Assembly (NCBI GenBank): GCA_902634885.1
Contig: CACPLR010000010.1
Coordinates: forward strand, 1 to 36,086
DNA from: an uncultured Pelagibacteraceae bacterium
GTDB taxonomy: Bacteria > Pseudomonadota > Alphaproteobacteria > Pelagibacterales > Pelagibacteraceae
Direction: 5' to 3'
Length of the DNA: 36,086 nt
Both the position numbers and the translations under genes were made by a program. This document shows, one piece after another, positions 1 through 36,086 of this stretch. The notes under the pieces are model-generated. The model was not told the origin of the DNA, did not search any database, and was given only the letters and a program-made list of their open reading frames with translations. Position 1 is the stretch's first letter. Each line of letters opens with the position of its first letter.

Positions 1-57
1 ATCTCTTTCTCCAATTTATATACCCTTGTTTTATAAAAAACTAACTAAGGACATAAT

Positions 58-1032
58 ATGAATAAATTTTTAAAAACAATTGTCGTTGTATACTCAACAT
101 TCTTCTTGAGTTTCACAGCTAATTCAGTTGAAGTAAAATTTGGACACGTAGGTAAACCTGGTTCACTTTTTTCGGCCTCAGTAGATCACTTTGCAAAACT
201 TGCTAATGAAAGATTAGGAAGCAAAGGTAAAGTTTCTGTATTTGGTTCTTCGCAACTTGGTAAAGACAAACAAGGAATGCAAAAACTAAAATTAGGTACT
301 GTAAATATGTGGTTACCATCGTCAGTGATGGCATCTATTCATGATGAATTTGGTGTATTTGATATGCCTTTTATTATTAAAGATAGAAAACACATGGCTA
401 AAGTTGAAAAAAATGTTTTACCAGGAATGTTTAAAAATCTTGAAGATAAAACAGGTTATAAAGTAATTGCTGTGTGGGAAAATGGATTTAGACATATAAC
501 AAATAATACTAGACCAATTAATACTCCAAATGATCTAAAAGGAATTAAATTAAGAACTCCTAAATCAAAATGGAGAGTTAAAATGTTCCAATCATACGGT
601 GCAAATCCAACTCCAATGTCGTTTTCTGAAGTATTTACTGCTTTAAAAACAGGAACAATGGATGGACAAGAAAATCCATATGCGCAAATAGCTAGTGCTA
701 AATTTCAAGAGGTTCAAAAATATTTGTCAATTACAGGTCACGTCTATACTCCTGCTTATGTAACTGTTCATAAGGATCACTGGAGCAAGTTACCTTCAGA
801 TGTACAAGATATTTTAGAAAAGGCTGCTCAAGATACACAAAAGTTTGTGTACGCTGAAGCTGCAAAACTTGAAAAATCTTTATTAAAAGTAATTAAAGAT
901 GCTGGCGTCCAAGTAAATGAAGCGGACAAAGGTGCTTTTATTGCAGCTAGTAAAGGGATCTATGATCAGTTTGGATCAGAAGTTCCTACAGGTGGCGCTT
1001 TAGTCGATAAAGTATCAGCTTTAGCAAATTAA
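58..1032 (+). CDS. dctP: TRAP transporter periplasmic solute-binding protein (DctP family)
   Basis: Periplasmic receptor of a tripartite ATP-independent periplasmic transporter, which captures an organic acid and delivers it to the DctQM membrane complex. The 324-residue length is normal for the family. A signal peptide covers about residues 1-23 (hydrophobic core, then ANS before VEVKFG). The segment LRTP around R166 fits the conserved Arg that binds the ligand carboxylate in this family (SiaP R147 equivalent, by motif), followed by the family-typical MDGQENP near residue 201. R145 in ENGFRHITN is another typical conserved position. The start at 58 is supported by AAGGA at 47-51. It heads an operon with dctQ, dctM, a crotonase and a CoA-transferase; a GC-rich hairpin follows its stop. 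The ligand cannot be read from sequence, but a carboxylate is most likely. Confidence 0.93.
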   Translation: MNKFLKTIVVVYSTFFLSFTANSVEVKFGHVGKPGSLFSASVDHFAKLANERLGSKGKVSVFGSSQLGKDKQGMQKLKLGTVNMWLPSSVMASIHDEFGVFDMPFIIKDRKHMAKVEKNVLPGMFKNLEDKTGYKVIAVWENGFRHITNNTRPINTPNDLKGIKLRTPKSKWRVKMFQSYGANPTPMSFSEVFTALKTGTMDGQENPYAQIASAKFQEVQKYLSITGHVYTPAYVTVHKDHWSKLPSDVQDILEKAAQDTQKFVYAEAAKLEKSLLKVIKDAGVQVNEADKGAFIAASKGIYDQFGSEVPTGGALVDKVSALAN

Positions 1033-1052
1033 TTTAATTTAATTTATCTTAT

Positions 1053-1075
1053 CAGGCCCTCATTCAGAGGGCCTG
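1053..1075 (+). promoter_or_regulatory. Intercistronic hairpin between dctP and dctQ
   Basis: A perfect 9-bp stem (CAGGCCCTC pairing with GAGGGCCTG) closes a 5-nt loop (ATTCA). It is strikingly GC-rich for this window. It starts 20 nt after the dctP stop and is followed by GTACATAATATG, so there is no U-tract of an intrinsic terminator. By position it probably protects the dctP mRNA 3' end or attenuates read-through, giving more binding protein than membrane subunits. The role is inference; the stem is seen directly. Confidence 0.8.
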
Positions 1076-1083
1076 TACATAAT

Positions 1084-1593
1084 ATGAAGTTACAGAACTT
1101 TATTAATTCGTACGAAAAAATACTAAAACTAATACTGTTTATAATGATGGTGGCATTGGCAGTAACAGTTTTACTTGGAGTTACCTTTCGTTTTGCAGGA
1201 AGTGCATTAGTTTGGTACGATGAAGTTGCTGCAGTACAACTTGCATGGATTACCTATTATGGTTCAGCCTACGCTGCATTAAAAGGTTCTCATATAAGTG
1301 TTCCCAGTATATTTAAGGCATTTCCACTAACACTTAGAAAAATTTTCTTTGTTGTCTCTAAAATAGTTATTTATAGTTTCTTATTATTACTAGCTTACTA
1401 CGGATATTTAGTTTTAACTCTTATTACTGGTGAAACCTTGGTAACATTAGAATGGGTTCCACAACCATTTGTCCAATCTGTCATTCCAATTGCATCATGT
1501 TTATTTATTTTATCTGAAACTTTAAGAATTCCAGAGGACTACAGAAATTTAGTCCTCCAAACAACAGGAGACGAGCAAACAGGCGATATTTAA
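1084..1593 (+). CDS. dctQ: TRAP transporter small membrane subunit (DctQ family)
   Basis: Small integral membrane subunit of the TRAP transporter, partner of DctM. It has 169 residues with four predicted hydrophobic segments (about residues 14-34, 45-65, 87-110 and 130-150). The stretch WYDEVAAVQLAWITYYG is typical of DctQ proteins between the first two helices. It begins 9 nt after the dctP-dctQ hairpin and its stop overlaps the dctM start by one base (TAATG), so translation of the two membrane subunits is probably coupled. Confidence 0.9.
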   Translation: MKLQNFINSYEKILKLILFIMMVALAVTVLLGVTFRFAGSALVWYDEVAAVQLAWITYYGSAYAALKGSHISVPSIFKAFPLTLRKIFFVVSKIVIYSFLLLLAYYGYLVLTLITGETLVTLEWVPQPFVQSVIPIASCLFILSETLRIPEDYRNLVLQTTGDEQTGDI

Positions 1594-2876
1594 TGATAAT
1601 TCTTACAATGTTTGCTGTCCTTTTACTTTTACTATCTATAAATGTACCTATCGCTATAGGCCTTGCCGTAACAACAATTATCGCAATGGTATTGAAGACG
1701 GGAACAAGTTTTTTAATTGATACTGCAATCGTTATGTTTGATGGGTCAATGAAATTCCCATTAATTGCTATCCCATTATTTATCCTCGCAGGATCAATAA
1801 TGAATAGTGCTGGCATATCTAGAAGACTAATAGCCTTTGCCTCAGCCCTTGTTGGATTTATCAAAGGCGGTTTAAGCATGATCAACATTGCAACTTCAAT
1901 GTTTTTTGCTGAAATTTCAGGATCAGCAGTTGCTGATGTTGCTGCTCTTGGATCTATTTTAATTCCTGCAATGAAGAAAAAAGGTTATCCAGGTCCTTTT
2001 GCTGCTGCAGTTACTTCTTCTTCAGCATCTCTAGCAATTATTATTCCACCATCAATACCAATGATTGTTTATGCTGTAATGGCCCAAAGTTCTGTAGTGC
2101 AATTATTTGTAGCTGGAATAGTTCCTGGCGTAATAGGTGGTTTTTTCCTAATGTTGGCCGCATATATCACTGCAAGACGAAAAAATTTTCCTGTAGAAGA
2201 AACATTTAATATTCCAAATGTTAAGAAAACTGCAAAAGATGCAGCATTAGCATTTTTATTACCTATTATTATATTAGGTGGAATTTTTGGTGGAGTTGTA
2301 ACCGCAACCGAAGGTGCAGGCTTAGCAGTTGTAGCGTCTTTAGTAATTGGTTTTATTTATAAAGAAATAGATTTTAAAAGATTGTACGAGTCCGCATGTG
2401 AAGGCGCAATTCAAACAGCTTCAGTTATGTTATTGGTAGCAGCATCTGTATTATTAGGTGAATTTTTAACAATTGAGCAAATCCCACAAAAAGTTGCTGA
2501 GTCGATCATAGATTTTACAAATAATAAATATGCAGTTTTGGGAATTTTAAACGTCTTTCTATTAGTAATAGGTTTCTTTTTACACTCGGTTGCTGCAATA
2601 ATTTTAACAGTTCCAATTGTAATGCCTTTAGTTAATGCAGTAGGTATTGATCCAGTTCACTTTGGTATAATTGTAACTTTAAATCTAGCGATTGGTCAAC
2701 AAACACCACCAGTTGCAAGTGTTTTAGTTACAGCATGTTCTGTTGCTAAAGCTGATATTTGGGACGTTACAAGATCAAACATATCTTTTATTTGTGTATT
2801 GTTTGTATTGCTAATGTTAGTAACATACGTTCCAGCTATACCGATGACGCTAGTTGAATTTTTTTATAGGAGTTAA
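1593..2876 (+). CDS. dctM: TRAP transporter large permease subunit (DctM family)
   Basis: Large membrane subunit that forms the ion-coupled translocation path of the TRAP transporter. The 427-residue length is standard and the protein is hydrophobic throughout, consistent with about 12 membrane segments. Family landmarks are visible: AEISGSAVADVAALG near residue 105, IPPSIPMIVYAV near 150 and the C-terminal IGQQTPPVASVL. The ATG overlaps the dctQ stop, and its own stop abuts the ATG of the next gene with no spacer, which ties the crotonase and CoA-transferase to the transporter transcript. Confidence 0.93.
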   Translation: MIILTMFAVLLLLLSINVPIAIGLAVTTIIAMVLKTGTSFLIDTAIVMFDGSMKFPLIAIPLFILAGSIMNSAGISRRLIAFASALVGFIKGGLSMINIATSMFFAEISGSAVADVAALGSILIPAMKKKGYPGPFAAAVTSSSASLAIIIPPSIPMIVYAVMAQSSVVQLFVAGIVPGVIGGFFLMLAAYITARRKNFPVEETFNIPNVKKTAKDAALAFLLPIIILGGIFGGVVTATEGAGLAVVASLVIGFIYKEIDFKRLYESACEGAIQTASVMLLVAASVLLGEFLTIEQIPQKVAESIIDFTNNKYAVLGILNVFLLVIGFFLHSVAAIILTVPIVMPLVNAVGIDPVHFGIIVTLNLAIGQQTPPVASVLVTACSVAKADIWDVTRSNISFICVLFVLLMLVTYVPAIPMTLVEFFYRS

Positions 2877-3659
2877 ATGAGCAAATTAATTAAACTAAAC
2901 AAAAGAAATATTTATTTAGCTGAAGTTGTTATCAATAGACCAGACAAATTGAATGCTATGACTAAGCCAATGTGGATTGAGCTAGGTAAAATCTTCAAAA
3001 AACTTTCTAAAAATAAGAATTTAAGATGCATAATTATAAGAGGTCAGGGTGGTAAATCTTTTTCACCAGGTAATGATATTGGAGAATTCAAAAAACAGAG
3101 ATCTTCTTCAAAATTAGCAAAATCTTACGGCAAATTTTTACATGGAACTCTAGGAGCTATTTTTGATTGTCCAATACCAACAATTGCATTGATTGAAGGA
3201 ATATGTGTTGGTGGTGGATTGGAAATAGCAGGATGCTGTGATATTAGAATCTGTGGCAAAAGTTCTAGGTTTGGAGTTCCAATTAAAAGATTAGGTTTAA
3301 CAATGGCCGCAAAAGAACTTGAGGTGCTTTTAAAAGTAACTAATTACACAACAGCGATGGAAATATTATTTGAAGGAAGAATATTTGGAGCTGATGAAGC
3401 ATTACAGAAGAGACTAGTTAATAGAGTGGTTAATGATAAAGATGTTGAAAAAGAAGCTTATAAATCAGCTGAATTAATATGTGAAGGAGCTCCAAAGGTT
3501 GCTAGGTGGCACAAACAATTTGCAAGAAACATTTTAAAAAATGGAAAAGTTACAGAAAAAATAAATAATCTTGGTTATAAATGTTATGATACCCATGACT
3601 TTAAAATTGGTTATCAATCTTTCTTAAATAAAATAAAACCAAAATTCAAAAATAAGTAA
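2877..3659 (+). CDS. Enoyl-CoA hydratase/isomerase (crotonase) family protein
   Basis: Crotonase-fold enzyme of 260 residues, expected to act on a CoA thioester. Oxyanion-hole segments are recognisable: SPGNDIGEF near residue 63 and CVGGGLEIAGCCDI near 110. The first of the two hydratase glutamates (GGGLE, E144 of rat crotonase) is present. The second (PE in GQPE, E164) is replaced by Ile in FGVPIKRLGL. It may therefore not be a simple hydratase; an isomerase, dehydratase, hydrolase or lyase is possible. It starts immediately after the dctM stop with AGGAG at 2868-2872, and is followed three bases later by a CoA-transferase, suggesting the transferred CoA ester is its substrate. Confidence 0.82.
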   Translation: MSKLIKLNKRNIYLAEVVINRPDKLNAMTKPMWIELGKIFKKLSKNKNLRCIIIRGQGGKSFSPGNDIGEFKKQRSSSKLAKSYGKFLHGTLGAIFDCPIPTIALIEGICVGGGLEIAGCCDIRICGKSSRFGVPIKRLGLTMAAKELEVLLKVTNYTTAMEILFEGRIFGADEALQKRLVNRVVNDKDVEKEAYKSAELICEGAPKVARWHKQFARNILKNGKVTEKINNLGYKCYDTHDFKIGYQSFLNKIKPKFKNK

Positions 3660-3662
3660 TAA

Positions 3663-4856
3663 ATGTCTTCATCATTAAAAGGCATTCGAGTTCTTGAGCT
3701 TGCTCAAATAATGGCAGGTCCAACTTGCGGATTATTATTAGCTGATTTAGGTGCTGAAGTAATAAAGATTGAGAAAACCCCAAGTGGAGATGATACTAGA
3801 AACTTTCTTCCACCAGAAATCAATGGGGAGTCCGCAGCTTTTATGATGATGAATAGAAATAAGAAAGGTATTGCATTAAATTTGAAAGACAAAGATGGAA
3901 TAGAGATATTTAAAACTATGGTCAAGAATGCAGACGTAGTTTTGGAAAATTTTAGAAAAGGAACCTTAGAAAAATTAGGTGTTGGATATGATGTTTTATC
4001 AGAAATTAATCCTAAAATCATTTTATGTGAAATCTCTGGATATGGAAGAACTGGTCCTTATGCGGACAAGGGTGGATTTGATTTAGTCGCACAAGGTATG
4101 AGTGGATTAATGAGTATTACAGGGGAAAGTGCAGATAAGCCACCGATGAAAGTTGGTGCACCTATAACAGATATAACAGCAGGTTTACTTGCAGCTAGTG
4201 GAATTTTAGCTGCATTAGTTCATAGAGAAAAAACAGGAGAAGGGCAAAAAGTTGATACATCTTTATATGAGGCAGGAATTGTTCATACATATTGGCAATC
4301 TGCTATTGCAGGTGCTACTGGAGAGTCCCCAGGTCCTCTTGGATCAGCACATCCTTTAACAGCTCCTTATCAAGCATTTAAAACAAAAGATAAATGGATA
4401 ACAGTGGGTGCCTCAAATCAAAATACTTGGCTTATGTTACTTAAAGCAATTGGTCGTAAAGATTTGCAAGAAAATGAAAAGTTTTCATCTAATTTAAATA
4501 GAAAACAAAATTTAAAAGAACTAGTTGATATTCTTAATAAAGAACTAATTAAAAAAACTTCGAGTGAATGGTTAAAAATCTTTGATGAGAACGGATTACC
4601 ATGCGGACCCATTAACTCGATAACAGACATGTTTAAAGATCCTCAAACAATTGAAAGACAAATGGTTATAGAAGTAAGTAATAAAAAAGCTGGCAAAAGT
4701 AAAGCTATTGGTATGCCAATTAAATTTTCAAAAAGTAAAACTGAAAAATCAAAAGGTGCTCCAAACTTAGGAGAACATACAAAAGAGGTTATGCAAATTT
4801 TTGGCTACAAAGATGACCAGATTGAAGATTTTTATAATAAAAAAGTAATTCTTTAA
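3663..4856 (+). CDS. CaiB/BaiF family CoA-transferase (class III)
   Basis: Class III CoA-transferase of 397 residues, the family of formyl-CoA transferase, CaiB and succinyl-CoA:acid CoA-transferases. The N-terminal LKGIRVLELAQIMAGP and the ADLGAEVIKIE segment are family signatures. The catalytic Asp that forms the acyl anhydride is D170 in GAPITDITAG (D169 of formyl-CoA transferase, by motif). The segment HREKTGEGQKVDTSLYEA follows as expected. It ends the plus-strand transporter operon; its stop overlaps by two bases the stop of the convergent dehydrogenase. It probably activates the acid imported by the TRAP system by moving CoA from another acyl-CoA. Donor and acceptor are unknown. Confidence 0.88.
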   Translation: MSSSLKGIRVLELAQIMAGPTCGLLLADLGAEVIKIEKTPSGDDTRNFLPPEINGESAAFMMMNRNKKGIALNLKDKDGIEIFKTMVKNADVVLENFRKGTLEKLGVGYDVLSEINPKIILCEISGYGRTGPYADKGGFDLVAQGMSGLMSITGESADKPPMKVGAPITDITAGLLAASGILAALVHREKTGEGQKVDTSLYEAGIVHTYWQSAIAGATGESPGPLGSAHPLTAPYQAFKTKDKWITVGASNQNTWLMLLKAIGRKDLQENEKFSSNLNRKQNLKELVDILNKELIKKTSSEWLKIFDENGLPCGPINSITDMFKDPQTIERQMVIEVSNKKAGKSKAIGMPIKFSKSKTEKSKGAPNLGEHTKEVMQIFGYKDDQIEDFYNKKVIL

Positions 4857-7756
4857 TTAACAGTTTCAAAAATTTTAAATAATAATTCTGAGACATGCTT
4901 ACCTTTTTTCTTAGATAAATCAGATATTTGATGTCTACAGCTCGTACCATTTGCAACTATAAAATCTTTTTCATCACTATTATTGATTACAGGTATTAAA
5001 GAAAGATTAGCCATTTTTTTGGATACTTCATAATTTTTACTTTCATAACCAAATGAACCAGCCATTCCACAACAACTAGACTCTATCATTTTATTATTAA
5101 TATTTAATTCTGATAAAAGATTAGTTAGACCCTTCATTCTATCTTGTGATTTTTGATGACAGTGCCCATGGATTAATACATTTTGATCAAACCTATTAGC
5201 TTTAATTTTATTATTATTTCTTATTTGTTCTAAAATAAATTCCTCAAGTAGATAAAATTTATTTTTAATTTTTTCTTTATTATTTACATTTTTTAAAGTC
5301 TGATACTCATCGTTAAATGTCAATAAACATGATGGCTCAATACCTACAACAGGTAAATTAATATAATTATTTTGTATAACGTAATCATTAAATCTATTTA
5401 GCTCTTCAGAGGCTTTGTCTAATTGACCATAAGATATATAGGTTCTTCCGCAGCAAAGTGGTCTCTTTAATTTATCTTTACCAAAACTTGGTATAACTGC
5501 CTGATAACCAAATTTATTTAGTACTTTAATTGCATAAACTAAATTTTCATTTTCAAAATTAATATTAAACGTATCTGCAAACAGAATTACTTTATTTTCT
5601 GATACTGTCTGACTTTGGTAAATTTCTTTTAATGCATTCTGGTTTTGAACTTCAGGCATAGTCCTTGCAGTTGCAAAACCAAACTTTTCAACAATTGCTG
5701 ATATTAGTGGTATATTTTTGATCTTATTGAATATAGGAGCAACAAATTTTAATAACCAAATAAGTCTTGGCATTTCTGAGATAACTCTATCTTTAATTCG
5801 CATACTAAATTTCTTATAGTAATGAGAAAGAAATTCAGATTTCATCTTCGCCATATCAACCGACATTGGACATTCTCTTTGACAAGCTTTACAGCTGACA
5901 CATAACTCCATAGTCTCGTACATTTCTTTAGATGCAAATGAACCATCTGGAAGTTGGTTAGATAAAGCTAACCTTAAAGTATTTGCTCTTCCCCTGACTA
6001 AATCTTTTTCTTCTTTGGTTACTCTGTATGATGGACACATCACACCAGAATCTAATTTTCTACAAGCTCCATTATTATTACACATCTCAACAGCATCAGA
6101 AAATTGACCCCAATTAGACCAATCATAATGTGTATCTATATTTTCTGTGTGATAACCTGATTTATATCTCATTAAAGATCTATCGTTTGATTTAAACGGT
6201 CGAACGATTTTTCCGGGATTTAGAAGGTTTTTGCTATCGAATGTATCTTTTATTTCTTCGAATGCATTAGTGATTTTTTTACCAAACATCATTTCATGAA
6301 ATTCTGATCTAACAATTCCATCACCATGCTCACCAGAATGAGAACCTTTATAATTTTTAACCATTTCAAAAGCTTCTTCAGATATAGATCTCATATTTTG
6401 TATATCTTTGTCAGATTTCATATTTAAAACTGGTCTTACGTGAAGTGTTCCAACAGATGCATGAGCATAAAACATTCCACTTGTTCCGTATTTTTTAAAT
6501 ATTTCTTTTAATTTTGCAGTGTAGTCAGCTAAGTGTTCTAGAGAAACTGCGCAATCTTCAATGAAGGCAACTGGTTTTTTATCACCCTTCATTGACATCA
6601 AAATATTTAATCCAGCTTTTCTTATTTCAAAAACTTCTTTTTGTTCTGACAAATCTGAATAAAAAGAAAACTCGTTTATTTTGTTTTGGTTTAAAACCAA
6701 ATACTCTAGATCTTTTATTTTCTTTTCATATACACTTTTCTCAGTATCAATAAATTCTACCATCAAAACAGCTTCAGGATTTCCTTTGATGTATTTTTTT
6801 ATACCTCCAGCATACATTGGGATTTCTTTTGCCAAATTTAATAAATTTTGGTCCATTAATTCAACACAAGTTGGTTTTAATTTTACAATTTCTTTTGATA
6901 ATTCCATTGCTTGATGGAAATTATCAAAGTAGCAGACACCTAAAATTTTATTTTTTGGTATTTCAGATAATTTTAATTTTATTTTGTTAAATAAAGATAA
7001 CGTTCCTTCAGATCCAACAAGAAGATTTGATGAGTTGAAGCCTTCAGGATCAATTAAATCAATGTTATATCCTCCAACCCTTCTTTGTGTTGTTGGCCAA
7101 TTAGCATCAATTTCACTTCCAATTTTTTGTCTTACATCGATAAATTTATCTATAATTTTATATAGTCTATCTTGATTGTTTTTTGTGGCTAGATAATTCT
7201 TATTTATTTGGTCAAATTTAAATATAGAACCATCATCTAATATTGCTTCAATAGCTAATACGTTATGAACCATGTTGCCATAATATAATGATCTAGATCC
7301 ACAAGAATTATTTGCTGACATTCCTCCAATAGTTGCTCTACTACTTGTTGAAACGTCTACAGGAAACCAAAGACCGTGAAGTTTCAAATAATCATTAAGA
7401 TGATCTAATACGACACCTGGCTGTACCCATACATATTTTTCTTCAACATTAAGTTCTAAAATTTTATTTTGATGTTTAGAGTAATCTAGTACAACACTTT
7501 CCCCAACAGTTTGTCCACATTGAGAACTTCCTCCACCTCTAGCTAATAGAGGTATAGAATTCTTTTGTGAATATTCCATTAAATTTAAAACATCATTGGT
7601 ATTTTTTGGAAGAACTACACCAAGTGGTTTAATTTGATATACAGAAGCATCGGTACTGTATCTTCCACGTGAGAATTCATCGAATAAAGTCTTTCCATCA
7701 ACTTTATCTCTAATTTCTTTACCAATTTTTTGTATCTGAGCTGAATTAAACCCCAT
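4853..7756 (-). CDS. FAD-linked and Fe-S cluster 2-hydroxyacid dehydrogenase (GlcD/YdiJ-like fusion)
   Basis: A 967-residue fusion of three modules. An N-terminal FAD-binding (PCMH type) domain covers about residues 40-210, with RGGGSSQCGQTVG and IGGMSANNSCGSR. An FAD-oxidase C-terminal domain carries GEHGDGIVRSEFHE near residue 473. A 4Fe-4S domain has CVSCKACQRECP near 619, and two CCG modules follow (CCGRTY near 767, CCGMAGSFGY near 895). This layout is that of D-2-hydroxyglutarate or D-lactate dehydrogenases such as YdiJ, which pass electrons to the quinone pool or to an electron-transfer protein. The exact 2-hydroxyacid is not evident. It is the second gene of a minus-strand pair, 17 nt after the enolase-superfamily gene. 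No Shine-Dalgarno is visible before the ATG, so expression may depend on coupling. Confidence 0.85.
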   Translation of the reverse strand: MGFNSAQIQKIGKEIRDKVDGKTLFDEFSRGRYSTDASVYQIKPLGVVLPKNTNDVLNLMEYSQKNSIPLLARGGGSSQCGQTVGESVVLDYSKHQNKILELNVEEKYVWVQPGVVLDHLNDYLKLHGLWFPVDVSTSSRATIGGMSANNSCGSRSLYYGNMVHNVLAIEAILDDGSIFKFDQINKNYLATKNNQDRLYKIIDKFIDVRQKIGSEIDANWPTTQRRVGGYNIDLIDPEGFNSSNLLVGSEGTLSLFNKIKLKLSEIPKNKILGVCYFDNFHQAMELSKEIVKLKPTCVELMDQNLLNLAKEIPMYAGGIKKYIKGNPEAVLMVEFIDTEKSVYEKKIKDLEYLVLNQNKINEFSFYSDLSEQKEVFEIRKAGLNILMSMKGDKKPVAFIEDCAVSLEHLADYTAKLKEIFKKYGTSGMFYAHASVGTLHVRPVLNMKSDKDIQNMRSISEEAFEMVKNYKGSHSGEHGDGIVRSEFHEMMFGKKITNAFEEIKDTFDSKNLLNPGKIVRPFKSNDRSLMRYKSGYHTENIDTHYDWSNWGQFSDAVEMCNNNGACRKLDSGVMCPSYRVTKEEKDLVRGRANTLRLALSNQLPDGSFASKEMYETMELCVSCKACQRECPMSVDMAKMKSEFLSHYYKKFSMRIKDRVISEMPRLIWLLKFVAPIFNKIKNIPLISAIVEKFGFATARTMPEVQNQNALKEIYQSQTVSENKVILFADTFNINFENENLVYAIKVLNKFGYQAVIPSFGKDKLKRPLCCGRTYISYGQLDKASEELNRFNDYVIQNNYINLPVVGIEPSCLLTFNDEYQTLKNVNNKEKIKNKFYLLEEFILEQIRNNNKIKANRFDQNVLIHGHCHQKSQDRMKGLTNLLSELNINNKMIESSCCGMAGSFGYESKNYEVSKKMANLSLIPVINNSDEKDFIVANGTSCRHQISDLSKKKGKHVSELLFKIFETVN

Positions 7757-7773
7757 AAAACTTAATTAAAGGT

Positions 7774-8928
7774 TTATTTTTTTTTGTAAACCAGTTTACC
7801 GAACTTTTTTAACGCGGCATCTGAAATCTCTAAACCTAAACCAGGTTTTTTATTTAAATGAATCCATCCTTCACTCATTTTATGTGGATTTTCAAATAAT
7901 TGTGCTTGAAGAGGATCTCTCTCATCATCAAATGACTCAACTATTCTCCCAGCTGGAGTTGATGCTACTAATGGCGCATGGATATAACAATCATGATGTG
8001 GAGCTACATCTATATGATTTAATTCACACAATGCAGAAAGTTTTTTTCCATTAGTAAAACCACCAAACATTGTGCAATCAAATTGTAAAATTTGTATTGC
8101 ATCTTCTTCTATCATGGATCTACATCCATAAATAGTTACTTCACTTTCACCACCTGATAATGGAATTTTAGTTTGTTTTGATAAAAGTTTTAAAGTCCTT
8201 CTATCATCTTCCCATCTAACGGGTTCTTCAATCCATGTAGGTTTAAATTTTTCAAACTCTTTTACACCTTCAATTGCGGTTTTTAGATCCCATGCTCTAT
8301 TGACATCAATCATTAAACCTTTTTGATCTCCAATTTCATCTCTAATAATTTCTAATCTCTTGACATCTTCTTTGATAGAAAGTCCTCCAACTTTAACTTT
8401 AAAACTTTGATGACCAATATTTACTAATTTTTTTATTTCATCTCTTAGTTCTTTTTCATCTTTACCATCTCTGTAGTAAGCACATGTAACATAAACAGGA
8501 ATCTTATTTCTGTATCCTCCAAACAATTTATACAATGGGATATTTGAAGCTTTTCCTATCAAATCCCAACAGGCAATATCTAAAGCTGCTGAAATTCTAA
8601 TTAATGCTTCTCTGCTCCAACCTTTTTCGCTACTAAGTCGTGTATCAGTTAATTTGAAAATTTTTTCATAAATTTTTTCAGGGCAAAATGGATCTTCTCC
8701 AATTATTAAATCTTGCAAGCCATTTGAAAATGGTTTGATGATAGGAGCAATATCAGTGTAACTTGTTGCTAAACCAAATCCTGAATGACCATCTTTTGTT
8801 TGAATTTTAATTAAGAGTTCATTAGCTGTTGGCACTATAAAGTGACTAACCCAATATGGTTTTACTTCATCTGGATTATTAAGAACATAAACTTCTAGGC
8901 TATCAACTAAATTATTACTATTTGTCAT
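7774..8928 (-). CDS. Mandelate racemase/muconate lactonizing enzyme family (enolase superfamily)
   Basis: A 384-residue enolase-superfamily enzyme that would abstract the proton alpha to a carboxylate with Mg2+. Mandelate-racemase-group residues are visible: the KxK pair K177/K179 in FKVKVGG, metal ligands D208 (MIDVNRAW), E234 (WIEEPV) and E261 (SGGESE), and the His-Asp dyad D284 (QFDCTMFGG) and H311 (APHHD). The set appears intact, so it should be an active racemase, epimerase or acid-sugar dehydratase; the family does not reveal which. It is first in a minus-strand pair with the FAD/Fe-S dehydrogenase and divergent from an aminotransferase. It could shape the 2-hydroxyacid later oxidised by the dehydrogenase. 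Confidence 0.85.
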   Translation of the reverse strand: MTNSNNLVDSLEVYVLNNPDEVKPYWVSHFIVPTANELLIKIQTKDGHSGFGLATSYTDIAPIIKPFSNGLQDLIIGEDPFCPEKIYEKIFKLTDTRLSSEKGWSREALIRISAALDIACWDLIGKASNIPLYKLFGGYRNKIPVYVTCAYYRDGKDEKELRDEIKKLVNIGHQSFKVKVGGLSIKEDVKRLEIIRDEIGDQKGLMIDVNRAWDLKTAIEGVKEFEKFKPTWIEEPVRWEDDRRTLKLLSKQTKIPLSGGESEVTIYGCRSMIEEDAIQILQFDCTMFGGFTNGKKLSALCELNHIDVAPHHDCYIHAPLVASTPAGRIVESFDDERDPLQAQLFENPHKMSEGWIHLNKKPGLGLEISDAALKKFGKLVYKKK

Positions 8929-8973
8929 ACATTATAAAATTGATTATATAATTCCTTTAGCATATACAGCGGT
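8929..8973. promoter_or_regulatory. Divergent promoter region between the racemase-like gene and the aminotransferase gene
   Basis: These 45 bases separate two divergent starts and must hold at least part of both promoters. They are A/T-rich with TATAAAAT and TTATATAAT stretches that could serve as -10 elements on either strand. I see no clear -35 element, operator or riboswitch. The call rests mainly on position. Confidence 0.4.
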
Positions 8974-10146
8974 ATGGTAATTTCAAATAATATAAGACCC
9001 GGTCGACATTTTTTACAAATTCCTGGACCAACTAACGTTCCAGATAGAGTTCTTAGAGCTATGGATTATCCAACTATAGATCATAGAGGTCCAGACTTTG
9101 CTGAATTAGGATTAAGGGTTTTAGATCGAATAAAATTAATATTTAAAACTTCAGAGCCAGTAATAATTTTTCCAGCCTCAGGAACGGGTGCTTGGGAGGC
9201 TGCACTTGTAAATACTTTAAGTGCTGGTGATAAAATCTTAATGTTTGAAACAGGACACTTCTCAACACTTTGGTGGGACATCGCTCAAAAATTTAAAATT
9301 GAAGTAGATTTTGTTGAAGGAGACTGGAGAACGGGTGTTGACCCAAATATTGTTGAAAAAAAACTTAAAGAAGACACAAATAAGGAAATTAAAGCGGTAT
9401 GTGCTGTACATAATGAAACTTCTACTGGGGTAACTAGTAGAATTGGAGAAATAAGAAAAGCAATGGATAATGCAGAACATCCAGCTCTATTATTTGTTGA
9501 TACGATATCTTCATTAGGTTCTATTGATTATAGACATGAAGAGTGGAAAGTTGATGTAACTGTTGGTGGTTCTCAAAAAGGATTGTTATTACCTCCAGGG
9601 CTCTCTTTTAATGCAATAAGTTCTAAAGCTTTAGAAGCATACAAAACATCTGAATTACCAAAATCGTATTGGGATTGGGGACCAATGTTGGAAAATAATA
9701 AAAAAGGTTACTTTCCTTACACACCAGCCACAAACTTATTTTATGGGTTGGATGAAGCAATCAATATGCTTACAGAGGAAGGTTTAGAAAATGTTTTCAA
9801 AAGACACAAAAGATTTGCAGAAGCCACAAGAATTGCAGTTAAATCGTGGGGATTAGAAATACTTTGTAAAAATCCAGATGAATACTCAGATTCTTTAACA
9901 GCAGTAATGGTTCCAGATGGTCATGATGCGGATTTTTTAAGAAAAACTATTTTAGATCACTATAACATGTCATTGGGAACAGGACTTGCAAAGGTTGCAG
10001 GTAAAATTTTTAGAATTGGTCATTTAGGTGATTTTAATGAATTAATGTTAGCAGGAACTTTAGCTGGAGTAGAGATGGGATTAATGAAATCAAATATACC
10101 ATATAAAAAAGGAGGAGTACTTAAAGCTTTGGAATATTTGTGTTGA
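8974..10146 (+). CDS. sgaA: Serine-glyoxylate / alanine-glyoxylate type aminotransferase (class V, PLP)
   Basis: PLP-dependent class V aminotransferase of 390 residues that would transfer an amino group to glyoxylate, making glycine and a 2-oxoacid such as hydroxypyruvate. The N-terminal LQIPGPTNVPDRVLRAM and the DHRGPDF segment are typical of the serine/alanine-glyoxylate group. The PLP-binding lysine is K202 in VGGSQKGLLLPPG, preceded by the cofactor Asp in LLFVDTISSLG (D176). It is transcribed alone, divergent from the racemase-like gene, and a complex hairpin lies right after the stop. Glyoxylate or a C3 oxoacid from the neighbouring catabolic genes could link it to them. Alanine versus serine preference cannot be decided from sequence. 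Confidence 0.8.
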   Translation: MVISNNIRPGRHFLQIPGPTNVPDRVLRAMDYPTIDHRGPDFAELGLRVLDRIKLIFKTSEPVIIFPASGTGAWEAALVNTLSAGDKILMFETGHFSTLWWDIAQKFKIEVDFVEGDWRTGVDPNIVEKKLKEDTNKEIKAVCAVHNETSTGVTSRIGEIRKAMDNAEHPALLFVDTISSLGSIDYRHEEWKVDVTVGGSQKGLLLPPGLSFNAISSKALEAYKTSELPKSYWDWGPMLENNKKGYFPYTPATNLFYGLDEAINMLTEEGLENVFKRHKRFAEATRIAVKSWGLEILCKNPDEYSDSLTAVMVPDGHDADFLRKTILDHYNMSLGTGLAKVAGKIFRIGHLGDFNELMLAGTLAGVEMGLMKSNIPYKKGGVLKALEYLC

Positions 10147-10152
10147 TAAAAA

Positions 10153-10183
10153 GGAGGTGACTTCAGTCTCCCTCCATCACCTC
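10153..10183 (+). terminator. Hairpin-forming region after the aminotransferase gene, with a perfect Shine-Dalgarno-like tract
   Basis: Seven bases (GAGGTGA, 10154-10160) pair with TCACCTC (10177-10183) around a 16-nt loop. An alternative fold pairs GGAGG and GAC with GTC and CCTCC around a TTCA tetraloop. A short T run (TTTT at 10187-10190) follows, so a terminator is plausible. The bases AAGGAGGTGA at 10151-10160 match the full complement of the 16S rRNA 3' end, yet no start codon lies at the right distance. The next ATG (10198) opens only a 10-codon frame. Confidence 0.4.
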
Positions 10184-10252
10184 AAGTTTTATATTAAATG
10201 ATTCTCTTGAATCTTGTGATCACTTATTAGTTGAAAAATATTTTTTTAAAAA

Positions 10253-11707
10253 TCAAATTTTTTGATCGTATTCACCAATTTTGCCAGTTTTTTGAAGTAA
10301 ATTATCAATAAAATTAAATATTCTTTTTTTTCTTTCATCAGATGTAGGACTTTCGGTTACGATAACTAAAGAAGGTTTGTTTGAAGATGCTCTAATTAAT
10401 CCCCAAGAACCATCATCAAATGAAAATCTTACACCATTTACTGTTAAAATATCCTTAATTTCTTGACCATCAATCAAGGTTTTATTATTTTTTATCTGCT
10501 TAATCTCTTTAACTAAATCATCAACAATATTGTATTTTTCCTCATCTTTACAATATGGAGCCATTGTAGGAGTTTGAAAGGTATTAGGTAGCTCATTTGT
10601 AATTTCGCTCATTTTTTTATTTTGATTATCTAATAAATGACAGACTTGAATAGCAGAGTTAATACCATCATCGTACCCATATCCCAAAGGTTCATTAAAA
10701 AAAAAGTGTCCACTTTTTTCAAAACCTGCTAATGCATTTTCTGTATTTACCTTCCTTTTGATATGAGAATGTCCAGTTTTCCAATATAATGTGTTGCAAT
10801 TATTTTTTTCTAAAATTTTATCCGTAGAATAAAGACCTGTTGATTTTACATCTACAATAAATTTTGCACCATTATGTTTTTCTGATAAATTTCTTGCAAT
10901 CAATAATCCAATTTTATCAGAAAATATTTCATTTCCTTGTTCATCTATTACACCAACTCTATCCCCATCTCCATCAAAGCCAAATCCTATATCTGCCTCA
11001 TTTTCTTTAACAACTTTTGAAATTTCATGTAACATTTCAAGATCTTCAGGATTTGGATTATATTTTGGAAAAGTCCAGTCTAAATTACAATCAAGTTCAA
11101 TGACCTCACAGCCTATTCCTCTTAATATATCTGGAGCAAATATTCCTGCTGTACCATTCCCACACGCAACAACTGCTTTTATTTTTTTTGTAATTTTATT
11201 TTTATTAATTAAGTCATTTTTATAAATTTTTTGAAAATCATCTATTTGTCTTTCATTACCATTCCCTTTCGTAAATTTTTGATTCAGAGTAATTTCTTTT
11301 AATTCTTTCATCTCATCAGGTGCGTGGGTTAAACCTTTTTTGATACCCATTTTAACTCCTGTCCAACCATTCTCATTATGACTAGCGGTAACCATTGCAA
11401 CCGCATCTCCATTTAAATTAAACTGTGCAAAATAAACCATAGGTGATAACGATAGTCCTATGTCTTCGACATAACATCCTGTAAAAATTAAACCTTTTAT
11501 TAAAGATGATTTTATTTCTTCACTATAAGATCTGTAGTCATGACCTACTATTACTCTTGGATTTTCCATGTTTGTGTGTATTTTAATTTGAGTTCCTAAT
11601 CCTTTTCCAAGCTGTTCGATTCCCTCAATGCTGATATCCTTTTCGTAAATCCATCTTGCGTCATATTCTCTAAACCCATAAGGGTCTATTTTCGTTGAAT
11701 TTTTCAT
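10253..11707 (-). CDS. Phosphomannomutase/phosphoglucomutase (alpha-D-phosphohexomutase family)
   Basis: A 484-residue phosphohexomutase that interconverts hexose 1- and 6-phosphates in the cytoplasm for sugar-nucleotide and surface-glycan synthesis. The phosphoserine is S109 in VTASHNENGWTGVKMG, the Mg2+ loop is DGDGDR with D245/D247/D249, the sugar-binding loop is GFEKSGH (328-334) and the C-terminal phosphate site is RASSNKPSLVIVTES. All four catalytic parts are present. Mannose versus glucose preference is unresolved; phosphoglucosamine mutase is less likely from the loop sequences. It is a single gene, divergent from nrdA. Confidence 0.85.
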   Translation of the reverse strand: MKNSTKIDPYGFREYDARWIYEKDISIEGIEQLGKGLGTQIKIHTNMENPRVIVGHDYRSYSEEIKSSLIKGLIFTGCYVEDIGLSLSPMVYFAQFNLNGDAVAMVTASHNENGWTGVKMGIKKGLTHAPDEMKELKEITLNQKFTKGNGNERQIDDFQKIYKNDLINKNKITKKIKAVVACGNGTAGIFAPDILRGIGCEVIELDCNLDWTFPKYNPNPEDLEMLHEISKVVKENEADIGFGFDGDGDRVGVIDEQGNEIFSDKIGLLIARNLSEKHNGAKFIVDVKSTGLYSTDKILEKNNCNTLYWKTGHSHIKRKVNTENALAGFEKSGHFFFNEPLGYGYDDGINSAIQVCHLLDNQNKKMSEITNELPNTFQTPTMAPYCKDEEKYNIVDDLVKEIKQIKNNKTLIDGQEIKDILTVNGVRFSFDDGSWGLIRASSNKPSLVIVTESPTSDERKKRIFNFIDNLLQKTGKIGEYDQKI

Positions 11708-11865
11708 GTGGATATATCTATATTTTTTTAAATTAATTATTGATAATTATTTTTTAAGTTCTATAAATGTTCTCTTGAATTCCTATTTATATAGTATATT
11801 TAGTCGTTCAACACACAACATCTAGTTGTTTTACATAAAAAGTGTAACATTATTAAGAGGTTTAA
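11708..11865. promoter_or_regulatory. Divergent regulatory region between the phosphohexomutase gene and nrdA
   Basis: This 158-base gap is among the longest in the window. On the plus strand it holds a possible -35 (TTGAAT, 11775-11780) and an AT-rich -10-like tract (TATAGTATATT, 11790-11800), though the spacing is short. An inverted repeat ACAAC-5 nt-GTTGT lies at 11815-11829, and an imperfect palindrome CTATTTATATAG lies at 11783-11794. Ribonucleotide reductase promoters often carry paired NrdR boxes; these palindromes are candidates but do not clearly match that consensus. AGAGG at 11856-11860 is the nrdA ribosome binding site. Confidence 0.45.
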
Positions 11866-13803
11866 ATGAACAAAATATTGTCACAAGCCATAAGAAAAGC
11901 TGTCTCCGAATTTAAACCTGTTGTTAATCCAGAAAACAACGAAAAAAGACCAGATTTATTCTCATTGAACAATGATACAGAATTATTTCAAAACTCAAAA
12001 GGTATTACTATCAAAATAGATAGATCAAGAGATAGTAACTTAACTGAATTCGGTAAAGCAACTTTAAGTGATAGATATTTAGGTTTAAACGAGTCTTATC
12101 AAGATCTATTTGCAAGAGTTGCAAGCCATTATGCGGATGACAACTTACACTCTCAAAGACTTTATAATTATATCAGCAACTTATGGTTTATGCCTGCAAC
12201 ACCTGTTTTATCAAATGGTGGTACAAAAAGAGGATTACCTATTTCTTGTTTCTTAAATGAAGCAGGAGACAGTTTAACAGGAATACTTGATTTATGGAGT
12301 GAGAATGTTTGGCTTGCAGCTAAGGGTGGCGGTATAGGAAGTTATTGGGGAAACTTAAGATCGATAGGTGAAAAAATTGGAAGAGTTGGCAAGACATCTG
12401 GAATAATTCCATTCATTAAAGTTATGGACTCTTTAACCATGGCTATCAGTCAAGGCTCTTTAAGAAGAGGTTCTGCGGCTTGTTATTTACCCATTGATCA
12501 TCCTGAGATTGAGGAATTTATTGAAATGAGAAGACCAACAGGTGGCGATCCAAATAGAAGATCACTTAATCTTCATCATGGTGTTTTGGTTTCCGACGCA
12601 TTTATGAGAGCAGTTGAATTAGATGAACAATGGGCACTTAAAAGTCCTAAAGACCAATCAGTTCAAGCAACCGTTTCTGCGAGAAATTTATGGATCAGAT
12701 TATTAACTGCAAGAATTGAAACTGGTGAGCCTTACATTGTTTTTATTGACACTGTTAATAGAATGATACCACAACATCATAAGTTAGCAGGTCTGACTGT
12801 AAAAACCTCTAACTTATGTAGTGAGATAACCCTACCAACTGGTATTGATAAAGATGGAAGGGATAGAACAGCTGTATGTTGTTTATCATCATTGAATTTA
12901 GAAAAATACGATGAATGGAAAAATGATAATAATTTTATCCCAGATGTAATGAGAATGTTAGATAACGTGCTAACAGATTTTATAGAGAAAGCACCAGAAT
13001 CTTTTAGTGATGCTACTTACTCTGCTTTAAAAGAAAGAAGTGTAGGTTTAGGTGTAATGGGTCTGCATTCCTATTTTCAACAAAAGAAAATACCATTTGA
13101 ATCTGTGATGAGCAAAGTTTGGAATAAAAAAATATTTTCAAATATACAAAAACAAGTTGATAAAGCATCAAAAGATTTGGCTGATGAAAGAGGACCATGT
13201 CCTGATGCTGCCGATTATGGAATTAATGAGAGATTTTCAAATAAAACTGCAATAGCACCAACAGCATCTATTTCTATTATTTGTGGTGGTACGTCCCCTG
13301 GAGTAGAGCCAATTGCAGCAAATAGTTACACTCACAAAACACTTTCTGGATCTTTCAATGTTAGAAACAAATATTTGACAGAAGTCTTAGAGAGACATGG
13401 TAAAAATGATGAGGAAACATGGTCAAGTATTACTACTAACCAAGGTTCAGTTTCTCACTTAGACTTTTTATCTCAAAATGAAAAAGATGTCTTTAAAACA
13501 GCATTTGAACTGGATCAAAGGTGGATTGTTGATTTAGGTGCTGATAGAACGCCTCATATTTCTCAAGCCCAATCAATTAATATTTTTATCCCTGCAGATA
13601 TTCATAAAAAAGATCTTCATCAAATTCATTTCCAAGCATGGAAAAAAGGGTTGAAAAGTCTTTATTATTGCAGATCAAAGTCAATTCAAAGAGCTGAAAA
13701 CGTTAACGATACAAGCTCAACTGATGTTACAGCAAATGTTTATAAATCAAAAAATAAAAAACAAAATCAACCAGAATACGAGGAGTGTTTATCATGTCAG
13801 TAG
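11866..13803 (+). CDS. nrdA: Class I ribonucleoside-diphosphate reductase, large (catalytic) subunit
   Basis: Catalytic subunit that reduces ribonucleoside diphosphates to deoxyribonucleotides. Active-site parts are visible: C128 in LPISCFLN and C338/C339 in TAVCCLSSLNL (the redox pair C225/C462 of E. coli), N316-C318-E320 in SNLCSEI (thiyl radical cysteine C318), the radical-path tyrosines Y600-Y601 in SLYYCRS, and the C-terminal redox cysteines C641/C644 in EECLSCQ. At 645 residues it is shorter than E. coli NrdA (761), and I see no N-terminal ATP-cone before the NrdA core. The stop overlaps nrdB by 10 bases. Confidence 0.92.
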   Translation: MNKILSQAIRKAVSEFKPVVNPENNEKRPDLFSLNNDTELFQNSKGITIKIDRSRDSNLTEFGKATLSDRYLGLNESYQDLFARVASHYADDNLHSQRLYNYISNLWFMPATPVLSNGGTKRGLPISCFLNEAGDSLTGILDLWSENVWLAAKGGGIGSYWGNLRSIGEKIGRVGKTSGIIPFIKVMDSLTMAISQGSLRRGSAACYLPIDHPEIEEFIEMRRPTGGDPNRRSLNLHHGVLVSDAFMRAVELDEQWALKSPKDQSVQATVSARNLWIRLLTARIETGEPYIVFIDTVNRMIPQHHKLAGLTVKTSNLCSEITLPTGIDKDGRDRTAVCCLSSLNLEKYDEWKNDNNFIPDVMRMLDNVLTDFIEKAPESFSDATYSALKERSVGLGVMGLHSYFQQKKIPFESVMSKVWNKKIFSNIQKQVDKASKDLADERGPCPDAADYGINERFSNKTAIAPTASISIICGGTSPGVEPIAANSYTHKTLSGSFNVRNKYLTEVLERHGKNDEETWSSITTNQGSVSHLDFLSQNEKDVFKTAFELDQRWIVDLGADRTPHISQAQSINIFIPADIHKKDLHQIHFQAWKKGLKSLYYCRSKSIQRAENVNDTSSTDVTANVYKSKNKKQNQPEYEECLSCQ

Positions 13804-14807
13804 AAAGTATGAAAAATTTAAAATCACCTATAATAAAACCAAAGGATATGGGTTTGTTAGTTGAAAACCCTGTTTATAAACCATTCAGATACCCATGGTG
13901 TTATGATGCTTGGTTAACACAACAAAGAATTCATTGGTTGCCAGAGGAAGTGCCATTAGGAGATGATGTAAGAGATTGGCAAAAGAATCTCACTCAATCA
14001 GAAAAAAATCTTTTAACTCAGATCTTTAGATTTTTTACCCAAGCTGATGTGGAGGTAAATAATTGTTACTTAAGACATTACACAACAGTTTTTAAACCAA
14101 CAGAGGTTTTAATGATGATGACTGCTTTTGCTTCTATGGAAACAGTTCATATCGCAGCTTATTCTCATTTGCTTGATACAATTGGTATGCCAGAGTCCGA
14201 GTATTCAGCTTTCATGAAATATAAAGAGATGAAAGATAAATACGACTACATGCAGAATTTTAATGTAGAGTCAAAAGAAGATATTGCAAAAACAGTTGCG
14301 GTTTTCAGTGCCTTCACTGAAGGTCTTCAGTTGTTTGCAAGTTTTGCTATTTTATTAAATTTCCCAAGATTTAATAAGATGAAAGGAATGGGTCAGATTG
14401 TAACTTGGTCAGTAAGAGACGAAACTTTGCACTGTAATTCAATGATAAGATTATTTAAGGAGTTCATTAATGAAAATCCACATATATGGACACCTCAACT
14501 TAAAAAAGAATTATATGAAGCTTGCAGAACAATAGTTCATCACGAAGATGCTTTTATCGATCTTGCTTTTGAGATGGGTCCTATGAATGGATTAACTGCA
14601 CAGGAAGTAAAAGATTATATACGTTTTATTGGAAATAGAAGATTATCCCAATTAGGACTTGAGCCTATTTACGATGTTCAGAAAAATCCATTAACTTGGC
14701 TCGATACTATGTTGAATGCTGTAGAGCACATGAACTTTTTTGAAGGAAGAGCTACAGAATATTCAAAAGCATCAACACAAGGTTCTTGGACAGAAGCTTT
14801 TGCTTAA
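13794..14807 (+). CDS. nrdB: Class I ribonucleoside-diphosphate reductase, small (radical) subunit
   Basis: Radical-generating ferritin-like subunit, 337 residues from this start. The metal ligands of class Ia enzymes are all present: D85, E116, H119, E176, E210 and H213. The radical tyrosine is Y123 in ETVHIAAYSH (Y122 of E. coli), so this is a tyrosyl-radical type and not a Phe-containing class Ic enzyme. I chose ATG at 13794 over an upstream GTG at 13785 because AGGAG at 13781-13785 sits 8 bases before the ATG and overlaps that GTG. It overlaps the end of nrdA, and its stop is one base from the convergent prpC stop. Confidence 0.93.
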   Translation: MSVESMKNLKSPIIKPKDMGLLVENPVYKPFRYPWCYDAWLTQQRIHWLPEEVPLGDDVRDWQKNLTQSEKNLLTQIFRFFTQADVEVNNCYLRHYTTVFKPTEVLMMMTAFASMETVHIAAYSHLLDTIGMPESEYSAFMKYKEMKDKYDYMQNFNVESKEDIAKTVAVFSAFTEGLQLFASFAILLNFPRFNKMKGMGQIVTWSVRDETLHCNSMIRLFKEFINENPHIWTPQLKKELYEACRTIVHHEDAFIDLAFEMGPMNGLTAQEVKDYIRFIGNRRLSQLGLEPIYDVQKNPLTWLDTMLNAVEHMNFFEGRATEYSKASTQGSWTEAFA

Positions 14808-14808
14808 T

Positions 14809-15933
14809 TTACCTTTGGTTTAACTGAACAACTTTTCGATACTTGCTACCCTTGTAGCTTGCGAGCGGTCGAATTAATTTATTCGCTGCATGTTGCTCCA
14901 TTATATGTGCAGACCAGCCTGTAATTCTTGAGATTACAAATATTGGTGTAAAAAAATCGGTATCAAATCCCATTAAATGATATGTAGGTCCAGTAGGATA
15001 GTCGACGTTAGGGTGGATATTTTTTCTATCGATCATGACTTTTTCAACAATTTCATAGATTTTTTCAAACTTTTTGTCTTTCTTAATTTTTGCAACTTTG
15101 CCGAAATATTCTCGCATTGTTGGAACTCTAGAGTCACCACTTTTATAAACTCTGTGACCAAAGCCCATAATTACGTCTTTATTGTCTAACGCTTTATTTA
15201 TCCATTTAAGAGCTTTTTCAGGTTTTTTGATTTTATTCATCATGTGCATTACTTCCTCATTGGCACCTCCATGCAATGGTCCTTTTAAGCTAGCTATTGC
15301 ACCTGTTATTGCTCCATGAATATCTGATAAACTGCTCGTAATTGTTCTTGCAGTAAATGTAGAAACATTAAAGCTGTGTTCTGCATATAAGATCAAAGAT
15401 ACATCAAAAGCTTTTATAATATCCTTGTTTGGAACTTTGCCAAAACACATATGAAAAAAGTTTTCAGAGAAAGAGAGATTTTTTTTTGGTGGAATAATTT
15501 TTTTCCCTTTTCTTGCTCGATAAAAAGCCGCTAATGCAACTGGAGTTTTTGAGAAAATTCTCATTGCTTTTCTCATATTTGCTTTTGGAGAATTATCTCT
15601 TGTTTCTTTGTCTTCCAATCCCATTATGCTAACAGCAGTTCTAGCCACATCCATAGGGTGAGCTTTCTTTGGTATTTTTTTTAAATCATCTAATAAAGTT
15701 TTAGATAATTTCCTGTTTTTTCTCTCTATCTTTTCAAAAACTTTAAGCTGTTTCTTGCTAGGAAGTTCGCCATTTAATATTAAATATGCAACTTCTTCAA
15801 ATTTGCATTTAGCACACAGGTCTTGGGCGGCATAACCCCTGTATGTAAGTGAGTTTATTTCAGGCATTACTTTTGAAACTTCTGTTTCATCAACTACAAT
15901 ACCTAGCAAACCTTTTTTTATCTCATCTCTCAT
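14809..15933 (-). CDS. prpC: 2-methylcitrate synthase (citrate synthase family)
   Basis: Condenses propionyl-CoA with oxaloacetate to 2-methylcitrate, the entry step of the methylcitrate cycle. The catalytic triad of the citrate synthase family can be placed: H221 in GPLHGGANEE, H260 in GFGHRVYKSGD and D311 in HPNVDYPTG. The 374-residue length suits short-type PrpC rather than long-type GltA. Methylcitrate rather than citrate synthase is inferred mainly from its operon with prpB and prpD. Its start overlaps the prpB stop by one base (TAATG). Last gene of the minus-strand operon, convergent with nrdB. Confidence 0.87.
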   Translation of the reverse strand: MRDEIKKGLLGIVVDETEVSKVMPEINSLTYRGYAAQDLCAKCKFEEVAYLILNGELPSKKQLKVFEKIERKNRKLSKTLLDDLKKIPKKAHPMDVARTAVSIMGLEDKETRDNSPKANMRKAMRIFSKTPVALAAFYRARKGKKIIPPKKNLSFSENFFHMCFGKVPNKDIIKAFDVSLILYAEHSFNVSTFTARTITSSLSDIHGAITGAIASLKGPLHGGANEEVMHMMNKIKKPEKALKWINKALDNKDVIMGFGHRVYKSGDSRVPTMREYFGKVAKIKKDKKFEKIYEIVEKVMIDRKNIHPNVDYPTGPTYHLMGFDTDFFTPIFVISRITGWSAHIMEQHAANKLIRPLASYKGSKYRKVVQLNQR

Positions 15934-16829
15934 TACTCGTGTCCCTCTGTGCTAAAATTATATATCTTTTCATCAAGTGAGTTATATTTTTCGTACTCAA
16001 CTAATTCATATAATCTTTGACGAGTTTGCATTTTATCAATGATATTGTTTTGGTGTCCATCGTCAAAAATAGCACGTAGACCGTCTTCAACGCCTTTCAT
16101 GGCTAACCTTTGAGTAGTAACTGGATATATTACAATGTTATATCCCAAGTTTTCTAAGTCTTTGTAGTTTAATAATTTTGATTTACCAAATTCAGTCATG
16201 TTTGCTAATAAATAACAATCTAGTGATTTTCTTACCTTTTCAAATTCATTTTCATCTTTAAGAGCTTCAGGAAAAATGATTTCTGCACCAGCATCAATAT
16301 AAGATTTACATCTTTCAATCATCTTTTCTAATCCCTCAACATTTTTAGCATCTGATCTTGCAATAATTTTAAAGTTTTTATCTTTTTTTGATGAAACACA
16401 TTCTTTGATTTTTTTCACCATTTGTTCGTTTGAAATAATTTCTTTATTATCAAGATGCCCACATCTTTTTCTTTCAATTTGATCTTCTATGTGAACACCA
16501 GTAATTCCACAACTTTCAAAAGTTTTAATTGTTTCATCACAAGACTTAAAACCAGTATCTATATCTACTATGGTTGGTAAATTTGTTACTCGTGATATTT
16601 GTTCTGACCGTTTGCTTACGTCACTCAAAGTTGTAAGCCCAATATCTGGATAACCTAAATCATTAGACATTACTCCACCAGACACATAAACTCCGTCATA
16701 TCCTATTTCTTCAATTAATTTTGCAGTTAGAGGATTATAAGCGCCTGGTATTCTTAATATTTTTTTTGATTTTAGTTTATTGTCAAAATCAATTCTTTTT
16801 TGCTCAGCGTTTTTTTCAATAAAATGCAT
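15933..16829 (-). CDS. prpB: 2-methylisocitrate lyase
   Basis: Cleaves 2-methylisocitrate into pyruvate and succinate in the methylcitrate cycle. It belongs to the isocitrate lyase/PEP mutase superfamily; the 298-residue length matches PrpB and is far shorter than isocitrate lyase. The catalytic loop is KRCGHLDNK with C123, the same position as in E. coli PrpB. VDIDTGF near residue 85 and IARSDA near 152 are family metal and substrate segments. Its start lies inside the end of prpD (14-base overlap), with AGGAA just upstream. Confidence 0.88.
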   Translation of the reverse strand: MHFIEKNAEQKRIDFDNKLKSKKILRIPGAYNPLTAKLIEEIGYDGVYVSGGVMSNDLGYPDIGLTTLSDVSKRSEQISRVTNLPTIVDIDTGFKSCDETIKTFESCGITGVHIEDQIERKRCGHLDNKEIISNEQMVKKIKECVSSKKDKNFKIIARSDAKNVEGLEKMIERCKSYIDAGAEIIFPEALKDENEFEKVRKSLDCYLLANMTEFGKSKLLNYKDLENLGYNIVIYPVTTQRLAMKGVEDGLRAIFDDGHQNNIIDKMQTRQRLYELVEYEKYNSLDEKIYNFSTEGHE

Positions 16830-18330
16830 TAAAAATTCCTGTTTTTTTATTTCTTTTTAAGGATTTTTTACTTAGTTCAATATTTAATTTATGTAGCTGT
16901 CCGTTTTTCAAATTTCTACAGTTTTGCACATCTTTTAAAAATCTAACAGATTCTTTCTTTGAAACTATTTTATCAGTTAACATATTAAATTTATCGATGT
17001 AATTTTCTCTTTTAAAGGGTCTAGAACCATATGGATGAGCATCAGCTCTATCTAATTCCTCTATGTATTTTTTACCATTTTTCATACTAATAATTACTTT
17101 GGCCCCAAAAGATTTTTTCTTTGGATCTGGATTGTGATATTTTTTAGTCCATTTTTTATCCTCGTGTGTTCTAACTGATTTCCATATTTTTATTGTGCTT
17201 TTTTTGTTAGCTCTAGCCTTTGTATACGACTTTACATGATGCCAATTTCCATCCTCTAATGCTACTGAAAAAATGTACATTATTGAATGATCTAAAGTTT
17301 CTCTACTTGCATTTGGATCCATTTTTTGTGGATCATTTGCTCCTGTACCAATAACATTATGTGTGTGATGGCTTGTGTATATATCGATTTTCTTTATATT
17401 TCTTAAATCAGGAATTCTCTTATTTAGTTTTTTGGCGATATCGATTAAAGCTTGTGCCTGATATTCAGCAGAATATTCTTTAGTATAAGTTTCAAGTATT
17501 GCTTTTTTTTTCTCATTTTTTTTTGGAAGAGGAACAATATATTTAGCATTCTTTCCATCTAAAATTCTAGCAATAACACTATCTTCTCCCTCATAAATTG
17601 GACTTGGAGCACCTTCACCTCTCATTGTTCTGTCGACTGCTTCTATTCCAAGCTTTCCAGCATGCGCTGGAGCATAGGCCTTCCAACTTGAAATTTCCCC
17701 CTTTCTTGATTGTCTTGTAGAAATAGTTACGTGCAGAGCTTGTTGTACTGCTTGATAAATTGTGTCAGTTTTTAAATTTAGCATTGAGCCTATCCCTGCA
17801 GCTACACTTGGTCCAAGATGTGCTATATGATCAACCTTATGTTTATGTAAGCAAATTGCTTTAACTAAATTTACTTGCACTTCATAAGCGGTAATTATTC
17901 CTTTTAACAAATCTTTTCCATTTCTTTTTGATTGTTGTGCTACTGCTATTAAGGGTGGAATATTGTCTCCTGGATGACTGTAATCTGCAGCTAAGAAAGT
18001 GTCATGAAAATCTAATTCTCGTACTGCAGTTCCATTTGCCCATGCAGCCCACTCGCAATCAAATTTTAATTTTGAGTTTACTCCAAATAGTGTTGCTCCA
18101 TTTCTTCTTTGATGAGCTAATGCCATTTCTCTTGCAGCAATTACGGGAGGTCTATTCAAAGAAGCTATTGCAACGGATGCGTTGTCAATAATCCTATTAA
18201 TAACCATATCAATTGACTTACTATCTAACTTTGCATTATCACTTGCTATTTCCGCAATTTTCCAGGCCAGTTGTTTTTTTTTATTTATTTTAATCTTTGA
18301 TGGGTAAACTTTTACTAGGTGTCTTATCAT
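16816..18330 (-). CDS. prpD: 2-methylcitrate dehydratase (MmgE/PrpD family)
   Basis: Dehydrates 2-methylcitrate to 2-methyl-cis-aconitate without an Fe-S cluster. The 504 residues match PrpD (about 480-500). Typical segments are RPPVIAAREMALAH near residue 62, the HDTFLAADYSHPGDNIPP substrate region near 105-122, and AYAPAHAGKLGIEAVDR near 215. It is first of prpD-prpB-prpC, which lacks prpE and an acnD/prpF pair. The propionyl-CoA may come from amino acid, odd-chain or DMSP breakdown, and an aconitase elsewhere would do the rehydration. No prpR-type regulator is nearby. Confidence 0.87.
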   Translation of the reverse strand: MIRHLVKVYPSKIKINKKKQLAWKIAEIASDNAKLDSKSIDMVINRIIDNASVAIASLNRPPVIAAREMALAHQRRNGATLFGVNSKLKFDCEWAAWANGTAVRELDFHDTFLAADYSHPGDNIPPLIAVAQQSKRNGKDLLKGIITAYEVQVNLVKAICLHKHKVDHIAHLGPSVAAGIGSMLNLKTDTIYQAVQQALHVTISTRQSRKGEISSWKAYAPAHAGKLGIEAVDRTMRGEGAPSPIYEGEDSVIARILDGKNAKYIVPLPKKNEKKKAILETYTKEYSAEYQAQALIDIAKKLNKRIPDLRNIKKIDIYTSHHTHNVIGTGANDPQKMDPNASRETLDHSIMYIFSVALEDGNWHHVKSYTKARANKKSTIKIWKSVRTHEDKKWTKKYHNPDPKKKSFGAKVIISMKNGKKYIEELDRADAHPYGSRPFKRENYIDKFNMLTDKIVSKKESVRFLKDVQNCRNLKNGQLHKLNIELSKKSLKRNKKTGIFNAFY

Positions 18331-18373
18331 ATATGAAAAAATTAAATACCCTTAAGAAAGGTTTTAATCAATA

Positions 18374-19060
18374 TTAATCTATGAGATATTTCTTAATGAT
18401 TTCCTCGATTCCATCAAAATTTTTAATTAAATAATCGTGGTGAATTTCAGAGACTTTCTTATCAGTGTATCCATCTTCCAAAAGTATAAATGGTATTTTA
18501 GCTGCTTTTGCAGACTCAGCATCCGTTTCACTGTCTCCAATCATTATACTTTTTTTTACATCACCCTGCATAATTTCTATTACATTTGTTAAATGTCTTG
18601 GATCAGGTTTGCAGTAATCAAATGTATTGCTTCCAGCCACATACTCAAAATAATCATATATTTTTATTTCTTTTAATAAGTTAATAGCAAGATGTTCTTG
18701 CTTGTTAGTACATATACCCATTTGGATTTGATTTTTTTTTGACCATTCTAAAAACTCTTTAACACCTTTTATTAACTTGCTTTCAATGACAATATTTTTT
18801 CCATAATAATCAATAAATTCTTTGACCATTTGTTTTTTTATTTTTTCATCAATAACTTTACTAAATTCTTTTTTAGCTTGCCCCCAGATGGACCTGCTGA
18901 TCATTACTGATGCACCCTTGCCAGCAAGATTTCGAATATCTTCAGTAGTCTTTGTATCATAGCCAAATTTATTCATTACATAGTTGTGTGCGTTCATTAA
19001 ATCTGGCGCGGAATCCACAAGAGTACCATCTAAATCAAAAAGAATTGTTAGTTTTTGCAT
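18374..19060 (-). CDS. gph: HAD-family phosphatase, phosphoglycolate phosphatase-like
   Basis: A 228-residue haloacid dehalogenase-fold hydrolase. The four motifs are present: nucleophile D9 and acid D11 in LFDLDGTLVDS, ICTNKQ (motif II), a Lys in YCKPDPRH (motif III) and MIGDSETDAESA near residue 174 (motif IV). The helical cap inserted after motif I (LVDSAPDLMNA) resembles Gph, which removes phosphate from 2-phosphoglycolate arising from DNA repair. Substrates of this family overlap, so pyrophosphatase-like or nucleotidase roles remain possible. It lies 43 bases upstream of prpD on the same strand and may be co-transcribed. Confidence 0.75.
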   Translation of the reverse strand: MQKLTILFDLDGTLVDSAPDLMNAHNYVMNKFGYDTKTTEDIRNLAGKGASVMISRSIWGQAKKEFSKVIDEKIKKQMVKEFIDYYGKNIVIESKLIKGVKEFLEWSKKNQIQMGICTNKQEHLAINLLKEIKIYDYFEYVAGSNTFDYCKPDPRHLTNVIEIMQGDVKKSIMIGDSETDAESAKAAKIPFILLEDGYTDKKVSEIHHDYLIKNFDGIEEIIKKYLID

Positions 19061-19129
19061 AATTTAAGTTTTTTTAAGAAATAAATTGTGAATTAATTAA
19101 AACAAAACCTAAATATATACAATCATTAT
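19061..19129. promoter_or_regulatory. Divergent promoter region between gph and the glmU-like gene
   Basis: These 69 bases separate divergent starts for the gph-prpDBC and glmU-glmS units. They are nearly all A and T. TATATA at 19114-19119 could be part of a -10 element for the plus strand, but I see no well-spaced -35, operator or riboswitch. The call is positional. Confidence 0.35.
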
Positions 19130-19750
19130 ATGCTTCAAAACAATTCACATATCGAACAAAATAAATTAAGAAAAAAATTTTTAAAAAAAGGGATTAAAAT
19201 GATAGCTCCTGAAACAATTTTTTTTTCTAAAGAAACAATTATTGGTAAAAATGTAACGATAGAACCGTATGTTGTATTTTCAAAAAAAGTTAAAATTGGA
19301 AATAATGTTACAATAAAATCATTTTCTCATCTCGAGGGGGTTACTGTTGAAGATAACGTTGATATTGGTCCTTATGCGAGGATTAGACCTAACGTGAGAA
19401 TTCAAACAGGTTCAAAAATTGGAAACTTTGTTGAAATTAAAAAAAGCAACATCGGCAAAAACTCAAAAGTAAATCACCTATCTTATATAGGTGACTCTAC
19501 TATTGGTAAAAATGTGAATATTGGAGCTGGTACTATTACTTGTAATTATGATGGGGTTAAGAAAAGCAAAACAAATATCAAAGATGGTGTATTTATTGGA
19601 TCGAATTCATCATTAGTAGCGCCAGTTACAATTAATAAGAATAGTGTTGTTGGTGCAAGTTCAGTTATAACAAAAAATGTATTATCAAAAAGTCTTGCTT
19701 TGACTAGATCAAATCAAATAACAATAAAAAATTATAAAAGAAAAAAATAA
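19130..19750 (+). CDS. glmU: GlmU acetyltransferase domain standing alone (glucosamine-1-phosphate N-acetyltransferase)
   Basis: Only the C-terminal half of GlmU: a left-handed beta-helix that acetylates glucosamine-1-phosphate with acetyl-CoA. It has 206 residues, against about 450 for the usual bifunctional protein. Hexapeptide repeats run from about residue 36 to 180. Catalytic and binding residues are kept: H116 and Y119 in VNHLSYIGD (H363 and Y366 of E. coli), ARIRP near 84, EIKK near 103 and [13 protein letters not shown] at 130-142. No uridylyltransferase signature (LAAGxGTRM) is present, and the region upstream is the divergent gph gene, so this is not a simple frameshift. It directly abuts glmS, so the role in UDP-GlcNAc synthesis is well supported. 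Confidence 0.85.
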
Positions 19751-21571
19751 ATGTGTGGGATAGTTGGCATAACAAGTTCTAAAGAAGTCACTTCTAGAAT
19801 AATAGGATCATTAAAAAAACTCGAATATAGAGGATATGACTCTGCTGGTATAGCTACAATAACTGAAAATAATATTAATGAAGTAAAGTGTGAAGGAAGG
19901 GTAAATGAATTAGAAAAAAATATTAGTCAAATAAATTTATCAGGTACAATAGGAATTGGTCATGTAAGATGGGCAACCCATGGAAAACCAAGTGCAATTA
20001 ATGCTCATCCTCATTCTTCAGACAATGTTTCGGTTGTACATAATGGTATAATTGAAAACTCTACTATTCTAAAAAAAATATTAGAAAATAAAGGATATAA
20101 ATTTAAATCACAAACCGATACAGAGGTAATTGTACATTTGGTGAGTGATTACTTAAAAAAATATAATTTAAAAAATACAATCATAAAAGTACTCAAGAAA
20201 TTACATGGAAGTTTTGCATTAGGAATAATTTTTAAGAATCAACCTGACCTAATAGTTGGTGCAAGAAGAGGATCTCCATTAGCTGTGGGTTACGGTCCTG
20301 ATGAACACTATTTAGGATCAGATTCTTACGCTCTAAAATCAATGACTAATAAGATTTCATATTTAAATGATGGTGAGTTTTGTATTTTGAAAAAAGATCA
20401 AGTTGAATTTTTTGATTCAGATGGAATCAAAACAAATAAAGAAATTTTAAACCTTTCTAAGGATGAACAAAATTATGAAAAAGGCCAATATAAATATTTT
20501 ATGGCAAAAGAAATAGATGAGCAACCTGTAACAATAAAAAATTGTATCAATGAATATATTGACAAACATAATAATGAAATAAATATTTATAATTTTCCTT
20601 GGAAAATAAGTGATATTTCTTCAGTTGTGCTTATAGGTTGTGGTACTGCCTATCATTCTTGTTTGGTTGCAAAATATTGGTTTGAGCAGAATACAAATAT
20701 GGATGTCTCTGTAGATATCGCATCAGAATTTAGATATCGAAAAATAAAGTTTAAACAAAATGCTCTATATATATTTGTTTCTCAATCTGGAGAGACAGCA
20801 GATACATTTGCGGCACTTGATATATGCAAGAAAAATGAGGTTAAAACCTGTGCGATTGTAAATGTTGTTGAGAGCTCAATTGCAAGAGACGCAGATTTAG
20901 TCTTGCCAATTCATTGTGGACCGGAAATTGGTGTTGCTTCTACAAAAGCCTTTCTAGGTCAAATGCTAGTGTTATACTTGCTATGTACAAAGATTTCTTA
21001 CGAACAAAAAACAATTATAAAAAAAACATATCAAAATAAAATTAAGGATTTGTTATTACTTTCTAAATGTGCGAAAGAAACACTAAACATAGATAACAAA
21101 ATCCACAATTTAGGCAAAGATTTTGCCAATTCTAAAGGATCAATGTTTTTAGGAAGAGGTTATTCGTATCCGATTGCTCTTGAAGGCGCTTTAAAACTGA
21201 AAGAACTTGCTTACGTACACGCCGAAGGGTATCCAGCCGGCGAAATGAAGCATGGTCCATTAGCTCTTATAGAGGAAGGTATGCCAGTTGTTGTAATTGC
21301 TCCAAGAGATGAACATTACAAAAAAACAATTTCTAATATGCAAGAAGTTATATCGAGAGGTGCCAAGGTATTACTTATAACCAATAAGAGCACTGATGAA
21401 ATTTTTTCTGAAAATATTTGGGAGCAAATAGAAGTTGAAAATATATCTGATGAACTACTTCCTTTTCTAACTACAATCCCTTTACAAAAACTAGCCTATT
21501 ATTCAGCTTTAGAGAAAGGCTTTGATATTGATAAACCTAGAAATCTCGCTAAATCAGTTACTGTTGAATAA
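19751..21571 (+). CDS. glmS: Glutamine-fructose-6-phosphate aminotransferase (isomerizing)
   Basis: Makes glucosamine-6-phosphate from fructose-6-phosphate and glutamine, the first step to UDP-GlcNAc. The sequence starts MCGIVGI, so Cys1 of the mature protein is the glutaminase nucleophile. HVRWATHGKPS and HNGIIEN follow in the Ntn amidotransferase domain (about 1-240). Two SIS isomerase domains follow, with GCGTAYHS, SQSGETADT, and the end AKSVTVE holding the conserved C-terminal Lys. The 606 residues are full length. Its ATG immediately follows the glmU-like stop. No glmS ribozyme leader is possible here as there is no spacer. Confidence 0.96.
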   Translation: MCGIVGITSSKEVTSRIIGSLKKLEYRGYDSAGIATITENNINEVKCEGRVNELEKNISQINLSGTIGIGHVRWATHGKPSAINAHPHSSDNVSVVHNGIIENSTILKKILENKGYKFKSQTDTEVIVHLVSDYLKKYNLKNTIIKVLKKLHGSFALGIIFKNQPDLIVGARRGSPLAVGYGPDEHYLGSDSYALKSMTNKISYLNDGEFCILKKDQVEFFDSDGIKTNKEILNLSKDEQNYEKGQYKYFMAKEIDEQPVTIKNCINEYIDKHNNEINIYNFPWKISDISSVVLIGCGTAYHSCLVAKYWFEQNTNMDVSVDIASEFRYRKIKFKQNALYIFVSQSGETADTFAALDICKKNEVKTCAIVNVVESSIARDADLVLPIHCGPEIGVASTKAFLGQMLVLYLLCTKISYEQKTIIKKTYQNKIKDLLLLSKCAKETLNIDNKIHNLGKDFANSKGSMFLGRGYSYPIALEGALKLKELAYVHAEGYPAGEMKHGPLALIEEGMPVVVIAPRDEHYKKTISNMQEVISRGAKVLLITNKSTDEIFSENIWEQIEVENISDELLPFLTTIPLQKLAYYSALEKGFDIDKPRNLAKSVTVE

Positions 21572-21605
21572 TTAGTAAAGTCTGTTAAAACAATTTCAAG
21601 TTGAA

Positions 21606-22985
21606 ATGAAAAATTGGAAAATAAATAGTTGGAGAAAATATCCTGTAAAACATCAACCTACATATGATGATGAAAAGGAATTAGACCTTGTTCTAAACAA
21701 GTTAAAAACTTTTCCACCTTTAGTTTTTGCAGGTGAAACACGACATTTAAAAAATCAATTATCTGAAGTCGTTGATGGTAAAGCTTTTCTTTTACAAGGA
21801 GGAGATTGCGCAGAGAGTTTTGCGGAATTTCATCCAGATAATATTAGAGATACGTTTAAGGTCATACTTCAGATGTCTTTAGTTTTAACTTATTCTGCAT
21901 CATTACCAGTTGTTAAACTTGGCAGAATTGCTGGGCAGTTTTCAAAACCAAGAAGTGCTCCTACAGAAAAACAAGGTAACAAAGAATTACCAAGTTATTT
22001 AGGTGACAATATTAATGCTATTGACTTTAATGAGAAAGCCAGAAGGCCTGATCCAAAAAGATTATTTAAAGCATATTCTCAATCAGCATCAACATTAAAT
22101 CTTTTACGTGCTTTTTCAAAAGGTGGATTTGCTGATTTAAACAAAGTTCACTTATGGAACTTAGATTATATAAAGAAGAGCCCACAATCTAAGAAATTTA
22201 AAGAACTAGAGGATAAAATTGCTGATGCATTAGCTTTTATGGAAGCTTGTGGAATTACATCAGATTTTAATAATAGATTATATACAGTGAACTTCTGGAC
22301 ATCACATGAAGCTCTACATTTGCCGTTTGAGGAGAGCATGACAAGAGTAGATTCTACAACTGGTGAGTATCATGATACTTCTGCTCACTTTGTGTGGATT
22401 GGAGATAGAACAAGACAATTAGATGGTGGACATGTTGAGTTTTGCAGAGGGATAGAAAATCCAATTGGCATTAAATGTGGGCCAACGTCAAAACCAGATG
22501 AAATTGCTAAAATCTGTGAAGCTATTAATCCAAAAAACGAAAAAGGAAAAATAACTTTAATTTCTAGATTTGGTCATCAAAATGTAGAAAAATTTTTACC
22601 AAAATTAATAAGAGGAATTAAAAAAGAGGGATTAAATGTTCTATGGTCATGTGATCCTTGTCATGGTAACACTATAAAAGCGTCAACGGGGTTTAAGACA
22701 AGACCGTTCAATGATGTAGTTAAAGAAGTTAAAAATGTTTTTGCAGTTCATCAAGCAGAAGGCTCATACGCAGGTGGGTTGCATGTTGAGATGACTGGTC
22801 AAGATGTGACAGAGTGCACAGGTGGAGCAAAAAAAATATCAGATACCGACTTATCAAGCAGATATCATACACACTGTGATCCAAGATTAAACTCTGATCA
22901 AGCTATTGAATTAGCATTTTTAATTTCAGATGAGATAAAAAAGAATAGTTTGTATTCCAAATCTGCAATTAAAGCGGCATCTTAG
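21606..22985 (+). CDS. aroG: 3-deoxy-7-phosphoheptulonate synthase, class II (DAHP synthase)
   Basis: First enzyme of the shikimate pathway, condensing PEP with erythrose-4-phosphate. It belongs to class II (plant/Mycobacterium type), unrelated in sequence to E. coli AroFGH. Signatures include LLQGGDCAESFAEF with the metal-binding C68, GRIAGQFSKPRS, CGPTSKPDEI and HVEMTGQDVTECTGG. The 459-residue length is typical. It starts 34 bases after glmS on the same strand and may be co-transcribed. A Shine-Dalgarno is not obvious. Confidence 0.92.
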   Translation: MKNWKINSWRKYPVKHQPTYDDEKELDLVLNKLKTFPPLVFAGETRHLKNQLSEVVDGKAFLLQGGDCAESFAEFHPDNIRDTFKVILQMSLVLTYSASLPVVKLGRIAGQFSKPRSAPTEKQGNKELPSYLGDNINAIDFNEKARRPDPKRLFKAYSQSASTLNLLRAFSKGGFADLNKVHLWNLDYIKKSPQSKKFKELEDKIADALAFMEACGITSDFNNRLYTVNFWTSHEALHLPFEESMTRVDSTTGEYHDTSAHFVWIGDRTRQLDGGHVEFCRGIENPIGIKCGPTSKPDEIAKICEAINPKNEKGKITLISRFGHQNVEKFLPKLIRGIKKEGLNVLWSCDPCHGNTIKASTGFKTRPFNDVVKEVKNVFAVHQAEGSYAGGLHVEMTGQDVTECTGGAKKISDTDLSSRYHTHCDPRLNSDQAIELAFLISDEIKKNSLYSKSAIKAAS

Positions 22986-23022
22986 CCGTTTAAAAATAAT
23001 ATTTTATTTCTATATTTACCTT

Positions 23023-23760
23023 ATGCATCCAAAAGACAAAGTTGATCATATAAAAAATTGGATTTTAAATTACGTTAATTCAATGCCAAATAAAGCCAAG
23101 TCATTGGTAATTGGTATTTCAGGTGGAATTGACTCTTCAGTATCAAGCACATTAAGTGCAATGACAGGTTTAAAAACAATAGTGTTATCTATGCCAATTA
23201 AACAAAAATCAGCACAACATGACTTAAGTTTAGCACATCAAGAATGGTTAAAAAAAAATTTTAGCAATGTTGAGGGTCATACATTAGAACTTGATAGTTT
23301 ATTTAAAACATTTGAAGGAACTTTAAATAACTTTGGTAATGAACATGGTATGGCAAATTCTAGAGCAAGATTAAGGATGACAACACTATACCAAGTTGCC
23401 GCCGCAAATAGTGGAATAGTTGTTGGAACCGGAAATAAAGTCGAAGATTTTGGAGTTGGTTTTTATACAAAATATGGTGATGGAGGAGTTGATATTTCTC
23501 CAATAGCAGATTGTAACAAATCAGAGGTTTGGGAACTTGGAAAAGAACTTGGGATATTAAAAGAAATTATAGAAGCCCCTCCAACAGATGGTTTGTGGGA
23601 TGATGGACGTACTGACGAAGGTCAGCTTGGCTTAACTTATAAAGAGCTCGAAGAAGCAATGGAAAATGAAAACTCTATAAATAGAGAGAAATATAATTCA
23701 ATAAGAAGAACAAATTTGCATAAAATGGAACCAATTCCAGTATGCAAAATTCCAAATTAA
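23023..23760 (+). CDS. nadE: NH3-dependent NAD+ synthetase
   Basis: Amidates deamido-NAD to NAD+ using ATP. The 245-residue protein has the N-type ATP pyrophosphatase P-loop SGGIDSS (33-39), RARLRMTTLYQVAA near 115-128, and VGTGNKVEDFGVGFYTKYGDG. No glutaminase (nitrilase) domain is fused, so it should use ammonia directly. It follows aroG by 37 bases on the same strand and precedes cysS by 45 bases. Confidence 0.92.
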   Translation: MHPKDKVDHIKNWILNYVNSMPNKAKSLVIGISGGIDSSVSSTLSAMTGLKTIVLSMPIKQKSAQHDLSLAHQEWLKKNFSNVEGHTLELDSLFKTFEGTLNNFGNEHGMANSRARLRMTTLYQVAAANSGIVVGTGNKVEDFGVGFYTKYGDGGVDISPIADCNKSEVWELGKELGILKEIIEAPPTDGLWDDGRTDEGQLGLTYKELEEAMENENSINREKYNSIRRTNLHKMEPIPVCKIPN

Positions 23761-23764
23761 TCAA

Positions 23765-23782
23765 ATAGATTCACAAATCTAT
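23765..23782 (+). other. Small hairpin between nadE and cysS
   Basis: ATAGATT pairs perfectly with AATCTAT (7 bp) around a CACA loop, five bases past the nadE stop. There is no T run, so a terminator is doubtful; it could be a 3'-end protecting structure. In such A/T-rich DNA it could also be chance. Confidence 0.3.
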
Positions 23783-23805
23783 AATTTAAGTATATTCCTA
23801 GTTGA

Positions 23806-25167
23806 ATGGGTAAAGATATATTTTTAACTAATAGCCTCGATAATAAGAAAAATAAATTTATACCCAAAAATGAAAAATCAGTTGGCATGTATGTTTGTGG
23901 ACCAACTGTATATGATGATCCACATATAGGAAATGCAAGACCTTTAGTTGTTTTTGATATTCTATTTAAAATTTTAAAAAAAAAATACGGATCTAATTCT
24001 GTTAATTACATTAGAAACATCACAGATATAGATGATAAAATTATTAAAGCATCAAAAGATAAAAAAATTTCTATAAAAGATTTAACTTTAAAAGTTACAG
24101 GAAACTTTCATGATGACTGTAAATATTTAAAGTGTGAGGAGCCAACGGAAGAACCTAAAGCAACTGAAAATATAAATCAAATGGTCGATATGATAACTGA
24201 TTTAGAAAATCAAGGTTATGCATATTCAAATAACAATCATGTATACTTTGAGGTAAATAAATTTGAGGATTATGGAAAACTTTCAAATAAAAAATTAGAT
24301 GAATTAATTGCAGGCTCAAGAGTTGAGGTGTCTGAATTCAAGAAAAATCCTGAAGATTTTGTATTATGGAAACCATCTACAGCTGGTGAGCCATCATGGG
24401 ACTCCCCATGGGGAAAAGGTAGGCCTGGCTGGCATTTAGAGTGTTCAGCGATGTCAAAAAGATACTTAGGTGATGAATTCGATATTCATGGAGGTGGCAG
24501 AGATTTAATATTTCCTCACCATGAAAATGAAATAGCACAATCTAGATGTGCAAATGGAACCAAATCGTTCGCAAATTATTGGGTTCATAATGGATTTATT
24601 ACTTTATCAAATGAAAAAATGGCTAAATCCCAAGGTAATATTTTGAAAATAAAAGATTTTAAAACAAAATATAATGGTCAAGTTTTAAGATTAGCATTAA
24701 TTACTAGTCATTACAGACAAGGACTTGATTGGAATGACAAATTAATATCAGAGTGTGAGAAGACTTTAACAAAATGGTACTCTGCACATATTGAAGTTAA
24801 AGAAAAAATTACAGTTTCTGACAATATTTTATCTCCTTTATATGACGACTTAAACACACCGGGTTATATTGCAAATTTGCACTCTTTATACACTAAAGCG
24901 TCCTCTGGAACAGACGAGGACAAAAACATTTTTGTACATGCTTGTAACTTTATTGGTCTTTTAACAGATACTAAAGAAAAATGGATGAGTTACAAAAAAA
25001 ATTCAATCAATATATCGGAGGATGAAATTAGATCTAAAATTGAAGAGAGAAATAAAGCAAGATCTAACAAAAATTATGTATTGGCTGATAAAATTAGACA
25101 GGATCTTTTAGATAAGGGTATTTTAATTGAAGATAAAGATGGTACAACCTCGTGGAAATTAAAATGA
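23806..25167 (+). CDS. cysS: Cysteinyl-tRNA synthetase
   Basis: Class I aminoacyl-tRNA synthetase charging tRNA-Cys. The signature CGPTVYDDPHIGN contains zinc ligand C31 and the HIGH-type motif at 40-43. The HIGH-side segment IRNITDIDDKI, the zinc site in WHLECSAMS and FPHHENEIAQS, and the KMSKS motif KMAKS (271-275) followed by QGN are all present. The 453-residue length is normal. Its stop overlaps the next start (ATGA). Confidence 0.96.
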   Translation: MGKDIFLTNSLDNKKNKFIPKNEKSVGMYVCGPTVYDDPHIGNARPLVVFDILFKILKKKYGSNSVNYIRNITDIDDKIIKASKDKKISIKDLTLKVTGNFHDDCKYLKCEEPTEEPKATENINQMVDMITDLENQGYAYSNNNHVYFEVNKFEDYGKLSNKKLDELIAGSRVEVSEFKKNPEDFVLWKPSTAGEPSWDSPWGKGRPGWHLECSAMSKRYLGDEFDIHGGGRDLIFPHHENEIAQSRCANGTKSFANYWVHNGFITLSNEKMAKSQGNILKIKDFKTKYNGQVLRLALITSHYRQGLDWNDKLISECEKTLTKWYSAHIEVKEKITVSDNILSPLYDDLNTPGYIANLHSLYTKASSGTDEDKNIFVHACNFIGLLTDTKEKWMSYKKNSINISEDEIRSKIEERNKARSNKNYVLADKIRQDLLDKGILIEDKDGTTSWKLK

Positions 25168-26765
25168 GTAAAGAGAAAATCTATATATTTGATACTACAC
25201 TAAGAGATGGAGCCCAAACTCAAGGAGTAGACTTTTCATTAAATGAGAAGGAAAAGATTGCAAAATCTTTAGATCATTTAGGAGTGGATTATATTGAAGG
25301 GGGATGGCCAGGAGCTAACCCAACTGATACTGAATTTTTTAATAAAGACCAAAATTTTAAAAATGCAAATCTTACTGCATTTGGCATGACTAAAAAATCA
25401 GAGCATAGTGCAAATAACGACCCAATGTTATCATCATTAATAAATTCTAAAAGTTCATCAGTTTGTTTGTTTGGCAAGGCATGGGATTTTCATGTTGATG
25501 TCGCCTTAGGTATTTCAAACGAGCAGAATTTAGAAAACATCAGTGAAAGCACAAAACATATTGTGAGCTCTGGTAAAGAATTTATGTTTGATGCAGAGCA
25601 CTTTTTCGATGGTTATAAATCAAATCCTGAATATGCTTTATCATGCTTAAAATCTGCATATGACAATGGCGCAAGATGGATTGTTCTTTGTGATACAAAT
25701 GGTGGAACTTTACCTCATGAAGTATCTAAAATTGTTGAAGCTGTTACAAAACATATTCCAGGAAAAAATTTAGGCATTCATGCACACAATGATACTGAAA
25801 ATGCTGTTGCTAATAGTTTAGTAGCTGTTCAAGCCGGTGTCAGACAAGTTCAAGGCACCATAAATGGGTTAGGGGAGAGATGTGGAAATGCAAATCTTAT
25901 GTCGTTGATACCAACCTTTTTCTTTAAAAAAGATTTTTCAGATAAATACGAAATAAGTATTAAACCAGAAAATATTAAAAATTTAACTCAGTGTTCAAGA
26001 TTATTAGATGAAATACTAAATAGAAAACCAAATAAGCATTTACCTTATGTAGGTGCATCTGCATTTTCTCATAAAGGAGGAATGCATGTATCAGCTGTTC
26101 AAAAAGATCCAAAAACTTATGAACATATCAACCCCGATAATGTTGGAAATGTTAGAAATATAGTCGTTTCTGATCAATCAGGGCAATCTAATATTATGTC
26201 TCGATTAAATGCTATTGGTATTAAAATAAAAAAAGATGATCCAAAAATTAAAAAACTTTTACACGAAGTAAAAGATAGAGAGTTTATTGGTTATAGTTAT
26301 GATGGTGCAGATGCATCTTTTGAATTACTAGCACGTAGATTAATGGGAGATATCCCAAGATATATTTCAATAAATGAGTACGATGTGTCAGTTAAAAAAG
26401 ACTCATCTGGAGAAGTAATTTCATTTGCAAAAGCTAAACTAGAAGTTGATGGTCATGAAATATTATGTGAAGGTGAAGGTAACGGTCCTGTTAACGCACT
26501 GGATAATGCTATTAGAAAAAATGTAAATAAACTTGAAAAGTATTCAGAATATTTAAAAGATTTAAAATTAGTTGATTATAAAGTTAGGATTTTAAATACA
26601 GGTACTGGAGCTGTTACAAGAGTTTCAATAGAAAGTGCAGACTCAAAACATGGGAATTGGTTTACAATTGGAGTTTCTCCAAATATCATTGATGCTTCTT
26701 TCAAAGCTTTAGTGGATAGCTTAGATTACAAATTATTTAAAGATAATGCTCCAGCTAGCACTTAA
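25164..26765 (+). CDS. cimA: (R)-citramalate synthase
   Basis: Condenses acetyl-CoA with pyruvate to citramalate, giving 2-oxobutanoate for isoleucine without threonine deaminase. The N-terminal FDTTLRDGAQTQG with R14 and metal ligand D15, the HxH metal pair in GIHAHNDTENAVAN, and GLGERCGNANLMSLIP define the LeuA/homocitrate/citramalate TIM barrel. A C-terminal regulatory LeuA-type domain runs from about residue 395 to the end. The 533-residue length fits the CimA subgroup better than LeuA; isopropylmalate or homocitrate synthase remain alternatives. I chose ATG at 25164, which overlaps the cysS stop as ATGA, over the in-frame GTG at 25152. Its stop overlaps the next start by one base. Confidence 0.85.
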   Translation: MSKEKIYIFDTTLRDGAQTQGVDFSLNEKEKIAKSLDHLGVDYIEGGWPGANPTDTEFFNKDQNFKNANLTAFGMTKKSEHSANNDPMLSSLINSKSSSVCLFGKAWDFHVDVALGISNEQNLENISESTKHIVSSGKEFMFDAEHFFDGYKSNPEYALSCLKSAYDNGARWIVLCDTNGGTLPHEVSKIVEAVTKHIPGKNLGIHAHNDTENAVANSLVAVQAGVRQVQGTINGLGERCGNANLMSLIPTFFFKKDFSDKYEISIKPENIKNLTQCSRLLDEILNRKPNKHLPYVGASAFSHKGGMHVSAVQKDPKTYEHINPDNVGNVRNIVVSDQSGQSNIMSRLNAIGIKIKKDDPKIKKLLHEVKDREFIGYSYDGADASFELLARRLMGDIPRYISINEYDVSVKKDSSGEVISFAKAKLEVDGHEILCEGEGNGPVNALDNAIRKNVNKLEKYSEYLKDLKLVDYKVRILNTGTGAVTRVSIESADSKHGNWFTIGVSPNIIDASFKALVDSLDYKLFKDNAPAST

Positions 26766-27493
26766 TGTCTTTTAAAAATATTTCTTTTATTTTACATAAG
26801 CCACAACTTTCTGAAAATATAGGTGCATGTGCTAGAGCTCTTAAAAACTTTAATTTTCAAAAATTATTATTAATTGATCCAAAACCAATTTTTCCTAACG
26901 ACAAAATTATTGCAACTTCGGTTGGAGCAAAGGATATAATAAAGAGCGCAAAAGTATTTAAACATATTGAAAAATCACTCAAAAAAATTGATATTTTGGT
27001 TGCAACATCTGCAAGATTTAGAAATAAAAATATCAAACATATATCTATTTCAGATTTAAATAAAATCGATTACTCTAAAAAAGTTGGTTTTTTATTTGGT
27101 TCTGAGGCATCAGGTTTATCAAATGATGAGGTAAGTTATGCAGATTATACTTTGCAAATTCCAAGCAATAAAAACTTTAGATCATTAAATTTATCACACA
27201 GTCTGATTATTGTTGCACAAATTATAAGTAGTCATATTTCAAATAAGAAATATAAATTTGAAAAATCAAAAAAAATTAAACCTGCATCGAAAAAGGATAT
27301 TCAAAGCATGCTTTCTTTGTGTATTAATAATTTAGAGCAAAGAAATTTTTTTAATCCTCCAGAAAAAAAACCAATTATGTTAGAAAATTTAAGAAGTATC
27401 TTTTATAAAATGAACTTATCTGAAAAAGAAACTCGCATTTTATCAAGTGTATTCGCTGGTTTGACTAAAAAAAGGTTGATTGACAAAACCTAA
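26765..27493 (+). CDS. trmJ: TrmJ-like tRNA/rRNA 2'-O-methyltransferase (SPOUT superfamily)
   Basis: SAM-dependent RNA ribose methyltransferase, 242 residues. SPOUT knot motifs are visible: LHKPQLSENIGACARALKNF near the N terminus, FLFGSEASGLSNDE near 115-130 and IPSNKNFRSLNLSHS near 140-155. The N-terminal catalytic domain followed by a C-terminal helical extension matches TrmJ, which modifies position 32 of certain tRNAs. The precise target is family inference. Its ATG overlaps the cimA stop (TAATG). Confidence 0.8.
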   Translation: MSFKNISFILHKPQLSENIGACARALKNFNFQKLLLIDPKPIFPNDKIIATSVGAKDIIKSAKVFKHIEKSLKKIDILVATSARFRNKNIKHISISDLNKIDYSKKVGFLFGSEASGLSNDEVSYADYTLQIPSNKNFRSLNLSHSLIIVAQIISSHISNKKYKFEKSKKIKPASKKDIQSMLSLCINNLEQRNFFNPPEKKPIMLENLRSIFYKMNLSEKETRILSSVFAGLTKKRLIDKT

Positions 27494-27519
27494 CATCTGC
27501 TTATAAAGCCCAATATTCA

Positions 27520-28137
27520 ATGACAAAAAGATTAAACTCTAAACACAAAGTCGACAGAAGGTTAAAAGTAAACCTTTGGGGAAGACCTAAGAGCCCATTT
27601 AACACTAGAGCTTATCCCCCAGGACAACACGGACAAACAAAGTCTGCAAAACCATCTGACTATGGAATTCAACTTCAAGCTAAACAAAAATTAAAATCAT
27701 ATTACGGTAATATGAACGAAAGACAGTTCAGAAATATGTATAAAAAAGCTATCATGAAGAAAGGTGATACTGCAGAAAATTTAATAGGTCTATTAGAGAG
27801 AAGATTAGATGCAGTTATCTACAGATCAAAATTATCGAATACAATTTTTTCATCAAGACAATTGATTAATCATGGTCATGTAAAAGTGAATGGAAAAAAA
27901 GTTAATATTGCAAGTTTTCAAGTTAAAGAAGAAGATACTATTGAAATTAGAGATAAATCAAAAACACTAGCTTTGATAGATATTGCACTTGCAAATAAAG
28001 AAAGAGAAGTACCAGAATATCTTCAGCTAGATGAAAAAAATAAAAAAGTAAAATTTGTAAGAATTCCAGCTTTTGAAGAAGTCCCATACCCAGTTGTGAT
28101 GGAGCCAAATCTTGTAATTGAATATTACTCTAGATAA
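27520..28137 (+). CDS. rpsD: 30S ribosomal protein S4
   Basis: Primary 16S rRNA-binding protein of the small subunit. The 205-residue length is normal; RAYPPGQHGQ and the S4 RNA-binding domain (RRLDAVIYRSKLSNTIFSSRQLINHGHVKVNG, residues about 94-125) are clear. It has the zinc-free form without the N-terminal Cys cluster. It stands alone here and not in the alpha operon. No clear Shine-Dalgarno precedes the ATG. It is the last housekeeping gene before the surface-protein array. Confidence 0.97.
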   Translation: MTKRLNSKHKVDRRLKVNLWGRPKSPFNTRAYPPGQHGQTKSAKPSDYGIQLQAKQKLKSYYGNMNERQFRNMYKKAIMKKGDTAENLIGLLERRLDAVIYRSKLSNTIFSSRQLINHGHVKVNGKKVNIASFQVKEEDTIEIRDKSKTLALIDIALANKEREVPEYLQLDEKNKKVKFVRIPAFEEVPYPVVMEPNLVIEYYSR

Positions 28138-28274
28138 CAATTAATGTGCTGTATTGGCGCACTATATTATCATATATATCACTTTTATTATTATTTAAAC
28201 TTTAAGTAATTTTTTCAAATATGTTAGAAACCATTAATTAAATAACACTAATATTTAATAAAATTTCTTTTAGC
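28138..28274 (+). other. Spacer between rpsD and the autotransporter array
   Basis: A 137-base A/T-rich gap with no gene. GTGC (28146-28149) can pair with GCAC (28159-28162) around a 9-nt loop, followed by U-rich but interrupted sequence, so an rpsD terminator is possible but weak. AT-rich stretches near 28250-28265 could hold a promoter for the next gene; I see no clear consensus and no Shine-Dalgarno before 28275. Confidence 0.35.
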
Positions 28275-31037
28275 ATGGTTTTTATAAAGCTTACATTCCC
28301 TTTTTTATTTTTTTTTATAACTCTAACATCTACTACAAGTGCAGGAGTTACTGATGCAAACAGTGATTACACTGACTTGTCTTCTCATGAGGGTAATGCT
28401 CAGGGATTTCAATTTAATAATGATGGTAAAAAATTCTTTGTGGTTGGTAAAACAGGAGATCTAACCCAATTTAGTTTGAGTACAGCTTACGATGTATCAA
28501 CAGCTAGTCATGAAGGTGAAATTGATATACCAGGACAAGGAACTGGAATGACTGGATTAGCATTTAGTGGAAATGGTATGGTGATGTTTGTTGTAAATGA
28601 AAGCACCGACAAAGTTCATCCTTTTACATTAGATGAAGCCTTTAATCCAATTGCTGGAATTGCATCAACAGGTACTGCTGTTTCAGTAGTTAGTGGAGAT
28701 AATTGTCCAACCGATTTACAATTTAATAACGATGGATCAAAACTTTATATAATTGGATGCCAAGGTGATCGTGTAGATGAATATGATTTAACTTCAAATT
28801 ATACTCTTAATGCAACAATGTCGGTTGCCAGAACAAGTGTAAATGTATCAGACAGAAATCCAAGAGCTGTTATTTTCAGCCCTGATGGTACAATAATGAT
28901 TACAAACGGTATCCAAGACGGATGTCTTCCACACCAATTTACATTATCTACTCCATTTGATGTATCTTCAGCGGTATCTAATGGTGAATTAACAGTAAGT
29001 CCTGAAGGATGTAGATCTATGTCTTTTAACGACGATGGAACTAAAATATATTTCATTAAACGAACTGGAACAATTTTTGAGTATGACGTGTCTCCTGCAT
29101 ATAAAATTAGGGATAGCGCACCAGCTTTAGGTTCCTCTGTACCAGCTGATAATGCAATTAATGTTGCAACTGATGCAAATATAGTTTTAAATTTCAATGA
29201 AGCTGTTGATGTTGAAACTGGAAACATAACTATTAAAAAAACATCTGATAACTCAACGGTTGCAACAATTGATGTTACCAGTGGTCAAGTTAGCGGTTCT
29301 GGTACTTCACAAATAACAATAAATCCAACTTCAGATTTACCAGCTGGTGAGACAGAATTATATGTTCTTATAGATGCTTCTGCATTTGATAATTCTGGAA
29401 GTTTATCTTATGCAGGAATTTCATCAACAACTGCCTTAAGTTTTACAACAGCAACATTAGCATCCAATACTAATCCATCATTAAGTTCATCTAGCCCATC
29501 TGATAATGCAACAGATGTTGCACTTGATGCAAATATAGTCTTAAATTTTAGTGAAAATGTTGATGTTGAAACTGGAAACATAACTATTAAAAAAACATCT
29601 GATAACTCAACATTTGAAACTATTGATGTAACAAGCTCTAATGTGACTGGAACTGGATCAACTCAGATTACCATTAATCCATCTTCAAATTTTGATGACG
29701 AAGTTGAATATTATGTTTTAATAGACGCAACAGCATTTGACGATTCAGAAAGTGGATCTTACGCAGGAATTTCATCAACAACCGCCTTGAGTTTTACAAC
29801 TGGCAAATCTGATCCAACAAACGATAAAGTTGTTACTGGATCTATAGATGCCCAGGTAGATCATGCTAGACTTACATTTGTTCAATCAGTTGGAATGGTT
29901 TCTAGTAGACTTGGATATTTAAGACATAACAGAAATAATAATAATTTAAGTAAAAACAATATCAAATTAGATTTTGGTAATGCAATGCTAGCTTCTATAA
30001 GTGAGGCTTTAATTACTCCTATTTCAGAAAATAGTAATATAAGTATTATTCCTGATGACTGGTCTACATGGTCAGAGGGCTCAATAAGTGTTACTAAAAT
30101 TGGTGATACTAGCACATCATCTGAAAAGGAAATAGATAGCCATGGTATTGCATTTGGATTTGATAAAAAAATAAATGATAATGATATTTATGGTTTTGCT
30201 ATTCAATATGGTCAAAGCGATACGGATATAGGATCTAATGGAAGTGGTATTGATAGCAAAAATTATAATATTTCAATGTACAGAACAAGACCATTAGATG
30301 ATAATAATTTTATCGAAGGATCAATCGGAATTGGAAAAATTAAAAGTGATATTGAGCGCAAGTCAAATTCTAATACATTAACTGCTTCAAGAGATGGAAA
30401 CCAAATATTTGGATCAGTTAATTTTGGAAAAACAATTGACAAAGGAAACTTTAATTTAGTTCCAGCTTTAAGAGTAGATCTTGGATATACAGAACTTGAA
30501 GGATATCAAGAGGTAGGAACTAACGCACTATCTTATGATGATCAAGAGATACAAAGTGGACTTTTATCTTTAGGATTTGGTGTTAACAATCTTGTTAAAT
30601 TCGATGATAGTACAATAAAACCATTTGGCTTAATTGAATTTGGGTTGGATTTTTCCGACTCGTCTGTAACCAAATTAAATTACGTATCTGATACGAGCAC
30701 AACTTATACTTATACACAAGATACAATATCAGAATATATGTTAACATCTGAAGTTGGTTTTAGCTACGACTCCAAAGACAACCTATCAATAAACACTAGC
30801 TACAGGCGTATCCAAGGTGAAAAACATGAACATACGGATACATTATCATTTGGTTTAAACTTTAAATCTAAACGTGAAACAGAATATGCAATGCAATTTG
30901 GTGGAACTGAGGATTTATCTGCTGGACTTAATATTGCAAAGAACATTAATGGCCTAGATTTCAATTTCAAATTAGATCAAGAATTTAATGAAAATCTTGA
31001 TAAAAATGCAGAAATTTCAATGATTAAAAAGTTTTAA
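28275..31037 (+). CDS. Predicted autotransporter-like surface protein with five-repeat propeller-like head and tandem Ig-like domains
   Basis: A 920-residue predicted exported protein. A signal peptide ends near TTSA/GV (residue 23). Residues 45-275 hold five repeats spaced about 50 residues apart, each with a FNNDG, FSPDG or FNDDG turn (at 47, 98, 150, 201 and 251) and several with an LSTAYDVSTA-like tail; this suggests a beta-propeller-like head, possibly with fewer blades than usual. Four Cys (144, 162, 217, 246) lie in the head. Two Ig-like Big_5-type domains follow (281-393 and 398-512), then a linker with DKVVTGSIDAQ and a beta-barrel (about 595-920) starting near WSTWSEGS and ending in a terminal Phe (MIKKF), as expected for BAM-inserted proteins. 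First of three paralogues. Function unknown; surface binding or adhesion is inference. Confidence 0.75.
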   Translation: MVFIKLTFPFLFFFITLTSTTSAGVTDANSDYTDLSSHEGNAQGFQFNNDGKKFFVVGKTGDLTQFSLSTAYDVSTASHEGEIDIPGQGTGMTGLAFSGNGMVMFVVNESTDKVHPFTLDEAFNPIAGIASTGTAVSVVSGDNCPTDLQFNNDGSKLYIIGCQGDRVDEYDLTSNYTLNATMSVARTSVNVSDRNPRAVIFSPDGTIMITNGIQDGCLPHQFTLSTPFDVSSAVSNGELTVSPEGCRSMSFNDDGTKIYFIKRTGTIFEYDVSPAYKIRDSAPALGSSVPADNAINVATDANIVLNFNEAVDVETGNITIKKTSDNSTVATIDVTSGQVSGSGTSQITINPTSDLPAGETELYVLIDASAFDNSGSLSYAGISSTTALSFTTATLASNTNPSLSSSSPSDNATDVALDANIVLNFSENVDVETGNITIKKTSDNSTFETIDVTSSNVTGTGSTQITINPSSNFDDEVEYYVLIDATAFDDSESGSYAGISSTTALSFTTGKSDPTNDKVVTGSIDAQVDHARLTFVQSVGMVSSRLGYLRHNRNNNNLSKNNIKLDFGNAMLASISEALITPISENSNISIIPDDWSTWSEGSISVTKIGDTSTSSEKEIDSHGIAFGFDKKINDNDIYGFAIQYGQSDTDIGSNGSGIDSKNYNISMYRTRPLDDNNFIEGSIGIGKIKSDIERKSNSNTLTASRDGNQIFGSVNFGKTIDKGNFNLVPALRVDLGYTELEGYQEVGTNALSYDDQEIQSGLLSLGFGVNNLVKFDDSTIKPFGLIEFGLDFSDSSVTKLNYVSDTSTTYTYTQDTISEYMLTSEVGFSYDSKDNLSINTSYRRIQGEKHEHTDTLSFGLNFKSKRETEYAMQFGGTEDLSAGLNIAKNINGLDFNFKLDQEFNENLDKNAEISMIKKF
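29204..29257 (+). repeat. 54-nt direct repeat, copy 1 (first Ig-like domain)
   Basis: Identical to 29558-29611, offset 354 bases (118 codons). It encodes the DVETGNITIKKTSDNS segment of the first Ig-like domain. Exact identity at synonymous sites suggests recent domain duplication or gene conversion. Confidence 0.9.
29558..29611 (+). repeat. 54-nt direct repeat, copy 2 (second Ig-like domain)
   Basis: Second copy of the repeat at 29204-29257, in the same reading frame within the second Ig-like domain of the same gene. Confidence 0.9.
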
Positions 31038-31086
31038 ATTTTTCATTTTCCCCTATAAAAATTAATCTAATTTCAAAAACATTTAA

Positions 31087-33840
31087 ATGAAAGTTTTTTT
31101 AGAAAAAGTCACTTTATTTAAAATTATATTTATAATTTTTTTTTTAACCTTTACTAAAAATTTAAGTGCAGCCGATAAATCCTTATCATTTGATGGTACT
31201 GATGATTTTGTAGAAATTGCAGCTAATAACGTTCTAAATCCTACAGGTGATTACACAGTTGCAGCTTGGTTTAAACAAGAGGGCAATAATACAGCAGACA
31301 CATGGCAATCAGTTATGACTTCTCGGTCAGCAGTTAATCCTGATGCTAAGGGTTATGTGATGTATTTAAATGGCGATCCAACAACTGATAATAAACTTCA
31401 ATATTGGAAAGGAACCGATAGTGGTAATAGTTGGGTAAAAGTAGAATCCAATGAATTGAGTACATGGAAAGCAAATGGAGGGGGGATCCCAGGAACACCT
31501 GGTTGGAATTATTGGGTTATTAGATTTAACGGTGATAATAAAATGGATTTATTTTTAGATGGGACGTTAAGAGACTCTACAACTTCTTCGGATGAAATGA
31601 ATCTTCAAAATACTACTAGACCTACAAGAATTGGTGCTGGTGCTACTGAAAAAAATTTTGGTTTATTTTTTTTTAATGGGAAAATAGATGATGTTGCTGT
31701 TTGGGATGAGGCTTTGACAGATGCAGAAATATTAGAATTATATAATAGTGGTGAAACACTTTATGCAAAGGAAAATTATGGAAATTATACCTCAAAAGAT
31801 AATCTAGTAGCTTACTACACTATGGATAGTAATAATGGAAGTGGTACAACTTTATCGGATGATGAAGGAAGTAATGATGGAAGTTTTAATGGTGCACCTG
31901 CATGGAGCTCAGATACGCCTGGTACAGCTCCAACAATAACCTCATTTACCCCAACAGATGACTCTACATTTGTTGATGTAAATACAAACCTGGTTTTAAA
32001 TTTTAGTGAAATTGTACGTGGCACATCTTCAGGTAACGTAACTATTAAAAAAGCTTCAGATAATTCTGTTGTAGAGGTAATTGCTGGTAATAGTGATAAA
32101 GTTAGTGGATCCTTAACTACTCAAATTACTATTAACCCTTCAACTACACTTGATATAAATACAGAATATTATGTTCTGGTCGAGTACGGTGCTTTTGCAG
32201 ATATATCAAATAATTCTGTTTCAATAACATCAACTACAGATTTTAGTTTTACTACTAATCAAAATCCTTCTCTTTCCTCATCCAATCCATCTGATAATGC
32301 AACAGGTGTTGCTGCAGATGCTAATATAATTTTAAATTTTAGTGATAATGTGGACGCTGAAAGTGGAAATATTTCCATTTACAAATCTGTTGACGCTTCT
32401 CTAGTAGAAGAAATTGACGTAACAGGTGGACAAGTGAGTGGTTCTGGTACTTCACAAATTACAGTAAATCCATCTTCAGATTTAGAAAGTGGAGTAGAAT
32501 ATTACATTTTAATTGACAGCACTGCATTTGACGATTCTTTGAGTAATAGTTATGCGGGTATAAGCACTGCAGGTGAACTAAGTTTTAGAGTTTTAACATC
32601 ATCCAATCCTATAGAAGATAAAAATGTTACCGGCCTGTTAGACACTCAAACAGATATGTCTAATGTAGTTTTCAAGCAAACCATAGCACCTATTTCAAAT
32701 CGTTTAAAATATTTAAGAAGAAATAGAAATAATGATGACTTAACAAATCAAAATGTAAAATTAAAACTTCCTACAAATAATACAGTCTCAAAATTTTTAA
32801 CAGAATATACAGATGTATTAACTATCTCTTCAAAAATTGAGGATAAAGCTTTACCTAAAAAATGGTCATCATGGAGTGAAGGTTTGTATAGTGTGACTAC
32901 AATTGGTGATGATCGTGATACAAATTCAAGAAAAATAAGATCAAATAGTTTTGCATTTGGAATTGATAAAAAGGTTAGTAAAAATCAATTTTATGGATAC
33001 GCGTTCCAATATGGTAAAAGTGATAGCAATATCAATAAAACTGGAACTTCTGCAGATAGTGAAAACTATCATTTTTCTTGGTATGGCTCAAAACCCCATT
33101 CTGAAAAGAATTTTATAGAAGGGTCAGTTGGCTTTGGTTTATTAGAATCTAATTTGATTAGAACCACTGATACTAACAGACTTACCGGATCAAGAAATGG
33201 TGGACAGGTTTTTGGAACAATTAATTACGGAAGATATCTTAGCAAAGGAAAGATTGAGATTATACCAAGAGTTGGACTTGATCTTGGTTACACAGAACTA
33301 AGTGCTTACACTGAAACTGGAACAGATCCTCTGTCATATTCTTCTCAATTTATTAGAAGTGGTTTAGCAACATTGGGACTAGAATTTAATAATTTATACT
33401 TAAATGAAAAAAATTCTTTTAAGACATTTGGTTCGATTGATTATGGATTAGACTTTAGTGATACATCAGAGGCAAAAATTAATTATGTTTCAGATACAAG
33501 TACAATTTATACATACAAAGGATCTAATAATTCATCACACTGGTTGAATGCTGAATTAGGATTTGATTTTATAGTAAAAGACACTCTAACATTATCCTCA
33601 AGTTATAATAGAAAACAAGGTAGTGATGATGAACATAGTGATACTGTAAAATTTAGATTTCATTTTACGCCAGAAAGAGAAACCGAATATGCAATGCAAT
33701 TTGATGTAAACGAAGATCCATCTGCAGGATTTAATATTGCAAAAAATATTTATGGCTTAGATTTCAATTTCAAGTTAGATCAAGAATTTAATGAAAATCT
33801 TGATAAAAATGCCGAAATATCAGTTAACAAAAAGTTTTAA
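31087..33840 (+). CDS. Predicted autotransporter-like surface protein with LamG/jelly-roll-like head and tandem Ig-like domains
   Basis: A 917-residue paralogue of the preceding gene with a different head. A signal peptide ends near LSA/ADKS (about residue 28). Residues 29-225 resemble a LamG/concanavalin-like jelly roll: SLSFDGTDDFVEIA, TVAAWFKQEG, DLFLDGTLRDS, and GKIDDVAVWDEALTDAEI at its end. Such domains often bind glycans or cell surfaces. A short YAKENYG to GAPAW region (about 228-277) follows, then two Big_5-type Ig-like domains (282-391 and 393-505), a DKNVTGLLDTQ linker, and a beta-barrel from WSSWSEGLYS (about 593) to a terminal Phe (VNKKF). The last 38 bases of shared coding DNA are identical to the first paralogue. 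No Shine-Dalgarno is visible. Ligand unknown. Confidence 0.77.
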   Translation: MKVFLEKVTLFKIIFIIFFLTFTKNLSAADKSLSFDGTDDFVEIAANNVLNPTGDYTVAAWFKQEGNNTADTWQSVMTSRSAVNPDAKGYVMYLNGDPTTDNKLQYWKGTDSGNSWVKVESNELSTWKANGGGIPGTPGWNYWVIRFNGDNKMDLFLDGTLRDSTTSSDEMNLQNTTRPTRIGAGATEKNFGLFFFNGKIDDVAVWDEALTDAEILELYNSGETLYAKENYGNYTSKDNLVAYYTMDSNNGSGTTLSDDEGSNDGSFNGAPAWSSDTPGTAPTITSFTPTDDSTFVDVNTNLVLNFSEIVRGTSSGNVTIKKASDNSVVEVIAGNSDKVSGSLTTQITINPSTTLDINTEYYVLVEYGAFADISNNSVSITSTTDFSFTTNQNPSLSSSNPSDNATGVAADANIILNFSDNVDAESGNISIYKSVDASLVEEIDVTGGQVSGSGTSQITVNPSSDLESGVEYYILIDSTAFDDSLSNSYAGISTAGELSFRVLTSSNPIEDKNVTGLLDTQTDMSNVVFKQTIAPISNRLKYLRRNRNNDDLTNQNVKLKLPTNNTVSKFLTEYTDVLTISSKIEDKALPKKWSSWSEGLYSVTTIGDDRDTNSRKIRSNSFAFGIDKKVSKNQFYGYAFQYGKSDSNINKTGTSADSENYHFSWYGSKPHSEKNFIEGSVGFGLLESNLIRTTDTNRLTGSRNGGQVFGTINYGRYLSKGKIEIIPRVGLDLGYTELSAYTETGTDPLSYSSQFIRSGLATLGLEFNNLYLNEKNSFKTFGSIDYGLDFSDTSEAKINYVSDTSTIYTYKGSNNSSHWLNAELGFDFIVKDTLTLSSSYNRKQGSDDEHSDTVKFRFHFTPERETEYAMQFDVNEDPSAGFNIAKNIYGLDFNFKLDQEFNENLDKNAEISVNKKF
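31790..31872 (+). repeat. Near-identical 83-nt block shared by second and third surface-protein genes, copy 1
   Basis: Matches 34602-34684 with a single mismatch (31821, T versus A), offset 2812 bases. It encodes the SKDNLVAYYTMDSNNGSG region after the LamG-like head. Confidence 0.9.
33178..33251 (+). repeat. 74-nt exact repeat shared by second and third surface-protein genes, copy 1 (barrel)
   Basis: Identical to 35993-36066, offset 2815 bases. It lies in the barrel-coding part (RLTGSRNGGQVFGTINYG). Flanking sequence differs at scattered synonymous and nonsynonymous sites. Confidence 0.92.
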
Positions 33841-33863
33841 TATTACATATTTTCTTTTATAAA

Positions 33864-33889
33864 AATTAATTAAAATTTTTTAATTAATT
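33864..33889 (+). repeat. 26-nt A/T-only palindrome just before the third surface-protein gene
   Basis: AATTAATTAAAA and TTTTAATTAATT form 12-base arms around a central TT. It ends 3 bases before the ATG at 33893, where a Shine-Dalgarno would normally lie. It could be a terminator for the preceding gene, an operator, or a structure limiting translation start; A/T bias makes chance palindromes more likely. Confidence 0.55.
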
Positions 33890-33892
33890 GTA

Positions 33893-36086
33893 ATGATAAA
33901 TTTTTCAAAACAAAAATACTGCGCTGTATTTACATTTTTTTTATTATTTTTATTTTTTTTAAGCACTTCAAAAATTTCAAAAGCTGATGATTATACAATA
34001 GATTATAGTGGTAGTGATCAACACGTTGAAATGTCTTATAATTCATCATTAAACCCAACAGGCCCATATACTGTATCAGCTTGGGTGAAACATGAAACTA
34101 ATGTAAATGACTATCAATCAATAATTACATCAAGAGATGATTCATCAGGTAGAAGAGGTTACATGCTTTACATATCAAATAATAAGCATGGTAACGATTT
34201 TGAATTTTGGTGTGGACAGACTACTAATATTAATGGTGAAAATTCCTCTAGTTGGAAAACGGCTAACAGCAATGTACAATCAACTTTTCAATCTACCGGA
34301 ACTGCTGGATGGCAAATGGTTACGGGAACTTACGACGGAATTCAAACTATTAAAATTTATGTTAATGGATCTCTTGAAGGCACAACAACTGGTGCAAGTT
34401 GTGATCCAAATGATGATGAACCAACAAGAATCGCAAAAGGCTCAACTGAATTTGACAATCCTGCCGCAAACAGAAGGTATTTCTTTTTTGGAAAAATAGA
34501 CGATGTCGCCGTTTGGGATGCAGCTCTTGCAGATGCTGAAATTTTAGCTTTGTATAATAGTGGTGAAACATTATATGCGAAGGAAAATTATGGGGATTAT
34601 TCCTCAAAAGATAATCTAGTAGCTTACTACACAATGGATAGTAATAATGGAAGTGGTACAACTTTATCGGATGATGAAGGAAGTGCAAATGGAACTTTGA
34701 ATAGTAGTCCCGTTTGGGTGAGCAATGATTTTCCAGGCACCTCACCTAATATTAATTCATTTACCCCAACAGATGACTCTACATTTGTTGATATAAATAC
34801 AAACCTAGTTTTAAATTTTAGTGAAATTGTACGTGGCACATCTTCCGGTAACGTAACCATTAAAAAGACCTCAGATAATTCTACCGTAGAACAAATTCCT
34901 GGCAATAGTGATAAAGTTAGTGGATCATTAACCACACAGATAACAATTAATCCTTCAACTACACTTGATGCAGACACAGAGTATTACGTCCTAGTAGATT
35001 ACGGTGCTTTTGCAGATATATCAAATAATTCTGTTTCAATAACATCAACTACAGATTTTAGTTTTACTACAAATCAAAACCCCTCTCTTTCTTCATCCAG
35101 TCCATCTGATAATGCAACAGGTGTTGCTGCAGATACCAATATAATTTTAAACTTTAGTGAAAATGTTGACGCTGAAAGTGGAAATATTTCAATTTACAAA
35201 TCTGTTGACGGTTCTCTAGTAGAGGAGATTGATGTGACAGGTGGACAAGTAAGTGGATCTGGCTCTGCTCAAATAACAATAAATCCATCTTCAGACTTAG
35301 AGAGTGGAGTAGAATATTACATTTTAATTGATAGCACTGCATTTGATGATTCTTCGAGTAATAGTTATGCGGGTATTAGTACGGCAGGTGATTTAAGTTT
35401 TAGAGTTTTGGCATCATCCAGTCCTTTAGAAGATAAAGAAGTTACTGGTTTATTAGATACCCAAACAGATATGTCTAATGTAGTTTTTAAACAAACCATA
35501 GCTCCAATTTCAAATCGTTTAAAATATTTAAGACGAAACAGAAATAATGATGAATTAACAAATCAAAAGGTAAAATTAAACCTTCCTATAAATAATACTG
35601 TCTCAAAATTTTTAACAGAATATACAGATGTATTAACTATCTCTTCAAAAATAGAGGAAAAAGTTTTACCTGAAAAATGGTCCTCGTGGAGCGAAGGTCT
35701 TTATAATGTGACCACAATTGGAGATGATCGAGATACAAATTCAAGAAAAATAAGATCAAACAGTTTTGCATTTGGGGTTGATAAAAAAGTCAGTAAAAAT
35801 CAGTTTTATGGCTATGCGTTCCAATATGGTAAAAGTGATAGCAATATTACAAAAACAGGGACTTCTGCAGATAGTGAAAACTATCATATTTCATGGTACG
35901 GCTCAAAACCTCATTCTGAAAAGAATTTTATTGAAGGATCAGTTGGTTTTGGTTTATTAGAAACTGATTTAATCAGAAAAAAAGATACCAATAGACTTAC
36001 CGGATCAAGAAATGGTGGACAGGTTTTTGGAACAATTAATTACGGAAGATATCTTAGCAAAGGAAATATTGAGGTAATACCAAGAG
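33893..36086 (+). CDS. Predicted autotransporter-like surface protein, LamG-like head, truncated by the window end
   Basis: Open frame from ATG 33893 to the window edge (731 complete codons, no stop), so the 3' part lies outside. A signal peptide ends near SKA/DDY (residue 31). The head (about 32-220) is LamG-like, with TVSAWVKHE and FGKIDDVAVWDAALADAEI, but is diverged from the second paralogue and has two Cys (FWCGQ and GASCDP). Then come YAKENYGDYSSKDNLV, two Big_5-type Ig-like domains, the DKEVTGLLDTQ linker and the first part of the barrel (WSSWSEGLYN on). From the end of the head onward it is nearly identical to the second paralogue. Expected full length is about 920 residues by analogy. 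Confidence 0.75.
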   Translation, partial: MINFSKQKYCAVFTFFLLFLFFLSTSKISKADDYTIDYSGSDQHVEMSYNSSLNPTGPYTVSAWVKHETNVNDYQSIITSRDDSSGRRGYMLYISNNKHGNDFEFWCGQTTNINGENSSSWKTANSNVQSTFQSTGTAGWQMVTGTYDGIQTIKIYVNGSLEGTTTGASCDPNDDEPTRIAKGSTEFDNPAANRRYFFFGKIDDVAVWDAALADAEILALYNSGETLYAKENYGDYSSKDNLVAYYTMDSNNGSGTTLSDDEGSANGTLNSSPVWVSNDFPGTSPNINSFTPTDDSTFVDINTNLVLNFSEIVRGTSSGNVTIKKTSDNSTVEQIPGNSDKVSGSLTTQITINPSTTLDADTEYYVLVDYGAFADISNNSVSITSTTDFSFTTNQNPSLSSSSPSDNATGVAADTNIILNFSENVDAESGNISIYKSVDGSLVEEIDVTGGQVSGSGSAQITINPSSDLESGVEYYILIDSTAFDDSSSNSYAGISTAGDLSFRVLASSSPLEDKEVTGLLDTQTDMSNVVFKQTIAPISNRLKYLRRNRNNDELTNQKVKLNLPINNTVSKFLTEYTDVLTISSKIEEKVLPEKWSSWSEGLYNVTTIGDDRDTNSRKIRSNSFAFGVDKKVSKNQFYGYAFQYGKSDSNITKTGTSADSENYHISWYGSKPHSEKNFIEGSVGFGLLETDLIRKKDTNRLTGSRNGGQVFGTINYGRYLSKGNIEVIPR
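34602..34684 (+). repeat. Near-identical 83-nt block, copy 2
   Basis: Second copy of the block at 31790-31872, one mismatch. Confidence 0.9.
35993..36066 (+). repeat. 74-nt exact repeat, copy 2 (barrel)
   Basis: Second copy of the block at 33178-33251, in the third, window-truncated surface-protein gene. Confidence 0.92.

Follow-up and report, generated by a model that had tools for sequence, protein, structure and literature searches.

Most Pelagibacteraceae (SAR11) examined carry, as a clade-wide trait, a GlmU of half length that consists of the acetyltransferase part of the enzyme. UDP-GlcNAc feeds peptidoglycan and lipid A, and GlmU is regarded as a fixed bifunctional enzyme and as a drug target; SAR11 bacteria, which are free-living, are among the most abundant cells of the ocean. 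The half enzyme was found in a window of 36,086 nucleotides, the whole stretch of DNA analysed, from an uncultured member of the family whose genome is 79% complete. It very probably still converts GlcN-1-P to GlcNAc-1-P, after which a pre-existing uridylyltransferase of another family would make UDP-GlcNAc. Two proteins are the main candidates for this last step, GalU in the first place and a MurU-like protein in the second.

The reading frame lies at 19130-19750 on the forward strand, begins with ATG, encodes 206 amino acids and ends immediately before glmS. Its top NCBIfam matches are GlmU models, covered over their C-terminal part only: PRK14353 is matched from 239 to 434 of 453 positions (E 2.8e-87), and TIGR01173 from 234 to 450 of 452 with 237.8 bits, which is below the cut-off for full-length GlmU (366.85). 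Solved GlmU structures are matched across the acetyltransferase domain, a left-handed beta-helix. In the alignment to GlmU of E. coli K-12, ten positions that are presumed to be functional acetyltransferase residues (R333, K351, H363, Y366, N377, N386, K392, S405, A423 and R440) are all identical, the equivalent of H363 being codon 116 (19475-19477, forward strand). The N-terminal 30 residues or so (19130-19225, forward strand) are the equivalent of the linker helix and were matched with 40% identity in a tblastn search with residues 219-270 of GlmU from genome G069. Judged by its sequence, the frame encodes the linker helix of GlmU followed by the C-terminal acetyltransferase domain and lacks the pyrophosphorylase half, and its product is a GlmU homologue without the defining two-domain feature, that is, an acetyltransferase-only derivative. 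The original prediction had described precisely such a half, with an intact acetyl-transfer site, between a divergent gene and glmS, and this description is borne out.

The adjoining glmS (19751-21571, same strand, no gap; PRK00331, E 1.1e-231) encodes glutamine--fructose-6-phosphate transaminase, which catalyses the first committed step of the same pathway. Upstream, a gene for a HAD-family phosphatase (18374-19060, reverse strand), identified by its reading frame, by profile search and by the gene order of relatives, is the conserved divergent neighbour of glmU and is separated from the half gene by 69 bp (19061-19129). Its product matches phosphoglycolate phosphatase models with scores under their cut-offs. 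Its position beside glmU resembles that of MupP beside GlmU in Caulobacter (CCNA_02390 and CCNA_02389 in a table of PMC13046382); by this analogy, the protein may serve the AmgK-MurU recycling route as MurNAc-6-P phosphatase.

The half-length form is shared by the relatives of the window, a point that the original prediction had put forward for checking. The closest named relatives of the protein, 88-96% identical over its length, belong to uncultured Pelagibacteraceae such as AG-360-M22. Among the best 80 of 477 matches, the half-length frame is present in 80 of 80 (192-211 residues, the shortest ending at a contig end), the HAD gene in 79 and glmS also in 79, the two misses sitting at contig ends; in most of them the half gene lies about 60-74 bp from the HAD gene. 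A GlmU model was matched at E <= 1e-30 in 310 of 397 Pelagibacteraceae genomes, with one match in each. Of these matches 298 score below the full-length cut-off (at most four candidates were scored per genome, a listed profile range backs part of the 298, the rest being placed by score, and a few are weaker, E about 1e-65 to 4e-40, and possibly fragments), and the 12 above it come from genera g12 and g15, six from each. An 821-residue fusion of the half enzyme with GlmS in genomes G065 and G144 was rejected as stop read-through, both genes being present.

A frameshift, a misassembly or an incomplete genome could conceal the N-terminal domain. Some data lend themselves to this explanation: the genome of the window is incomplete, G637 has two separate GlmU halves at contig ends (likely one broken gene), and in the single-contig genome G100 (genus g15; locus L233, 1758-3079) an otherwise full-length GlmU is split over two overlapping frames within the N-domain, by sequencing error or early decay. 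Nevertheless, the agreement of all 80 relatives and the presence of the half gene between the HAD gene and glmS in single-contig genomes such as G012 and G065 refute it for the main clade, and its probability is negligible.

Full-length GlmU occurs in 22 of 24 genomes of the sister family (f2), its gene being flanked in all 22, as in the window, by the HAD gene and glmS, and the gene-order comparison places the pyrophosphorylase domain of about 220 residues of that family and of g12 and g15 where the window has its 69-bp intergenic gap. It follows that a complete GlmU was most likely present in the common ancestor and that its N-domain disappeared from the gene at this site. The original prediction had named relatives with a fused gene at the locus as evidence against it; such genes do occur, and they speak for a derived loss of the domain and not for an error.

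The number of losses was addressed with a tree of the HAD protein, the half enzyme (LbH) and GlmS (27 rows). The half-GlmU genera g1, g5, g6, g7, g9 and g14 form a main clade (ultrafast bootstrap 95) with the fused g15 and g12 outside it; the node joining g15 to this clade has a value of 78. Genus g8, also with half GlmU, is basal, the node that leaves it outside the main clade, g15 and g12 having 75, and genome G114, again with a half GlmU, is nested within the fused g12 with 100. Parsimony on this tree requires three changes. In an AU test on a 'quick' tree, joining the main clade with g8 was rejected (p = 0.0056), as was joining the main clade, g8 and G114 (p about 1e-51). Related to this, G114 is the only genome with a convincing remnant of the N-domain: 197 bp separate its HAD gene from the half gene, of which the final 134 bp or so are a decayed piece of that domain. 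Its DNA aligns to the G069 glmU gene with 78% identity over 727 bp, from about codon 190, stops and frame changes precede the acetyltransferase frame, and the start of this frame is a Met within the linker. Apparent remnants in some g6 and g7 genomes (profile matches from 190-194 with stops) were taken as alignment overreach, the half gene lying about 54-72 bp from the HAD gene in the five inspected. Two losses of the N-terminal pyrophosphorylase domain from a gene that kept its site are thus well supported, one in the common ancestor of the main Pelagibacteraceae clade and an independent one in G114; g8 is probably a separate loss, which would probably make three in SAR11.

The original prediction held that the uridylyltransferase is encoded elsewhere or has been replaced. 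The 79% complete genome of the window gave no full-length GlmU at any other place; its best-scoring proteins against the N-terminal section of the GlmU model (42.8 and 41.8 bits) are HddC/MurU-like and GalU proteins. Besides, no stand-alone GlmU-type N-domain was found among all candidates scored in 37 Pelagibacteraceae genomes, in which N-region matches reach at most 59.6 bits. A GlmU divided over two genes, as the original prediction had also suggested, was consequently not encountered, whereas replacement gains ground: since the half GlmU is common to the relatives and no full-length GlmU was found, it is implied, although not proven, that another nucleotidyltransferase carries out the uridylyl transfer. 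Repeated loss of the domain argues for a substitute that was capable of the reaction beforehand, in the common ancestor.

In a PF00483 inventory of 24 near-complete Pelagibacteraceae genomes (93-100%; 19 with half GlmU), GalU and a MurU-like protein were each present in 24 of 24, and RfbA-, HddC- and MocA-type proteins were patchy. Two genomes that are 99% complete and consist of one contig each (G086 and G123) have only ManC-, GalU- and MurU-like proteins among their PF00483 matches. The same recurrence was obtained in 20 further genomes (84-97%; G114, at 76%, was excluded), judged on frame length and score, and only GalU- and MurU-like proteins recur throughout both sets. A protein of about 191 residues that matches GlmU positions 2-139 in several half-GlmU genomes was discarded: that of G012 is MocA-like, with what look like xdh-type genes beside it, and length was the criterion for the others. 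On the other hand, G018, G023 and G114 have a protein of 231-247 residues that matches the whole GlmU N-region weakly (49-57 bits). That of G114 (C6:68451-69137; L314, L354) is a 238-residue nucleotidyltransferase among glycan-type genes, and it matches the GlmU profile from 3 to 228 (E 1.0e-15). These matches point to possible local GlcNAc-1-P uridylyltransferases.

These weak matches also lend something to the idea that UDP-GlcNAc is supplied by an unrecognised nucleotidyltransferase or by an enzyme of a family outside those searched, for example of the UDPGP type (PF01704) like eukaryotic UAP1; PF12804 was covered in 12 genomes. This idea is considered unlikely, because no proteins other than the GalU- and MurU-like ones turn up in every inventoried genome and because repeated losses are easier with a substitute already in the common ancestor. 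Far less probable is that no replacement is needed, UDP-GlcNAc being imported or the pathway being defunct with the acetyltransferase as a relic. SAR11 genomes are reduced, and Rickettsia, which keeps the opposite half of GlmU, is predicted to import the precursor according to the text available of PMC5615194. Moreover, 14 of 140 near-complete Pelagibacteraceae genomes, including G004 (96%) and G216 (95%), gave no GlmU match at E <= 1e-30, which is somewhat above expectation from incompleteness. Against this, the acetyltransferase residues and the glmS neighbour have been kept across deeply diverged genera, and uptake of nucleotide sugars from sea water is implausible.

Replacement by a pre-existing enzyme being the preferred reading, the first candidate is the GalU orthologue encoded in the panC|galU-ugd locus, also recovered from the genome of the window. 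That it is the replacement GlcNAc-1-P uridylyltransferase is a real possibility, short of probable. The protein belongs to the GalU family by best-ranking family, fold and synteny with ugd; against a TIGR01099 cut-off of 326.8, it reaches 272.3 in fused genera and 243.6 in the main clade. It is favoured because a burst of change, which includes the active-site loops, falls on the stem branch that leads to the main half-GlmU clade. The ratio of divergence between this clade and the fused genera to divergence inside the clade, obtained for seven genes from the same genomes (17-18 of the main clade and 5 fused, with g8 left out, the split-versus-fused grouping imposed as a constraint, and ugd and panC partial in many rows), is 1.76 for GalU (site bootstrap 1.59-1.96) against 1.12-1.25 for ahcY, amgK, murU, gpmA, ugd and panC; with a different taxon set, GlmS, HAD and LbH have ratios of 1.10, 1.35 and 1.17. 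With g8 as outgroup and under the same constraint, the ratio of main-clade stem to depth is 1.14 for GalU versus 0.19-0.33 for ugd, panC, murU and gpmA, and the value of the fused stem of GalU (0.37) falls inside the range of these four genes (0.13-0.39).

Twenty-five GalU sites are fixed differently in the two classes, ten of them derived in the main clade, six in the fused genera and nine unclear. The main-clade changes include K21S, L109T, Y168W and Q228H, the E. coli protein showing K, L, Y and Q at these positions; compared with bacterial GalU, K21 and Y168 are thus lost in the main clade and kept in E. coli and in fused SAR11. By L109T the motif GLG becomes GTG, as in GlmU at the corresponding motif. 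Position 21 aligns with K21 of Pseudomonas aeruginosa GalU, for which the accessible text of PMC11005391 describes an active-site loop from A10 to K21, a GXGTRXLPXTK motif that includes K21, and a K21 mutation that dissolves the tetramer and nearly abolishes activity; K21, D67 and R101 are given there as the residues most crucial for the tetramer. Since, in an alignment made by way of H. pylori GalU, the fused SAR11 genera already depart from P. aeruginosa at the positions of D67 and R101, K21S may mean an altered assembly and not an altered substrate.

A fuller version of this proposal, judged slightly less likely than GalU as the replacement and also than the MurU-like alternative discussed below, is that main-clade GalU was remodelled into a dual enzyme for UDP-glucose and UDP-GlcNAc, a non-orthologous replacement after repeated loss of the uridylyltransferase half of GlmU. 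Loss of the N-domain of GlmU in place left an acetyltransferase that stands alone and whose active site is intact. In the favoured reading GalU, its active-site loops changed on the main-clade stem, would have gained GlcNAc-1-P as a substrate, and use of Glc-1-P would probably have been retained, because ugd is still its neighbour.

The burst in GalU accompanies one of the three losses, and GalU of g8 and G114, which have half GlmU too, shows none. Main-clade GalU is not more GlmU-like overall (50.1 bits with TIGR01173 versus 53.9 for the fused g12), and its modelled fold looks plainly that of GalU. In G004 galU stands at its usual panC|galU-ugd place (L169, 793-1606) with a frame change between about codons 85 and 101, either sequencing error or decay, and no GalU was found by PF00483 in G033 (90%, half GlmU), where it may lie in a gap; both genomes count against GalU unless errors or gaps explain them. 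Furthermore, the text available of PMC12203929 deals with 11 UDP-glucose pyrophosphorylases; sugar range was tested for six, all of them Glc-1-P-specific, two named ones giving less than 10% with other sugars.

The second candidate is the MurU-like protein of the ahcY-tsaE-amgK-murU-gpmA locus, which may take GlcNAc-1-P besides MurNAc-1-P and so make the GlmU N-domain dispensable; this is given slightly less weight than GalU. MurNAc-1-P is GlcNAc-1-P plus a lactyl group, so acceptance should be chemically easy and MurU would be the chemically simpler substitute. A search of 49 Pelagibacteraceae genomes matched MurU at E <= 1e-80 in 46, including all 42 that are at least 90% complete; the misses are the genome of the window and G114 (76%), and G071 (71%) has a fragment only. 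It is intact in G004 and G033 (outside those 49), where GalU is broken or was not found. AmgK, a MurNAc and GlcNAc anomeric kinase in the text available of PMC5371407, was matched in 44 of 46 genomes, a few times as fragments only. Of 25 MurU sequences from half-GlmU genera (G004, without GlmU match, among them), 24 have Pro just before the presumed catalytic Asp, whereas all eight from fused genera have Ser or Cys there; few other sites distinguish the two classes. However, g8 MurU keeps Ser at this position, MurU has no rate burst on the stem (ratio 1.19), and it is equally present alongside full-length GlmU in f2, g12 and g15. Like known MurU (PDB 4y7t, 8hhd), the SAR11 protein is a minimal nucleotidyltransferase usually found beside amgK, and MurU structures (4y7u/4y7t) are the best matches of its predicted model. 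It differs from known MurU in its identity of 22-24% and in its NCBIfam scores, 110.7 bits where the MurU cut-off is 250 and 92.6 bits where it is 370.

Of the 24 near-complete Pelagibacteraceae, 22 have amgK at the murU locus. In the other two, G065 (g8; L256) and G102 (g6; L258), the murU-gpmA pair is kept and unlinked from ahcY-tsaE-amgK, murU standing beside argF-like or lpd-like genes by eye. An apparent retention of MurU where AmgK had been lost in these genera failed, amgK being elsewhere in those genomes. In G009 (L182, 2186-3628) tsaE and amgK form one frame of 480 residues, a possible fusion.

If the acetyltransferase half stands alone and an enzyme of GalU or MurU type performs the final step, there is an unsuspected bypass in the UDP-GlcNAc pathway. 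One of the most conserved steps in the synthesis of bacterial cell-wall precursors would have been replaced non-orthologously, and pathway reconstruction would have to be corrected for a very large bacterial group. The repeated losses of the N-domain are, besides, a natural experiment on the dismantling of a fused enzyme.

Compared with the bifunctional GlmU of E. coli K-12 (b3730; TIGR01173), the window protein has the same left-handed beta-helix acetyltransferase domain and the same ten residues, and glmS adjoins in both; it differs in having no N-terminal pyrophosphorylase domain, of which the linker helix alone is retained. The likeness to archaea and eukaryotes drawn in the original prediction is loose, because at least some archaeal enzymes are two-domain proteins (TIGR03992; PDB 5z09, a 'dual sugar-1-phosphate nucleotidylyltransferase'). 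A literature search on SAR11 and on monofunctional, truncated or split GlmU, covering few subscription papers, gave no report of an acetyltransferase-only SAR11 GlmU among the matches listed, which hints at most that this form is new. The opposite reduction has already been published: Rickettsia GlmU lacks the C-terminal acetyltransferase domain (PMC5615194, in the part available). Both are one-domain forms of GlmU in reduced alphaproteobacterial genomes, each keeping the half that the other has lost.

Reduced forms also occur elsewhere in the class. In a class-wide draw of 387 genomes, 341 were above the GlmU cut-off and 46 below, and 22 of these 46 were followed up together with G114. GlmU reduced to its N-half (profile from 2 to about 243), away from contig ends, is present in ten alphaproteobacterial genomes, five of family f39, two of f49 and three of f77 (L295, L297, L301-L308). 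In family f123 (G596 and G676; L298 and L299) a shrunken N-domain of about 140 residues is joined to an intact acetyltransferase with glmS adjoining; the aligned G596 protein has no glycine loop and carries other residues at D105, E154, N169 and N227, and uridylyltransferase catalysis has apparently been lost. Family f123, first read from PF00483 as lacking MurU, has it in G596 by profile search (E 1.9e-42) and none was found in G676, so it does not discriminate between GalU and MurU. In f123 as in SAR11 the acetyltransferase half is intact beside glmS, whereas f123 retains part of the N-domain; it is a different stage of the same reduction of GlmU, in another family.
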